A stretch of DNA of 64,000 nucleotides, from positions 62,001-126,000 of the forward strand of contig CAJQON010000004.1 of assembly GCA_905479995.1 (NCBI GenBank), in the 5' to 3' direction. The notes under the pieces are model-generated. The model did not search any database. It was given only the letters and a program-made list of their open reading frames with translations, and was not told the origin of the DNA. The translations under genes and the position numbers were made by a program. Shown piece by piece: positions 1 to 64,000 of this stretch. Origin of the DNA: an uncultured Flavobacteriales bacterium (GTDB lineage Bacteria > Bacteroidota > Bacteroidia > Flavobacteriales_E > Vicingaceae). Positions within the stretch are counted from its first letter, which is position 1, and each line of letters opens with the position of its first letter.

Positions 1-1741
1 CTCCTTTCACTTTAATGGAGGCTTGTAAGGTTCCTTGAACAGCTTTTGGAGTTGGCATTAATTTAACAACCACCTTTTGTTCTTCTTCTTTTTTATTCAG
101 TTTAAGTTTAAATTCTTTTTGAGACAACACCCAACCTTCTGGAGCGGATAACGACAAGTCTACTTCAATACTATCAGCCGCAGCTTTCACCACCATTTCA
201 ATTGATCGCTCTGAAAGGTTGGAAAACAATTGTGTTTCTTCGGTAAAGTTTACAAATACTGGAGGAACAACAACAAATGGCCTATATAGTTCACCTCTTA
301 CAGGATCATTCCATTTATAAATTAATGGAACAGCGTAGGTCAGTTCCACTCCTTCACAATCTAACACCACCTCGTAGCTAATTGCAGCATCGTTTTCTGG
401 TTTCCCAATAGTTTGTTGGTCTGCTACATCATAAGTTCCCAAAGAGCCTTCCTTTTGAAGCCAATAAGGTTGAGAATGAATGATTGTTTTTGGAAGTGAA
501 AATTGTTGTTTAATTTCTTTCTTCACATTCTGCAACAAGGACTCATTAAAAGACTGAACATATCCGTAAGCTGGAGCTTTAATCCCTTTTAGCTTAAATG
601 AAACTTTACTTCTATTAATAAATTCAAAATCTACGTTTATTGAATCTCCTGCTGTTGCAAAATAGTTATTGGCTTTTGCTTCGATGTATAAACCTGCGCA
701 TTGTTTTATCAACTCATCAACTTCTTTTAACTTAACTGTTTTCCAATAACCAGCTTTAAGTTTTTCCAATTCTTCTTTAACAGAGATCAAATTAGCAATG
801 GCCAAATTCGGTTTTTCATGCTCAAACTCCTCTATTAAATTTCCAACTGAAGATATTACATTTTTACCCCCTTCAACTCTACTCCATCCCTCATGCATCC
901 CTTCAAATAAAGATGATTTGGCTTCTATTCCTTTAAGGTGTTCAAAATACTCTAAATGATCTCCTCTAGATCCTGTAGAACCAAATCCTTGACTCTTATG
1001 CATAGTTCTACTTTTTGCAGCTATTTCATTGCAAGAAGTTCCCAACTCTTCAATATAAACTCCTATGTTTTCAGCAACAACACCCTCATCATCTGCAGAA
1101 ATGTTTTTATTCCACCAACGGCCAGTATTTACAACTATTCGTTTGGCTTGCCATACCTCAACATATTTTAGTTGTTCTGGAAACTGAGTTTTATCGGCTG
1201 CTTTCTCAAAAGCCTCAACACCCAACAATGCCGAAGCGGTATGATGTCCATGTCCACCACCTCCATCAGTTGGAAAACGACAAACAATTACGTCTGGTTT
1301 AAATTTACGAATCAACCAAACAGCGTCACTTAAAATCTTTTCTTTATCCCAAATGGCCAAAGTTTCCTCTGGAGTTTTAGAATAACCAAAATCGTTTGCT
1401 CTAGAAAAAAACTGTTGTCCACCATCAGTTCTTCTTGCAGCTAACAATTCTTGTGTACGAATAATGCCTAATTCTTCACGAATTTCAGTACCTATAAGAT
1501 TTTGACCTCCTGATCCTCTTGTTAAAGAAAGATAAGCTGTGTTATATAATTTTTCGTTGGCACAATAGGCAATAAAACGTGTATTTTCATCATCGGGATG
1601 CGCTGCTAAATACAACACATTGCCTAATACGTTTAACTTTTTAATGTTTTGATATATTTCTGATGAAGACAGTTGCTTCGGCTTTTGAGCCATGGCAGAC
1701 AATCCCATTAAAAGTAGTAATGATAGACCTATTTTTTTCAT
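1..1741 (-). CDS. PIG-L/LmbE family deacetylase, exported (3' end outside window)
   Basis: The frame is open from an ATG at 1741 to the window edge, so the C-terminus is missing; about 580 residues are visible. Residues 1-18 form a signal peptide (MKKIGLSLLLLMGLSAMAQ). The metal-binding motif AAHPDDE follows near residue 47, and a second motif, GHGHHTAS, lies near residue 167. Both are hallmarks of zinc-dependent N-acetylglucosaminyl deacetylases of the PIG-L/LmbE family. The rest is a beta-rich region resembling the NEW3/Ig-like extensions seen on Bacteroidota members. By family it would remove an acetyl group from an amino sugar in the periplasm or at the surface; the substrate is not evident. 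It is separated from the upstream M48 gene by about 130 bases and may have its own promoter. Confidence 0.88.
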   Translation of the reverse strand, partial: MKKIGLSLLLLMGLSAMAQKPKQLSSSEIYQNIKKLNVLGNVLYLAAHPDDENTRFIAYCANEKLYNTAYLSLTRGSGGQNLIGTEIREELGIIRTQELLAARRTDGGQQFFSRANDFGYSKTPEETLAIWDKEKILSDAVWLIRKFKPDVIVCRFPTDGGGGHGHHTASALLGVEAFEKAADKTQFPEQLKYVEVWQAKRIVVNTGRWWNKNISADDEGVVAENIGVYIEELGTSCNEIAAKSRTMHKSQGFGSTGSRGDHLEYFEHLKGIEAKSSLFEGMHEGWSRVEGGKNVISSVGNLIEEFEHEKPNLAIANLISVKEELEKLKAGYWKTVKLKEVDELIKQCAGLYIEAKANNYFATAGDSINVDFEFINRSKVSFKLKGIKAPAYGYVQSFNESLLQNVKKEIKQQFSLPKTIIHSQPYWLQKEGSLGTYDVADQQTIGKPENDAAISYEVVLDCEGVELTYAVPLIYKWNDPVRGELYRPFVVVPPVFVNFTEETQLFSNLSERSIEMVVKAAADSIEVDLSLSAPEGWVLSQKEFKLKLNKKEEEQKVVVKLMPTPKAVQGTLQASIKVKG

Positions 1742-1870
1742 AGGTTCAAAACTAATGAAAATACAATTTAGATAACCACCGTTTATCAAACAGTCTTTTA
1801 TATAAACTTGTAATGGATATTTTGGCTATTGACACGAATAAATAAGCCAATTCAGTTTACAACAACTGAT

Positions 1871-2683
1871 TTAGTTCGCTTTTATAAAATAAGATTCTGC
1901 TGTTGGCAACCAATCTTTTATTCTTGCTATTCGTCTGTCATGACTTGGATGAGTACTCATAAACTCAGGAGTTCCACCACCGCCACCACTTGCAGCTTTC
2001 ATTCTTTCCCAAAAAGGAATTGCTTCTTCTGGTTGGTAACCAGCCATGCTCATAAATACCATTCCTAGTTTATCTGCTTCGCTTTCTTGGTTTCTTCCAA
2101 AAGCTAACATTCCAACGCCTGCGCCAGCTCCAATTGCGCCTAAAAATAAGGCTTGAGTTTCAGCTGGTTTATTGCGCATAAATGCTGCTGCCGTAGCTGT
2201 TCCCGCAGCAGCTATTATTCCCTGACTCATTCTTTCGTTTCCATGTTTTGCAATGGCATGAGCTATTTCATGCCCCATTACTACTGCTAACCCCTCTTCG
2301 GTTTTTGCTACTGGCAAAATACCTTTGTAAACAACTACTTTCCCTCCGGGCATACACCAAGCATTCACCACATCTTGGTCTACTAAGTTAAATTCCCACT
2401 TGTAATTTTTAATTCGATTAGACATGTTATTCTCTTTCATGTATTTTTCTACCGCATGAGATATTCTTTGCCCAACACGCTTCACCATTTTGGTTTGTTC
2501 TATGTTGTCCGACATGGGCGGATTCTCTTTTAAAAACTGACTGTACTGAGATATACTCATGGTCATCATTTCTCCAGCAGGAACCAAGGTAACTTGTCTT
2601 CTCCCAGAAATTGGAACTTTAGCGCAAGAAATTAATCCTACAATTACCAGAAGTGGTAGTATATAAGTGAGTTTACTTTTCAT
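1871..2683 (-). CDS. M48 family metallopeptidase, lipoprotein
   Basis: This is a 270-residue zinc protease of the M48 (Oma1/BepA/LoiP-like) type. The N-terminus is a lipoprotein signal ending LISC, with Cys20 as the lipidation site. The catalytic helix HEIAH is at residues 138-142, and the probable third zinc ligand is Glu202 in the ESEAD motif. The C-terminal FMSTHPSHDRRI motif is typical of this group. Such proteins act in periplasmic or outer-membrane protein quality control. It starts five bases after the clpS stop and is the last gene of the leftward run. A role alongside ClpS in proteolysis is an inference from position only, because ClpS is cytoplasmic and this protein is exported. Confidence 0.93.
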   Translation of the reverse strand: MKSKLTYILPLLVIVGLISCAKVPISGRRQVTLVPAGEMMTMSISQYSQFLKENPPMSDNIEQTKMVKRVGQRISHAVEKYMKENNMSNRIKNYKWEFNLVDQDVVNAWCMPGGKVVVYKGILPVAKTEEGLAVVMGHEIAHAIAKHGNERMSQGIIAAAGTATAAAFMRNKPAETQALFLGAIGAGAGVGMLAFGRNQESEADKLGMVFMSMAGYQPEEAIPFWERMKAASGGGGGTPEFMSTHPSHDRRIARIKDWLPTAESYFIKAN

Positions 2684-2688
2684 ACGTT

Positions 2689-2964
2689 TTAGTTAAGCTC
2701 AACAGTCAATCCGCTCTCTGCTAAAATCTCAGATAACTTAATCATCTTAGCATATTCTCCTTTTTTAACTGCACATTTTCCGGAGTAATGAACCAAAGTG
2801 GCGCATTGCTCTGCTTGCAAGGCATCATGATCACATACTTTAATAAGCATGTCTATTACATGATCGAAAGTATTTACGTTGTCGTTAAAAAGAATAATGT
2901 TGTGTTCTTGTGTGGTTTGATCTTGAAAGATTACTTCTTCTTTAGGGGCTGTTTCTGTAAGCAT
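2689..2964 (-). CDS. clpS: ATP-dependent Clp protease adaptor ClpS
   Basis: The product is 91 residues, a normal length for ClpS. The core NIILFNDNVNTFDHVIDML followed by an ALQAEQCATLVHYSGKC segment matches the ClpS fold, including the N-D-x-x-x-T-x-x-x-V pocket that binds N-degron residues. ClpS delivers N-end-rule substrates to the ClpA/ClpC unfoldase. Its ATG follows the stop of the giant SPOR protein by two bases and its stop precedes the M48 gene by five, so the three are probably co-translated. No Clp ATPase gene lies in the window. Confidence 0.92.
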   Translation of the reverse strand: MLTETAPKEEVIFQDQTTQEHNIILFNDNVNTFDHVIDMLIKVCDHDALQAEQCATLVHYSGKCAVKKGEYAKMIKLSEILAESGLTVELN

Positions 2965-2966
2965 CG

Positions 2967-5900
2967 TTAGTTGTTTTTGTCTATTAGTTCCAAAGCTTCT
3001 TCAATGGTAATTTCTTTACCGTTTTTATATGCAACAGTTTCTGGATCTTTAACGCCCATTTCTTGCATTTCAATTTGAGTGTCTAAAGCCGATTGATAAT
3101 CTTTAAACGATCCTAATGTGTAAATTGTTTTATCACCTTCTTCATAATTTTTAACACCTCTTCCAGAAAGCTTCAAAAACAGGGCTGCATCATCGATTGG
3201 CACATCTTCTTCATACTCTCCTAATTTTACTTTAAACTCTATATCCAATCCATCATTAACCGCTGGATCATCCAAAACAACAGGCTCTTCCTTAATTGGT
3301 TCTTCAACTACAACTGGCTCCTCAGTTATCACTGGAGCTGTATTACTGCTTAATAAATCGTTAGCAGAAGCTACTGTTATTTTTTGTCCTCCATTATATG
3401 CAACCACAAAAGCATCTGTAATACCCAAGCTTCTTATTCTATCTTTAGCAGTGTTTGCTTCGGCTAAGGTTTTAAATACTCCAGAAGTATAACGAATTAA
3501 TCCTCCTGCTAATCTTTCGCTATTTAGAGGAGAAACATTGTTTAATTGTCCAGAGCTAACAGGTTTTGAATATACCCCAACTTGAATGGCATAAAACACT
3601 CCAGTTATATTTCTTACATCTGTAGAAACGCCATCTTTTACTTCTTCCGTAGTTGGTTGAATAACGACAGGCGGTTCATTACTATTTGGCTCTTCGTTAC
3701 TGTTTGTTTCCGTTGCGTTGTTATTTGCAGCTGTTTCATTTTCATTCACAATAGGTGTTGTGTTGTTTGCTGGGCTATTATTCTCCGCTACAGCTCCATT
3801 ATCAGCCATTGTTCTTGCTTCAGCAATACTAATTCGTTTCCCATTGTAAAAAGCAACAACAAAAGCATCAGAATAGCCAATGGAACGAATTGCATTTTTT
3901 GCTTCCACTGCCATATTTACCCCGGTAAACAATCCTGCAGTATAACGAGTAATTCCATTGCCAGCATCTTCTGTCATAATTGGAGCAAACCCTTTAAAGT
4001 GGCTTTGTGGAATAGGGTTTCTAAAGGCTCCAATTTGAACCTTAAATACTAATCCTTCAGGTGTTTTCTCTACTGCTGGAATTCTCTTATTATCACTATA
4101 AATCGCTTTATTGTCGTTGTTCAAAATAAAGATGGAATTCGTTAAGATGGTTGGAACTTCATCAATGTTATCAATTGTTACGTTGTTGTTAGTAGCTAAG
4201 TTTTCTGTATTGGTTGGTTCTTCTATTTCTGTATTAGTTGGCTCTTCATTAGCTGTTACTTCATTTCCTTCCTCTTCTGTTTCAGTATTGGTTGGCTCTT
4301 CATTAGCTGTTACTTCATTTCCTTCCTCTTCTGTTTCAGTATTGGTTGGCTCTTCATTAGAAGTTACTTCATTTCCTTCCTCTTCTGTTTCTGTATTGGT
4401 TGGTTCTTCATTAGCTGCTATTTCATTGCCCTCCTCTTCTGTTTCTGTATTGGTTGGTTCTTCATTAGCTGCTATTTCATTGCCCTCCTCTACTGTTTCT
4501 GTATTGGTTGGTTCTTCATTAGCTGCTATTTCATTGCCCTCCTCTTCTGTTTCAGTATTGGTTGGTTCTTCATTAGCTGCTATTTCATTGCCTTTTTCAA
4601 TTACTTCAGCTAAAAGCTCAGGTTCAAATGCTTCTACTTTTTCTATGGCCATCATATTCTTAGACAACTCTCCTTCTGAACTACTCAATATCTCTTCTGA
4701 TTTAACCTCATTCTCTTCAATGCTGCTCTCTTTACTTACTGCACTTTGCTTAAACTCTGAAGCTTTGGCTTCATTGTCAGCAATCATTCCGTCTAACTTT
4801 ATTAGTTGTCCTTGCTTTTTTGCCTTCTCTTCTTCAGTTGAAGCACTAGCGGCTAATGCTGCTAAACTAACTTTAAGTCTTTTTTGGTCTTCAGCATCTT
4901 CCTGATGTTCCTCTGCCTTCACATACTCAACCTCTGCCTCTTTAGCTAACCTTCTATTTGCTTTCTTAATTTCAGCATATCCTTTATACTCCTCAGAGGC
5001 TTTAATTGCAGCAACTTCTTGTGGGTCAATATTCATTAGGGCCGTTTTATCCCCTTCTGTTAAAACCTCATTACCAGCAGCTAATTCTTCTGTACTTTCT
5101 GTGCTAGTATTATTTTCAGAACTCGTATTTTCTTCCAACTCACCTTCTGTTTCATTGCCAATTAAAGCAAGTTCACTGTTAACTACTTCATTAATATTAC
5201 CTTCTGATTCATTGTTAGAAGAACTTTCATTAGATGTTGTTTCACTACTTTCCGAACCACTTTCATTAGATGCTACCTCGTTATTATCTCCTTCATTTAA
5301 AGCTAACTCATTGTTCTCTGCCTCGTTGTTTTCAGGATTTTCATTTGCAGTAACCGCATTGTTTTCCCCTTCTTGTTCATTAGAATTATTGTTCGCTTCT
5401 ACATTGACCAAAACCTCTTCCCCATCACTTCCTGCAATTTGGTTTATAGTTTGATTTTGTCTAGCAATTGCTTTCATTTCTAACTCATATGCTTTTTGTA
5501 AGGCAATCTCTTTTACGGTTACATTAGTTGCATTAATAGCTTTTTCTCTCTGCAACTGAGCATCAGTGTAATAATTATTCGCCTCTTCTTCAAACAACTC
5601 AATCATTAATGAGTTATCAGAAAACTCATCTTTATTAGACTCTTTTAATTGTTTTAAAACTTCCTTATTATTTTTATATTCTTTTCTATTCGCAGATTCA
5701 TAAACTCGAGCTATTTCACTTTCTTTTTCATGAGATTTAGTCATTAACTTATCTGATTCTTCAATCAGCTCTTGTCTTTTTTCTTCATTCTTAGTATTTG
5801 ATGCCGTAACCAATAACACATCAGCTTCTTCCTTTAATCCTCTCGCTTCTGTTTTTAAGGCTTTAGCCTCAGCTATAGATTCAGTAGATACCTCTGATTG

Positions 5901-8900
5901 ATATTCAAAGCCATCGTAATACTTTAAAGTAGAGTAATTATCTTCTTCAGCATTTAAATTAGCATTAGAAAATTCATAGGTTGGAATTAACTTAACCTTT
6001 TCTTTTTCTGGAGCATTCGTTTCTGTCTCATTTTCAGTAGTGACATTTTCAGTTGATTCAACTTCATTTCCTGCTTCAACGTTTTCATTTTCATTACCTT
6101 CTACAATACTTGTATTTCCCTCTATAGCATTAGTGCTTTCTTCTATAACACCAGAATTTTCTTCTGTAGCATTCTCAATTGCTTCTGTAACATTTGTGTT
6201 TTCTTCTGCAGCAACTACATTTCCCTCTGTAGTAGTTGTATTTTCATTAACCTCAGGTGAACTTTCATTAGATTCAGCTGATTCATTTGATGCCAACACT
6301 CCTTCTGGAGCCATGGACTCAGCTTGCATATTATATATTGCTACATACTCTTGCTGTTCTAAATGATTGTTTTCTAAAACAGCAATTTCTGTTTCTAGAC
6401 CACCTTTTTCAGACTCTGGAGCTTCTGCCAACTCCATTTTTCTTATTAAGGTTTCTTGCTCTATAGCAGCTGCCCAAGCGGTATGTACCTTTGCTTTAGC
6501 TGCGTAGCTTTCATACGTATCTTCTTCTGGTAAAGCACTTAACTTATCGGTAAAACTGGTTTCATAATCATTAATTGATCCATCGGAATTTACAATGTTA
6601 ACCTCACTACTAGCTTCTTTAATGGCTTCAGCAATTGCAGCGTTATCTTTAGGCTTTTCAGATAAAGTATCGCCCTCATTTTCATTCCCTTCAAAGTATA
6701 ATTTATAATTGTTTTCTGCTAATACAATTTCTCCTGCTTCAACTTCTTTCTCTTTTTCGTTTTTTAATTCTCTTAATGAAATTAATTTTTGTTCTAATTC
6801 CTTCTTCTCTTCAACTAATAAAGTCGTCTCTTTTTGTTTCTCTCTAATCTCTATCTCTTCATCAATACTCTCCAACCATTCTTTATTTACAGCAAGCAAT
6901 TGAGCTGATTTCTCAGCATCACCTTCTAACTTATCTGTTGCTGCAGCTTTAACACTATAAGCAGTGTTATAATCCAACAACTCTCCCTCTTCACTAATAA
7001 TGTCGTAATTATCTTTATTGTTAACCAATGAAAACGATTCTTCAGAAGCCACAACTACATTCTCTTGTTCAGAATCATACAATCCAACCATTCCTTCTTT
7101 TTCAAAATAGGCAATGTCATTTTTAAGTTGAAGCTTGGCCGTCTCATCCATATTTTGACTTACTTCCGAATCATCAGCATCTACCTCTGCTATAACTGCC
7201 AGCATGGCTTTCGATTCATTTCTAACATTATCATACGTTTCTTTTGATGCAATTTCTTTTTTCTTCGCATTTTCTAAATCATATTTATTGTCCTCAATGT
7301 CAATTTTAAGCACATCAATTTTAGATTGAATTTCAGCAATTTCACTTTTTTTCTTCGTTTCAGATTTTATTTTTTCTAGCTTATTAATAGTTTCCTCTAA
7401 CTCATAATCTCTACTTGTTAATTCAGTAACTCTATCTCTTGCTTTATTATAATTTAGTTTTTCCTTCTCTACCTTTTCATTCGTTAGTCCTTTTTCTGTT
7501 TTAATTGCCGACTCATTAAAGTAAGTAGCCTCAGCAATTTCATCCAATTTTATCAATTCGTCTTCAGCCTTCTTTCTTTCGCCATTATTAATAGCACTAT
7601 TTACTGCTTTTTTAATTTCTGTTATTGATTGAGCATCACTTTCTCGCTCTACAGTTTGATTTTCTAATGTAGCGGCAACATTTACTGCTGCAACAATTTC
7701 ATTAACCAATACTGCTGCTTCCATCTTTTTGGTTGCAGACAATGCAATTGCTTCATCTTTCTCTAAACCATCATCCATAGCTTTAGCTTCGGCTAATAAC
7801 TTTTCTGATTCAGCATATAGATTTTTGGCTTCTGTATTTTTAGCATTTGCTAAATTATAAGCGGCATTTGTCTGCTTTGTAGATTCTTCTGATTGCTCCA
7901 ACAAGTTGCCTGCAATTTCATCCGTTTTATTAACTAACTGATCATCTGAAAGTTCCTTATACGGAGATTCTCCACCCGCCTCAACAACTATATTACTTTT
8001 TGTAGAAGCTAACACCTCTTCTTCTGTTGTGTTAACACGCATGCTTGCTTTTCTTTTCAATACATTCTCTACAAACAATGGATCGTTGATGTCGAACTCA
8101 TCTGTTTCATCAAACAAGTTTTTTACCACTAATTTTTCAGCATCACCTTCTCCTACTAGTCTTAATTCTTGTTTGAGTGCTCTAAATCCATTTAAAACTG
8201 GTAATTCAATTGTTGCGGAATGGATTGGTGCATCACTTTTTGTTTCAACGTAAATTTTAAACTTTCCACCATTACTAGGAAACACCAATAAATATTCACC
8301 CGTTTCACTGTGTGTTTTATAAACCCCATACCTTCTATCATTCTCAGCATCTTTAATGGTAATAGTAGCATCTTTCATTTCTAAATTAGCTTCTGCCAAA
8401 AAGAATCCTTTAATAATTGAATTTTCAGTAGGAGCTGCATCTACTGTTACACGATAAACAGTTAACTCCCCTTGTTTACTAGATCTTGATGAAGCAAAGT
8501 AGGCCAATTGATTGTTAATATCCGATATGTATAATATGTCATCATCTGGAGTATTTATTGGAAAGTCTAAATTTTCAGGATATCCCCATTGACCTGAGCT
8601 AGGATCTAGAGTTGACTTAAACAAATCATAACCTCCCATACTATTAAATCCTTTTGAACTAAAATATAAAGTCCTTCCATTAGGGTGTAAAAAAGGATAA
8701 TCTTCATCGAAACTAGAGTTAATTTGACCTTCTAAAAGACTTGGCTTACTCCACTCTCCACTAGGAAGTTTAACTACTTTATAAATATCTTTTCCATTTG
8801 ACCCACTATTTCCATAAGAAGAATAGACCACCATTTCTCTTTTCTCACCTAAATATATAATAGACTCTTCACCTTTTTTCTTATCTAGTTTAGTTTTAAA

Positions 8901-9470
8901 TTCTTCTGGCTTAACAATTATTTTACCGCCTATACCTTTCAAATCATAACTTCTAAAAAAATCAGTATCTCTAATATCTTTATTACTTAAAACACCAATA
9001 TCTGTCATACTCTTAACCAATCCCTGACCATTCTTACACATTTTAACCTGCTGCTCAATGTCATATTTAGCAACATTTTTAGAGTTTCCTTTTTCTTTAA
9101 ACTTATTATAGTAAACTATTGCTGGTGAGAATTGATAATTATGATGATACGCTTTTGCTAGATAATAATACGCTAAAGGATCAACGGTAGATTTTGAAAC
9201 CGAAAACTTAAGAAACTTTAATGCGTCATCCTTCTTTTTGGAACCGTACAAAACACAGGCCCCATATTTATAGTTATAATTTAAATCTTTAGGATAAAGA
9301 CTTAACAATTGAGAGAAAAGCGGCAATGCATCAACGTAATTTTCTTCTGTAAAAAGTTTATCCGCGCCTTCTTTAAGCTCTTGTTCTGATCCATACTGGC
9401 CAAAGGAGCTCGTTACCGTAATAAAAATTACGGCAATAGATAGTGTTATTTTTTGTAGATTTTTTAACAT
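2967..9470 (-). CDS. Giant exported TPR/PD40 protein with acidic repeats and three SPOR-like domains
   Basis: This 2167-residue protein begins with a signal peptide (cleavage near SSFGQ, residue 24). TPR-like helices cover about 25-150. A PD40/WD40-like propeller segment lies at about 205-350, with motifs such as GRTLYFSSKGFNSMGGYDLF, followed by a carboxypeptidase-regulatory-like Ig domain. Most of the middle (about 470-1620) is Glu/Asn/Lys-rich and predicted helical or coiled coil. Seven 18-residue repeats (GNEIAANEEPTNTETEEE) occupy about 1627-1752. Three SPOR-like domains lie near 1803-1878, 1955-2030 and 2076-2150; the first two are clear (FKVQIGAF, YAIQVGVY) and the third is diverged. 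The N-terminal half resembles PorE-type proteins, but SPOR domains replace the OmpA domain. A peptidoglycan-linked envelope scaffold is my inference. A consensus promoter lies just upstream. Confidence 0.85.
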   Translation of the reverse strand: MLKNLQKITLSIAVIFITVTSSFGQYGSEQELKEGADKLFTEENYVDALPLFSQLLSLYPKDLNYNYKYGACVLYGSKKKDDALKFLKFSVSKSTVDPLAYYYLAKAYHHNYQFSPAIVYYNKFKEKGNSKNVAKYDIEQQVKMCKNGQGLVKSMTDIGVLSNKDIRDTDFFRSYDLKGIGGKIIVKPEEFKTKLDKKKGEESIIYLGEKREMVVYSSYGNSGSNGKDIYKVVKLPSGEWSKPSLLEGQINSSFDEDYPFLHPNGRTLYFSSKGFNSMGGYDLFKSTLDPSSGQWGYPENLDFPINTPDDDILYISDINNQLAYFASSRSSKQGELTVYRVTVDAAPTENSIIKGFFLAEANLEMKDATITIKDAENDRRYGVYKTHSETGEYLLVFPSNGGKFKIYVETKSDAPIHSATIELPVLNGFRALKQELRLVGEGDAEKLVVKNLFDETDEFDINDPLFVENVLKRKASMRVNTTEEEVLASTKSNIVVEAGGESPYKELSDDQLVNKTDEIAGNLLEQSEESTKQTNAAYNLANAKNTEAKNLYAESEKLLAEAKAMDDGLEKDEAIALSATKKMEAAVLVNEIVAAVNVAATLENQTVERESDAQSITEIKKAVNSAINNGERKKAEDELIKLDEIAEATYFNESAIKTEKGLTNEKVEKEKLNYNKARDRVTELTSRDYELEETINKLEKIKSETKKKSEIAEIQSKIDVLKIDIEDNKYDLENAKKKEIASKETYDNVRNESKAMLAVIAEVDADDSEVSQNMDETAKLQLKNDIAYFEKEGMVGLYDSEQENVVVASEESFSLVNNKDNYDIISEEGELLDYNTAYSVKAAATDKLEGDAEKSAQLLAVNKEWLESIDEEIEIREKQKETTLLVEEKKELEQKLISLRELKNEKEKEVEAGEIVLAENNYKLYFEGNENEGDTLSEKPKDNAAIAEAIKEASSEVNIVNSDGSINDYETSFTDKLSALPEEDTYESYAAKAKVHTAWAAAIEQETLIRKMELAEAPESEKGGLETEIAVLENNHLEQQEYVAIYNMQAESMAPEGVLASNESAESNESSPEVNENTTTTEGNVVAAEENTNVTEAIENATEENSGVIEESTNAIEGNTSIVEGNENENVEAGNEVESTENVTTENETETNAPEKEKVKLIPTYEFSNANLNAEEDNYSTLKYYDGFEYQSEVSTESIAEAKALKTEARGLKEEADVLLVTASNTKNEEKRQELIEESDKLMTKSHEKESEIARVYESANRKEYKNNKEVLKQLKESNKDEFSDNSLMIELFEEEANNYYTDAQLQREKAINATNVTVKEIALQKAYELEMKAIARQNQTINQIAGSDGEEVLVNVEANNNSNEQEGENNAVTANENPENNEAENNELALNEGDNNEVASNESGSESSETTSNESSSNNESEGNINEVVNSELALIGNETEGELEENTSSENNTSTESTEELAAGNEVLTEGDKTALMNIDPQEVAAIKASEEYKGYAEIKKANRRLAKEAEVEYVKAEEHQEDAEDQKRLKVSLAALAASASTEEEKAKKQGQLIKLDGMIADNEAKASEFKQSAVSKESSIEENEVKSEEILSSSEGELSKNMMAIEKVEAFEPELLAEVIEKGNEIAANEEPTNTETEEEGNEIAANEEPTNTETVEEGNEIAANEEPTNTETEEEGNEIAANEEPTNTETEEEGNEVTSNEEPTNTETEEEGNEVTANEEPTNTETEEEGNEVTANEEPTNTEIEEPTNTENLATNNNVTIDNIDEVPTILTNSIFILNNDNKAIYSDNKRIPAVEKTPEGLVFKVQIGAFRNPIPQSHFKGFAPIMTEDAGNGITRYTAGLFTGVNMAVEAKNAIRSIGYSDAFVVAFYNGKRISIAEARTMADNGAVAENNSPANNTTPIVNENETAANNNATETNSNEEPNSNEPPVVIQPTTEEVKDGVSTDVRNITGVFYAIQVGVYSKPVSSGQLNNVSPLNSERLAGGLIRYTSGVFKTLAEANTAKDRIRSLGITDAFVVAYNGGQKITVASANDLLSSNTAPVITEEPVVVEEPIKEEPVVLDDPAVNDGLDIEFKVKLGEYEEDVPIDDAALFLKLSGRGVKNYEEGDKTIYTLGSFKDYQSALDTQIEMQEMGVKDPETVAYKNGKEITIEEALELIDKNN
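4207..4592 (-). repeat. 54-bp tandem repeats, seven copies plus a partial one, inside the giant SPOR protein
   Basis: The unit encodes GNEIAANEEPTNTETEEE. Copies toward the 5' end of the gene read EIAA and those toward the 3' end read EVTA or EVTS, so variants are grouped by position as expected from stepwise duplication. The period is an exact multiple of three and the reading frame is kept throughout. Confidence 0.93.
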
Positions 9471-9493
9471 TACTCAGCAACAAAGCCTATACG

Positions 9494-9522
9494 CAAAGGT
9501 AATAATATATAAATGGATGCAA
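9494..9522 (-). promoter_or_regulatory. Consensus Bacteroidota promoter for the giant SPOR gene
   Basis: On the minus strand a -7 element TACCTTTG (9494-9501) matches TAnnTTTG exactly. A TTG (9520-9522) sits 18 bases upstream of it as the -33 element. Transcription would start near 9488, leaving a leader of about 18 bases before the ATG at 9470. The 2167-residue gene can therefore be transcribed independently of the genes upstream of it. Confidence 0.6.
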
Positions 9523-9543
9523 AAATTGAAGTATTCCCTAAAA

Positions 9544-12500
9544 TCATTCGTCAAATTTTCTTAAAAAGTCCTTTTTCTTTCTATCTGATGAATACATAAA
9601 CTGATAAGGTGTTTGACCTTTAGAAGCTTTAGATTTTCTTTTGTCAGGCTTAGTTTCAGTAATGGCAGAATTAAAGTCACCATTAGAAGAAATAGACTGC
9701 ATCATACCTCTTGTATAGTTAAAGAAATACCAATTGTTCCTATCAATTTCTAAATAAATTGTATAAGTATCACCACTACGTTTTTTTACCAATTCAATTT
9801 TTCCGGTTACATATTTATTAATTTGCTTATTATTAATATTACTAATTCCTATTTTTCCAAATGATTTGTAAGATTTACTATCATCATTCCATTTAAATTT
9901 AACTTCATTAAAAACAATAGCTTTCTTCAATGATTCTGGTAGTTTTTTAAATTCTCCATATAAATTGGCTTGAGCTATAAGATTGTCACCATCTTTTTTA
10001 CCTAACAACTCCCTTAATCCTTTTTCAAAAGTAGGTCTATCCAATTTAACAGGATCAAGTCCGTTTGCTTCTTCCATATGTTTAGCCATCTTTTTTAATG
10101 CATCATCCGAAAAGAAAAAGTCGTTTATCATAACCAAATCAAATATAACTTCATCGTCTAACTGATTGTGCTGAACTACACCAGCAGAGCTTAGCTTAAC
10201 TTGACCTAATTCACCTCCTAACTCCATTATGCCTTCACCATAAACCTTACAGTTTTTAGTATTTAAACTTAAGTAACTTCCTCTAAACGACATTTCCTGC
10301 AATTTGTCTTTGTTAGATATTATGTATTCTTCTTTCTCTTTATTGTAGAATAAGAAACCTTCTGAAGTAACAACCTCTGTATGGCTATACTTTTTCTTCC
10401 CATTTAAAAATGAAGTATAAATTCCTAACGAATCTGCGCTAAGCATAACACTAGAAAACAATCTATTTCCTGAAATGTTACTCGTATTACTATCTATTGG
10501 TAAATAAATTTCATTTGGATCAACCTCTGTTTCAAAACTAAACCAATCTCTAGTCAACAAATCGCAATCGTGCAATATTTTAGAATACCCTTTAAAGGTT
10601 AAAAATTGATTATTTGCCCTTAGTTTCACCTTCCCATAAAATTCATAATTAGGGCTTAATGTAAACTTAGCTGTGTCAGCAATTTGTGCAGAAGCATAAG
10701 TTTGACCCGTAGTATCTACACCTATATTTCCAAGATAAATGGTTTGAGATTTATCCACTTCATCAACATAATCTATATAACCAGTACCAGCATAACTCTT
10801 TTTTCCAAACACATTAATGTTAGAGTTATAAATATTATGGTTTTGGGTAATGTAACTCGCTACAACTCTAGAATTGTTTAAGGTTCTCATTTTTGCTTTT
10901 TTGTCTACAATAACTTTCCCACTATCTGGATAAATCATAGCATCAGCAATATTCATAAATTTAATTCCTTCGGCATAAATAATTTTGTTTTTAATATCGT
11001 ATTTGGCTTTAGATGAAAAGAAGCTCAATGAGTCCTGATCTGGATGAACCGAGATAAATTGAGCACCATCCAACTTAACTCCCGTAGCATCTGTTCCTTT
11101 AGCATCTCCAGCTGTAAGTTCAATATCATCATTATCCATATACCATTTAAACTCCTCCATATAACAAATGTATTCCATTGGTTCAAAGTTAATGTGAGAA
11201 CCTCCACCATTGGATTTAAATTGGCCATACCTTCCATCAAAAGTTACAAAAGCATTTACATTAACTGTTGAAAAGGCAAGCGCATCTGCATCTACACTCC
11301 CATCATCTTTCAACCTAAAGTCTGCGGTATCAGATTGAAAATCTTTAAATTTAAAGCGTATTAAATTGGCTTCTAATTCTGCCTTTTGAAACTCGAAATA
11401 ACCTTTCCCAGTTAAACCATCCGGTTGAATCATTGTTTGACCGTGCATGTAAGATTTCATGTCATACATAGCAATTGGCTTATCAATTTCTTTATGAAAC
11501 ATGATATCTTCATTCGGTAACCATCTAGTTTTAACGTTAAGACCTTCCACTGGAGGAAACTCCACAGCAACAGGGCTTTCTTCAACGGTGTATCGCTGGG
11601 CGATAGCATTCATTGAATCTGGAAAGAATATAAAATCATTTGAATAAGTAGTAGATGCAATATATTCGAGACTTCCATTCCCTCTAAGTCCTTCATTACT
11701 TAATCGTATAGTATCATTAAACGTACCTTTTCCTCCATACATATCAAAGCCATCAGGAGGTGTTTCTCTAATAAATCCAAGTGAATGGTCAGGTTGCAAT
11801 GTTAAAACTTCTTCAAAATCAGGAAATATACCTGCCGACATTAATGTCCCTTTAAATTGCAGTTGCTCATTATCAAAATTATCCATGCTATCAATCTGAA
11901 AAGGTTCTACATGGAAATAAAAGTCATTTCTACCGTAAACCCCACCTTGAACCGATTGCTTATCATAAAACACATAAGAATCTTTAAAACTGTTCAGCTT
12001 AGGGTATTCATCAGCAGGTTTTACTCCAGATTTGTTGTTGGGTTTATCTATTAATAAATTTCCTGTAATTTTTTCCAATACTGTTTTAACTTGTTTAATT
12101 GAAGGATTTCCATACTGATCTACTGCTCCAGTTTCAGCATAAATTCTCAGTGAATCAACATTTGGCATATCTACCATAAAGTCGTCATACTTAAAACTAA
12201 AGTTACTTCCCATAATATCAAACCTACCCGCCTCAACTTTTCCGCTAAAGTCAAAATCTCTGTTTTTCTTTAGCACAATTTCTCTTCGAGATGGATAAAT
12301 CACAACCTCCTGAGAATCACTTACATTAACAGAGCTAACTCCTCTTAATTTTAAATCATAGTTTAACAAACTTAGGGTAGCATTGCTAGCCCCTTGTACT
12401 TTAGAGTAAAAGCCTATTACATCATAATCGATGTTTCCTCCACTCGCTTCAACCCAATTCACTAATTTATCTTTTACTATAAAATATTTGCCGTCATAAT

Positions 12501-13998
12501 TATAATTTACAAAACCTCTATACGACAAATTCAACAACATTCCTTCAAGCTGAGAAAATGACCTTAATGTATGTGCTGCTAAATCTTCATTAGTAATATA
12601 ATTGGTATCTAATTTATCTACTAATTTTTTTATGTTGTACAATGGATGATCTGTCTGCATCACCATCATCCCGGTATAAGCATCATTACTAAAGTAATCT
12701 GCCGATACAAAAGTAGCATCAGTTTTAGTTCCTCCAGTTAAATTTTTAAACTCTATCATTGGTGAATCGACTTGCCATTCTAACACTTCAAAATCCATAT
12801 CAACCTGGTGGTATGAATCAGAGTATGGAGTTAATTTTATTCCTTTATGATCTCTAATTAATGATATTTTCCGATTGTCAATGAAAAATTTAAATGACAA
12901 TCCTGGATGGTAGATAGAATCATTGTTTAAATAAAATGTTGCTGAGGCAGTTTGCGATACAATTTTTTCTGGTTTAATGAAAAATGCTTTAGCTCCAACT
13001 TTTAAAAAAGGAAGGCCTTTTCTATTAAACATTAAAAAAGCATTTTGTTTAGCTGTTCCTCTTCCTACAACATTTCTTCCTTTTAAATAATACCCTCCAA
13101 TATAATCAACCCCATCTACAATATTTGGAATTTCCAAAAGGGCATCATATGAAGTAAACCTAGGATAGGATGCTTTATCCATTTTAACATTTGCCAATAC
13201 TTTCTCCTCTAACACTCCTTTCATAGGGTCTTCAAAATACCTGTAATCGTAAAAAGTAACCTCTTCAACTTTGTAATTTGGGGTAGTTGTTTTAATTGTA
13301 TAATTGTCCAGTTCAGCATAAACACTATCTGCAGAAAATCCAGCTCGCTCCCATGTTATTTTACCTCCTACACCAACCCACTTAGCTTCGGTAGGATAAA
13401 ATATACCTTTTGTATTTTTAATTACAGAACTATCTCCTTTTGAATAACATTTTAATGTAAGGGCTGCAAACTCTATTGTTGGCAGACTATCGTATCCAAA
13501 AGTATAATTGCTATTACTAACTCCCCATGAATTTGCAGCAGATTTATAGATTAAATTTTCTTCAAAAAGATCGTTACAAGATTTTAAATAATTAGAAAAT
13601 CGCTTTTTACTTTTGCCTTTTGCCAGTTTGGTTAAAATTGTATGCCATTGCACAAAATCTTCTTCTGTTTTATTTGTAGTATTTACAAAGTTAGAAATAG
13701 CATATATGTAATTTCTGAAATCAGGAAAAGCAGGCTTTCTTTTCTTAAGCATTAAATTACAAATAGAATAAACAGATTCACGTTGCTTCTCAGTAAATAA
13801 ACCAGCGTACCAATTCCAAGAGAAATCATCCATTACAACTTTACCGTCAGCACTTCTAGAATAAGTCAAGTAATCTTCCATTTCTTCAAAAAACAAAGTC
13901 GAATCAGAAGAAAAGTGCTTCACTTTTGTTTGCGAAAAGGATGAGAATCCGACAGCTAAAAAAGCTAAAAGCAATATGTATTTAAGTTTCTTTATCAT
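9544..13998 (-). CDS. Large exported protein of unknown function, beta-rich
   Basis: The product is 1484 residues with a signal peptide (MIKKLKYILLLAFLAVGFSSFSQ). I recognise no enzymatic domain. After a short helical N-terminal part (about 30-160) the sequence is dominated by short alternating beta strands. Recurrent phrases such as AKYDIKNKIIYAEGIKFM, VVIYPSRREIVLKKN and SFRGSYLSLNTKNCKVYGEG resemble the strand-turn pattern of OstA/LptA-like or TamB/AsmA-like beta solenoids. That resemblance is impressionistic. The C-terminus is basic (TKPDKRKSKASKGQ), with no T9SS sorting domain. Its ATG overlaps the prmA stop as ATGA, so the two are translationally coupled. A periplasmic or outer-membrane structural or transport role is inference. 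Confidence 0.8.
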   Translation of the reverse strand: MIKKLKYILLLAFLAVGFSSFSQTKVKHFSSDSTLFFEEMEDYLTYSRSADGKVVMDDFSWNWYAGLFTEKQRESVYSICNLMLKKRKPAFPDFRNYIYAISNFVNTTNKTEEDFVQWHTILTKLAKGKSKKRFSNYLKSCNDLFEENLIYKSAANSWGVSNSNYTFGYDSLPTIEFAALTLKCYSKGDSSVIKNTKGIFYPTEAKWVGVGGKITWERAGFSADSVYAELDNYTIKTTTPNYKVEEVTFYDYRYFEDPMKGVLEEKVLANVKMDKASYPRFTSYDALLEIPNIVDGVDYIGGYYLKGRNVVGRGTAKQNAFLMFNRKGLPFLKVGAKAFFIKPEKIVSQTASATFYLNNDSIYHPGLSFKFFIDNRKISLIRDHKGIKLTPYSDSYHQVDMDFEVLEWQVDSPMIEFKNLTGGTKTDATFVSADYFSNDAYTGMMVMQTDHPLYNIKKLVDKLDTNYITNEDLAAHTLRSFSQLEGMLLNLSYRGFVNYNYDGKYFIVKDKLVNWVEASGGNIDYDVIGFYSKVQGASNATLSLLNYDLKLRGVSSVNVSDSQEVVIYPSRREIVLKKNRDFDFSGKVEAGRFDIMGSNFSFKYDDFMVDMPNVDSLRIYAETGAVDQYGNPSIKQVKTVLEKITGNLLIDKPNNKSGVKPADEYPKLNSFKDSYVFYDKQSVQGGVYGRNDFYFHVEPFQIDSMDNFDNEQLQFKGTLMSAGIFPDFEEVLTLQPDHSLGFIRETPPDGFDMYGGKGTFNDTIRLSNEGLRGNGSLEYIASTTYSNDFIFFPDSMNAIAQRYTVEESPVAVEFPPVEGLNVKTRWLPNEDIMFHKEIDKPIAMYDMKSYMHGQTMIQPDGLTGKGYFEFQKAELEANLIRFKFKDFQSDTADFRLKDDGSVDADALAFSTVNVNAFVTFDGRYGQFKSNGGGSHINFEPMEYICYMEEFKWYMDNDDIELTAGDAKGTDATGVKLDGAQFISVHPDQDSLSFFSSKAKYDIKNKIIYAEGIKFMNIADAMIYPDSGKVIVDKKAKMRTLNNSRVVASYITQNHNIYNSNINVFGKKSYAGTGYIDYVDEVDKSQTIYLGNIGVDTTGQTYASAQIADTAKFTLSPNYEFYGKVKLRANNQFLTFKGYSKILHDCDLLTRDWFSFETEVDPNEIYLPIDSNTSNISGNRLFSSVMLSADSLGIYTSFLNGKKKYSHTEVVTSEGFLFYNKEKEEYIISNKDKLQEMSFRGSYLSLNTKNCKVYGEGIMELGGELGQVKLSSAGVVQHNQLDDEVIFDLVMINDFFFSDDALKKMAKHMEEANGLDPVKLDRPTFEKGLRELLGKKDGDNLIAQANLYGEFKKLPESLKKAIVFNEVKFKWNDDSKSYKSFGKIGISNINNKQINKYVTGKIELVKKRSGDTYTIYLEIDRNNWYFFNYTRGMMQSISSNGDFNSAITETKPDKRKSKASKGQTPYQFMYSSDRKKKDFLRKFDE

Positions 13999-14828
13999 AT
14001 TTTAATTAAATGCAACAATGTCCAATCATTTTTATGCTCTGAATCAACTAAACTTAAGCCGTTCTTTTTTGCTTCATCAATAATTAAATCAACATCAGAA
14101 GAAAAGAAACCACTTAACAATATATTTCCTTTAAGCGCCATACTTTTTGAATAGCTAACCATATCTGCTAAAAGAATATTCCTATTAATATTCGCTAAAA
14201 CGAGGTCAAACTCTTTATTTCCTAATAATTCGGCTCCACCCTTCTTAACTACAATGTCATCACAATTATTATTCCGAATATTTTCAATAGAATTATTATA
14301 TGCCCATTCATCAATATCTATTGCCTCAGTATACCCTGCATTTTTAAGCTTGGCAAGAATAGCTAGCACAGCAGTTCCACACCCCATATCTAAAACTCTT
14401 TTACCAGACAAATCAATATCCAACATCTTTTTTATCATTAAATATGTTGTTGAATGATGCCCTGTTCCAAATGACATTTTAGGGTCTATAACAATGTCAT
14501 ATTCAACTGCATCTTTTTTTAAATGAAATGGAGCTCTAATAAAACACTTACCTAAAACATCTATTGGTTCAAAATTCTCTTCCCAGGTTTTATTCCAATT
14601 TTGGTCGGCAATAAACTTTGTTTCTATTTCTATAGTAAACTCTTTATTTTTTAATATTGCAACAGTATTCATTGCACCTTCTTTATATTCCTCTTTTTGT
14701 ATGTACGCCTTAAGACCTTTTTCTGTTTCTACAAAGCTCTCAAATCCTATCTCAGAAAATTGAGCAACTAGAACTTCTCTCCCTAATACTAAAGGCTTTA
14801 TAACTGCTGTAATTTCTATATAATCCAT
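13995..14828 (-). CDS. prmA: Ribosomal protein L11 methyltransferase
   Basis: The product is 277 residues, close to the usual length. A substrate-recognition domain occupies the first 100 residues or so. The class I SAM-dependent methyltransferase core follows, with DPKMSFGTGHHST at about 115-127, the SAM-binding VLDMGCGTA at about 145-153 and LANINRNIL near 213. The FGTGHH and LANI motifs are diagnostic of PrmA. The enzyme trimethylates ribosomal protein L11 in the cytoplasm. It overlaps the following 1484-residue gene by four bases (ATGA). Confidence 0.95.
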   Translation of the reverse strand: MDYIEITAVIKPLVLGREVLVAQFSEIGFESFVETEKGLKAYIQKEEYKEGAMNTVAILKNKEFTIEIETKFIADQNWNKTWEENFEPIDVLGKCFIRAPFHLKKDAVEYDIVIDPKMSFGTGHHSTTYLMIKKMLDIDLSGKRVLDMGCGTAVLAILAKLKNAGYTEAIDIDEWAYNNSIENIRNNNCDDIVVKKGGAELLGNKEFDLVLANINRNILLADMVSYSKSMALKGNILLSGFFSSDVDLIIDEAKKNGLSLVDSEHKNDWTLLHLIKI

Positions 14829-15002
14829 ACCTTAAAATTTCAACATAAAAAAACGACTTTTTTTTCGGATAATCTAATAAATATAGCGCTAAGCATAAAC
14901 AATTGTTAGCTATTTTTAAACGACCTACGCATCATCATTAAACACAAGTATTAGAACCCTAAGTTATTCTGTTAAAAATATAACAGTTTTGTAATTTTTG
15001 TT

Positions 15003-15010
15003 TATTTTTG
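15003..15010 (+). promoter_or_regulatory. Possible -7 element for the ACT-like gene
   Basis: TATTTTTG matches TAnnTTTG exactly and ends 26 bases before the ATG at 15037. No TTG is found at the usual 17-23 base spacing upstream, so support comes from the -7 box alone. Confidence 0.3.
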
Positions 15011-15036
15011 AAGTCAAATTGTTAAATTTTGATTGT

Positions 15037-15702
15037 ATGAAAGCTACGCATGTTGTTGTTGAAGAGATTATTAAAAAATCACCTTTTTTAGAAGAAGCTT
15101 TAGCTGAAGGAATCATTAATCTTTCGTCTCTTTCTAGACAAATTAAACCAGAAATTGACGAAGAACTAAACAAGGACGTACAAATTGGCGCAATTGTTAT
15201 GGCCTTAAAACGTTTGTCGCCTAAGTTTGATCCGAACCTAAAAATTAAGGTGAAAAAAGTAATTAACCGCCTCGGAGACATAACAGTAAGGTCTAAAATA
15301 ACTTATTTCACGTTTAATAACTCCGATACTATTATAGATAAACAAGCACAGCTTCTTAAAGTATTGAAAGGTAAAAAAGATATCTTTTTTGCTTTCTCTC
15401 AAGGGGTTTATGAAACAACAATAATTCTGAGTGATTCGGAACAAAATGATGTTGAATCAATTTTTTCTAATGAATCACTTGTTCAAGCTACTAAAGGGTT
15501 ATCTTCTATTACAATTAAATTACCAAGTGAAAATGCAGATGTATCTGGTATTTATTATTTTATTCTTAAAAAAATTGCTTGGGAAGGTATTAATATTTTA
15601 GATATTATCTCAACTACGCATGAGTTTACAGTAATTGTTAATGACGAAAGTATTGATCGCGCATTCTCTATCTTAAAGAACTTAAATAAAGGAGACTATT
15701 AA
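15037..15702 (+). CDS. ACT-like domain protein, possible regulator
   Basis: The product is 221 residues from the ATG at 15037. An in-frame earlier ATG at 14998 is less likely, because a TATTTTTG promoter-like element overlaps that region. The first 75 residues are helical and could form a winged-helix-like unit (SSLSRQIKPEIDEELNKDV). The C-terminal 70 residues (SGIYYFILKKIAWEGINILDI, then HEFTVIVNDESIDRAFSIL, given as two pieces) look like an ACT domain of the aspartokinase type. No kinase domain is present. ACT domains bind amino acids, so an amino-acid-responsive regulator is a reasonable guess. It is divergent from prmA and is transcribed alone. Confidence 0.75.
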   Translation: MKATHVVVEEIIKKSPFLEEALAEGIINLSSLSRQIKPEIDEELNKDVQIGAIVMALKRLSPKFDPNLKIKVKKVINRLGDITVRSKITYFTFNNSDTIIDKQAQLLKVLKGKKDIFFAFSQGVYETTIILSDSEQNDVESIFSNESLVQATKGLSSITIKLPSENADVSGIYYFILKKIAWEGINILDIISTTHEFTVIVNDESIDRAFSILKNLNKGDY

Positions 15703-15869
15703 TTTCCATCAACACCGTTTTTCTTTAGTCGTTTTTACAAAAAAAATCTCTTTTGCGCAGTATTTGTGCAATCAATAAGTTTTGCTATTAAACATATTTA
15801 AACGAATCTTAACACAAGAACGAAGTGATAATGAAAGGAAAGCTTTTACACATATAAATAAACAAACCT

Positions 15870-15972
15870 ATGAACAACATTACTAAATTACATTATTGGA
15901 GGAGGGATAGTAATTTTAGTCTTAGTACTACTAAAAGTAGCATTTAAAAAAAATAAAAATCTCCTTTCCTAA
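15870..15972 (+). pseudogene. Possible small single-helix membrane protein with a frame break
   Basis: An ATG at 15870 opens a frame reading MNNITKLHY. From about 15885 the +1 frame continues as IIGGGIVILVLVLLKVAF followed by KKNKNLLS and a stop at 15970-15972. That is a single hydrophobic helix with a lysine-rich cytoplasmic tail, a plausible small membrane protein. No ATG lies in the hydrophobic frame, so either one base is extra near 15890, the start is unusual, or the resemblance is chance. The stop overlaps the convergent flavoprotein stop. A 19-bp motif shared with the GH16 gene promoter region lies about 100 bases upstream of the ATG. Confidence 0.35.
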
Positions 15973-17519
15973 TCTTCTTCGTGATAATGATTAGCAATGT
16001 CTTCGTACTTGATTTTTCGTTCACTATCTATTACTGTTAATGGAGCACAGACTCCATCACGACAGCTGTAACATTTTAGCTTATCTTTAAATACTGCCGA
16101 TTTATAAATTGATTTGCCCAACAACATTCTTGCAGCTTCCTGAACACCTTCTACTATAGAAGGATGAGGGTGAATCATATGAGCCAACTCATCAATTCCT
16201 TTATCCATATACATTAACAAGGCAACTGACTGTATTGCTGAAGAAGCGTGAGTACCAGCTGCACGCATTCCCAACACTTTCATTTCATCATCATCGGAAA
16301 CAATCAACTTAAAAAACCCTTCTGGTTTACCCATTGATATAGCTCTTGCAATAGTTGAATAATCTACTTTAGCAATTCGGTAAGGAATATTTTCATCTCG
16401 CAACATTTTTTCATTGGCACCAACAGAAGCTACTACTGGGTTTAAAAACATTATTGTGGAAACGTTATCATAGTTTATAGGTTTTACCGGGAAATCAGCA
16501 AACATCTTAACTACTGCATGTCTTGCCTCTCTTTCTCCAACATTCACCAATGGTATTCTTCCAGAAACATCACCAACAGCAAAAATGTGTGGAATATTTG
16601 TTTGAGTATCCTCATCGCCAATATGAACACCTCTTTTACTCATCTTAACTCCCGCATTTTCAATTTGAAGGCTCTTAATATTAGGAACTCTACCTATAGA
16701 CAGTAAAGCTTTTTCAACGGTTATTACTTCTACTGAACCATCCTTCCCTTCTATTTCATATTCAACCATTCCATTTTTAACTTCCATTCTTTTTAAACTA
16801 GAAGTTCTATGAATAACAACACCTTGTTTTTCCATGTTCTGAGAAATGAGTTCTGATATATCTCTATCCTCAAAAGGTAAAATTCGTTCCGCTCGATCTA
16901 TAATATGCACTTTGGTTTTACCAAAATTGGCAAAAATTGTGGCGTATTCACAACCAATAACACCAGCACCTACTATTACCAAGCTTTTAGGGAAATCATC
17001 CATATGGTGAATCCCATCAGATGTCATTATAATCTTTTCGTCAACTTCTATATTTGGCAATTTTCTAGGAGTACTTCCACTTGCAATAATAGTATGCTCA
17101 GCATGAATCACTACATCCTCACCATTTTCCTTAGTAATTTGAATTTCTTTATCTGTAACAAAATTTGCAACCCCTTTCTCGTAGGTAATTAATTCTGTTT
17201 CAGCATGAATTATTCTAAGGTGACATGTCAATTGAAACTTTCTATCAAAAACAGCTTCTTCAACATTTTTCTTCACATCATCAAAAGTAATATCTAAATT
17301 ACTATCTGCTCTATCTTTACCAAGTTCATCATAAACTTTTCGGTACCTTGTAGAAAACTCCCACATTGTTTTAGAAGATAATGCTCCGTCATAAATTCCA
17401 GCACCACCCAACTTATTCTTTTCAATTAGAATAACTCTTTTATCAAAGTCTATTGCTCTCATGGCAGCAGCATAACCCGCAGGTCCTCCTCCAATCACAC
17501 ATAAATCATATCTCTCCAT
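15969..17519 (-). CDS. FAD-dependent NAD(P) oxidoreductase, lipoamide-dehydrogenase-like without the redox disulfide
   Basis: The 516-residue protein has the class I pyridine nucleotide-disulfide oxidoreductase layout. The FAD-binding GGGPAG is at residues 10-15, a second Rossmann motif GAGVIGCEYA lies near 187, the FAD motif FAVGDVSG near 325, and a C-terminal dimerisation domain carries HPHPSIVEG near 457. Where active family members have CxxxxC after the FAD loop, this protein reads GGAGIYDGALSSKT, with no cysteine. It therefore cannot be a normal dihydrolipoamide dehydrogenase. Soluble transhydrogenase (SthA) is a partial precedent, since it also has an incomplete disulfide motif. The extra C-terminal segment CYSCRDGVC holds three cysteines. 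It follows the V4R histidine kinase gene with a 64-base gap. The electron acceptor is unknown. Confidence 0.82.
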   Translation of the reverse strand: MERYDLCVIGGGPAGYAAAMRAIDFDKRVILIEKNKLGGAGIYDGALSSKTMWEFSTRYRKVYDELGKDRADSNLDITFDDVKKNVEEAVFDRKFQLTCHLRIIHAETELITYEKGVANFVTDKEIQITKENGEDVVIHAEHTIIASGSTPRKLPNIEVDEKIIMTSDGIHHMDDFPKSLVIVGAGVIGCEYATIFANFGKTKVHIIDRAERILPFEDRDISELISQNMEKQGVVIHRTSSLKRMEVKNGMVEYEIEGKDGSVEVITVEKALLSIGRVPNIKSLQIENAGVKMSKRGVHIGDEDTQTNIPHIFAVGDVSGRIPLVNVGEREARHAVVKMFADFPVKPINYDNVSTIMFLNPVVASVGANEKMLRDENIPYRIAKVDYSTIARAISMGKPEGFFKLIVSDDDEMKVLGMRAAGTHASSAIQSVALLMYMDKGIDELAHMIHPHPSIVEGVQEAARMLLGKSIYKSAVFKDKLKCYSCRDGVCAPLTVIDSERKIKYEDIANHYHEED

Positions 17520-17583
17520 CTAAAAATATATTTTGAATACTAAAAGTAATAAAAATTAGTAGCGATACGTAGTAATAGAAGTA

Positions 17584-19008
17584 TTAATTCATTGGAAATT
17601 GAATTTCAAACCTTGTCCCATTCTTAGAATTTATTGTAACTATTCCTTCCAATTGTTCTACCAACGAATTTATTAAAACCAACCCCAAACTATCTGAGCC
17701 ATCTAAATCAACATCTGAAGGTATTCCAGGGCCATTATCCTCAATGATGAGTTCGTAGGCTTGTGGCAACACACTAATTTTAATAGAAATAGTTCCGTTC
17801 AGCATATCAACAAATGCATATTTAAAGGAATTAGAAATAATTTCATTTATAATTAATCCACATGGTATAGCTTTCTCGATTTCAAACTTCTCAATATTAA
17901 TCCCATCAAAATCATAATTAATTTTAACATTATCTATATTATAAGAATAACTTAAAAGGTCAACAATTGATCGAACATAATCATTTAATTCTACGTACTC
18001 AACATCTTCTGATTTATATAGCTTTTCGTGAACTAGTGCTAACGTTTTAATTCTATTTTGAGTTTCTTTAAACAAAAGAACTGATTGCTTTTCTGTAAGA
18101 TAATTGGATTGTAAATTTAATAGACTAGAAATAATTTGAAGGTTATTTTTTACACGATGATGAACTTCCTTTAACAATATATTTTTATCGCTTAAAGATT
18201 GTCTTATAGCCTCTTCCGCCTTCTTCCTTTCAAAAAACAATGGCACATCATATACTTCACTCAATTTATCTTTTGAATTGGTTTTAATGTATTCTTGAAT
18301 CTTATGAGGTGGAGCCATTACAAAAGAGCACTCATCGTCTCCTTTTGCACGACAAGTAATTTCTACTGCTGTTAAAGCAATCCCAAAACTTTGCTCACAC
18401 CATCCCGAAGAGTAAGCACTATTCATAATACAAACAGGAACAGCTGATTTTTCACCAGACTTAATCCAACTATCCGCTTCAAATGAATAAGGGTGGTTAT
18501 ATTTAAGATAGAAATTATCGTCTGGTGTTGGGTTACTTTCTTCTAGTATCTCAACATAAGCCCAGCCAGTATAGGCAAAATGAACTGGCCCTGCAGACAA
18601 TTTAGAAATAGGGTCTTCTACTTCCATTTTATCAATAAAGTTCTTGGCGTCTTGCGAACCAATAACATGAGCTATGTCAAATAAGAAATTTCGTCCAATT
18701 GTATGCGCTTTTTCATCTCCTTTATCAGCATACAAATCCTTTAATTTATTAAAAAAATCTACAGACAATGAAGAAGCTCTTAATAGCACATAACGCTCAT
18801 TGTTAATCTCGATAATACCTTTACTAGGGTCTGTTACAGTATTCTGAAAGTATTTATAAACGAGCTCTTCGGCATCGTTAAATATAGGTTTAAATTGATC
18901 GGGAACACTTACAGTATTATGTCCTTTTTTAATAAAGAAACTCTTTTTTAATTGAGCATTCTCTAGTTCCAATTCTTTAATTCGTTGTAATAATTTTTTT
19001 TGATCCAT
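17584..19008 (-). CDS. V4R-domain sensor histidine kinase (HisKA_2 type)
   Basis: The 474-residue protein starts with a short coiled coil (about 1-22). A V4R/4VR-like sensory domain covers about 45-235, ending in the typical cysteine pattern [13 protein letters not shown] (Cys219 and Cys227). A HisKA_2 phosphoacceptor segment follows ([20 protein letters not shown], His283/His284), then an HATPase_c domain with [12 protein letters not shown] and EDNGPGIP. No transmembrane segment is apparent, so it is probably cytoplasmic. V4R domains bind small hydrophobic ligands in known regulators. No response regulator gene is adjacent. It sits between the lytic transglycosylase gene and the flavoprotein gene in the same orientation. 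Confidence 0.88.
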
Positions 19009-19065
19009 TTATGTAGTTAGTAGTAGTCATAAATGTAAAGATTTTTTTTATAACTAACAGGTTCT

Positions 19066-20022
19066 CTACATTTTATCTAAAGGACAATAATAAATAAATT
19101 GACAATTTTTATAGATTATGTTATCCAATTCTATCATAGAAGCTAATGCCAATTGTGAGTAGTTTTGTGAAGCATTTCGAAAACTACCCACCTCAGTTTG
19201 CCACAAGGTTGTTATTAATTGCATGTTTCCAGATTTAGGGTTTATAACATTTATGGCATTTTTAACATTACCTGCACCAGCATGATAAGTGTGTAATACC
19301 AATAACTTGTACCACAAATCATTTGGGTCGTAAGTAATCCCTTTAGCCTTTAATATTCTATTGGTTTCTGGAATACAAATGGTTCTAATAAGCTTGGCCG
19401 AGGCCCAAGCACTTTTATCAAAGTCTTTACGCTCATCCACTTGCTTATTTACCTTTAACCCTAAGTTAATGGCAACTTTTGGCATGATTTGAAATGAGCC
19501 AAAAGCACCTACTGGAGATTTTTGCAACTTATTGGGACTTTCAATCAACAATATAGCTTGAGCATAAAACGGATCAACATTATTGTCATTAAAAACCTTT
19601 ATTCCCCTACCAATGCTAGGCATCACTTTTTCAAAATCGTAAAACGATTTTTTTCCAGAAGTCATATAAACATGAGCATCATCAGGCAAACCATAGTGCC
19701 TTTTAACGCTATCTCTAACCGTATTTTTTTCATCATCAGATTGTTTATCCCAATCTTTCACTGCAACTTTTCGTATAATTTGTCTTGTACTACCAATATT
19801 TATTAATGCAGAATCATCTCCCATAGTCATTAACTCTCTCCAAAAATGCGGTTGCGCCAAAGTATCCCATCCTTGGCCATATAACTGTTGAGTTTGAACA
19901 AACTGGTAATTTGTGGTATCGTTTAGCCCAACAACCTCTACTATTTGCAACTTTTTTTGAGCAGAACTAAAAAGTCCTACCAACAGCAATCCTACTAATA
20001 TTATTTCCTTCTTCTTTCTCAT
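19066..20022 (-). CDS. Lytic transglycosylase, exported
   Basis: I chose the ATG at 20022, which gives 318 residues beginning MRKKKEIILVGLLLVGLFSS, a clean signal peptide. A longer frame to 20073 adds a polar leader without function. The SLT fold is visible from about residue 125 to 300. The catalytic glutamate is in the LLIESPNKLQKSPVGAFGSF region (ES motif), followed by FQIMPKVAINLGL and a late HTYHAGAGNVKNAI segment. These match the goose-lysozyme-like muramidase family that cleaves the MurNAc-GlcNAc bond of peptidoglycan with anhydro product formation. It probably acts in the periplasm in wall turnover. Confidence 0.88.
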   Translation of the reverse strand: MRKKKEIILVGLLLVGLFSSAQKKLQIVEVVGLNDTTNYQFVQTQQLYGQGWDTLAQPHFWRELMTMGDDSALINIGSTRQIIRKVAVKDWDKQSDDEKNTVRDSVKRHYGLPDDAHVYMTSGKKSFYDFEKVMPSIGRGIKVFNDNNVDPFYAQAILLIESPNKLQKSPVGAFGSFQIMPKVAINLGLKVNKQVDERKDFDKSAWASAKLIRTICIPETNRILKAKGITYDPNDLWYKLLVLHTYHAGAGNVKNAINVINPKSGNMQLITTLWQTEVGSFRNASQNYSQLALASMIELDNIIYKNCQFIYYCPLDKM

Positions 20023-20230
20023 ACAGTAAAGTAACGTGATTTTATGATTTATGTTTCTGCCTTTTCTCTTCAATTATTAACATTAGTATTTTAATTAGTT
20101 TATTTTCAAATTCATATCTCTTATTAAATAAGGATTTTATTGGCCTTAAGCTGCTATTATTTTTTTGGTTAACTTTCTAGTTACAAATTCCGAAAAAATC
20201 GGATACACTAATTTACTAATTACCCATATT

Positions 20231-20569
20231 ATGAACAATTTAAGAAACAAAGTACAACTCATTGGAAATTTAGGCGCTAGGCCAGAAATAGTCAATTTAG
20301 ATTCTGGAAAAAAATTGACCAAATTTTCTATTGCTACAAATGAAGTTTACAAAAATGCAAAAGGCGAACAAATGAAAGATACTCAATGGCATCATGTTGT
20401 TGCCTGGGGAAATATTGCTGAGATTATTGAAAAACACCTTGACAAAGGTAGTGAAGTTGCCATTGAAGGCAAACTAGTTAATAGGTCTTACGAGGATAAG
20501 GAAGGCGTAAAACGATATATAACTGAAGTTCAAGCCAATGAAGTATTAATGCTTGGCAGCAAAAAGTAG
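20231..20569 (+). CDS. ssb: Single-stranded DNA-binding protein, short form
   Basis: The product is 112 residues from the ATG at 20231; the frame is open further upstream, but the protein family starts at MNNLRNKVQLIGNLGARPEI. The OB fold is complete, with the WHHVVAWGNIAEIIEKHLDKG and VAIEGKL segments typical of bacterial SSB. It ends VLMLGSKK and has no acidic DDDIPF-like tail, the part that recruits partner proteins in canonical SSB. The gene is monocistronic and is followed by a strong hairpin terminator. Confidence 0.93.
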   Translation: MNNLRNKVQLIGNLGARPEIVNLDSGKKLTKFSIATNEVYKNAKGEQMKDTQWHHVVAWGNIAEIIEKHLDKGSEVAIEGKLVNRSYEDKEGVKRYITEVQANEVLMLGSKK

Positions 20570-20577
20570 TCTTTACA

Positions 20578-20615
20578 AAAAGATAAAGCCGCCAAATTTA
20601 GCGGCTTTATCTTTT
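20578..20615. terminator. Bidirectional rho-independent terminator
   Basis: A perfect 15-base stem (20578-20592 with 20601-20615) encloses an 8-base loop. The inner stem is GCCGC/GCGGC, the outer ends are A- and T-rich on both sides, and a T tract follows in each direction. It separates the convergent ssb and Pmp3-lipoprotein genes. Confidence 0.93.
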
Positions 20616-20632
20616 GAATATATTAACTTTTT

Positions 20633-21241
20633 TTAAAAAGAAACATCAGCAAAACAAACTAAAAAAGCAATAATCATTCCGGGCACCCAAAACAATAATG
20701 TTGCAATTAAATCAACCCAAAAATTAGTCGTTACGGTATCTTCATACAAATAGACCGCTAGTGGAGGAAGAAAAATACTCAGAATAGCCAAAATGATAGG
20801 GTCTGCACTCGATTTTTTGAAAGCTGCAGCATGCTGTTGCTTTTCGGAATAGTTTAATACATCAGCATAGTCTACTTCTCGATTGTAACTGATCCAATCA
20901 AAACCCTCTTCTACCAAGCGTTCAACGTCTGCTACTAAAGACTGATTATCCAAAAACAAATCTACGTCCTCTTCTAACAAATAACTAGGTATAGTTAACT
21001 CTTCTGAACTGATCAATTCGGCTTCAAAAGGTTCATAAACTTTTTCTTCAATAACCTCTTCATAAGCTAATTCATTTTCTAACTCCCCAATTTTATCATC
21101 ATACTTAACATTTTTATCCTTTACCTTTTTTAAATATTTTCGTTTTGAAAATTGACTTAAAATTTCATTTTCCGAACTACAAGACACAAACAGTTGACTT
21201 GCAATAAATAGGATAACTAAACCGAATACTATTTTTTTCAT
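20633..21241 (-). CDS. Lipoprotein with a C-terminal Pmp3/YqaE membrane domain
   Basis: The product is 202 residues. The N-terminus is a lipoprotein signal ending FVSC, so Cys21 would be lipidated. A charged, acidic middle (about 30-145) is followed by two hydrophobic segments, IILAILSIFLPPLAVYLYE and DLIATLLFWVPGMIIAFL. The LPPLAV and PG motifs match the Pmp3/YqaE family of small stress-linked membrane proteins. Pmp3 proteins are usually 50-60 residues, so this is an extended form. A lipidated N-terminus together with an inner-membrane hairpin implies retention at the inner membrane. The function is unknown. Confidence 0.8.
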   Translation of the reverse strand: MKKIVFGLVILFIASQLFVSCSSENEILSQFSKRKYLKKVKDKNVKYDDKIGELENELAYEEVIEEKVYEPFEAELISSEELTIPSYLLEEDVDLFLDNQSLVADVERLVEEGFDWISYNREVDYADVLNYSEKQQHAAAFKKSSADPIILAILSIFLPPLAVYLYEDTVTTNFWVDLIATLLFWVPGMIIAFLVCFADVSF

Positions 21242-21338
21242 TTTAAAAGCTTTTAGATTTTAGTCAAAGCTATGCCTATCAAATAATAAAATCAAAATTT
21301 TCTAAGGCCACTTACTAACAATAGTTGTATTAAAAAGC

Positions 21339-21346
21339 TACTTTTG
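21339..21346 (+). promoter_or_regulatory. -7 element of prfC, implying a nearly leaderless mRNA
   Basis: TACTTTTG matches TAnnTTTG and ends only eight bases before the prfC ATG at 21355, so transcription would start within a few bases of the start codon. A TTG at 21325-21327 is too close (11 bases) to be a standard -33 element. Confidence 0.4.
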
Positions 21347-21354
21347 CTGCCACT

Positions 21355-22950
21355 ATGAGCTTAGCAGAAGAAATAAATAAAAGAAGAACATTTGGAATTA
21401 TATCGCATCCAGATGCAGGTAAAACGACACTAACTGAAAAATTACTACTCTTTGGTGGGGCTATTCAAAGTGCTGGAGCTGTAAAATCTAATAAGATTAA
21501 AAAAACAGCTACTTCCGATTTTATGGAAATAGAAAAGCAAAGAGGAATTTCTGTTGCTACTTCTGTAATGGCTTTTAATTATAAAGGCACCAAAATAAAC
21601 ATTCTAGATACACCTGGTCACAAAGATTTTGCTGAGGATACTTACCGTACTCTTACAGCTGTAGATAGCGTAATTATGGTGATTGATTGTGCCAACGGTG
21701 TGGAGGCTCAAACAAAGAAACTGATGGAGGTTTGTAGAATGAGAAATACTCCGGTAATTGTTTTTATTAACAAAATGGATAGAGAAGGTAAAGACGCCTT
21801 CGATTTATTGGATGAAATAGAAACTACGCTTGATATTAAGGTTAGGCCTTTAAGTTGGCCAATAGGAATTGGCTCTTCTTTTCAAGGGGTTTATAACATG
21901 TACGATAAACACCTCAATCTTTTTGATTCTAACAAAACCAAAATAGAGAATGATGTAATTGCTATAGAAAGTATTAACGACAAAGCTCTTGATGAAAACA
22001 TAGGAACTGAAGAAGCAGAAAAGCTACGTGAAGACATTGAGCTAGTTGAAGGGGTTTACGATGGGTTTGATGTTAAGAATTATACGGAAGGAAATTTAGC
22101 CCCAGTATTTTTTGGGAGTGCTTTAAATAATTTTGGTATTCAAGAATTGCTAGATACTTTTATTGATATTGCTCCTTTTCCAAGAAGTAGAGAAACCAAT
22201 GTAAAGGTGATTAATCCAACGGATGAAAAGTTTACCGGTTTTGTCTTTAAAATTCACGCCAACTTAGATCCTAAACACCGCGATAGAATTGCGTTTTTAA
22301 GAATATGCTCTGGAAAGTTTGAACGAAACAAGTTTTACCAACATGTAAGAATAGATAAGAAAGTAAGGTTTAGTAACCCTACCAGTTTTATGGCACAGGA
22401 CAAAAGTGTTATTGAAGAGGCTTTTCCGGGTGATGTTATTGGACTTTATGACACTGGTAATTTTAAAATTGGTGACACGCTAACTGAAGGTGAAAAATTA
22501 GAGTTTCAAGGTATTCCGAGTTTCTCTCCTGAAATATTTAAGGAGTTAATCAATATGGATCCTATGAAAACCAAACAGTTGGAAAAAGGTATTCAGCAAT
22601 TAACAGATGAAGGAGTAGCTCAGTTATTTATTCAACAACCAGGAAATAGAAAAATTATTGGAACGGTTGGAGAATTACAATTTGAAGTAATTCAATATAG
22701 ACTTAAACATGAGTATGGTGCTTCTGCAGATTTTCAGGCAAAGAACTTCCACAAAGCTTGCTGGATGACTTCTGATGATGATGCTAAAATTGAAGAATTT
22801 ATAAGACGTAAAGCACAATATATTGCAAAAGACAAGGACGAAAACTATGTGTTTTTAGCACAAACTAAGTTCTTACTGCAAAGTGCCGAAGGAGATTATC
22901 CAGAAATAACTTTCCATACTACTTCTGAATTTAAGACAGACGCTACTTAA
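21355..22950 (+). CDS. prfC: Peptide chain release factor 3
   Basis: The product is 531 residues, the normal RF3 length. It is a translational GTPase with P-loop [10 protein letters not shown] near residue 17, switch I region with [16 protein letters not shown] near 83 and the NKMD specificity motif near 140. Domains II and III follow. RF3 releases RF1/RF2 from the ribosome after termination. The last eight bases overlap the end of the convergent hydrolase gene. The 5' leader appears to be almost absent. Confidence 0.96.
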
Positions 22951-23740
22951 GAATTATGTCCAAATTTTCATGGTAATCATGAAAGGTGTTCAAGTTGTTA
23001 TGCGAACCATCCTCTATACTAATCAATGTTACACTGTCAGATAAGCTTTCTAATCTAACACTAGAGTTATAAGGCACCGTTTCATCTTCTGTTCCATGAA
23101 AGATATAAGTTGGAATTTCTAGCACGGGCAATACTCTGTCTGTTTTAAACTGATAGTTCAATAAAATAGAATTAGGTAAATACGGGTAATGAAACTTAGA
23201 AACATCATAAAAATTATAATAAGGCGTTTCTAAAATTAACATTCTAGGGTTATTGTCTTTAGCTAAATGAGCTGCTATTCCTGTGCCTAAAGATGTCCCA
23301 TACAGTATAACATCTCTTTCCTTATAATCGTAAATCAATTTTTTGTACAAAGCCAATGCATCACCATACAACATCTTTTCATTTTTAATCTCTCCACTAC
23401 TCTTCCCATAACCCCTATAATCATACATTAAAATATCATATCCTCTCGAAGTAAAATCAATAGCTCGAACACCCCAAGACTCCAAATTACCAGCATTTCC
23501 ATGATGATAAAAAACAACTCCCTTAGATGAATCAGCTTTAAACAAAAGTGCATTAATTACTTTACCATCTTCCATTTCATAATTGAACTCTTCATGTTCA
23601 TCCACAAAGTTAAAATGATACTTTTCTGAAAGTTTTTCAGGATGAAAGATTAAGTGCTCTTGAAATATATAAATAGCAATGCACAAGCCTACCAAAACAG
23701 CTGGCACGATTATTACAATATATATTAAAATTTTTGACAC
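22943..23740 (-). CDS. Alpha/beta hydrolase, membrane-anchored
   Basis: The product is 265 residues. A single N-terminal transmembrane helix (about 4-26) is followed by an alpha/beta hydrolase core. The oxyanion region reads FYHHGNAGN, the nucleophile elbow is GTSLG (Ser near 149), a late Asp lies in HGTEDETVP, and the catalytic His is in DGSHNN. The layout fits the YfhR/ABHD13-like group of serine hydrolases. The substrate is unknown. It converges on prfC with an eight-base overlap of the coding ends. Confidence 0.87.
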
Positions 23741-23825
23741 GTTAAAAGAATGTTAATATGAGTAAAATTACCATAAAGATATAATATAATATTAATTTTG
23801 ATATGAAGTACTTACACTATAGCTT

Positions 23826-25301
23826 ATGAAAAAGATCACCTTATTTATAGTAGCAATCGTTATTAGCTCTGCAGCATTTTCTCAAAAAGATGTTTTTAAC
23901 ATTAAATTGAAAATTGATGGAATGCAAGATTCTGCTTGTTATTTAATTAATTACTTTGGAAAACAACGTTATTTTAAAGATACCGCAACTTTCAATAAAG
24001 ATGGCCTTGCTGTGTTTTCTGGTCCCAAACATCATACTGGTGGAATATATGGTGTTTATACAGGAGGGAAATTATTATTTGAATTGGTTATTAATAAAGA
24101 ACCAGAAATTGAATTGAGTACTGATACCAATGATTATATAAATAATATGATCGTTAAAAAATCTGCTGAAAACAAAGTGTTTTTTGACCATTTAAAGTTT
24201 ATAGATGCAAAGCAAAAAGAAACTTTATCTATTAGAAATAAACTAAACGATAGCGATACTCCTGAGAAGGAAAAAACTGAGATAAGAGCCAAATTAACAG
24301 CTACCGGAAAAGAGATTAATAATTTTCGATTAAAAGTGATTAAAGATAAACCAAACCTATTTGTTTCGGTAATTTTTAAAACCATGAGAGAGCCAGAAAC
24401 CCCAGAGTTTAAAGACATAAAAAGCGACTCTTTAAGAAGAATAAAGCAATACTATTATGTGAAAAATCATTATTTTGATGATGTAGATTTTTCTGATGCT
24501 CGGATAAATTACACTCCGCTTTACCACAATAAAATTGAGAAATATTTTAAATCGATTGTAATCCCTTCACCAGATTCAATAATAAAAGAAGCCGATATTC
24601 TTATTGCAAAAGCAAAAGCCAATAAAGAAACTTTTAAATATACGGTACACTATCTTTTAAGCCATTATGAACGCTCAAAAATTATGGGAATGGATGCCGT
24701 TTTTGCGCACATTGGATTAAATTACTACACGCATGATCAAGCTACTTGGGTAGATTCTGCACAAATAGAAAAAATACAAGAACGAAGCAGAAAAATATCA
24801 CCTTTATTGCTAGGGAAATCTGCTATTAACCTAACACTATTAGATACTTCAGGTAAGAATTGGATTAGTATGAACAACATTGAAACGGATTATTTGTTAT
24901 TGATATTTTGGGATCCTGATTGCGGCCACTGTAAAAAAGAATTGCCTAAAATATTAAGCTATACCGATTCTATTAAAGGACTTGTTGACATGAAAGTTTA
25001 TGCGGTAAGCTCACACCACAATGAAGAATGGAAAAAATTTATTCGTGAAAATAAATTAGATTTTATTAATGTTGCTGTACCTATGGATGTTTATAAAGAC
25101 CAGCAAAAAGCAACAGATTTAATTATACAGGGAAAAACAGATTTACGAAGTTTAAATTACCACACTACTTATGACGTGTACAGTACACCACAAATTTACT
25201 TGTTGGATAGATCTAAAAAGATATTAGCAAAAAAGCTCGATGCAGCTCTTCTCAAAGAGGTCATTGAAAAAGAAGAATTAAAACGAGCTAACACTAAATA
25301 G
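23826..25301 (+). CDS. TlpA-like thioredoxin-fold protein with DUF4369/DUF5106-like N-terminus
   Basis: The 491-residue protein has a signal peptide (residues 1-19, ending AAFSQ). The first domain (about 25-115) is beta-rich and resembles the DUF4369 domain that precedes thioredoxin folds in Bacteroidota. A helical middle part resembles DUF5106. The thioredoxin domain begins near residue 340, with the active site DPDCGHCKKE near 365. CGHC implies a redox-active periplasmic thiol-disulfide protein, probably reducing. It ends at a strong terminator and is monocistronic. Confidence 0.88.
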   Translation: MKKITLFIVAIVISSAAFSQKDVFNIKLKIDGMQDSACYLINYFGKQRYFKDTATFNKDGLAVFSGPKHHTGGIYGVYTGGKLLFELVINKEPEIELSTDTNDYINNMIVKKSAENKVFFDHLKFIDAKQKETLSIRNKLNDSDTPEKEKTEIRAKLTATGKEINNFRLKVIKDKPNLFVSVIFKTMREPETPEFKDIKSDSLRRIKQYYYVKNHYFDDVDFSDARINYTPLYHNKIEKYFKSIVIPSPDSIIKEADILIAKAKANKETFKYTVHYLLSHYERSKIMGMDAVFAHIGLNYYTHDQATWVDSAQIEKIQERSRKISPLLLGKSAINLTLLDTSGKNWISMNNIETDYLLLIFWDPDCGHCKKELPKILSYTDSIKGLVDMKVYAVSSHHNEEWKKFIRENKLDFINVAVPMDVYKDQQKATDLIIQGKTDLRSLNYHTTYDVYSTPQIYLLDRSKKILAKKLDAALLKEVIEKEELKRANTK

Positions 25302-25308
25302 TTTATAA

Positions 25309-25336
25309 AAAACGCTTCAAGTATTTGAAGCGTTTT
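25309..25336 (+). terminator. Rho-independent terminator after the thioredoxin-like gene
   Basis: A perfect 12-base stem (25309-25320 with 25325-25336) around a four-base GTAT loop is followed by further T residues. It ends just upstream of the SCO gene start at 25370, so the two genes are transcribed separately. Confidence 0.9.
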
Positions 25337-25369
25337 TTTTGTTGCACTATCTTTACAAAAATTTTACAA

Positions 25370-26023
25370 ATGAAAAGATTAATTCCAGCACTCATTATAG
25401 CTTCTATTGGTATTGCTATTGCTTATTATATGTTGGACCAACCCAAAACCTTAAAAATTTACAATCCAATTGATCTAAACCCCGCTTTAGTAGATAAACC
25501 ACTACAAGGAGTTACAAAATATCATCGTGTAGGAAAGTTTAGTTTAACCAATCAGGATGGAGAAGAAACAACTGGAGCAGATTTTAAGGATAAAATTAAT
25601 GTAACTGATTTCTTCTTTGTAACCTGCCCTACTATTTGTCCGAAAATGACAGACCAGATGCATCGTGTTTATGAGGAGTTTAAAACAAATAACGACATTG
25701 CGTTCTTATCACACACAGTAATGCCTGAAGCAGATTCTGTTCCTGTTTTAAAAGCTTATGCTGAAAAACTAAATGTGAACACTGACAAATGGAAGTTTGT
25801 TACTGGCGATAAGAAACAGATTTACAGCTTGGCCAGAAGAACCTATTTTGCTGCCATTACTGAAGGTGATGGTGGCGTTAACGACTTTGTACACACCGAA
25901 AATTTTGTATTGATTGATAAAGAGAAACGATTAAGAGGCTTTTATGATGGAACATCAAAAGAAGATGTTGACAGACTAATTATAGATATTAATACGTTAT
26001 TATACGAGTACGAGAACAATTAA
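25370..26023 (+). CDS. SCO1/SenC family copper chaperone-like protein
   Basis: The product is 217 residues from the ATG at 25370; the frame is open into the upstream terminator, which rules out an earlier start. An N-terminal membrane anchor (about 4-22) precedes a thioredoxin-like domain with FFVTCPTICPK, the CxxxC metal-binding pair of SCO proteins, and the later copper-ligand histidine in DFVHTENFVLID. SCO proteins deliver copper to, or reduce thiols in, the CuA site of cytochrome c oxidase. No oxidase genes are in the window. Confidence 0.92.
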   Translation: MKRLIPALIIASIGIAIAYYMLDQPKTLKIYNPIDLNPALVDKPLQGVTKYHRVGKFSLTNQDGEETTGADFKDKINVTDFFFVTCPTICPKMTDQMHRVYEEFKTNNDIAFLSHTVMPEADSVPVLKAYAEKLNVNTDKWKFVTGDKKQIYSLARRTYFAAITEGDGGVNDFVHTENFVLIDKEKRLRGFYDGTSKEDVDRLIIDINTLLYEYENN

Positions 26024-26034
26024 ATGAGAAAGGG

Positions 26035-26382
26035 ATGATTTTAAAAATTAAAGTTTTAAGTGTATTGGCGATGGTATTGATTTTATTTTCTTGTAACGAG
26101 AAATTGGATCAAAGCACAATGTTTGGCGGCAGAACACACAAAACAAAGAAAAAAGGGATATACGATGCTGGCCTAAACTCTAAGAAAAGTGTGAGTATGC
26201 AATTGGCAAAAGATTACGACAAGCAAACTAAAAATGACACCGATCCAAAAAAAGCAGCCCGAAAAATTGAAAAAGAACAACAAAAAAAGAAAAGAGCCTC
26301 CCAAAAGCTAAGAGCTAAACGAAACAAAAAGGTTAGAACAAAGGTTAAAACCACCAAAGGAAGACCAGGCGGAGAAGGTTAG
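26035..26382 (+). CDS. Small basic lipoprotein, function unknown
   Basis: The product is 115 residues with a lipoprotein signal ending LFSC (Cys20). The mature part is strikingly basic, with lysine/arginine-rich stretches such as KKAARKIEKEQQKKKRASQK. It begins 11 bases after the SCO stop and may be co-transcribed with it. Its TAG stop abuts the left 40-bp repeat of the cargo block, which marks the ancestral junction with the HD-hydrolase gene. I recognise no domain. Confidence 0.7.
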   Translation: MILKIKVLSVLAMVLILFSCNEKLDQSTMFGGRTHKTKKKGIYDAGLNSKKSVSMQLAKDYDKQTKNDTDPKKAARKIEKEQQKKKRASQKLRAKRNKKVRTKVKTTKGRPGGEG

Positions 26383-26422
26383 TTACTTCGGATATTCAAT
26401 ACGCACATGGTAAATGTTCATT
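26383..26422 (-). repeat. Left 40-bp direct repeat: displaced copy of the HD-hydrolase 3' end
   Basis: Read on the minus strand this encodes MNIYHVRIEYPK and a TAA stop, the exact C-terminus of the HD-hydrolase gene that now ends at 30077. It matches 30077-30116 at 38 of 40 positions. The differences are TAC versus TAT for the tyrosine and TAA versus TAG for the stop. It is not attached to an open frame upstream. Confidence 0.92.
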
Positions 26423-26473
26423 CTATACTTCTGAAATACATATTAAACCGTTTATTATCGTAAAAAAACGTAC

Positions 26474-26492
26474 TGTGCAACATTTGTGCAAT
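26474..26492. promoter_or_regulatory. TGTGCAA direct-repeat motif upstream of the GH16 gene
   Basis: Two TGTGCAA heptamers start 11 bases apart, about one helical turn. A 16-of-19 match lies at 15754-15772. In both places an ATG follows about 100 bases downstream. A regulator-binding site is inferred only from this recurrence. Confidence 0.3.
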
Positions 26493-26593
26493 GCTTAAAT
26501 TTCATTAAAAGTCTTTTTTAACTGAATATTGAACTTGCATAAGTACGACTGTATAACGCAAATTTATTCAGTCGATTCTAAATACAGCTACAA

Positions 26594-27910
26594 ATGAAGA
26601 AAATAGTTTTATTTCTTATCATTCTAAAACCCTGCATCAACAAAGGTCAAACCCCCAACAATGATTCTCATTGGCAATTAGTGTGGGAAGATAATTTTAA
26701 CACTCTAAACACTAATATATGGAAAGTCAAGGATAATTTTGACCATTATTCAGGACTTGCTGATACATATGATGAAGGCGAACCTCAAGTCTATACGAAT
26801 AGAACTAATAATGTATTTGTTTCAAATGGGAACTTGGTTTTAAAAATTCAAGATGAAGATTATTCTTGCCCTACTTCTGCTCTGTTTGATTGGGGATGCT
26901 CAAGACAAGCAAAATATGGCACCATTTACAACTATACGTCTGGGTGGGTTGAATCTAAAGAAGTTAACAACACGCAATATGGATATATCGAATCAAGAAT
27001 AAAATTACCTTATGGATATGGTTTTTGGCCTGCATTTTGGACACTTGCAGGTAGTGGAGTTAATAATGCAGCAAATGCAGCAGAAATTGATATTTTTGAG
27101 ATGATAGCTTGGAGCAACGGATTTGAGGGGTGGCCTTTTACCAATTCTCCCAGTATTTTCACAACAAATGTTTGGAAATTCTATCCAAGTCAAGACCCTG
27201 TTTTATATAACCAATACCCTGACCTTCCTTCTGCAGGTATTATGTCAGATTACAGGAATTGGCATATTTATGCTATTGAATGGTCTCCAAGTAAAATCAT
27301 TTGGTACATAGACAATTACCCTGTACGTGTGCAAGCTCATCATGGAATAATTGACCCCGTTAGAATCATATTAAATTTAGCTTTAGGAGACCTGCCAAAT
27401 TCAAGTACTCCTTTTCCATCTGAAATGTTAATTGATTATGTAAGAGTCTATGATTTAAAAGATGATTGCTCAAATGCAATCAACTCTTACAACTATGATT
27501 TTACGAACCATGAAAACAAATTAAATAATTTCATCTATTTACAAGGCCAAAACTCTTTATCTACTGACGACAGTGTTATTTTAAGGGCTTCTCAATATGT
27601 TCACGTTGAGAAGGACTTTAGCGTTCCATTAGGAGCTTCATTATATATAGATGTTAACGATGTATGTGACAGTCAAGTTCCTTTAAAGTGTTCTGAGAGG
27701 TTTAATCCTTGCAGTTTTGATTTTAACAATTATGATAATTCTGTAAAAAAGACAATTGAACTTGGAAGTAATAGTTGTAACATTTCTATTGTCACAACAA
27801 ATTCAAACATCATTCTAGAAGCAACATCCGTTATTAATTTAAATCCTGGAGTTTCTATAACCCCAACTTCAGGGAAATCAGTTGATTTAAAAATTACTAC
27901 GTGTGAATAG
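26594..27910 (+). CDS. Glycoside hydrolase family 16 (laminarinase-like endo-beta-glucanase)
   Basis: The product is 438 residues with an N-terminal signal peptide. The GH16 domain spans about 25-290. Its catalytic motif EIDIFE (ExDxxE form, nucleophile and acid/base glutamates) lies near residue 164, following the GYIESRIKLPYGYGFWPAFW stretch typical of laminarinases and lichenases. It probably cleaves beta-1,3 or mixed-linkage glucans outside the cytoplasm. The C-terminal 140 residues hold two similar cysteine-containing beta modules (around IILEATSVINLNPGVSI), perhaps glycan-binding, and no clear T9SS signal. It is the first gene of the repeat-bounded block and overlaps the next gene by eight bases. 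Confidence 0.88.
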   Translation: MKKIVLFLIILKPCINKGQTPNNDSHWQLVWEDNFNTLNTNIWKVKDNFDHYSGLADTYDEGEPQVYTNRTNNVFVSNGNLVLKIQDEDYSCPTSALFDWGCSRQAKYGTIYNYTSGWVESKEVNNTQYGYIESRIKLPYGYGFWPAFWTLAGSGVNNAANAAEIDIFEMIAWSNGFEGWPFTNSPSIFTTNVWKFYPSQDPVLYNQYPDLPSAGIMSDYRNWHIYAIEWSPSKIIWYIDNYPVRVQAHHGIIDPVRIILNLALGDLPNSSTPFPSEMLIDYVRVYDLKDDCSNAINSYNYDFTNHENKLNNFIYLQGQNSLSTDDSVILRASQYVHVEKDFSVPLGASLYIDVNDVCDSQVPLKCSERFNPCSFDFNNYDNSVKKTIELGSNSCNISIVTTNSNIILEATSVINLNPGVSITPTSGKSVDLKITTCE

Positions 27911-28304
27911 ACTAAAAACTATAATAAAACTATTTACAATCCATCTTTGTATATTTTTTAGCGCTTTAAGTTGTGAGAAAAATCCTTTTGACAAGAGACG
28001 TAAGTTTATAGGGGAATATACATTTACCATTAACAAGAGAGGTATCAATACTATATCGAACATACCTATAGACACTGTGTATACAAAAAAAGGAAAAATA
28101 GAATATAACGAAGATAGAGACAAGGTTTCAATCTTTTTTTTAGAATACTTAATTGACGAACCTACTCTTTATGAGGATTGGTCTATAATCGGAAATAAAA
28201 TAAAAGGAGAGTTTAATACAACTAATACTTTAAAGTTTCATTATAGTCGTTCAGGATTAGGAAATTCTATATTTACTAATGTTGAAGGAGAAAAGACGAA
28301 ATGA
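27903..28304 (+). CDS. Small lipoprotein of the cargo block, function unknown
   Basis: The product is 133 residues. The start is a GTG at 27903 inside the last codons of the GH16 gene, implying translational coupling. The signal ends ALSC (lipidated Cys24). The mature domain is beta-rich (EYTFTINKRG, KIEYNEDRDKVSIFF), possibly a lipocalin-like or small barrel fold, but no family is recognised. Its stop overlaps the next ATG as ATGA. Confidence 0.68.
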   Translation: MNRLKTIIKLFTIHLCIFFSALSCEKNPFDKRRKFIGEYTFTINKRGINTISNIPIDTVYTKKGKIEYNEDRDKVSIFFLEYLIDEPTLYEDWSIIGNKIKGEFNTTNTLKFHYSRSGLGNSIFTNVEGEKTK

Positions 28305-28996
28305 GAACACTTTTTGCAATCATATTTACTGCTCTAATTTCGTTTGGTGGATATTGTCAAGATACTACGTCTATTAATGAAAGAAAAATTCAATTCAATG
28401 CTAAAATTGGTATAACTTATGAAGGGGTTGTTGGTAATAGATATATTAAAAGGAGTAAAGATAGCCCTGAAAAAGATCAATATGATGGCTTTACAAAGAA
28501 ATCAACTTTAGGTTTTCAAGCAGGAATTGTAGCGGATTTTAAAATCCATAAAAAGTTACATATTTCTGCAGGTTTGATATTTGCTCAACGTAAAAGTATA
28601 TATGAAGGAGACCGTGATTCTGTTTTAAGATATGGTACTCCGACATCTATTCACAAAATTGTAAAATATGAATACCTGTATAATAACATTGAACTTCCTA
28701 TTTTGTTCAGCTTTAAATTTAAAAAGATAAATCTTCATACGGGCATCAACCTAATACTAGTTTCCTTTTATGAAGCCAATTACTCATACATCCCTAGCCC
28801 ATTCAATGTAAATGATAAAACCAAGAAAACAATAAAAAGTACTGAGCTATCAAATAGAATATACCCGACTTTTCAAATAAGTTATAATTTAAAAGTTAAA
28901 AAAGTAGTGTTAAATCCATTTCTGGGAATAGACATTGGCAAAAATAGAAGCCTTTATTTTCAAAGTGGAATTAACATCCCACTAGAACACAACTAA
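28301..28996 (+). CDS. Outer-membrane beta-barrel protein
   Basis: The product is 231 residues with a signal peptide (ending GGYCQ). The mature part alternates polar and aromatic/hydrophobic residues in strand-length segments (FQAGIVADFKIHKKLHISAG, then LIFAQRK; ELPILFSFKF; LNPFLGIDIG), as in PorT/OmpW-like 8-strand barrels of Bacteroidota. It overlaps the lipoprotein gene by four bases. A membrane partner for the lipoprotein is inferred from coupling. Confidence 0.72.
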   Translation: MRTLFAIIFTALISFGGYCQDTTSINERKIQFNAKIGITYEGVVGNRYIKRSKDSPEKDQYDGFTKKSTLGFQAGIVADFKIHKKLHISAGLIFAQRKSIYEGDRDSVLRYGTPTSIHKIVKYEYLYNNIELPILFSFKFKKINLHTGINLILVSFYEANYSYIPSPFNVNDKTKKTIKSTELSNRIYPTFQISYNLKVKKVVLNPFLGIDIGKNRSLYFQSGINIPLEHN

Positions 28997-29010
28997 AAAA
29001 TCTTACTAAA

Positions 29011-30000
29011 ATGAAAACAAAAAATGTTACATCACTTCTATTTCTTATTATAATGAATAGTATTTCATATGCTCAATTGAGAGTTGACGAATATGGACGA
29101 ATTGGAATGGGAACGAATCATCCTAATTCTGGATATAAATGTCATATTAAAGGAAATCTATTATTAACTACATATCCCGAAATTCCACCACCAAACATCC
29201 AACCTGTAGAATTCCGATTCAAAGTTGGAAATGGGTCACCAGGGGCTGAAATAGGAACCAATATTGATAAAATAGCTTTTTGGTCTTCTGAAACTGGATT
29301 TAATAAACTTTATGCAGAGGAGTTTTACACACTATCAGATAGTACGAAAAAAGAAAATATACAACCTATTCAATCAGGATTAGAATTTATCATGAAATTA
29401 AAACCATATTCTTATCAAATGAAATTAAATTCATCCAAGAAAAACAACAGCCCAAAAAAAAGCTATGGATTTCTTGCTCAAGAAGTAAGAGAGATTCTTC
29501 CAGAAATAACAGATTCAGCAAAAGGCATAATGCTAATTGATTACAACCAAATCATACCATTACTTGTTCATGCTGTTAAAAAGCAAAACCAAACTATTGA
29601 TAGTTTAAAACAAGAAATGAACGAATTTAAAAATGAATTATCTTATTGCTGTAATCAGAACAATTCAAAGAAGAAATCAGGAAAACCAAATAATAATCCA
29701 ACATCAACTGATTCTGATTCTATATTATATGAAACTGAAATAGCAACGCTTTACCAAAACAGCCCTAATCCTTTTTCGGAAGAGACTATAATAAAATTTG
29801 ATCTAAAAACTAACATATCCAATGCTTCGATTATGGTATTTGACATGCAAGGAACACTTAAGCTAACTATTCCTATTCATCAAACTGGTAAAGGTCAAGT
29901 AATAATAAATAAACATAAACTTATAGCAGGAATGTACCTTTACTCTCTTATTGTTAACAACAATGAAATAGACACAAAAAAGATGATACTAGCAAATTAA
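29011..30000 (+). CDS. S74 intramolecular-chaperone protein with T9SS type A sorting domain
   Basis: The product is 329 residues with a signal peptide (to about residue 22). Residues about 105-205 match the S74/tail-spike endosialidase chaperone domain: SDSTKKENIQPI with the likely catalytic Ser109 and Lys113/Lys114, then SYGFLAQEVREILPEI and a coiled-coil segment (AVKKQNQTIDSLKQEMNEFK). After a Lys/Asn/Ser linker, residues about 247-329 form a T9SS type A domain (LYQNSPNPFSEETIIKFDL ... GMYLYSLIV). S74 domains trimerise phage and bacterial surface fibres and often cut themselves off. It is the last gene of the block. Confidence 0.86.
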   Translation: MKTKNVTSLLFLIIMNSISYAQLRVDEYGRIGMGTNHPNSGYKCHIKGNLLLTTYPEIPPPNIQPVEFRFKVGNGSPGAEIGTNIDKIAFWSSETGFNKLYAEEFYTLSDSTKKENIQPIQSGLEFIMKLKPYSYQMKLNSSKKNNSPKKSYGFLAQEVREILPEITDSAKGIMLIDYNQIIPLLVHAVKKQNQTIDSLKQEMNEFKNELSYCCNQNNSKKKSGKPNNNPTSTDSDSILYETEIATLYQNSPNPFSEETIIKFDLKTNISNASIMVFDMQGTLKLTIPIHQTGKGQVIINKHKLIAGMYLYSLIVNNNEIDTKKMILAN

Positions 30001-30076
30001 AAATCACACCCAACAGGAGTTGTAGAGATTAATTACACTTAAAGATGTTGTAAGAAGATACTTCCTAATTTACCTT

Positions 30077-30116
30077 CTACTTCGGATATTCAATACGCAC
30101 ATGATAAATGTTCATT
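30077..30116 (-). repeat. Right 40-bp direct repeat: the current 3' end of the HD-hydrolase gene
   Basis: This segment is the last 12 codons and TAG stop of the HD-hydrolase gene. It pairs with 26383-26422 in direct orientation, and the two bound a 3.7-kb block carrying four genes. Confidence 0.92.
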
Positions 30117-32137
30117 AATTTTTTAATGAACATTTTTTTGATGAGAGTAACATCATTAAAAGTGATGTTGGTATTTACAAACTGGTTTTGAGCAACCTGT
30201 CCATCAACAATACCATTAATTAGACCCGTAATGGATTCGTTGTCGTATTTCTTTAAACTTCTTGAGGCTGCCTCTACCGAATCAGCCATCATGAGCACAG
30301 CCGTTTCTTTGGAATAAGGAATTGGCCCAGGATATTGAAACAGCTCCTCTTCTATTTCGGTATCAGGGTTTTCATTTTGATACATTTTTAAGAAGTACTG
30401 TGTTTTGGTTGTACCGTGATGCGTTCTAATAAAATCAATAATTTGCTCTGGCAATTTATGTTTCTTAGCCAACTCTACCCCTCTTATTACATGGTTAATA
30501 ATAATGTCGGCACTTTCTTCATAACCCAACTCATCGTGAGGATTAATGCCAGTATTTTGATTTTCAATAAAATATGCTGGAGCCAACATTTTACCTATAT
30601 CATGGTACAAGGCACCAGTTCTAACTAATAAGGGATTCCCTCCTATTTCCTGTATAGCTTCTTCTGCCAAATTAGATACTTGCAAGGAATGCTGAAAAGT
30701 ACCCGGAGCTTTGATGTTTAACTCTTTTAATAAGGGATTATTCGTATCGGCCAATTCCAATAAAGTAACATCAGAGATATATCCAAAAAGCTTTTCAAAT
30801 AAATAAATTAAAGGATAGGTTAATAAGGTTAAGCCAGCAGCTATGCCAAATCTACCCAACATTTCCCATTCTATACTTTCAATATTAGACTCTTGAATTA
30901 AGGAGAAGCCTATGAATGAAATAGATATAATTCCAAAAATTAAGACTGCAGTATAAAACAATTCTGCTCTTTTATTAACCCTTAGTACATTAAACAAGGT
31001 TATCATACCAGTAATGCTTTGCAACACAATAAACTCAAAAGGGTTTGGCACCATAAAACTAATGAGGAAAATGGCTATTACATATACAAATAAAGCCAGT
31101 CTATTTCCGAAAAACGTGCGTATTAGCAAAGGGATAATACAGTAAGGAATAACGTAAACACTTATATTTTCGAATCGCAACACAAGGGCAGTTATGGCTA
31201 CAAAACCAACCATTATTATGGTTAAAAAGCCCAAGTCCATATTACTGTTAAACACCCTTGAATTTACATTTTTAATGAAACTAAAAATGGCGTAAAACAA
31301 CAGGAGTACCAACAAACTTTGTCCAATTAATAACCAGTAAGATTGTTTTTGCCCTGTTTTACTTTCAAACTCAGCTTTAAGCGAAAGCAATACCGAATAC
31401 TTTTCTGGACTTACAATCTCTCCTTTAGATATTATTTTTTCCTTTTCATAAATACCGCCTTTTACAAACGAAATGTTATCAAACTTACTTTTTGCATCTT
31501 TTTCGGTTAAGGCAGCATTGTAAATAATGTTTCTAACCAAGTTATTATAAACCGCTTCACTTATAAAATCGGCATTAGGAGTTTTGTTCCTTTTTAAATC
31601 GGCTATAACGAAGTCGTAAGCAGATTTAAGGGTAAAGAAATTGCCCAACATTACTTCTTCACCAACATTACGTTCATTGATAACAACAATAACAGCCTCG
31701 GCATTTTTTGATTCTAATTCATTTATTAACTCAAAAATTCCTGTTTTGTATAAGGTATCTAAGTAGGTTTCTGCTGAACGAACTACTTCAATAATTACTT
31801 CTACTGGTAAGCTGTCTGAATTATTATCTTGCACCCATTGCGGAACAGCCCTTCTTGCAGAATCGGCTTTCGCATTATCACCATCAAAATAAAAAAGTTG
31901 GTTTTCTTTTAAGTTATTTTTTTCAAACGTTAATTCTGCTTCCGATTTATTAATGGCAAAATCAAAAGGAGCCAATAAATCATCATGAACCCAAGGTTTA
32001 TTTTCTTGAAAATCGTATTTAAACTTACTTTCCTTAGGCAATAACAATACAATTATAGCCGCAGAAATAACAAACAGAACTACTTTTAAAATTAGTTCGT
32101 GTTGATCTCTTAATTTATTTAAAAAATTGTTGGCCAT
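30077..32137 (-). CDS. 7TM receptor-type HD-domain phosphohydrolase (PgpH-like)
   Basis: The 686-residue protein has one N-terminal transmembrane helix (about 17-35), an extracytoplasmic domain (about 40-270) of the 7TMR-HDED type, seven membrane segments (about 278-470) and a cytoplasmic HD domain. The metal-binding HDIGK motif is near residue 514, with HSLQVSNLAEEA before it and RTHHGTTKT after it. Members such as PgpH hydrolyse cyclic di-AMP, and that is the expected activity here. The final 12 codons are duplicated at 26383-26422. An exact TATTTTTG -7 element (32174-32181, minus strand) lies upstream. Confidence 0.92.
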   Translation of the reverse strand: MANNFLNKLRDQHELILKVVLFVISAAIIVLLLPKESKFKYDFQENKPWVHDDLLAPFDFAINKSEAELTFEKNNLKENQLFYFDGDNAKADSARRAVPQWVQDNNSDSLPVEVIIEVVRSAETYLDTLYKTGIFELINELESKNAEAVIVVINERNVGEEVMLGNFFTLKSAYDFVIADLKRNKTPNADFISEAVYNNLVRNIIYNAALTEKDAKSKFDNISFVKGGIYEKEKIISKGEIVSPEKYSVLLSLKAEFESKTGQKQSYWLLIGQSLLVLLLFYAIFSFIKNVNSRVFNSNMDLGFLTIIMVGFVAITALVLRFENISVYVIPYCIIPLLIRTFFGNRLALFVYVIAIFLISFMVPNPFEFIVLQSITGMITLFNVLRVNKRAELFYTAVLIFGIISISFIGFSLIQESNIESIEWEMLGRFGIAAGLTLLTYPLIYLFEKLFGYISDVTLLELADTNNPLLKELNIKAPGTFQHSLQVSNLAEEAIQEIGGNPLLVRTGALYHDIGKMLAPAYFIENQNTGINPHDELGYEESADIIINHVIRGVELAKKHKLPEQIIDFIRTHHGTTKTQYFLKMYQNENPDTEIEEELFQYPGPIPYSKETAVLMMADSVEAASRSLKKYDNESITGLINGIVDGQVAQNQFVNTNITFNDVTLIKKMFIKKLMNIYHVRIEYPK

Positions 32138-32173
32138 ACTTCAATTAAGGGCTAAAAGTAATGTTTAATCGCA

Positions 32174-32181
32174 CAAAAATA
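32174..32181 (-). promoter_or_regulatory. Possible -7 element for the HD-hydrolase gene
   Basis: TATTTTTG on the minus strand matches TAnnTTTG, 36 bases upstream of the ATG at 32137. The nearest TTG is about 28 bases further upstream, which is longer than usual. Confidence 0.3.
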
Positions 32182-32279
32182 CAGATTTGGAGATAAAATG
32201 GATAAAGCTCAAAAATTTAAAGCAAAATAGTTAACTTCGTGGTCATAAAATCTATCACAATAAATCTCAAAATAAAGTT

Positions 32280-33455
32280 ATGAAAGAAGTATATATCGTA
32301 TCAGCCGTAAGAACACCTATTGGAAGTTTTATGGGAAGTTTATCTACAGTAGTAGCACCAAAATTAGGAGCCGCAGCAATTAAAGGAGCTTTAGCTAAGG
32401 CTAATATTTCTGCTGATAATGTGGATGAAGTGATTATGGGAAATGTTATGTCGGCTAATTTAGGACAAGCTCCTGCACGACAAGCAGCCATGTTTGCTGG
32501 TATCGATCAAAATGTACCTTGTACAACTGTAAATAAGGTATGTGCTTCTGGTATGAAAGCAATTTCGTTAGGAGCTCAATCTATAATGGCTGGCGATAAC
32601 GATTGTGTGGTTGTTGGTGGTATGGAAAACATGAGTTTAGTACCGCATTATTACAATGCAAGAAGTGCTACTAAGTTAGGAGATGTTAAGATGGTAGATG
32701 GAATGGTTAAAGATGGTTTAACTGATGTTTACAACAAGGTTCACATGGGGGTTTGTGCAGAGAAATGTGCTACTGAAAAAAATATAACAAGAGAAGATCA
32801 AGATGCTTTTACCATTGAATCTTACAACAGAAGTGCTTCGGCATGGGATGCTGGAAAGTTTGACAATGAAATTGTTCCTGTAGAAGTTCCTCAACGGAGA
32901 GGTGATGCTATTGTAGTGAGTAAAGATGAAGAATATACGAATGTAAAAATGGAAAAAATTCCTGCTTTACGTCCAGTTTTTGATAAGGAAGGAACGGTAA
33001 CTGCAGCAAATGCATCGACCCTAAATGATGGTGCTTCGGCATTAATTTTAATGAGCAAAGAAAAAATGGAAGAATTGGGTGCTACACCATTGGCAAAAAT
33101 TGTAAGTTATGCAGATGCAGCGCATGAGCCAGAATGGTTTACTACTGCTCCATCTATAGCTGTACCAAAAGCATTAAAGAAAGCCAACTTAACAGTTGCC
33201 GATATTGATTACTGGGAATTAAACCAAGCTTTTGCTGTTGTTGGAATAGCAAACACTCAAGCATTAGGATTAGATCCTGCTAAGGTTGATGTAAACGGTG
33301 GAGCTGTTGCTCTTGGTCATCCACTTGGAAACTCTGGTTCTAGAATTATTGTTACCCTAATTAACGTATTAAAACAAAACGGAGGTAAACTAGGTGCTGC
33401 CGGAATTTGTAACGGTGGCGGTGGAGCTTCTGCAATGGTTATCGAAAACGTATAA
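32280..33455 (+). CDS. Acetyl-CoA C-acetyltransferase (thiolase)
   Basis: The product is 391 residues, standard for type II thiolases. The acyl-accepting cysteine is Cys88 in VNKVCASGMKA, the histidine motif is GHPLGNSG, and the C-terminal active-site cysteine lies in GICNGGGGASAM. The enzyme condenses two acetyl-CoA into acetoacetyl-CoA or runs the reverse thiolysis. The stop overlaps the start of the next gene by one base (TAATG), which suggests co-translation with an unrelated cell-wall peptidase. Confidence 0.94.
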   Translation: MKEVYIVSAVRTPIGSFMGSLSTVVAPKLGAAAIKGALAKANISADNVDEVIMGNVMSANLGQAPARQAAMFAGIDQNVPCTTVNKVCASGMKAISLGAQSIMAGDNDCVVVGGMENMSLVPHYYNARSATKLGDVKMVDGMVKDGLTDVYNKVHMGVCAEKCATEKNITREDQDAFTIESYNRSASAWDAGKFDNEIVPVEVPQRRGDAIVVSKDEEYTNVKMEKIPALRPVFDKEGTVTAANASTLNDGASALILMSKEKMEELGATPLAKIVSYADAAHEPEWFTTAPSIAVPKALKKANLTVADIDYWELNQAFAVVGIANTQALGLDPAKVDVNGGAVALGHPLGNSGSRIIVTLINVLKQNGGKLGAAGICNGGGGASAMVIENV

Positions 33456-34231
33456 TGAAATACGGTATTTGTCATTTAAGTGTTGTGCCTTGTAGGTTCG
33501 AACCTTTCGATACGAGCGAAATGGTTACACAACTCTTATTTGGCGAAACAGTAAAGGTTTACGAAGAGAAGAAGAAAGATTGGAGAAGGATTAAAACAGC
33601 TTATGACGACTACGATTGTTGGGTAGATGAGAAACAAATTACCATTATTTCTGAAGAAGCTTTTCATGCCGTAAACCACTCGGCCATTTGTGGCGAATTG
33701 GTTTCTGTAGTTCAAAATGTAAATTCTGAAGCCATTGTACCGCTTTGTTTAGGAAGTACACTAGCCAACTTTGATGGCAACAACCTAAAGTTTGGCAGCA
33801 GAGAGTATGCTTACGATGGACAGGTTGTAGACACCTCTACTCCTATTGAAAAAGCTAAGATTGTTGAAAATTCGATGATGTATTTAAATGCTCCTTACCT
33901 TTGGGGTGGGCGTTCTCCTTTTGGAATTGACTGCTCTGGATTTACGCAAGTTATTTACAAACTCAATGGCTTTAAGTTACCCAGAGATGCTTCGCAACAA
34001 GCAGAAATTGGACAAACCTTAAGTTTTATAGAAGAATCGGAAAGTGGCGATTTGGCCTTTTTTGATAATGCTGAAGGTAATATTATTCATGTGGGTATTA
34101 TGTTATCCGACAACAGAATTATACATGCTTCTGGTAAAATTAGAATTGATAAGATAGACCACCAAGGTATTTTTAATGTAGATACCGGTGACTACTCCCA
34201 TCGTTTAAGGTTGATTAAGAAAATTTTGTGA
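33455..34231 (+). CDS. NlpC/P60 (C40) peptidase with SH3-like domains
   Basis: The product is 258 residues without an obvious signal peptide. The first 120 residues form two SH3-like units (QLLFGETVKVYEEKKKDWRR is typical). The C40 catalytic domain follows, with the catalytic cysteine in GIDCSGFTQVIY, the histidine in IIHVGIML and a downstream polar residue in IHASGKIRI. The family hydrolyses the D-Glu to diamino-acid bond of peptidoglycan stem peptides. The lack of a signal suggests cytoplasmic recycling of muropeptides, as proposed for relatives; this is inference. Confidence 0.9.
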   Translation: MKYGICHLSVVPCRFEPFDTSEMVTQLLFGETVKVYEEKKKDWRRIKTAYDDYDCWVDEKQITIISEEAFHAVNHSAICGELVSVVQNVNSEAIVPLCLGSTLANFDGNNLKFGSREYAYDGQVVDTSTPIEKAKIVENSMMYLNAPYLWGGRSPFGIDCSGFTQVIYKLNGFKLPRDASQQAEIGQTLSFIEESESGDLAFFDNAEGNIIHVGIMLSDNRIIHASGKIRIDKIDHQGIFNVDTGDYSHRLRLIKKIL

Positions 34232-34281
34232 GACCAAGCTGTTCATCCTAAAAATTAATTTAGCAACCATAAAAGTGAATA

Positions 34282-35898
34282 ATGTATTGTAATACAAAAA
34301 AATCTTTCGTTTTTAAACAATTGTGCACCACCATATATGCGCTTTTACTTTTTGCTACAATCTTCCCCTCTTGTAATAGAATTGGACCTGAGACTATATC
34401 CAACCTAGAAGTACCTCAAGACGCTGATATAATTGAATTGTTAATTGGTGAGCCAGAATTAGAGGTAATGCAGGTAGTGCGAGATGAGGCAAGAGAAACA
34501 TTCGTTATACTAAATAAAAAGAATAGCAGAGTAAACGCACGCTTAATAATAAATGGAGATACTTCTGATGTAAGAATTCGCATAAAAGGAGATTGGCGCG
34601 AACACGTTGAAGATAAATGGTCATTTAGAATAGAAATGAAAGATACTAGTAGTTGGAATGGCAAGCGAGTATTTTCAATCCAAAAACCAACTATGCGAGG
34701 TAACCTTGATGAGTGGGTTCTGCATAAATTGATGCAGCAAGAAGGTATTATTACTACTCGTTATGATTTCTGTTTTGCGAAACTTAATGGTGATTGGTTA
34801 GGTCTTTATGCTGTGGAAGAACATTTTACTCCAGAATTACTTGCGGCAAACAAACGTTCTAAAGGCCCCATATTAAAAATAGATGAAGATGCCATGTGGA
34901 AAATAAGGGCGTGGAATGAAAAAAATGACCTACCTTATTTACCCTATCAATATGCATTGGACATCGTTCCATTTCAAAGGAAGAAACAGCTTAGTGATTC
35001 TGTAGGTGTTCGCCAATTCAAAGAAGGGCAAAAATTAGTTGATGCTTTAAGATTCGATCTCAAAACTTCTAGCGGATTATTTAATGTGGAAAAGGTTGGT
35101 CAATATCTAGCACTTATTGATTTGTGCAAAGCTCAACACAGTCTTATATACCATAACCTACGTTGGTATTACAATCCTAAGCTTAAGGTACTCGAACCAA
35201 TTGCATATGATGGTTATGGCTCAGATCCACCCACAAATATATTTCCGGGAGCTTATGTTGGCTACAAGGTACTTGCAGACAGCATACCTCTTTACAATAA
35301 CTTTACAGTTCGTAACCTCCTTAAAGATAAGGCGGTACTAAGAGCTTATCGTAACTCACTTTTAAGCTATGTTAAGCCTGACTTTATTAACCACTTTTTG
35401 AAAACCCATAGACAAGAAATTTTAGACTTGGAAGCGTTAATAAAAATTGAAGACCCTAATTATTCTTATGATTTCAATTTTTTAAACCAAACGAGACTGG
35501 ACATTTTAAATTCTATTTCACCTGTGGAAAGTTATACTGACAGTTTTTCAATAAAGAAAATGGACATCGGTAAATTAAATCTTAATGAAAATATTGAACA
35601 ACCTCCAATGCCGGGAATATCAGTAAGGGCTTATTATGAAAAAACTATTGACAAAAAGTATCAAGTAAGTGTTCTTAACTTTCACCACAAAAAAATTGAA
35701 GTAATCCGCATCGAAGACAAAGAAGGCAATCGAGAAGAAATTTCTAACTTTAAATTAGAAGCTTATTACAGGTTAGAAAAACCCAATAACAAATCAATAA
35801 TTATTGGTATTAAACCTCGCCAAATTGTTTATCGCGCGGAAAATGATTCAACCATTTACTATGACAGAATAGTCAATCAACCTTCTCCAACAAATTGA
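34282..35898 (+). CDS. CotH-like kinase-fold lipoprotein
   Basis: The 538-residue protein has a lipoprotein signal ending FPSC. The body matches the CotH family layout: a beta-rich start (VRIRIKGDWREHVEDKWSF), the KPTMRGNLDEWVLHKLMQQ helix, then AKLNGDWLGLYAVEEHF and a late ICK/YDGYGS segment (LEPIAYDGYGSDPP) that would supply metal-binding acid residues. CotH proteins are atypical protein kinases first known from spore coats, and Bacteroidota homologues are common surface lipoproteins. The C-terminal 100 residues are a beta module. It stands alone, with about 50 bases to the preceding gene. Confidence 0.78.
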   Translation: MYCNTKKSFVFKQLCTTIYALLLFATIFPSCNRIGPETISNLEVPQDADIIELLIGEPELEVMQVVRDEARETFVILNKKNSRVNARLIINGDTSDVRIRIKGDWREHVEDKWSFRIEMKDTSSWNGKRVFSIQKPTMRGNLDEWVLHKLMQQEGIITTRYDFCFAKLNGDWLGLYAVEEHFTPELLAANKRSKGPILKIDEDAMWKIRAWNEKNDLPYLPYQYALDIVPFQRKKQLSDSVGVRQFKEGQKLVDALRFDLKTSSGLFNVEKVGQYLALIDLCKAQHSLIYHNLRWYYNPKLKVLEPIAYDGYGSDPPTNIFPGAYVGYKVLADSIPLYNNFTVRNLLKDKAVLRAYRNSLLSYVKPDFINHFLKTHRQEILDLEALIKIEDPNYSYDFNFLNQTRLDILNSISPVESYTDSFSIKKMDIGKLNLNENIEQPPMPGISVRAYYEKTIDKKYQVSVLNFHHKKIEVIRIEDKEGNREEISNFKLEAYYRLEKPNNKSIIIGIKPRQIVYRAENDSTIYYDRIVNQPSPTN

Positions 35899-36043
35899 AG
35901 TAGGACTTTATTATGATCAAATAAGAATAAAAATGTGTCAACAAGTTCTATGTTTTATACATATTGGCTGATTTTCCTAAATTGTTATTTAACAAAACAC
36001 AGAATTGTTGTTATACCAATTAGAATAAAAGAGATACATCCCC

Positions 36044-36772
36044 TTGAAAGTAGAAATAGAAAATCCTAGAATTAAATGTTACAAATGTATGAGACCATCC
36101 ATCACATGCATTTGCAAGCACATTAATGCTTTTGATACAAAGACTCGTTTTATTATTTTGATGCACCCCAAGGAGTACAAAAAAGAAAAAAACGGAACGG
36201 GTCATATGACTAAGCTTCAACTGGAAAATTCTGAAATTATAGTTGGAGTAGATTTTACTAATAATAAGCGGGTTAATGAAATACTGACTCAAGAAGAAAG
36301 TAATTCATTTTTACTTTATCCGGGAAATGATAGTTTTAATTTATCGACAAGAAAAGCTTCGGAAATGAATTCGTTTATGGGTAATCATCCACTTATTTTT
36401 ATTTTAGATGGCACATGGCCTTGCGCACGTAAAATGCTTAAACTAAGTCAAAACTTACAACAACTAAAAAGAGTGAGCTTTGACAATGAAATCAAATCAA
36501 AGTTTATCATCAAGCAACAACCAGAACCTCTTTGTTTAAGTACTATAGAATCGGTTTATACTGTTTTAAATTTATTAAAAGAAGGTAATGTAGAACAATG
36601 CGACACGAAGGATTTCCTTGTTCCTTTTGAAAAAATGATTGCGTCTCAAGTAGAATATATTTTAAACCCACCGCTTAATAGCTATCGTCCAAATAAAAAT
36701 AAAGCGCTTACTCCTAAGAACAGGTATAAAAAGAATGCGCAAAGAAATATTATTTTTAATGAAGAAAGTTAG
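36044..36772 (+). CDS. DTW-domain protein (tRNA-uridine aminocarboxypropyltransferase family)
   Basis: The product is 242 residues from a TTG start at 36044. A later ATG (36089) would cut through the conserved N-terminal zinc-knuckle-like motif CYKCMRPSITCIC, so the TTG is preferred. The DTW signature appears as LDGTWPCARKML near residue 125, preceded by LYPGNDSF and followed by RKKAxx-like basic residues. Family members (TapT/YfiP) make acp3U at position 47 of tRNAs using SAM. No neighbouring gene points to a special role. Confidence 0.87.
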   Translation: MKVEIENPRIKCYKCMRPSITCICKHINAFDTKTRFIILMHPKEYKKEKNGTGHMTKLQLENSEIIVGVDFTNNKRVNEILTQEESNSFLLYPGNDSFNLSTRKASEMNSFMGNHPLIFILDGTWPCARKMLKLSQNLQQLKRVSFDNEIKSKFIIKQQPEPLCLSTIESVYTVLNLLKEGNVEQCDTKDFLVPFEKMIASQVEYILNPPLNSYRPNKNKALTPKNRYKKNAQRNIIFNEES

Positions 36773-36845
36773 CTGACATTTTTATGAATTGAAACTATTA
36801 AGAAATAGCTGAGAGAATGGTAGCGAATAAAGTACAAACCAAAAC

Positions 36846-37421
36846 ATGAAAGACCTCGAAGAATATTGTCCTAAAAACAAGCAAGATTGGAGAAAATGGC
36901 TCGAATTAAATCAACATAAAACAACAGCCGTTTGGCTTATTTTTTACAAGAAAAAATCTCCGAACTTCAACCTAAGCTGGAGTGATTCGGTTGATGAAGC
37001 GCTTTGTTTTGGTTGGATTGATAGCACAAAAAAGACAATAGACAGTGAGCAATACAAACAATATTTTAGCAAACGAAAAGCAAAAAGCAATTGGTCAAAA
37101 ACAAATAAGAATAAAGTTAAAACCTTAATTGACCAAGGCCTTATGAAGGAAGAGGGTTACAACAGCATTAAAATTGCTAAAGAAAATGGTTCTTGGACAA
37201 GTTTAGATGCAATTGAAGCACTCGTAATTCCTGAAGATTTAAAAGGAGCGTTTGCTAACAACAAAGTAGCAATGGATTACTTTGATCAACTAAGTAATTC
37301 TGCTAAAAAGATTTTATTGTATTGGGTTGTTTCTGCTAAAAGAACTGCAACCAGGCAAAAGAGAATTTTAGAAATAGTAGAGAATGCCAATCAAAATTTA
37401 AAGCCAAAACAATTTAGATAA
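36846..37421 (+). CDS. YdeI/OmpD-associated family protein
   Basis: The product is 191 residues. The N-terminal motifs WRKWLELNQHKTTAVWLIFY and VDEALCFGWIDSTKK, and the C-terminal FDQLSNSAKKILLYWVVSAK with RTATRQKRI, match the YdeI/OmdA family of soluble proteins linked to bacteriocin or peptide resistance in other bacteria. The biochemical activity of the family is poorly defined. The gene stands alone between the DTW gene and the MORN-repeat gene. Confidence 0.87.
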   Translation: MKDLEEYCPKNKQDWRKWLELNQHKTTAVWLIFYKKKSPNFNLSWSDSVDEALCFGWIDSTKKTIDSEQYKQYFSKRKAKSNWSKTNKNKVKTLIDQGLMKEEGYNSIKIAKENGSWTSLDAIEALVIPEDLKGAFANNKVAMDYFDQLSNSAKKILLYWVVSAKRTATRQKRILEIVENANQNLKPKQFR

Positions 37422-37584
37422 GATTGAAACTACATCACCAAGTTCAATAACGCTCTTTTTTAGTTAAATTTGAAGTGAACATAACATGTGAATAGAGAGC
37501 ACAAATATTCATATTCCGGTTGTTGCAAACTATTAAAAAGAAGTGGCAAGTAAGAATATTAATCAAGTAGCTAATTTTATTAAA

Positions 37585-38208
37585 ATGTATTTCAAACGAA
37601 CGCTCAAAAACTTAACAATAGCAGTAATATTGTTACTCAACTGTATGGCCTGTGGTGGACAGGTTGATTTAAAAGAAAACATCCAAACAAAATCTGATAT
37701 GGCTATAATAGAAATTAGCGATACAAATTTAATTGTCAATAATTCACCACAAAAAGACAGTATAATTTTCAATCAATATTTGAAGGGTAAAAAGGATGGA
37801 TTATGGAAGGAGTATTATGCAACCGGTCAATTGAAATGTGAAGGAAGTTATATAGTTGGTAAAAAAGAAGGGATACATAGAGAGTGGGCAGAAAATGGTC
37901 AACTAGATTTAGAAGGAAATTATAAGGATGGTTTAGAACAAGGATTAATGAAATGGTTTTATGATGGCCATATTGCTGGAGAAGGTCTTATGAAAGATGG
38001 AAAGAGAGATGGAGTGTGGAAGGTTTACTCCTTGGGAAATGGGAAATTAGCTATGGAATCGAATTTTAAAAACGGTAACCCTGATGGTCAAATACTTAAA
38101 CTATATCATGATAATGGGCAGTTAAGTCAAGATAATTTTTGGCTAAATGATAAAGTCATATCTACAGTATGTTGGGATGAAAACGGCAACAAAATTAAAT
38201 GCGATTAA
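37585..38208 (+). CDS. MORN-repeat lipoprotein
   Basis: The product is 207 residues from the ATG at 37585; a GTG at 37543 would add a polar leader in front of the hydrophobic signal and is rejected. The signal ends near LLLNCMACGG, a cysteine-rich lipobox. Five or six MORN_2-type repeats follow (KDGLWKEYYATGQLKCEG, KEGIHREWAENGQLDLEG, QGLMKWFYDGH, RDGVWKVY, PDGQILKLYHDNGQL). Databases often call such proteins YwqK-like antitoxins, but no toxin gene adjoins it and export argues against that role. Confidence 0.82.
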   Translation: MYFKRTLKNLTIAVILLLNCMACGGQVDLKENIQTKSDMAIIEISDTNLIVNNSPQKDSIIFNQYLKGKKDGLWKEYYATGQLKCEGSYIVGKKEGIHREWAENGQLDLEGNYKDGLEQGLMKWFYDGHIAGEGLMKDGKRDGVWKVYSLGNGKLAMESNFKNGNPDGQILKLYHDNGQLSQDNFWLNDKVISTVCWDENGNKIKCD

Positions 38209-38293
38209 AACCAATTGACCTTATAACTAAAATAAACAGCCGACTACACTAAGTAAAAAGTATTAAAACGACTTTTCACATTAAACATTAATT

Positions 38294-39556
38294 CTACATC
38301 ACCAAACTAAGTAATTCTGGTTTTTCATTAAGGTATTCACCCAACATTCCTTTGGCATTTATCCGCTCCATTAATGGCGTTAAGTCTGTTTTGTTTTTAA
38401 GACGTACTCCTACTATGGCTGGTCCTTTTTCTCTGTTGTGTTTTTGTGAGAATTCAAAAAAGGTAATGTCGTCATTGGGTCCTAGAACTTCATTTACAAA
38501 TTCTTTTAGGGCTCCTGCTCGTTGAGCAAAGTTGACTATGAAGTAATGTTTTAACCCAGAATGCAATAAAGCACGTTCTTTAATTTCTTCCATCCGAACA
38601 ATGTCGTTATTGCTTCCACTTACTAAACAAACTACGTTTTTTCCTTTTATTTCGTTAGCAAACTGTTCTAAGGCAGCTAAGGTTAATGCACCTGCAGGTT
38701 CTACAACTATAGCATCTTTATTGTAGAGCTTTAGTATGGTTTCGCATACTTGACCTTCTTGTACTGTAACCATTTTGTTTAAGGTTTGCTTACAGATGTT
38801 AAAAGTTAAATTGCCCACTTTTTGTACGGCAGCTCCATCTACAAATTTGTTAATGGAGTTTAGTTTGGTGTTAACTCCGTTTTGTAATGATGTTTGCATG
38901 GATGGTGCCCCGGCAGGTTCTACTCCTATTATTTTTGTGTTGGGAGATAATTCCTTAAACACAGCAGATACACCAGCAGCAAGTCCTCCACCTCCAACGG
39001 GCAGAAAAAGGTAATCTATTGGTTCATTGCTTTGTTCTAATATTTCTAAGGCAACAGTTCCTTGTCCTTCTATTACTTTTTCATCATCAAAGGGAGGTAC
39101 AAAGGTCATTTTATGTTCTAAACAATAAGCCTTTGCCGCTACCTGAGCATCATCAAAGGTATCTCCTACCAATTTAATTTCTACCCAAGTTTCACCAAAC
39201 ATGTTTACCTGATCTATCTTTTGCTGGGGCGTTGGCGTTGGCATAAAGACAACTCCTTTTACTTTTTTGGCTTTACACGAATAAGCAACTCCTTGTGCAT
39301 GATTACCTGCACTAGCACATACCACCCCTCTTTCTAACTCTTGTTGAGAGAGATTACTTATTTTATTGTAGGCTCCTCTAATTTTGTAGGAACGTACAAT
39401 TTGTAGGTCTTCTCTTTTTAGAAATACGTTGGCCTGATGCTCTTTAGATGCATTTAAGTTTTGCATTAAAGGGGTAACAGCAGCAACACCTTTTAAGGTT
39501 GTTGCTGCTTGTTTTACATCTTGTATAGCAGGAAAGTATGCTTTAACTGTGGTCAT
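38294..39556 (-). CDS. ilvA: Threonine dehydratase (biosynthetic type)
   Basis: The product is 420 residues. The PLP lysine is in RSYKIRGAYNKI (Lys near residue 56), with CASAGNHAQGVAYSC and the phosphate-binding PVGGGGLAAG loop. A single C-terminal ACT-like regulatory domain (about 330-420) makes this the short form found in Corynebacterium and Bacillus rather than the two-ACT E. coli type. It converts threonine to 2-oxobutanoate, the entry to isoleucine synthesis. It is the last gene of the ilv operon, ten bases after ilvC. Confidence 0.94.
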   Translation of the reverse strand: MTTVKAYFPAIQDVKQAATTLKGVAAVTPLMQNLNASKEHQANVFLKREDLQIVRSYKIRGAYNKISNLSQQELERGVVCASAGNHAQGVAYSCKAKKVKGVVFMPTPTPQQKIDQVNMFGETWVEIKLVGDTFDDAQVAAKAYCLEHKMTFVPPFDDEKVIEGQGTVALEILEQSNEPIDYLFLPVGGGGLAAGVSAVFKELSPNTKIIGVEPAGAPSMQTSLQNGVNTKLNSINKFVDGAAVQKVGNLTFNICKQTLNKMVTVQEGQVCETILKLYNKDAIVVEPAGALTLAALEQFANEIKGKNVVCLVSGSNNDIVRMEEIKERALLHSGLKHYFIVNFAQRAGALKEFVNEVLGPNDDITFFEFSQKHNREKGPAIVGVRLKNKTDLTPLMERINAKGMLGEYLNEKPELLSLVM

Positions 39557-39566
39557 AATACACCGT

Positions 39567-41042
39567 TTAATTTAAGTTTTGCATGGCTATCATGGATGCT
39601 CTTAATTCGTAACCTATTGCCTCTATTGGATGGTAACGAATAAATTCATTGATCTGAATTAGTTCTTTATTGTCTACCCCATAACCAGCAGTTTCATTAA
39701 AGTTTTTACCAATTAGGTTGATGTCTATTTTGGTCATAAAATCGGCCAATAAAGATTTACACGAATGATCGAAAAGGTAACAACCGTATTCGGCAGTATC
39801 GCTAATGATGCGGTTCATTTCAAATAACTTTTTCCGGGCAATGGTGTTGGCAATTAATGGCGCTTCGTGTAAGGATTCGTAATAGGCTGATTCTTCTTTT
39901 ATGCCAGATTCTACCATTGTTTCGAAAGCCAATTCTACACCTGCTTTTACCATTGCTACCATTAACAAACCATTGTCAAAAAATTCTTGTTCTGTTATTT
40001 CTTGATCTCCCGCAGTGGTTTTCTCAAAAGCTGTTTCACCTGTTTCAGCTCTCCATTTTAGTAGGTTTTCATCGTTATTAGCCCAATCTTTCATCATTCC
40101 ATCTGAAAAAGCACCCGACATTATATCGTCCATGTGTTTATCAAACAATGGGGTCATTATTGTTTTTAGTTCTTCGGCCAAAAGAAAGGCTTTTATTTTA
40201 GCTGGATTAGAAAGCCTGTCCATCATGTTGGTTATTCCGCCATGTTTTAAGGCTTCAGTTATAACTTCCCAACCGTGTTGAATTAGTTTTACAGCATAAG
40301 TAGGTTCAATTCCTTTTTCAACCATTTTATCGAAACACAAAATAGAACCTGTTTGTAGTACGCCACATAGTATGGTTTGCTCGCCCATTAGGTCGGATTT
40401 TACTTCGGCTACAAATGAGGAGTGCAATACGCCTGCTTTATGACCTCCTGTACCTACTGCATAAGCTTTGGCCAATTCAAACCCTTGATTATTAGAGTCG
40501 TTTTCTGGGTGTACAGCAATAAGTGTTGGTACTCCAAACCCTCTTTTAAATTCTTCACGCACTTCTGTTCCTGGCGATTTTGGTGCCATCATTATTACGG
40601 TAATGTCTTCTCTTACTTTCATTCCTTCTTCTACAATGTTAAAGCCATGTGAGTAGGATAAGGCAGCACCTTTTTTCATTAATGGCATTACTGCATTAAC
40701 AACGCTGGTGTGCTGCTTGTCTGGCGTAAGGTTAATGACTAAGTCGGCCTCAGGAATCATTTCTTGGTAGTTTCCTACTTTAAAGTTGTTTGTGCTAGCA
40801 TTTTGGTAGGATGTTCTTTTTTCTTGTATGGCAGCATCGCGCAATGCATAGGCTACATCTAACCCTGAATCTCTTAGGTTTAGACCTTGGTTTAAGCCTT
40901 GTGCGCCACAACCTACTATTACAATTTTTTTTCCTTCTAAGGCTTTTGTTCCGTTTGTAAATTCCGAAGAATCCATAAAGTCACAGGTTCCCAATTGCTC
41001 TAATTGACTTCTTAGTGGTAGGGTGTTAAAATAATTTTTCAT
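39567..41042 (-). CDS. ilvC: Ketol-acid reductoisomerase (class II, long form)
   Basis: The product is 491 residues, the long class II form with a duplicated knotted C-terminal domain. The NADPH-binding loop is [19 protein letters not shown] near residue 43, and the metal-binding acid residues are in [13 protein letters not shown] and the later [13 protein letters not shown] copy. It isomerises and reduces acetolactate and acetohydroxybutyrate using magnesium and NADPH. It starts eight bases after the ilvN stop. Confidence 0.96.
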
Positions 41043-41049
41043 TTTGTTT

Positions 41050-41586
41050 TTATTTATGCGCTGACGCTATTTCTAATTCTTGTAAATAATCTTTTAATTC
41101 TTTCATAGGTTTGGTTATAGCTACTCTACCCGACCGAACAAATTCTAATATACCATAAGGTTCCAGTTCATCAAAGAGGTCTTGTGTTTCTTCTTTGTGT
41201 CCTGTTTTTTCTATGATGGTAAAGGCTGGTTCCATGGTTAAAAACCGCGCGTTGTGTTTACGTACAATTTTCTCTGCATTACCACCAGCAGCCAATACAT
41301 TGGTGGCTACTTTATAAAGTGCAATTTCTTGGTAAACCAAGTTGTCATTACTGTGGTAAAATGCCCCAACAACATCTACTTGCTTGTCCAATTGTTTTAC
41401 CACTTTTATAACCAACTCTTCAGTTTCGTTAATTACTATGGTATAGCGGTGTATGCCTTTAATTTCACTTTCGGAAGCAGCTATGCTTTCTATGTTGATG
41501 TGCCTTCTGGTAAATATTATACTTACTCGGTTAAGCAATCCTATTTGATCTTCAGTAAATACTGATATGGTATATTGTTTTTTCAT
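41050..41586 (-). CDS. ilvN: Acetolactate synthase small (regulatory) subunit
   Basis: The product is 178 residues. An N-terminal ACT domain ([20 protein letters not shown], with [14 protein letters not shown]) binds valine in the family, and a C-terminal ALS_ss_C domain ([20 protein letters not shown] ... [12 protein letters not shown]) completes the subunit. It activates IlvB and gives feedback inhibition. The 146-base gap to ilvB, much larger than any other gap in the operon, contains a palindromic repeat. Confidence 0.94.
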
Positions 41587-41624
41587 TATTTTATTTTTTT
41601 GTCAACACGCTAAGTTTTTAAATC

Positions 41625-41722
41625 TATCATACCGAGCACTGTCGAGGTATCTTGTAACTTTTTAGTGAAATTGTAAAAAGATTCCTCTATTTCGTTCCTT
41701 TGTCACTCCAATCGGAATGACA
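41625..41722. repeat. Palindromic intergenic repeat between ilvB and ilvN
   Basis: The outer arms TATCATACCGA (41625-41635) and TCGGAATGACA (41712-41722), and inner arms GAGGTATCTT (41644-41653) and AAGATTCCTC (41678-41687), are imperfect inverted repeats around a 24-base A/T-rich loop. The GTCATTCCGA ... GAATCTT wording resembles the dispersed REP-like elements found between genes in many Bacteroidota. In the operon mRNA it would fold into a long hairpin. Confidence 0.75.
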
Positions 41723-41732
41723 GTGGACTTTA

Positions 41733-43460
41733 CTAACATAATCTTATGTCTGATACTGAAGCACCTGTTTCTACCATAGGAAATACGTTGTTTTCTTTTC
41801 CTACCATAACTTCTAGCAAGTAAGATCCTTTGTGGTTTAACATTGTGTTTAGTGCATCTTTTAAATTCGCTCTAGCATCAACTTTATTGCTTGCAATTCC
41901 ATACCCTTTTGCTATGGTTTGAAAGTCGGGGTTTACCATTTCTGTAGATGAGTAACGCTTGTCAAAAAACAAGTCTTGCCATTGTCTTACCATTCCTAAA
42001 AATTGGTTGTTCAGGATTAATATTTTGATGTCTATTTTGGTTTGAAAGATGGTACCTAATTCTTGTATGGTCATTTGAAAACCACCATCGCCAATTACCG
42101 CAATTACTTGTCTTTGCTGAGCGCCAAATTTAGCTCCTATTGCAGCTGGCAAGCAAAAGCCCATTGTTCCTAAACCACCAGAGGTAATCATGCTTTTTGT
42201 TTGTTTAAACTCGGCATATCTGCAGGCTACCATTTGGTGCTGACCAACATCTGTAACAACTATGGCTTCGCCATTGGTTATTTCATTTATACGAGCCACT
42301 ACTTCTCCCATGGTTAATTCATTGGCAGTTGAGTTGGTTTCTCCTTGTATTACTTTTTCATTCTCGATGGCTTTTAATTCATAGAATTTGTTTAACCAGT
42401 TTAAATGATCTGTTTGATCTACCAATTTAGTTAATGCTGATAGTGACACTTTACAGTTTCCTACTACTGCTACTGCAGTTTTTACGTTTTTGTCAACTTC
42501 TGCTGGATCTATTTCTAAATGAACCACTTTAGCTTGTTTGGCGTAGCGCTTTAAATCGCCTGTTACTCTATCGTCAAAACGCATCCCAACAGCTATTAAA
42601 ACGTCACATTCGTTGGTGAGTACATTTGGTGCATAGTTACCGTGCATTCCTAACATACCCATGTTTAATACATGATCTGAATCTAAAGCTGATAATCCCA
42701 TTATGGTCCAAGCAGCAGGTAAACCAGCTTTTTCTATAAAGGCTTTAAATTCTGCTTCTGCCTCTGCTAGTATTACACCTTGACCAAATAACACCAATGG
42801 CTTTTTGGCTTTGTTGATGAGCTGTGCAGCTTCTTCAACTTTGTTTTGCTCTATTTTAGGTTGTGGTACGTATGTTCTAACTTGTTGGCATGGTTTGTAT
42901 TTAAAATTAATTTGACCAAATTGTGCATCTTTGGTGATGTCTACCAATACTGGTCCTGGTCGTCCAGATTGTGCCACATAAAATGCTTTTGCTATTGCAG
43001 CAGGGATATCTTCTGCTTTGGTAACCTGACAGTTCCATTTTGTAACTGGCATTGAAATACCTACAACATCAGTTTCTTGAAAGGCATCGGTTCCCAACAA
43101 GTGAGAATGTACTTGCCCGGTTATACAAACCAATGGTGTAGAATCTATTTGAGCATCTGCTATACCTGTTATTAAGTTGGTAGCTCCTGGGCCTGATGTT
43201 GCGATACAAACTCCTACTTTGCCCGATGATCGAGCATAGCCTTGCGCTGCATGTATTGCGCCTTGTTCATGACGGGTAAGGATGTGCTTAAGCTCTTCTT
43301 GGTAGTCGTACATAGCATCGTAAACCGGCATTATTGCTCCTCCAGGATAACCAAACATTAAGTCTACCCCTTCGGCTAATAAGCTTTTTACAACTGCTTC
43401 TGCTCCTGATATTTTAACCTTTTTCATGGTTTTTTTCTCTTTTAACTTAAGTGTTTCCAT
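41733..43460 (-). CDS. ilvB: Acetolactate synthase large (catalytic) subunit
   Basis: The product is 575 residues. The TPP-dependent fold shows the catalytic glutamate region LTRHEQGAIHAAQGYAR, the quinone-oxidase-like middle domain, and the TPP/magnesium motif from GDGGFQMTIQELGTI to LILNN near residue 455. It makes acetolactate or acetohydroxybutyrate. The ATG at 43460 follows the ilvD stop by one base; an internal ATG at 43427 (MKKVKISGAEAVVKSL) is the alternative start and fits the family N-terminus better. Confidence 0.95.
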   Translation of the reverse strand: METLKLKEKKTMKKVKISGAEAVVKSLLAEGVDLMFGYPGGAIMPVYDAMYDYQEELKHILTRHEQGAIHAAQGYARSSGKVGVCIATSGPGATNLITGIADAQIDSTPLVCITGQVHSHLLGTDAFQETDVVGISMPVTKWNCQVTKAEDIPAAIAKAFYVAQSGRPGPVLVDITKDAQFGQINFKYKPCQQVRTYVPQPKIEQNKVEEAAQLINKAKKPLVLFGQGVILAEAEAEFKAFIEKAGLPAAWTIMGLSALDSDHVLNMGMLGMHGNYAPNVLTNECDVLIAVGMRFDDRVTGDLKRYAKQAKVVHLEIDPAEVDKNVKTAVAVVGNCKVSLSALTKLVDQTDHLNWLNKFYELKAIENEKVIQGETNSTANELTMGEVVARINEITNGEAIVVTDVGQHQMVACRYAEFKQTKSMITSGGLGTMGFCLPAAIGAKFGAQQRQVIAVIGDGGFQMTIQELGTIFQTKIDIKILILNNQFLGMVRQWQDLFFDKRYSSTEMVNPDFQTIAKGYGIASNKVDARANLKDALNTMLNHKGSYLLEVMVGKENNVFPMVETGASVSDIRLC

Positions 43461-43461
43461 C

Positions 43462-45138
43462 TTAAAATTTGTCTGTTACGCATCCTTCAGATGCTGATGA
43501 AACGGTATGAGCGTATTTGTACAATACACCTCTTTTTATTTTTAATGCTGGTTGAACCCAACTTGCTTTTCTTTGAGCTAATTCTTCTTTCGATAAATCA
43601 ACTACTATGGTGTTTGCTTCTGCATCTATGGTAATGACATCTCCATCTTGCAACAATCCTATTGCACCACCTTCTTGTGCTTCAGGAGTTATGTGCCCTA
43701 CTACAAATCCGTGTGTTCCTCCAGAAAAACGACCATCGGTTATTAAGGCTACATCATTACCCAATCCTGCACCCATTATGGCTGCTGTTGGCTTGAGCAT
43801 TTCTGGCATTCCAGGACCACCTTTTGGTCCTTCATATCGGATTACCACAACATCGCCTTTTTCTACTTCTCCTTTTCTTATACCATCGTTTGCAGCGTAC
43901 TCACCATCATAAACTTTGGCTTTTCCAACAAATTTCAATCCTTCTTTACCTGTTATTTTGGCAACAGATCCTTCCAAGGCTAGGTTACCTTTTAGTATTC
44001 TTATGTGACCTGTTTCTTTTAATGGATTTTCTATTGGCCTAACAACATCCTGATTGGCAAGCAAGTCTGGAACATTGGCTAAATTTTCGGCCAAAGTTTT
44101 ACCAGTTACTGTTAAACAATCGCCATGCAACATGCCTTTACCTAATAGGTATTTTAATACTGCCGGTGTTCCCCCCACTTTATGCACATCTTCCATGAGG
44201 TATTGACCGCTTGGTTTTAGATCGGCCAAAAATGGAGTTTGATCGCTTATTCTTTGAAAGTCTTCTAAAGTAAAATCAACCCCAGCAGCATCTGCTATGG
44301 CTAAAAAGTGTAATACGGCATTGGTTGAACCACCCAACACAGTAACTAAGGTAATTGCGTTTTCTAATGATTTTTTAGAAACGATATCAGATGGTTTTAT
44401 ATCTAGCTTTAACAATTCCATTACCTGAACTCCTGCCTCAGCACTTTCTTTTTCTTTGTCTACACCTAACGCTGGGTTTGATGAGTTGTAAGGCAATGCC
44501 ATTCCTAATGCCTCAATAGCTGACGCCATTGTATTGGCAGTATACATTCCTCCGCAAGCTCCTGCACCTGGAACTGCATTTTCTATGATTTCTTGGTATT
44601 CTTTTTCACCCATGGTTCCTGCAACTTTAGCTCCCCATGCTTCAAATGATGAAACGATGTCTAATTTTTTACCATGGCAATTTCCAGAATCTACGGTTCC
44701 ACCATAAACTAAAACTGAAGGACGATCTAAACGTAACATGGCGATTAGTGCTCCCGGCATGTTTTTATCACATCCAACAACGGTAACCAATCCATCATAA
44801 CTCAATCCTTCTACAACAGTTTCCATAGAGTCGGCAATTACATCTCTAGATGGTAATGAGAAACGCATACCGGGAGTTCCCATAGAAATACCATCGCTAA
44901 CACCTATGGTATTAAATATTAACCCTACTCCTACTGAATCGTTTATTCCTTGCTTTACATGTTTGGCTAAACCATTTAAATGCATGTTGCAAGGATTACC
45001 TTCGTAACCTGTACTACCGACTCCAACCAAAGGCTTTTTAAAGTCTTCTTTGGTTAATCCTATTGCATGTAACATCGCTTGAGCCGCTGGTTGCGTTTCA
45101 TCTTGTGTTACTCGTTTGCTGTATTTATTTAATTCCAT
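43462..45138 (-). CDS. ilvD: Dihydroxy-acid dehydratase
   Basis: The product is 558 residues, the usual length. Iron-sulfur cluster cysteines lie in [18 protein letters not shown] and the [15 protein letters not shown] motif. The C-terminal [19 protein letters not shown] segment is the signature of the IlvD/Edd family. It dehydrates dihydroxy acids to the oxo acids that IlvE aminates. It starts ten bases after ilvE. Confidence 0.96.
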
Positions 45139-45148
45139 AGTGCTGTTG

Positions 45149-46039
45149 TTATACTAAATCAAAACTTTTGTATTCTCTTGAGGAAACTCTATTTCTATAC
45201 ATTCTAGCTAATTGAGCGCCCATGGTGTCTTCCCAATCCATCGTAAATTTAACGTTGTCAAGAGATCCTATTCCGGCTACTTCTGCTGCTGTTCCTGTAA
45301 AAAATGCTCCATCGGCTCCTTTTACATCTTCTGGTGTGAAGTATTTTTCTTCTATGGTAAAGTTTAGTTCTTTAGCCATTTCAAATACTGTTGCTCGAGT
45401 TATTCCCGCTAATATATTACCCAATGGGCAGGTATAAATAACTCCATCTTTTTCGTAAAAGAAGTTTGCACCAGGCCCTTCTGCAACGTTTCCGTTGGCA
45501 TCTAATAATAATGCTTCATCAAAACCTTTTTGTTTGGCTTCGGTGGTTGCCAATATAGAGTTGGTATAATGCCCCACTACTTTGGCTTCTACATGACAAG
45601 ATTTTGGGTTTGGTCTTTGGTAAGATGATGTCATTAGGTTTAACATATCGTTTCCTAAATATTTCCCCCATTCCCATGCACATAAAAAAACATTTACTTC
45701 TTCAGTTGGCTGTAAAGCCATGTTTGCACCCAAATAAACTAACGGTCTTATGTATGCATTAGATAGTCCGTTTTTTTCTAATAGTTCATAAGTCAAATCG
45801 ACCAACTCTTCTACAGTATAGTTTAAATTAATGTGCATTTTTTCTGCTGAATAAAGCAATCTTTCATAATGTTCTTTTGCTTTAAACACCTGAACTCCAT
45901 CTTCAGTATCGTATGCACGAATACCTTCAAACACTCCATTTCCATAATGCATGGTTTGATTGTACAAATCGGTTTGAGCATCTTTTGCTTTTAACCATTT
46001 TCCATTTAAGTATACCGTTGTTTCTTCGTTGTAATACAT
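45149..46039 (-). CDS. ilvE: Branched-chain amino acid aminotransferase
   Basis: The product is 296 residues, a class IV PLP aminotransferase. The PLP lysine is in [18 protein letters not shown] (Lys near 153). [15 protein letters not shown] and the phosphate-binding [11 protein letters not shown] follow. It transfers amino groups to the branched-chain oxo acids. It is the first gene of the operon. Its ATG is preceded by an A/T-rich stretch and the attenuator hairpin. Confidence 0.95.
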
Positions 46040-46070
46040 TTTTTATTTTTTTTATTTTTTTACATAAAAA

Positions 46071-46094
46071 AAACCATCCTGTTTAGGATGGTTT
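46071..46094 (-). terminator. Attenuator terminator hairpin upstream of ilvE
   Basis: AAACCATCCT (46071-46080) and AGGATGGTTT (46085-46094) form a ten-base perfect stem with a four-base loop. On the minus strand it is followed by eight T residues and then the ilvE start region. Its 5' arm (CCATCCT on the minus strand, 46085-46091) can pair instead with an upstream AGGATGG at 46126-46132. Confidence 0.85.
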
Positions 46095-46120
46095 TTAATC
46101 TAATAATGTTTCACTATTAC

Positions 46121-46189
46121 CTATACCATCCTCTGTTCATTATTAATAATAATGACTTGAATAAATGATATGTTAATTGCTGTTCTCAA
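46121..46189 (-). promoter_or_regulatory. Ile-rich leader frame of the ilv attenuator
   Basis: From a TTG at 46189 this frame encodes MRTAINISFIQVIIINNEQR plus two residues and a TAG (46121-46123). It holds six isoleucine codons and one valine codon within 11 codons, ending in three consecutive ATT. No ATG is present, so the start codon is uncertain. An overlapping ATG frame (46117-46140, MNRGWYR) is the alternative. The antiterminator AGGATGG lies just 3' of the isoleucine run. Confidence 0.6.
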
Positions 46190-46197
46190 AACTGATA

Positions 46198-46228
46198 CAA
46201 ATGTAGATTTATATTTAATACTTTTCAA
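46198..46228 (-). promoter_or_regulatory. Promoter of the ilv operon
   Basis: On the minus strand TTG (46226-46228), a 20-base spacer, and TACATTTG (46198-46205) form an exact -33/-7 pair of the Bacteroidota primary sigma factor. Transcription would begin near 46190-46194, producing a leader of about 150 bases before ilvE. Confidence 0.75.
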
Positions 46229-46245
46229 GTTAATTTTTAATGCTT

Positions 46246-46257
46246 TTAAAAAGTCTG
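46246..46257. repeat. 12-bp motif TTAAAAAGTCTG, copy 1
   Basis: The same 12 bases occur at 50616-50627 and 59188-59199, all in intergenic DNA of or beside the T9SS cluster. This copy lies just after the stop of the 1418-residue adhesin and 17 bases upstream of the ilv -33 element. Confidence 0.4.
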
Positions 46258-46260
46258 TAC

Positions 46261-49200
46261 TTACCTTAACAAAGTAACCTTACCTACCTCATTTATTTTT
46301 TTACGAGATACAGGGTCTTCGAAGTTAATTTTCCATACATAAACATCGTTTTTAGCTGGTAGGTTTTTATAGCTTCCATCCCAACCCGACTCCACATCTC
46401 CACTTACAAATAAAAGCTCTCCCCAACGGTCGTATATTAACAATTGATAATCACTTACTTCAACACCAGAAAGTACTGGTTTAAATTCATCATTCATACT
46501 ATTAGCGTCTGGCGTAAATGCATTTGGAACATAAAAAAACAATACTCCTTCCACGGTAATGTCTTTACAAATACTGTCAACACATTGGTTTTCATCTACC
46601 ACCTTTAAACAAGCTTGGTAAGTCCCTTCTTCAACATCTGGAAAAGTTACAATTGGGCTAGATATGTTGCTCGTTGCTATCTGAACGTTAGGACCGAAAG
46701 TCCAGGAGTAAGTTGAAATATTATTGCCTGTTGATTCATCTTGAAACAATACTTCTGAAGACATAATATTGATATCATCTGGAGCATATGAGAAATCGGC
46801 AACTGGATTTTCGTAAACACAAACAGCGTTTAAAACAGTACTTGTACCTACACAGCCTACTGAATCGGTAATGGTGTAAGTAACATCATAACAACCTGGT
46901 ACTGTAAAGTTATAAGTTGAAGAGTCTCTAGTTGTAGCATTGGCTCCATTGCCCATTTCCCATAAAAATGTAGCATTGTAATAACTTGGATCGTTCACAT
47001 TGTCGGATATGAATTTAGCCAACACATTACCACACCCAGTAAATGTATTTGAAAAAGAAACAACTGGTGAACTTTGAACGGTTACCGTTACAGAAGCATT
47101 GTCTTCTGGCGTTCCACATCCATCTGTTAAGGTTACATTATAAACTGTAGTTGTTTGTGGCAAAACATTAACTGGATTACCTGCTCCTGCTCCATTATCC
47201 CATAAAAATGTATAATTACCATCTCCACCCGTTGCTGCAGCCTGAATTTGAACTGCATCACCTTCACAAATTGTTACATCATTAAAGGCTGTAACTTTTA
47301 ATGAATCACGAACAGTTATGGTTTGTGTTGCCGCGCTTGAAGGACAGTTATTGTCATCAGTAGCAGTTACTGTATAAGTTGAAGTGATTACTGGACTTAC
47401 ATTAGGATTTTGACCAACTCCAACACCATTATCCCAAGTATAAACTATTGTTCCAACTCCACCAGTTGAAAAAGAACCTAAGTTAACATTTTGTCCAATA
47501 CATATTGTTTGTGCAGCTGATGCTGAAACAACAATAGGCTGAGGAGAATTTATGTTTGCTACTGTATCTAACAAACACCCTGTGGCATTAGACAATTGTA
47601 AGTTATATATTCCATTACACAATCCCAGAAATTGATTAACTGCTGTTAGTGGACCGCCACTAATACCAAAACCATTAGCTGTTGTGCTATATAAGTTAAT
47701 TGAACCATCACATACACCAAAACAGGTTTCATCTTGAACAATAAGTGAATCTAAAACTATAGGCAAAGGCTCTGCAACAACAAAGTTTAGCGTATCAACT
47801 GTACAGCCATTCAAATCAGTAACTGTTAAGGAATAAGTTCCTGCAGCAACATTAATAGCTTGACTCTGACCAACACCAGCCAAGGCATTACTCCAAGCGT
47901 AATTGTAAATTGGTGTTCCTCCAACTACTGAAGCTGTAATTGTTCCATCTGAATAACCGTTGCAACTGGCATCATTTATTACAAAACTGTTCAGTAATAT
48001 TTCATCTGGCGCTGTAATAGTAATTGTACTATCTAATGAACAACCAGAACTATCGGTTACGCTTAACAAATATATTCCTGCACCTAAACCAGTAAAACTA
48101 GGAGAAATTTGATAGTTAGCTCCATTATCTATGCTGTAAGCATATTTAGTATCGCCACCGGTAACTCTAGAGAAGGTTATTGTTCCAGATGTATCTCCAA
48201 AACAATTTAAATTTGTTCCTACCACATCATATGATAACCCTTGATTAGCAGAAATATTAACTACAATAGAATCAGAACAACCATTAGCATCGATTACCTT
48301 AACTGTGTAAGCCCCTGCTGCTAAACCGGTAAATAATGAATTGTTTGTTTGTACATTTCCATTTACAGAATAATCAACAATACCAGTTGTATTACTTGCA
48401 AATACTGTAAGTTGACCAAAAGCACTATTACAGCCTCCATTTACAACAACTACTGAATCAATTTCTGCTGACACAAAAACTCCTGCAATATTTGTAGCGT
48501 CACATCCATTATCATCTACTATAGAGATTTCATAGCTATCACCATTAGATAATCCTGAAATTGTTACTGCACCTCCATGACTAGCAATAGTTGGAGAGCT
48601 TAATGTTCCAGCACCTATGTTGGTTATATTATAGTTTCCTACAAAGAATTCTGGATGACCGCCAGACACTGTAACTGTAACTGATCCATTAGAGCAATCT
48701 ACCACTGTATTTGTTGTTATAGGATTTAAATAGGTGACTTGGTAAGGTGTTCCCATATCATAACAAGTAGTATCCCAAACATTAGCATTTAATGCTGAAA
48801 TACTTAGAGTGATTGGCACAATCCAAACGGTATTATTTGTTGGCGCTTTACCAATTCCGTTTAAATAAGTGATGATGTTACTTGCATTTCCACCATTGTT
48901 TATTTCACCAACTGTTGGAGGTGTTTCTATAAATGCTCCAGAAAAACATGGGTCATTTTCTGGATGAACTCCTGCAGTTGGAGCACAAATATATATGGCG
49001 TAATCTAATGCTGGATTAGCACCTGTTGCTGCAGAGTACCCACCAGTTGTATCTACTAAAAAGCTATCATTGTTACATAATATGTATTGGTTTGCAGCTG
49101 TATTTACATTTGTTGAACTTCCTGATGTTGAAGCAACTGTTCCTCCTGTTGCTGCTGTACAGCCAGTACAAGGCGCAACAGTTACTGTAATAGGCGTTTG

Positions 49201-50517
49201 ACAAGAATCTATTCCGTTAGATACTTTTGCAATGTACGTTGTAGTAACTGCCGGATTTAGTGTAACTTGTACAGAATCGTTTACCGTAGTACTTGCAACT
49301 ACTAATCCTGTCCCCTGATCTGTAATGGTTAAAGTAGAAACCGCCCTAGTAGAAATTTTAATTTCATCAATTCCCCAACTATCTGTAGAAGCACTACTCG
49401 ATTTTGTTTGTATCCATCTAAAACTAGTATTGGCAGTTTGTGCAGCTGCTGGTATCGGTAATGTAGTTGTGTTCCAATCGTAAACATATTCTCCACAACC
49501 TAATAATCCTCCTCCCTCTGTACTAGGAAACATTAATTTAAATGTAGTCCAAGTCCCTCCATTGTTTGTTGAATATTGAACATAAACACCTTCTTTATCA
49601 TCTAAAGCTTCACATCCATTTCCACCATTGTCATCTGATGCTTGTCTAAAATCAAAACTTATCCAGCCACCTGAAGAAACATCAAATCCATTAGATTCTA
49701 ATATTCTCGGTGCTGCAACATTTTGCATCCACAAGTAAGTTGATCCACTATTTGTGTTGTAACCATTGTTTGGCTGACATCCCAATACGTTAAAAAAACT
49801 TGCTGAACCTGGAGTAGAATTCCAACCAGCACCCATGGTAGAGTTATTAAAATCGGTATTTATTGATGGGCTAGTTATATCGCCATAAGCTACCAAGTTT
49901 ACAGGATCACCTGGACAAATTGGGTTTGGAGTAGCCGTAATATTTACGTTACACCCCAATGTACTTTTCACAAAAGTTACAATGTCGCCTTCCCAACCAG
50001 CATATTGAGGGTTAAAACCATTGTTAAACCTAAAAGTTAACACTCCCGCAGCATTATTGGCACAAAACATTCCAGGACTTAATTGTGCAGCAATACCATT
50101 AATGGCATCCTGACCAACTCTATAAGGTGTTCCTCCTGCATTGTATTTAATGGAGTAATCACCTTGCAATGACCCAATTTGATTTGATGCAACAGTAGGT
50201 CCATCAAAAATCTCTAAGCGATCTGCATCTCCCCAAGAGTGTAAATAGGTTTTAAAAGAGGTAAAATCTACACAAACAGATTCTCCAGCAACTGCAGGAG
50301 TTAAAGTTATCGTGTAACTTGTATTTCCATCATTTCCTGCTGGGCCTCCAGCATCATAAAACTTGTCTCCAGTAGAAACACCAACCGAACCACCCGCACT
50401 AATTAAAACAGTAGATTGTGCTATTAGTTGGTTTTGTGAAATATAAAGTAAGGCTATGACAATTACAGAATTTAAAAATAAATTGTAATAAGTCAACTTA
50501 AAATTTTGTACTTTCAT
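46261..50517 (-). CDS. T9SS-secreted multidomain adhesin (CUB, reelin-like, SprB-type repeats, PKD, type B sorting domain)
   Basis: The 1418-residue protein has a signal peptide (to about 34) and a CUB-like domain (about 38-190, with DRLEIFDGP). A reelin-subrepeat-like domain lies at about 215-390 (WISFDFRQASDDNGGNGCEA, DSWGIDEIKIS). Several SprB/SprD-type repeats follow at about 690-1010 (CNGYSDGTITASVVGGTPIY, then NYAWS). Ig/PKD domains lead to about 1310. The gliding-motility-associated C-terminal domain covers about 1330-1418 (NAFTPDANSMNDEFKPV ... IYDRWGELLF). This type B signal directs export through T9SS and retention at the surface. Substrate or binding target is unknown. Confidence 0.9.
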   Translation of the reverse strand: MKVQNFKLTYYNLFLNSVIVIALLYISQNQLIAQSTVLISAGGSVGVSTGDKFYDAGGPAGNDGNTSYTITLTPAVAGESVCVDFTSFKTYLHSWGDADRLEIFDGPTVASNQIGSLQGDYSIKYNAGGTPYRVGQDAINGIAAQLSPGMFCANNAAGVLTFRFNNGFNPQYAGWEGDIVTFVKSTLGCNVNITATPNPICPGDPVNLVAYGDITSPSINTDFNNSTMGAGWNSTPGSASFFNVLGCQPNNGYNTNSGSTYLWMQNVAAPRILESNGFDVSSGGWISFDFRQASDDNGGNGCEALDDKEGVYVQYSTNNGGTWTTFKLMFPSTEGGGLLGCGEYVYDWNTTTLPIPAAAQTANTSFRWIQTKSSSASTDSWGIDEIKISTRAVSTLTITDQGTGLVVASTTVNDSVQVTLNPAVTTTYIAKVSNGIDSCQTPITVTVAPCTGCTAATGGTVASTSGSSTNVNTAANQYILCNNDSFLVDTTGGYSAATGANPALDYAIYICAPTAGVHPENDPCFSGAFIETPPTVGEINNGGNASNIITYLNGIGKAPTNNTVWIVPITLSISALNANVWDTTCYDMGTPYQVTYLNPITTNTVVDCSNGSVTVTVSGGHPEFFVGNYNITNIGAGTLSSPTIASHGGAVTISGLSNGDSYEISIVDDNGCDATNIAGVFVSAEIDSVVVVNGGCNSAFGQLTVFASNTTGIVDYSVNGNVQTNNSLFTGLAAGAYTVKVIDANGCSDSIVVNISANQGLSYDVVGTNLNCFGDTSGTITFSRVTGGDTKYAYSIDNGANYQISPSFTGLGAGIYLLSVTDSSGCSLDSTITITAPDEILLNSFVINDASCNGYSDGTITASVVGGTPIYNYAWSNALAGVGQSQAINVAAGTYSLTVTDLNGCTVDTLNFVVAEPLPIVLDSLIVQDETCFGVCDGSINLYSTTANGFGISGGPLTAVNQFLGLCNGIYNLQLSNATGCLLDTVANINSPQPIVVSASAAQTICIGQNVNLGSFSTGGVGTIVYTWDNGVGVGQNPNVSPVITSTYTVTATDDNNCPSSAATQTITVRDSLKVTAFNDVTICEGDAVQIQAAATGGDGNYTFLWDNGAGAGNPVNVLPQTTTVYNVTLTDGCGTPEDNASVTVTVQSSPVVSFSNTFTGCGNVLAKFISDNVNDPSYYNATFLWEMGNGANATTRDSSTYNFTVPGCYDVTYTITDSVGCVGTSTVLNAVCVYENPVADFSYAPDDINIMSSEVLFQDESTGNNISTYSWTFGPNVQIATSNISSPIVTFPDVEEGTYQACLKVVDENQCVDSICKDITVEGVLFFYVPNAFTPDANSMNDEFKPVLSGVEVSDYQLLIYDRWGELLFVSGDVESGWDGSYKNLPAKNDVYVWKINFEDPVSRKKINEVGKVTLLR

Positions 50518-50615
50518 GTAGTAGGTTTTAGCATTCAGATTTGAACTACAAATATTATTTATTAGCTAAAATTAGTACTTGAAGGACTATTTTGTTGGTA
50601 CAATATGTTTTAATA

Positions 50616-50627
50616 TTAAAAAGTCTG
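50616..50627. repeat. 12-bp motif TTAAAAAGTCTG, copy 2
   Basis: This copy is in the 270-base gap upstream of the 1418-residue adhesin gene. A short palindrome using the same core (AGACTT T AAGTCT, 50746-50758) lies in the same gap just after the PorE-like gene. No small gene was found in the gap. Confidence 0.4.
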
Positions 50628-50787
50628 AATATAGTTTTATAACTTAAAACGAAGAGATATTTCGACTAAGTAACTTTTTTTAAGGCCAGACTCATATAAT
50701 CATTCGGCTAAAAAAAATATAACAAGATTACTTTTCTTTATTATTAGACTTTAAGTCTGAACTATTTAATTGAATATCAGATAAAAA

Positions 50788-52719
50788 TTAGAGCACTTTA
50801 AGTTCAACTCTTCTATTTTCTTGGTGTTCTTCTTCTGTACATTTTACTTTATTCTTACACTTATTAACTAGCTTAGTTTCTCCATATCCTTTTGGAACTA
50901 ATCGGGATTTAGCAATTCCTTTTCCTATTAAGTGCTTTACAACGGAGGCCGCTCTTTTGCTTGACAATTTTAAGTTATAAGAATCACTCCCTCTTGCATC
51001 GGTATGAGCACTCAACTCTACTCTTATAGATGAATTCTTATTCAAATACTCTACAATCACATCTAATATTTCAAAAGATTCTTCTTTAATAGTTGATTTG
51101 TTGTAATCAAAATAGATGTTGTCAATTTTAATGATATCATTTTTCTTAGGAATAGGCATAAACAATAGCAAACCAAATTTAGCTATTACATCTTGTCTAT
51201 TTTCAGCAGGAATTTCAAAGGTTTGCGAATCAAATCCAGGATGATAGAAGGTCACTAAAAATTCTACGTGTTTTTCAAGTATTAATTCAACCTTACCGTT
51301 TTCATTGGTCATAAAACTATCTGCCAATATCGGAACACCCCTAACATCCATACGATGTAATTTCACTTCCAGTCCTCCTATTGGATTCTCAGTAATTCTA
51401 TTCAATGCTAAACCTCTAATGGTATCTGGAGCTTCAAAAGTGTTGAATTCATAAATATGATCATATCCATGCGTACCCTCTCTATTAGATGAAAAATAAC
51501 CTCTTCTTTCTTCATTGTTAATTATGAATGAAAAATCATCCTTACTCGAATTAAAAGGTTTTCCAAGGTTAACTGATTTTGAAAAGTTTTTACCATCGTA
51601 ATACGATTTGTAAATATCAGCTCCACCAAAACCATTTAATCCCTTTGAGCTATAGTACAAGGTATCCATATCAATATAGGGGAACATCTCATCTAATTCA
51701 GAATTAATTACTGCACCTAAGTTCACAGGATCTCCCCACGTTGTATCAGTTACTTTGTCTGAATAATAGATGTCGAAACCACCAAAACCACCAGGCATAT
51801 TTGACACAAAATACAATCTATCTTCTGCTTTATTAATAAAAGGAAATACACAATCATACTCAGTATTATTTATCGACAATGATTTTCCTTCAGTCCATTT
51901 CCCACCTTCTTTTTTAGATTGGTAAATATGAAGTATGTTCAACCCGTTAGAACTTAGTTTAATCCCTTTCCTTTTTACCTTTTTATCACGATACTTTACA
52001 ACTTCTGTCGCATTTCCAGTATAATAAAGCACATCTCCAGCCTCATTAAAAGATGGAGTTCCTTCATAAAACACATGGTTTAAATCTCCAGGCAACGCAA
52101 CTACCGAAGAATCAAATATTGCAGTATCTAGTCTTTTTGTTGATGCTAAATCGTAATACACCGTTTTTATAGAAAACTCTGCACTTTGTGGTTTAGAAAA
52201 CACAACTCCATCGTTATAAAAATCTAACCCCATACTTCTACCACCTGTTTCTATATTAGTTAAATCAATTTTAGCTCTAGCAACCTTGTCTTTATTTGAA
52301 ATTGCCCAATCACAAATCTCTTCATAAACCTTATACTGATCAGGTTTTTCAATTTTACCAAAGTAGATTTTAAATGTAGTTTTTGCTTCCTTATACTTTT
52401 CTAGGTTACATAAAATTAACGCATGATCAAATAGATGTTTCGGCTCTTCGGCATCATTAAATGTTGTTAATTTAGAATACCATTCATTGGCTTTTTCATA
52501 ATCGAACAGCAACTTATATGTTTGCGCAATTCTTTTGGTCATTTTAAATTTATCGAAAACAACTTTTTGCTCCAAGGCTAACTCATTTTCAGATATAGCT
52601 TCAAGGTATTGTCTTTTCTGAAAAAAATCATCTCCTTTTTTTAAGTGTGCACTTTGGGCAACACTAAAATTGGTGCAAATCAAAAAAAGTATAACAATAG
52701 TATATTTTATCGTTTTCAT
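50788..52719 (-). CDS. PorE-like OmpA/PD40/TPR envelope protein
   Basis: The product is 643 residues with a signal peptide (to about 22). TPR-like helices (about 25-150) precede PD40/WD40-like propeller blades (about 200-410, for example LYFVSNMPGGFGGFDIYYSD). A carboxypeptidase-regulatory-like Ig domain (about 425-510) and a C-terminal OmpA peptidoglycan-binding domain (about 530-643, with YFDYNKSTI and ELSAHTDARGS) follow. This order is that of PorE, an accessory of the T9SS that links to peptidoglycan. It follows the PorP-like gene by three bases and serves the same operon as the beta-helix adhesin. Confidence 0.9.
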   Translation of the reverse strand: MKTIKYTIVILFLICTNFSVAQSAHLKKGDDFFQKRQYLEAISENELALEQKVVFDKFKMTKRIAQTYKLLFDYEKANEWYSKLTTFNDAEEPKHLFDHALILCNLEKYKEAKTTFKIYFGKIEKPDQYKVYEEICDWAISNKDKVARAKIDLTNIETGGRSMGLDFYNDGVVFSKPQSAEFSIKTVYYDLASTKRLDTAIFDSSVVALPGDLNHVFYEGTPSFNEAGDVLYYTGNATEVVKYRDKKVKRKGIKLSSNGLNILHIYQSKKEGGKWTEGKSLSINNTEYDCVFPFINKAEDRLYFVSNMPGGFGGFDIYYSDKVTDTTWGDPVNLGAVINSELDEMFPYIDMDTLYYSSKGLNGFGGADIYKSYYDGKNFSKSVNLGKPFNSSKDDFSFIINNEERRGYFSSNREGTHGYDHIYEFNTFEAPDTIRGLALNRITENPIGGLEVKLHRMDVRGVPILADSFMTNENGKVELILEKHVEFLVTFYHPGFDSQTFEIPAENRQDVIAKFGLLLFMPIPKKNDIIKIDNIYFDYNKSTIKEESFEILDVIVEYLNKNSSIRVELSAHTDARGSDSYNLKLSSKRAASVVKHLIGKGIAKSRLVPKGYGETKLVNKCKNKVKCTEEEHQENRRVELKVL

Positions 52720-52722
52720 AGG

Positions 52723-53652
52723 CTAAAATCTAGGAATTGAAACTACAGATTCTTTCGGAGGATTAAATCTATATATTAACATTATTTCATGACTTCCTGT
52801 GGAATAAGTACCAATTTCACCCATATTATATTCGTAGGCATATGCCAACTTTAAATCTGGCAACAATTGATAAGATGCAATTCCTAACAACTCATTACTT
52901 GATCGATAAGAAATACCAATTCCAAAAGTTCTCATGTATTCATATTGCAAATTTATATCGTACTGTAAACTGGCTCCACTTACTTGTTTTATTAGGGTGG
53001 ATGCATTTATGTCTGATTTTTCATTTAACCTAAATCGATATCCTGTATGAAAATAATAATGCATGGTATTAAAATCAAAATTAGTAACACCACCTTTCCC
53101 ATTTTGAAATGAAATTCTATTTTCAAGGATATTTGGTATAGCTATTCCGGCATAAAACTTATTGTTAAAGTAATATGTTCCGAATTTAAAATTCGGTTGA
53201 GCAATTATACTTGTTTTACCGCCACTATAAGCAGGGTCATTAACATCCAAAATATCAACATCACCTAAATCACTTTGTAATAAATTTACTGTAGCACTTA
53301 CACCAAAAGCTAACCTACTATATCCTCTTAATTGCAATTTATAAGCGTAAGCTCCTGCAATTTCTGTATTATTATCAATCCCTATCTGATCGTTAGTTAT
53401 AGTTAAACCTATAGATGAATTTCCCAATGGTTTTAAAATATTTAATGCACCAATTGCAGGCGCACCATCATACCCAACCCATTGTGTTTTATATAAAGCT
53501 GCGGCAGTTAAATTATTATAGCTAGCCATAGATGCAGGATTAAAAAATGGTTGGTGCATCATATACATACCAATATGCATTTGGCTTTGAGCGTTTCCTT
53601 TACTTAAAAAGAAAAAACAAATAACGACACAAAATAAGAAGTGCTTTTTCAT
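52723..53652 (-). CDS. PorP/SprF family T9SS outer-membrane protein
   Basis: The product is 309 residues with a signal peptide (ending GNAQ). The N-terminal MHQPFFNPASMASYNNLTAA segment and the barrel-like strands that follow are the PorP/SprF signature. SprF-like proteins are needed for secretion or surface attachment of the type B adhesin encoded beside them. The adhesin ends two bases upstream and the PorE-like gene begins three bases downstream, a tight three-gene operon. The specific partner is inferred to be the 1144-residue adhesin. Confidence 0.93.
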   Translation of the reverse strand: MKKHFLFCVVICFFFLSKGNAQSQMHIGMYMMHQPFFNPASMASYNNLTAAALYKTQWVGYDGAPAIGALNILKPLGNSSIGLTITNDQIGIDNNTEIAGAYAYKLQLRGYSRLAFGVSATVNLLQSDLGDVDILDVNDPAYSGGKTSIIAQPNFKFGTYYFNNKFYAGIAIPNILENRISFQNGKGGVTNFDFNTMHYYFHTGYRFRLNEKSDINASTLIKQVSGASLQYDINLQYEYMRTFGIGISYRSSNELLGIASYQLLPDLKLAYAYEYNMGEIGTYSTGSHEIMLIYRFNPPKESVVSIPRF

Positions 53653-53654
53653 AA

Positions 53655-56600
53655 TTATCGTCTTAGGTCAATAGTTCCATTAACAGGTTCAGCGTCTGGT
53701 TTTAATTTTAGAATGAAGAAATAAGTCCCATCAACAACTTTGTTCCCCATCAATTTAATTCCTGAAGTTTGAGAAGTCCCATCCCATTCATTATTATAAG
53801 GAGCAGCGGTATAAACCTGATCTCCCCAACGATTGTAAATAGTTAATTCATTCTCTGGAAATAAATCAATGTTTTCTATGTAAAATGTTTCATTAATTCC
53901 ATCATCATTCGGAGACAACCCATTGTAGATATGAATAGGCCTATCCTTTTGTATGGTTATATATATAATTGCAGTATCACAAATATTAACACAAACCAAA
54001 TCACATATTTCATAACTAATACTATCTCTTCCAAAAAAACTAGTATTTGGAGTATATAAAACACTACCTGTTGCAACGCCATTAAAAGGACCCCACAATA
54101 CATTTACCCCTGAACCACCCTGATCGTTGTTAGATGGATTTATTTGAACTGCTATATTTTCTGGTGTAGTAGCATAATCATCATTGGCTACTACCGTTAC
54201 ATTAGCAGATGAAGTAACAAAAACACTATCCACCCCAAAACAACCCAGACTATCGGTAACAGTTAAAACATACCATCCTCCTAGCAATTGATTAATTGCA
54301 GGGGTTGTATCTATTACAACATTGTTTAAAGTCCAAACATAAGAATATGGCATTGTTCCACCTGTAACTAAAACATTGGTAATCGAACCATTGGCCAAAT
54401 TACAACTCGGATCAACTAATACTATTGAATCTAAATTAATTACCGGTGGATTACCTCCGTTAATTTGTACAGGCCCCATAAATGAAGTACAGTTATTTCC
54501 GTCCGTTACAGTTAAAGTATAATTCCCCAAAGGTTGATTCAACAGATTTAGAGTCGTATCCACCTGAGTAGAGCCATTAGACCAACTATACAAAAATGTT
54601 GGTACTCCAGTTACTGTAACTCCTACTATAGAACCATTACTAGAATTACAACTCGCATCGGTAACTACCATTAAAGTAGTATCAATTACTGGTAAAGGCA
54701 TTACATTTACTGTTGTACTATCTACATTTGGATTGGTACACAATCCTTGAGTTACACTTAAGTAGTATACTGTTGTATCGTTTGGTCCAGCCATTGGATT
54801 GGATATATTTGGATTGCTTAATCCCAACACTGGTGACCATGAATAGACTATTCCTACTACTGGCGCTACTCCAATTTGAACGCTGTCGCCAGCACAAATA
54901 TCATAGCTTGCATTTCCGGCATCGCCAGTTGGCAATGCTTGTACATTAACAGTTGTACTGTCTACATTTGTATTGGTACATACTCCTTGGCTTACTGTTA
55001 AGTAATAAACCGTAGTATCACTCGGCCCAGCCATTGGATTAGAACTATTTGGATTGCTTAATCCTAAGACTGGTGACCATGAATAGACTATTCCTACTAC
55101 TGGCGCTACTCCAATTTGAACGCTATCTCCAGCACAGATATCGTAACTTGCATTTCCAGCATCTCCAGTTGGCAAAGGAAGTACATTAACTGTTGTACTG
55201 TCTACATTTGGATTGGTACAAGCTCCTTGAGCTACACTTAAGTAGTATACTGTTGTATCGATTGGTCCTGCCATTGGTTCGGAAATATTTGGATTACTTA
55301 ATCCTAAGACTGGTGACCATGAATAGACTATTCCTACTACTGGCGCTACTCCAATTTGAACGCTATCTCCAGCACAAATATCATAGCTTACGTTTCCAGC
55401 ATCTCCGGTTGGCAAAGGCAATGGAGTAACTGTAACAACAATAGAATCTACCACATTACAATCACCATTATCTATGGTTAGATAATAAGTTGTTGTAGTT
55501 GTGGGAAATACTGTTGGATTAGCTATTGTAGGGTCATCAATATTTGTTGCAGGTAACCATGCATAAGTAAATGGGTTTCCATTTCCACCTGATGCTGAAG
55601 GAGCTCCACCAATAACCGTTGAGTCACCCTCACATATTGTCACTGCAGAACCAGCTTCAGCAACACAAGGAAGAATTAGTGCACAAGTTGTATTAAATCC
55701 TAGTGTAGTTGCTCCAAATTCATAAGCTCCAGAAGTAGTACTAGCTCTAACAAACCCAGTAATATCTGTTGTTGGCTCAAGAGCACCATTTGCCAAACCA
55801 ATAGCTATAGAGGCACCTTGAAGTGTGTAATCTGGAGCTCCAATAAATGATGGGTTTGTTGTACTGTTTCCACCACCATTTGTAAAGTTATTTCCAGGAG
55901 TAGGATCTATAACAGTATTTGAAACGACCATTCCTCCACCAAAATCCCATATATCTTCTTCATCATTCCCCCAAACAATACAGTTGTCAACAATAAATGT
56001 ATTTGAACTAGAATTTACAATACCTCTTGGATCACCTGTTCCACCTGCATCATTATTATCTGCAATAGTAGAGTTTAATATTACTACATTATTGTTTCCT
56101 CCACTAGAATTTATTACCCCTCCATTACCTGAACCTGTTATCAAATCATTATCGAAAATAAGACAGTTGGTCATGTTTAAATTGTAATTATTATATATAA
56201 ATACAGCGGCTCCTTCTCGAGCTCTATTTTCGGTAAAAACGGTAGAAGTAATATTGATAAATTGAGTACTTGTTGCATCATCTCCTACAATAGCACCTCC
56301 TTGCTGATTGTAAACTTTATTCCCTGCGAAAAAACAATCTACAAATGAGCCACTCGAATTACTAAAGTATATTGCTCCACCTTCATATTGTGTTAATCCG
56401 GCCGAAGCAGGACTGTTACACAGAAACCTTGAACTTGTAACTTCTAATCGAGAATTACCATCAATAAAAATTGCTCCTCCTCCAAGATTAATGAAATCTT
56501 CAGCAATGTTTCCTACAAATTGGCAATCGTCTAATTTAACTACAGCCGGAAGCATTCCTCCTGCCACACCAATATAAATCGCACCCCCTGGATTAACATC

Positions 56601-57089
56601 AAAAGGAACATTTGCTTCATTATCTAGAAATGCACAGTTTTGAAAAGTAACCCGAGATGAATCTATGTTGGAACTTGCAAATACATCAATAGCTCCAGCA
56701 TTGGTATAATTTTGAATTGTAAGATTCTCTATTACAACATCACTTCCTGTAATTGACATAAAAAAAGCTCCACCGTTAAAAATAGTAGAATTAACGCTCG
56801 CTCCAGTTATTCTTATATCATCAATTGATAATGCCACATTAACATCGTTATAAGTTCCTCCATTTACCGTAATGGTATCTCCTGCAACATGACCATGTGT
56901 TGCTACTAAATCGGCTAAAGCAAATTTTAGTGTTAAGTAAGGTGACCCAACTGCTCCATTACCAGCATTATTAACTCCAGCAACATCTACATAGTAATTT
57001 TGTTGTGCATGTAACAAAACTGTAGAAAAAAACAAGGTTAAAAAAACTGCTATCTTAATTGTTTGCTTAAAAAGCTTAGGTATATTCAT
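53655..57089 (-). CDS. T9SS-secreted beta-helix adhesin with type B sorting domain
   Basis: The 1144-residue protein has a signal peptide (to about 28) and a right-handed beta-helix region (about 30-450) with pectate-lyase-like turns such as GGAIYI and GGAIFIDGNSRLEV. An Ig-like domain with CEGDSTVIGGAPSASGG follows. Three near-identical 80-residue repeats (about 557-796) each contain DICAGDSVQIGVAPVVGIVY. SprB-like repeats come next, and a gliding-motility-associated C-terminal domain occupies about 1060-1144 (NGLSPNDDGINETF, IYNRWGDQVY). It is the first gene of the operon with PorP/SprF and PorE-like genes. It is probably a surface adhesin. Confidence 0.9.
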   Translation of the reverse strand: MNIPKLFKQTIKIAVFLTLFFSTVLLHAQQNYYVDVAGVNNAGNGAVGSPYLTLKFALADLVATHGHVAGDTITVNGGTYNDVNVALSIDDIRITGASVNSTIFNGGAFFMSITGSDVVIENLTIQNYTNAGAIDVFASSNIDSSRVTFQNCAFLDNEANVPFDVNPGGAIYIGVAGGMLPAVVKLDDCQFVGNIAEDFINLGGGAIFIDGNSRLEVTSSRFLCNSPASAGLTQYEGGAIYFSNSSGSFVDCFFAGNKVYNQQGGAIVGDDATSTQFINITSTVFTENRAREGAAVFIYNNYNLNMTNCLIFDNDLITGSGNGGVINSSGGNNNVVILNSTIADNNDAGGTGDPRGIVNSSSNTFIVDNCIVWGNDEEDIWDFGGGMVVSNTVIDPTPGNNFTNGGGNSTTNPSFIGAPDYTLQGASIAIGLANGALEPTTDITGFVRASTTSGAYEFGATTLGFNTTCALILPCVAEAGSAVTICEGDSTVIGGAPSASGGNGNPFTYAWLPATNIDDPTIANPTVFPTTTTTYYLTIDNGDCNVVDSIVVTVTPLPLPTGDAGNVSYDICAGDSVQIGVAPVVGIVYSWSPVLGLSNPNISEPMAGPIDTTVYYLSVAQGACTNPNVDSTTVNVLPLPTGDAGNASYDICAGDSVQIGVAPVVGIVYSWSPVLGLSNPNSSNPMAGPSDTTVYYLTVSQGVCTNTNVDSTTVNVQALPTGDAGNASYDICAGDSVQIGVAPVVGIVYSWSPVLGLSNPNISNPMAGPNDTTVYYLSVTQGLCTNPNVDSTTVNVMPLPVIDTTLMVVTDASCNSSNGSIVGVTVTGVPTFLYSWSNGSTQVDTTLNLLNQPLGNYTLTVTDGNNCTSFMGPVQINGGNPPVINLDSIVLVDPSCNLANGSITNVLVTGGTMPYSYVWTLNNVVIDTTPAINQLLGGWYVLTVTDSLGCFGVDSVFVTSSANVTVVANDDYATTPENIAVQINPSNNDQGGSGVNVLWGPFNGVATGSVLYTPNTSFFGRDSISYEICDLVCVNICDTAIIYITIQKDRPIHIYNGLSPNDDGINETFYIENIDLFPENELTIYNRWGDQVYTAAPYNNEWDGTSQTSGIKLMGNKVVDGTYFFILKLKPDAEPVNGTIDLRR
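54699..55418 (-). repeat. Three tandem 240-bp repeats inside the beta-helix adhesin
   Basis: The same sequence recurs at an exact 240-base period (for example TCTACATTTG at 54721, 54961 and 55201), encoding 80-residue Ig-like units beginning PLPTGDAGN. The copies are close to identical at the DNA level. A more diverged version precedes them in the protein. Confidence 0.93.
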
Positions 57090-57237
57090 AATCTGATAGG
57101 TTTATTCCAATAAAAGTATAGAAAGGAACACTTAAAAATAAGGATAATAAACAAACAAATTAAAAACTCTGATTTTAATATTTGACAAGTTAAGCCTAAA
57201 ACTAGAACATATCGCTAAATTGGAAAAAAGAAAGACA

Positions 57238-57381
57238 CTAATGAAAACTCATCAACAAAAAAGAAAATAATCCAAAAACCAAACCAACAACAACAAAAAC
57301 AACCAGCACCTTTTCTCGTATAGAAATATTTTCTTTAGTCTGAAAAAGCTCGTGAAAAATTAGCGAAATCACTCTAGTCAT
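57238..57381 (-). CDS. Small single-pass membrane protein, function unknown
   Basis: An ATG at 57381 opens a 47-residue frame ending in TAG at 57238-57240. It begins nine bases after the stop of the CUB-domain gene in the same direction, so translational coupling is plausible. The sequence starts MTRVISLIFHELFQTKENIS and then has a charged IREK stretch. A strongly hydrophobic segment (VLVVFVVVGLVFGLFSFLL) follows. That is one transmembrane helix with a positively charged flank. It resembles no family I can name. The rest of the 57090-57389 gap shows no other feature. Confidence 0.5.
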   Translation of the reverse strand: MTRVISLIFHELFQTKENISIREKVLVVFVVVGLVFGLFSFLLMSFH

Positions 57382-57389
57382 GCTATACA

Positions 57390-59123
57390 TTATTGTGTTA
57401 CAAAAAGTTTTTCAGTTATTACAACATCCCCTAAAACAATATGGACCAAATAAATTGAAACACCAACTGATCTTTCAATTTTTAAGGCTGATTGCCCAAC
57501 ACCCTGATCAACTTCTAATTGTTTTTGACCAACAAGCCTTCCCTGTATGTCATAAACCAGCACCTTCATATTCTGATGCACTGAAGAAAGGTAATTTATC
57601 TCAATTTCATTTTTAGACAAAAAACCTACAGCCAATATTTGATCTTTATTTCCAACACAGTTAGAGACAGAAAGAATGTTAGAATAGGAGAAATAATTAT
57701 TAAAATCGACTTGTTTCAATCGATAATAAGCATCGTTTTGATTCGCTTCATTATCAACAAAAGTATAACTTAAAGCAACAGAAGAATTTCCTGCCCCTCT
57801 CACTCTACCAATGGATTGAAAAACAAAGTTTTCACCTGCTTTTTGAATCTCAAAATAATCATTATTCATTTCCGAACCTGTACTCCAATTTAACTCAACA
57901 GCATCCCCCTTACACTCTCCATCAAACATAGCCAATTCAATTGGCAATGGCACACAAATACTAACATTAACAGTATCAACTTGATCCTCACAAACTCCTC
58001 CTCCAGAAATGGTAACATAATAAGTTGTTGGAACTAAAGGGTTAAACGTTTGATTTGCCCCACCAACATTAACTACAACACCATCGGTAGAGTTCCAAAT
58101 ATAAGTTGCTGCAGAAGGACCTGTAGCAGCTAAACTTACAGGATCTCCAGCACAAACCTCTTGAGCTGCTCCTGCATCCAATAAATTTACTCCAGCATTA
58201 ACTCCTATCGTAAAATCGCAATCATCACCAGTATTTCCATCAGTCATTATATAATAGGTTTCTCCCACAGTTAGCCCAGTAGCAGTTAACTGAAAATTAC
58301 CAGAATGACTTCCATCAGACAAACTACAATCCGACATTCGAGTAAGAGAAGATCCATCATAGCTTAAAATTGCGGCCTGAATTCCATTTGAACATCCACC
58401 TCCTAGCGTTACACTAAAATCAAAAATAACTCCAGTAGAATCAGCTATAAATTTTAGCCAACTATTGTTTTCTATAGTTCCTAAAAAATTCTTTGACGAA
58501 GGACAATTCCCTCCATTTGGATTTAAATCCACAGGATAATCCTCACCAAAATCAGAACTTGTATTACCACAATAGTCGGTATTATTACAAATATATGGCG
58601 CACCTCCAAACAAATCAGTCGCAGGCTCATTTGCGCCACAAGCCAAAGAGTCCACGCAGCTCACACAAGCATCCCAACCATCATTATTATTAGATCCATC
58701 TGTTTTAAATCGAAAAGTAATACACCTACTTGAAGCCAACATTGTAAAATCACTAGTTTCATCAAAATAGGGCAAACGATCACTATTTCCTGCATTACCC
58801 GTAACAGCATACAACAATGGAGAACTCACACTAGGACCATCATAAATAAACAATGTATCTGTAGGATCAATTCTTTCTATAGTTAAATTTGATCCACAAC
58901 CGAAATCAAACTTCAACAACTTTCCTACATCAGCACAAAAAGTCAACGTATCATCTCTATTGTTATCATAATGTGTACTACCACTTCCACTATCAGCAAA
59001 CCTCCCTGAAACCGGACACGTTAAATTATAAACATTCCCATTGTTGGCAGCATTCATTCGAACAATCTGTGCACTACCAACAAACTGAAAAAGAAAACAA
59101 ATAAACAATAAGACAATTCTCAT
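57390..59123 (-). CDS. T9SS-secreted CUB-domain protein with type A sorting domain
   Basis: I chose the ATG at 59123 (577 residues, MRIVLLFICFLFQFVGSAQ signal). A TTG six codons upstream lies inside the promoter -7 box. A CUB-like domain (about 25-160, FIYDGPSVSSPLLYAVTG) is followed by a pre-peptidase-like domain with ASGxTxG-type turns (about 180-320), an Ig-like domain and a C-terminal T9SS type A region. The latter holds CVPLPIELAMFDGECKGDAV, WSTGSEMNNDYFEIQ and a final VYDIQGRLVGQKQ ... ITEKLF. Type A signals give secreted or lipopolysaccharide-attached products. The function is unknown. Confidence 0.87.
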   Translation of the reverse strand: MRIVLLFICFLFQFVGSAQIVRMNAANNGNVYNLTCPVSGRFADSGSGSTHYDNNRDDTLTFCADVGKLLKFDFGCGSNLTIERIDPTDTLFIYDGPSVSSPLLYAVTGNAGNSDRLPYFDETSDFTMLASSRCITFRFKTDGSNNNDGWDACVSCVDSLACGANEPATDLFGGAPYICNNTDYCGNTSSDFGEDYPVDLNPNGGNCPSSKNFLGTIENNSWLKFIADSTGVIFDFSVTLGGGCSNGIQAAILSYDGSSLTRMSDCSLSDGSHSGNFQLTATGLTVGETYYIMTDGNTGDDCDFTIGVNAGVNLLDAGAAQEVCAGDPVSLAATGPSAATYIWNSTDGVVVNVGGANQTFNPLVPTTYYVTISGGGVCEDQVDTVNVSICVPLPIELAMFDGECKGDAVELNWSTGSEMNNDYFEIQKAGENFVFQSIGRVRGAGNSSVALSYTFVDNEANQNDAYYRLKQVDFNNYFSYSNILSVSNCVGNKDQILAVGFLSKNEIEINYLSSVHQNMKVLVYDIQGRLVGQKQLEVDQGVGQSALKIERSVGVSIYLVHIVLGDVVITEKLFVTQ

Positions 59124-59138
59124 AATAATTATTTTATT

Positions 59139-59166
59139 CAAAAATAGATTGAAAAGCGCTAAACAA
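59139..59166 (-). promoter_or_regulatory. Consensus promoter of the CUB-domain T9SS gene
   Basis: On the minus strand TTG (59164-59166), 17 bases, then TATTTTTG (59139-59146), an exact -7 match. Transcription would start near 59133, giving a leader of about ten bases to the ATG at 59123. Confidence 0.6.
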
Positions 59167-59187
59167 TATGGCTAAAAATTGCTAGTT

Positions 59188-59199
59188 TTAAAAAGTCTG
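59188..59199. repeat. 12-bp motif TTAAAAAGTCTG, copy 3
   Basis: This copy lies between the divergent CUB-domain and helical-repeat genes, 21 bases upstream of the -33 element of the former and 14 bases before the ATG of the latter. Confidence 0.4.
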
Positions 59200-59213
59200 A
59201 TATAAAAACTACT

Positions 59214-60677
59214 ATGAACAGCAAAAAAGAACCCCTATTTAGTCTAATCCAATCATTAACAATGAGTGAGAAACGATTTTTCAAAATCTTTTCACAACGA
59301 CACATAATAGGTGAAATAAACCAATACCTACTCCTGTTCAACTACATTGATCAAAACCCCAATTGCACTTCCGAGGAAGTTGCCAAGAAATCTTTCGTAA
59401 AAAATTTATCGGCAGAAAAAAACTACCTGTATCGACTAATCTTAAAAGCACTAAATTCATATTACTATGAATTTAGCCACAAAATGAAAGTACAAAACGC
59501 CATTACTAATGCCGAAATTTTGGCATTTAAAGGACTGGAAGACCAAGCTTTAAAACTCTTAATAAAAGGAGAAAAGCTAGCAGAAAGTGCCGAACTTTTT
59601 TCGCAATTACTCACAATTAAGCAAACCCAATTTGAAATTCTATCTAAAAAAGCCAGATACACCTTAGCTTATGATAAAATTGATGAAATTAAATCCATCA
59701 GCATCCAAAATAGAGAGTTTACAGAAACTGAACTTAAAGCCACTAAACTTTATGAATTAAGACAAAAAACAGGCGGATTAAGAAGCAAAGATGACTTAGC
59801 AGAATATGAAGAGTTTTTTAATAAAAAACCTAAAGACTCACTCCTTTCTAAAAAAGCTCTTTTATTTAACATCAGTCTAAGCATTACTTATGCTCATGCC
59901 ATAAAAGATTTTGAACAAGAAACGGAAAGTTTACTTCAGATTATTGCGTTATATGAAGAGAATGAATTTTTGATAGAGTATTCTACCAAAGGCTATATTT
60001 CTAGTCTTTATAATTTAGCAAATACCTACCGTAATTTAGGTGAATTTGATGAAGCCCTAAAAACATTAGATAAAATAAACGTATTAGCTAACCACAAACT
60101 TATTACAGCTTCCAAATTTTTAAGTGCCTACATCTTTTACCTCTCTTATAACTTACGTTTATACATCCATATTATTTTAAATGACTATGACAAAGCTCTT
60201 ACCATTTACGGAGCTATAAAAAAGAACTACCCCGAACTTCAATTAAACATAAACAAAGCTATTGTTTATGAGCATTTAATGCTCGTTATAAGAATTCATG
60301 TGGAATTTAAAAACTTTAAAAAAGCCCTAAGATATAGCAACATAATAATTAATGATACAGACTTTAAACATCGTGAAGACATTCATAGCTACATCCGACT
60401 TCTTAATCTTGTCATTCATTTTGAGCTAAAAAATGACTTTACCCTCGATTACCTTTCTTCATCTACTTTTAACTATTTAAAACGTAAACAACGACTTTAC
60501 AAAACCGAAAAAGAGGTCATAAAGTTTATTACAAAATTCCACAATGGAAAAATATCCTCACTAGCAAAAGCAAATGATAATCTAAAACTTTTAAAAGAAG
60601 ATCCTTACGAAAAAGTAATGTTTAACCTATTTGATTTTCAAGAATGGTGCGACACAAAACTTCAAAAGTTGCAATAG
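59214..60677 (+). CDS. TPR-like helical-repeat protein, function unknown
   Basis: The product is 487 residues, almost entirely helical, without signal peptide or membrane segment, so cytoplasmic. Repeating helix pairs such as LYNLANTYRNLGEFDEALKT, FKNFKKALRYSNIII and LKLLIKGEKLAESAELFSQL resemble tetratricopeptide repeats. The N-terminal 85 residues (LFSLIQSLTMSEKRFFKIFS) recur in many Bacteroidota proteins that are annotated only as hypothetical. It ends one base from the convergent nth gene. A scaffolding role is inferred from the fold. Confidence 0.72.
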   Translation: MNSKKEPLFSLIQSLTMSEKRFFKIFSQRHIIGEINQYLLLFNYIDQNPNCTSEEVAKKSFVKNLSAEKNYLYRLILKALNSYYYEFSHKMKVQNAITNAEILAFKGLEDQALKLLIKGEKLAESAELFSQLLTIKQTQFEILSKKARYTLAYDKIDEIKSISIQNREFTETELKATKLYELRQKTGGLRSKDDLAEYEEFFNKKPKDSLLSKKALLFNISLSITYAHAIKDFEQETESLLQIIALYEENEFLIEYSTKGYISSLYNLANTYRNLGEFDEALKTLDKINVLANHKLITASKFLSAYIFYLSYNLRLYIHIILNDYDKALTIYGAIKKNYPELQLNINKAIVYEHLMLVIRIHVEFKNFKKALRYSNIIINDTDFKHREDIHSYIRLLNLVIHFELKNDFTLDYLSSSTFNYLKRKQRLYKTEKEVIKFITKFHNGKISSLAKANDNLKLLKEDPYEKVMFNLFDFQEWCDTKLQKLQ

Positions 60678-60678
60678 C

Positions 60679-61314
60679 CTAATTAAGAGGAAAGGATTTA
60701 CAAATTTTAGTAATGGCACACTCATCACATTTGGGTTTTCGAGCCATACAAACATACCTGCCGTGCAATATTAACCAATGATGTGCCAAGGGTATAACAT
60801 CTTTACTAAAATGCTTTACCAACTCTTTTTCCGATTCCAATGGGTTTTTGGCATTATTGGTTAATCCCAATCTATTTGCTACTCTAAAAACATGAGTATC
60901 AACTGCCATAGTAGGTTTATTGTAAATTACGCTCGCAATTACATTGGCTGTTTTCCTGCCAACTCCAGGCATCGATTGTAAATCATCCACATCAGATGGA
61001 ACAACATTATTAAATTCGTTTAACAAAATCTTAGCCATACCAACCAAATGTTTCGCTTTGTTGTTTGGATAGCTAATACTTCTAATGTATTCAAAAACTT
61101 CTGCAACATCAGCTTCTGCCAATGATTCAGCTTCTGGAAATCGTTTAAACAAATCCTTAGTAACTATATTCACTCGCTTATCTGTACATTGAGCAGACAA
61201 AATAACTGCCACTAATAATTCATACGGATTAGTATAATCTAATTCCGTTTTCGGAGCAGGTTGGTGCTCACTAAAATAAGCTACAAATTGCTCATAACGT
61301 TCTTTTTTTGTCAT
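60679..61314 (-). CDS. nth: Endonuclease III
   Basis: The product is 211 residues. The helix-hairpin-helix PGVGRKTANVIASVIY contains the catalytic lysine, and the catalytic aspartate is in AVDTHVFRVANRLGL. The C-terminal 4Fe-4S cluster motif CMARKPKCDECAITKIC has the standard Cx6Cx2Cx5C spacing. The enzyme removes oxidised pyrimidines and cleaves the abasic site in base excision repair. Confidence 0.96.
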   Translation of the reverse strand: MTKKERYEQFVAYFSEHQPAPKTELDYTNPYELLVAVILSAQCTDKRVNIVTKDLFKRFPEAESLAEADVAEVFEYIRSISYPNNKAKHLVGMAKILLNEFNNVVPSDVDDLQSMPGVGRKTANVIASVIYNKPTMAVDTHVFRVANRLGLTNNAKNPLESEKELVKHFSKDVIPLAHHWLILHGRYVCMARKPKCDECAITKICKSFPLN

Positions 61315-61374
61315 AAAACAAAAATACAGTTTTAAGCTGTTTATAATTCACTACTTTTATTTTCTGTTAAAATT

Positions 61375-62679
61375 ATGACTGAAATTGGACTGTCTATAGC
61401 TTATTTTATTCTCTTTTGCTTAGTAATAAGCAAGCTGAGTTTTTTTGCTGACAACATAATTAGTAAGAAATGGTTTATTGCCTTATTTAGCATTAAAGTT
61501 GTGGCTAGCATAATTTTAACTGCAATTTACACTCGCTATTACACCAACAGAGAAACTGCTGATATCTTTAAATATTTTGATGACAGCCAGCACATGTTCA
61601 AAGCATTTCAGAGCAACCCCATTGATTTTTTTAAAATGATTTTCGCAATAGACAATGACAATGCCTATTTCACTTCAACATACTACCAACATATGCTGCA
61701 TTGGGTAAGACCCTATTCAGTAGATTTTTTTAGCGACAGTCACATCATTATTCGATTTAATGCTTTTGTTCGAATTTTCTCATTTGGTCAGTTTCAAGTG
61801 CATAATATTTTCATAAACTTCATCTCACTACTTGGACTTACAGCACTATACAAAACCTTTAAACCCTATTTAATTGGTAAAGAAAAAGCACTGTTCTATA
61901 TCATCGCACTAATTCCATCAGCACTTTTTTGGGGTTCGGGTTTACTTAAAGAAAGCCTTATCTTTTTTGGACTTGGATTTTTATTGCTTCATTTCTTCAA
62001 ATTATTAAAAAAGCCAACGCTCACAAGTACAGTAGTATGCTTATTATCCATCCTGCTCATTATGTTCACCAAATTTTATCTGTTGGCCGCTTTCGCAATC
62101 CCAATCACAGGATACCTTATTAATTCAATTGTAAAAAAACGAATCTATTTCGGCTACTTAATTGCCTCAATAACTTTAATTATTGTTGCATTACTCCTCC
62201 CTTTGGTTAATCCCGATTTAGATATTATTTTTCAAATAGCAAACAAACAAAAAGCATTCTCTACATTTATAAGTAAAGTAGAAAATGGTAGTGGTTTTAT
62301 ATTGCCAGAATTAAGTAACGCCTGGTCAATTATAAAATACACGCCCAATGCAATACTAAACACCTTAATAAGACCATTTCCATGGGAATGTCACACTCCA
62401 TTTTTATGGATGAACCTTTTGGAAAATATAGCTTTTATTTTGATTATTGTAATTACTATAGTTTTTCGAACTAAACAACTACCCCATAAAAACATTTTGT
62501 TTTTATTAATTCTATTTAGCCTTGGACTATTAACTCTTATTGGACTAACCACCCCAGTTTTTGGAGCAATTATACGTTATAAAATACCCGCCCTATTATT
62601 TTTAATGGTGGCACTACTAATCATTATTGATCTTGAAAAACTTAAGCAAAAACATAAGTACTTAAGAAAATTATTATGA
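61375..62679 (+). CDS. Polytopic membrane protein, function unknown
   Basis: The product is 434 residues with about ten hydrophobic segments. A conserved-looking loop (IPSALFWGSGLLKESLIFFG) follows the mid-protein helices, and a long polar loop (about 280-330) precedes three C-terminal helices. The layout recalls polysaccharide polymerases or GT-C glycosyltransferases, but no catalytic motif is secure. Its stop overlaps the ATG of the downstream amidohydrolase (ATGA), so the two are translationally coupled. Confidence 0.7.
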   Translation: MTEIGLSIAYFILFCLVISKLSFFADNIISKKWFIALFSIKVVASIILTAIYTRYYTNRETADIFKYFDDSQHMFKAFQSNPIDFFKMIFAIDNDNAYFTSTYYQHMLHWVRPYSVDFFSDSHIIIRFNAFVRIFSFGQFQVHNIFINFISLLGLTALYKTFKPYLIGKEKALFYIIALIPSALFWGSGLLKESLIFFGLGFLLLHFFKLLKKPTLTSTVVCLLSILLIMFTKFYLLAAFAIPITGYLINSIVKKRIYFGYLIASITLIIVALLLPLVNPDLDIIFQIANKQKAFSTFISKVENGSGFILPELSNAWSIIKYTPNAILNTLIRPFPWECHTPFLWMNLLENIAFILIIVITIVFRTKQLPHKNILFLLILFSLGLLTLIGLTTPVFGAIIRYKIPALLFLMVALLIIIDLEKLKQKHKYLRKLL

Positions 62680-64000
62680 TAAAAACAATTAAATACAGCA
62701 CACTACTTAGTGCACTATTACTATTAATTAGCTGTGGTGGACCAACTGAAAAAGTTGACTTATTGGTACATAACGCTAACATTTATACTGTAAATGATTT
62801 GTTTGAAGTAAGCCAAGCCATGGTAATAAACAATGGAAAAATAGTAGCCATTGGTGCAGAAAATAAAATTTTAAACAAATATAAGTTTGCTGCCGACAAA
62901 GTAATTGACGCAAAAAAAAGATTCATCTTCCCTGGGTTTATTGATGGACATTGCCACTTTATTAATTACTCCAAAAACTTGCAAGAAGTTAATTTGACTG
63001 GAACAAAATCTATGGATGAAGTGATAGACCGCGTTAAAGCATTTGCAAAAACCAACAACAACGAATGGATTATAGGTAGAGGTTGGGATCAGAATGACTG
63101 GGAAACAAAAGAGTTTCCAAACAGATTTGAACTCGACAAACTTTTTCCTAACCAACCTGTATTACTTACAAGGATTGACGGACATGCAGCATTGGCAAAT
63201 AAAAAGGCACTTCAAATTGCCGGAATAAACTCCGAAACAAAAATTGAAGGCGGTATTATCACCTCTACTTTTATTCCAAACGGAGACACCAACTGGGTTT
63301 TTGATGCCAACTACCGAAAAGAACTATCCCACCAAGGTTATCCAAATTGGGAACCATTGGGAATTTTAGTTGACAATGCGATAGAATTAGTTGCAAAACA
63401 CATTCCAGCAAACAGCCAAAACCAACTAACAAGTATGCTTATTAAAGCTGAACAAAAAATGTTTGAAGTTGGACTAACAACACTCGATGATGCTGGACTA
63501 AACAAGACAGAAATAGAATTAATTGACAAATTGCAACAAGAAAAAAAATTGAAAATTAAAATTTATGCAATGATTTCTGGTAATCAAGAAATGCTAGATT
63601 ATTATCTCGCTAAAGGACCTTACAAAACCGATTTACTAAACGTTTGTTCTTTTAAGTTTTATGCCGATGGAGCGCTCGGATCTAGAGGAGCATGCTTACT
63701 AGAACCTTATGCAGATTTAACCGAACAAGATCATTATGGATTAATGACAACCGATGAAGAGTTCTTTAATAAATATGCTCCACTACTCTATGAAAAAGGA
63801 TTTCAGATGAATACACATTGTATTGGAGATTCTGCCAACAGAATGGTTTTAGACATTTATGGTAAAACATTAAAAGGCGTTAACGACAAACGCTGGAGAA
63901 TTGAACATGCACAAGTCATACACTCTGAAGATTTCAAAAAATTTAACCAATTCACCATCATTCCATCCATACAATCTACCCACGCTACTTCAGATATGTA
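62676..64000 (+). CDS. Amidohydrolase (YtcJ-like) lipoprotein, 3' end outside window
   Basis: About 441 residues are visible from the ATG at 62676; the end lies beyond the window. The N-terminal signal ends LISC, a lipobox. The metal-dependent amidohydrolase fold shows IDGHCHF near residue 90, GRGWDQNDW near 130, FKFYADGALGSRG near 328, the metal-ligand region NTHCIGDSANR near 385 and RIEHAQVIH near 408. These match the YtcJ/ExoB-type amidohydrolase_3 family. The substrate is unknown. It overlaps the upstream membrane-protein gene by four bases. Confidence 0.9.
   Translation, partial: MIKTIKYSTLLSALLLLISCGGPTEKVDLLVHNANIYTVNDLFEVSQAMVINNGKIVAIGAENKILNKYKFAADKVIDAKKRFIFPGFIDGHCHFINYSKNLQEVNLTGTKSMDEVIDRVKAFAKTNNNEWIIGRGWDQNDWETKEFPNRFELDKLFPNQPVLLTRIDGHAALANKKALQIAGINSETKIEGGIITSTFIPNGDTNWVFDANYRKELSHQGYPNWEPLGILVDNAIELVAKHIPANSQNQLTSMLIKAEQKMFEVGLTTLDDAGLNKTEIELIDKLQQEKKLKIKIYAMISGNQEMLDYYLAKGPYKTDLLNVCSFKFYADGALGSRGACLLEPYADLTEQDHYGLMTTDEEFFNKYAPLLYEKGFQMNTHCIGDSANRMVLDIYGKTLKGVNDKRWRIEHAQVIHSEDFKKFNQFTIIPSIQSTHATSDM

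Follow-up and report, generated by a model that had tools for sequence, protein, structure and literature searches.

A probable isoleucine/valine attenuator of the trp/his type upstream of ilvEDBNCA in an uncultured Flavobacteriales bacterium

Ribosome-mediated attenuation of amino-acid operons is textbook biology. For Bacteroidota, attenuation has been noted in general terms in Flavobacterium psychrophilum (PMC9723704) and in Bacteroides thetaiotaomicron; in the open-licence literature, we found only passing mentions of it for the phylum, and other accounts may have been missed. The leader-peptide attenuation of amino-acid operons in F. psychrophilum shares phylum and promoter type with the locus studied here; in the main text of that paper (PMC9723704), there is no mention of ilv, of three helices, of near-leaderless spacing or of a UUG start. 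Leaderless genes are common in Actinobacteria and rare in Bacteroidota (3.7-5.5%). The leader peptide IlvL of Corynebacterium glutamicum starts one nucleotide from the transcript start and has no ribosome-binding site (PMC11857589), and a leaderless leader peptide for branched-chain amino acids is also known from C. diphtheriae (PMC5784534).

We analyzed a 64,000-nucleotide stretch of DNA from an uncultured Flavobacteriales bacterium (the window), in which ilvE-ilvD-ilvB-ilvN-ilvC-ilvA form one minus-strand run from 46039 down to 38294. Gene identities were assigned with NCBIfam models, and all six genes scored above the cut-off. Upstream of ilvE, the minus strand carries, in this order, a promoter, a leader open reading frame (ORF) and an intrinsic terminator, followed by 26 nt to ilvE. 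Very probably, this region is a transcription attenuator of the trp/his type, operated by the ribosome in response to isoleucine and valine, that controls ilvEDBNCA, a reading we favor because of the six ilv genes directly downstream, the alternative folds, the leaders of relatives and the Trp and His attenuators in the same genome. Its support comes from sequence, folds and conservation; we infer the transcript start, the use of UUG, stalling and read-through. The features are as follows.

46226..46228, minus strand: -33 element of the promoter, TTG, separated from the -7 box by 20 nt (sequence; published Bacteroidota consensus)
46198..46205, minus strand: -7 promoter box TACATTTG (sequence; homologous boxes in relatives)
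46193, minus strand: predicted transcript start with a 5′ UTR of AGUU (4 nt), placed from the box position -12 to -5
46121..46189, minus strand: leader ORF, TTG start, LRTAINISFIQVIIINNEQRMV, TAG stop (sequence; length and start position match the ATG leader of the nearest relative, L003)
46145..46153, minus strand: control codons ATT ATT ATT (codons 13-15), with GTC just before (sequence; relatives have Ile/Val runs at the equivalent site)
46164..46171, minus strand: segment 1 (AUAUCAUU), pairs with segment 2 (minimum free energy fold; 87% of cells pair in nine relatives)
46123..46132, minus strand: segment 2 (AGGAUGGUAU), overlaps the stop codon and pairs with segment 1 or 3 (folds; complementarity and pairing in relatives)
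46101..46119, minus strand: small hairpin in the antiterminator loop (folds; sequence not conserved in relatives)
46066..46096, minus strand: intrinsic terminator formed by segments 3 and 4, AAAAACCAUCCU-AAAC-AGGAUGGUUUUU, with a U run (sequence, fold, terminator search, compensatory pair)
45149..46039, minus strand: ilvE, branched-chain aminotransferase (TIGR01122)
43462..45138, minus strand: ilvD, dihydroxy-acid dehydratase (TIGR00110)
41733..43460, minus strand: ilvB, acetolactate synthase large subunit (TIGR00118)
41050..41586, minus strand: ilvN, acetolactate synthase small subunit (TIGR00119)
39567..41042, minus strand: ilvC, ketol-acid reductoisomerase (NF003557)
38294..39556, minus strand: ilvA, threonine ammonia-lyase (TIGR02079)

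Judged by its sequence, the promoter TTG-N20-TACATTTG (46228-46198, minus strand) is of the Bacteroidota sigma-A type, for which the consensus TTTG/TAnnTTTG has been published (PMC6847099). The TAnnTTTG box of F. psychrophilum promoters occupies -12 to -5 (PMC9723704), which puts the predicted start of the ilv transcript at 46193, with a 5′ UTR of about 4 nt. The leader ORF (TTG AGA ACA GCA ATT AAC ATA TCA TTT ATT CAA GTC ATT ATT ATT AAT AAT GAA CAG AGG ATG GTA TAG; 46189-46121, minus strand) encodes 22 amino acids in 22 codons. Its Ile/Val frame, I-N-I-S-F-I-Q-V-I-I-I, holds six Ile codons and one Val codon in 11 codons, and the 21 codons after the start include 6 Ile and 2 Val. In DNA this rich in AT, such a density carries little weight by itself: 71 of 5,000 dinucleotide-preserving shuffles (1.4%) matched it. 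The original prediction, made from the letters of the window, had described the TTG-N20-box promoter, the 11-codon stretch with six Ile and one Val, a TAG at 46121 and the motif AGGATGG (46126-46132) just 3′ of the Ile run. We found each of these on the minus strand, with the promoter elements at 46228-46226 and 46205-46198, the stop codon at 46123-46121 and AGGATGG at 46132-46126; the coordinates and counts given in that prediction were correct.

The gene 5′ of the attenuator (46261-50517, minus strand) encodes a large secreted protein whose C-terminus carries a type IX secretion type B sorting domain. Between this gene and the ilv promoter, the search gave no terminator-like hairpin. The terminator could simply be that of this gene on the same strand, accompanied by a chance Ile-rich frame and without any role in ilv regulation: it is the sole strong terminator between the gene and ilvE, and AT-rich DNA yields Ile-rich frames fairly often, at the shuffle rate given above. 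However, the promoter is located upstream of the terminator, no second TAnnTTTG box was found between the terminator and ilvE, and the same architecture recurs across Bacteroidota, so that we regard this explanation as very improbable.

The fold of 46190-46040 reached -30.6 kcal/mol compared to -16.1 ± 2.9 kcal/mol in shuffles (z = -5.0), and the full leader formed three hairpins (z = -4.3 to -5.0). An 8-bp 1:2 helix, absent from the original prediction, joins AUAUCAUU (46171-46164) with GAUGGUAU (46130-46123) and encloses the control codons. The 2:3 helix joins AGGAUGGU (46132-46125) with ACCAUCCU (46092-46085), and 3:4 is the terminator (AAAAACCATCCT-AAAC-AGGATGGTTTTTTTT; 46096-46066, minus strand). 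The full leader folded into 1:2 plus 3:4. Removal of segment 1 together with the terminator 3′ arm led to formation of 2:3 (-16.4 kcal/mol), while removal of segment 1 only, with the 3′ arm kept, let the terminator win. The match between AGGATGGT and ACCATCCT at the stop codon was reached by none of 200 shuffles. The leader has the full trp/his-type competing set of 1:2, 2:3 and 3:4.

Transcription from TTG-N20-TACATTTG would start about 4 nt before the UUG, and a ribosome would load almost at the 5′ end. When Ile (or Val) is scarce, the ribosome would stall on codons 12-15, cover or unwind segment 1 and leave segment 2 free to pair with segment 3 (AGGAUGGU/ACCAUCCU), and RNA polymerase would read on into ilvE. 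When both amino acids are plentiful, a ribosome at the UAG would cover segment 2 and the 3:4 terminator would form. If no ribosome is present, 1:2 would form and leave 3:4 to terminate; because of this third helix, an untranslated leader should terminate. If the ribosome is taken to cover about 15 nt on either side of the P site, one with codon 15 in its A site would extend to about 46135, so that segment 2 stays free and the rear edge of the ribosome lies at segment 1; at the UAG, it would occupy about 46141-46111 and hide segment 2 completely. These modeled footprints fit the three-helix arrangement. The switch between stalling and the stop codon had been put forward in the original prediction, as had the terminator 5′ arm that pairs with either AGGATGG or its own 3′ arm. 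The arm pairing is borne out by the subsegment folds and by the complementarity in relatives, and the switch as a whole appears essentially right, since the features of the ilv leader are conserved in relatives and the alternative folds agree with it.

We regard conservation among relatives as the decisive evidence for the predicted attenuator. The regions upstream of 83 distinct Bacteroidota ilvE loci were compared, of which 78 extended over 200 nt or more; searching at the level of the order brought in no further genomes outside the family, and a plasmid collection searched for IlvE yielded distant homologues only, which were not useful. After removal of duplicates, 66 of the 83 loci contained 91 terminator-linked Ile/Val-rich leaders. 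An ORF with at least 28% Ile+Val preceded 93 of 100 terminator-like hairpins upstream of ilvE (20% in block-shuffled sequence), and one with at least 40% preceded 55 of 100 (4% of shuffles). The residues of the 91 leaders comprise 32% Ile, 12% Val and only 4% Leu. In most of them, a stop-proximal segment 2 complements the terminator 5′ arm, even though the pairs differ widely (GGATGG/CCATCC, GATACAG/CTGTATC, GGAAAGG/CCTTTCC, TGAGAA/TTCTCA), and the 5′ arms include CCATCC, CCTTTCC, CTGTATC and CTTCTCA. Taken leader by leader, this complementarity reached p<=0.05 against shuffles in only 46% of the 91; that of the window is among the best, and foreign arms do not match. Relatives thus retain an Ile/Val-rich leader ORF, a stop codon beside the strand that forms the antiterminator, and a terminator ahead of ilvE. 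A lack of conserved Ile/Val codons, which would have refuted the original prediction, was accordingly not observed.

In the nine closest leaders, 94% of the 1:2 and 3:4 cells are paired, compared to 31-55% with the partner slid by 1-3 columns; for 2:3, the values are 92% and 21-57%. The terminator shows a compensatory A-U for G-C at one pair against relatives. Double changes amount to two in 1:2/3:4 and none in 2:3. These alignments point to conservation of pairing more than to covariation; since the arms of close relatives are identical in sequence, there is little true double-sided covariation. Covariation as stand-alone proof was rejected, the nine closest leaders being too alike.

A leader that senses a ligand or tRNA (riboswitch or T-box) instead of the ribosome was also considered, since T-boxes, too, place a leader and a terminator ahead of amino-acid operons. 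However, conservation extends to the ORF and its codons rather than to an aptamer, relatives share no structure beyond the three helices, and an Rfam scan of the window for known leader, aptamer or T-box families gave no match at the gathering score. Such a sensor is extremely unlikely here.

The same genome offers strong support for ribosome-mediated attenuation as a working mechanism in this organism, since operon-specific codons precede each matching operon: WWW before trpE, HHHH before hisG and Ile/Val before ilv. The his, trp and thr genes and the HMGL-like family (PF00682, for leuA) were examined one by one. Upstream of trpE (L122, contig C34), TACATTTG lies 9 nt before the ATG, a near-leaderless spacing, and the leader MITTKNTNWWWFRFNSKA is followed by the terminator AAAGGCTTGTCGATTACGACAAGCCTTTTTTT. 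Upstream of hisG (L121 1-190, contig C13), the leader MNIIQLHHHHSHYCLQAK precedes a terminator, with 23 nt from box to ATG. No attenuator was found directly upstream of the homoserine dehydrogenase gene. The sole HMGL-like match in this genome (G000) was weak (E about 1e-20, 292 amino acids), and there was no clear leuA. The organism may make Ile and Val but not Leu, which agrees with the lack of any Leu codon after the TTG start of the leader.

At 25 of the 66 loci, two Ile/Val attenuators follow one another, and each has a separate leader ORF and terminator (these loci include L034, L037, L039, L040, L042, L096, L036, L041, L064, L069, L082, L084, L087 and L099-L103); in most of them, the second lacks a separate exact -7 box. 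Such a pair would act as an AND gate if read-through were needed at both. The window and L003 keep the first (CCATCC) type. In the close relatives L004, L005 and L006, the leader peptide VVIIGHER resembles that of the first tandem attenuator and the terminator is of the second (CCCTTCTC) type, so that two ancestral tandem attenuators seem to have fused in this leader.

The window is the sole leader among the 91 without an in-frame ATG. The original prediction had noted as an odd point that the Ile frame has only a TTG near the predicted transcript start, and this holds up. The nearest relative by IlvE (L003; 87% identity) has a leader, MKIKVIIPSIVNIIINNVTGMV, of 22 amino acids like that of the window, and its ATG aligns exactly with the TTG at 46189-46187; both lie 8 nt past the -7 box. 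Because of this homologous ATG, the TTG is likely the leader start, although it may reflect an error of the draft assembly. Bacteroidota ribosomes do not use Shine-Dalgarno pairing. An exact TAnnTTTG box precedes 34 leaders of relatives, and in 20 of these the distance from box to ATG is 7-10 nt (predicted 5′ UTR of 3-6 nt), whereas in shuffled sequence a box lies 6-10 nt upstream of only 0.3% of ATGs. A near-leaderless start unique to the genome of the window was thus rejected; the spacing is common in relatives, and the TTG alone is peculiar. Nor is the spacing universal, as trpE leaders of other Bacteroidota have 4-23 nt from box to ATG. Leaderless mRNAs make up 5.5% genome-wide in F. psychrophilum (PMC9723704), and 5′ UTRs below 10 nt make up 3.7% in B. 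thetaiotaomicron. Given this rarity and the frequent short spacing in ilv leaders, near-leaderless leader peptides look like a recurrent feature of such attenuators.

Leaderless mRNAs usually require AUG, and UUG starts in C. diphtheriae occur only in transcripts with a ribosome-binding site (PMC5784534); a near-leaderless UUG would therefore be unusual. Together with the missing ATG and the expected folding of untranslated RNA into 1:2 plus 3:4, this could indicate a decayed attenuator, in which the AUG was lost by mutation or through an error of the draft assembly and an untranslated leader with a near-constitutive terminator lowers operon expression. We consider such decay unlikely, as the Ile/Val run, the stop position and all three helices are intact and show no drift, TTG belongs to the standard start codons of bacteria and sits precisely at the homologous position, and the ilv operon is complete. 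With a functional attenuator as the preferred reading, a broader proposal, to which we would give slightly short of an even chance, is that Bacteroidota often build amino-acid attenuators on near-leaderless leaders (5′ UTR of 3-6 nt), with the first ribosome loading onto the RNA end while this end emerges from RNA polymerase, here at UUG. If so, the leader would provide an uncommon example of a (near-)leaderless mRNA that initiates at UUG, an initiation tuned to fix the basal level of read-through. The single TTG start of the window bears on how a near-leaderless mRNA without AUG initiates translation in Bacteroidota.

The 91 ilv leaders provide a testable catalogue for attenuation in Bacteroidota, in which leaders often begin almost at the predicted RNA end and many species have two attenuators in series. 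Compared to known systems, the locus resembles the trp, his and ilvGMEDA leaders of Escherichia coli in its 1:2, 2:3 and 3:4 helices, its control codons and its stop codon beside segment 2, but those leaders have a longer 5′ UTR and a Shine-Dalgarno-led AUG. The ilvBNC leader of C. glutamicum (IlvL, MTIIRLVVVTARRLP) likewise has codons for branched-chain amino acids and three competing hairpins (PMC11857589); it differs in its actinobacterial host, its ATG start and its unrelated sequence. The mechanism is thus already known, and the notable aspects are the probable near-leaderless UUG start in a phylum that does without Shine-Dalgarno pairing and the tandem attenuators in relatives.
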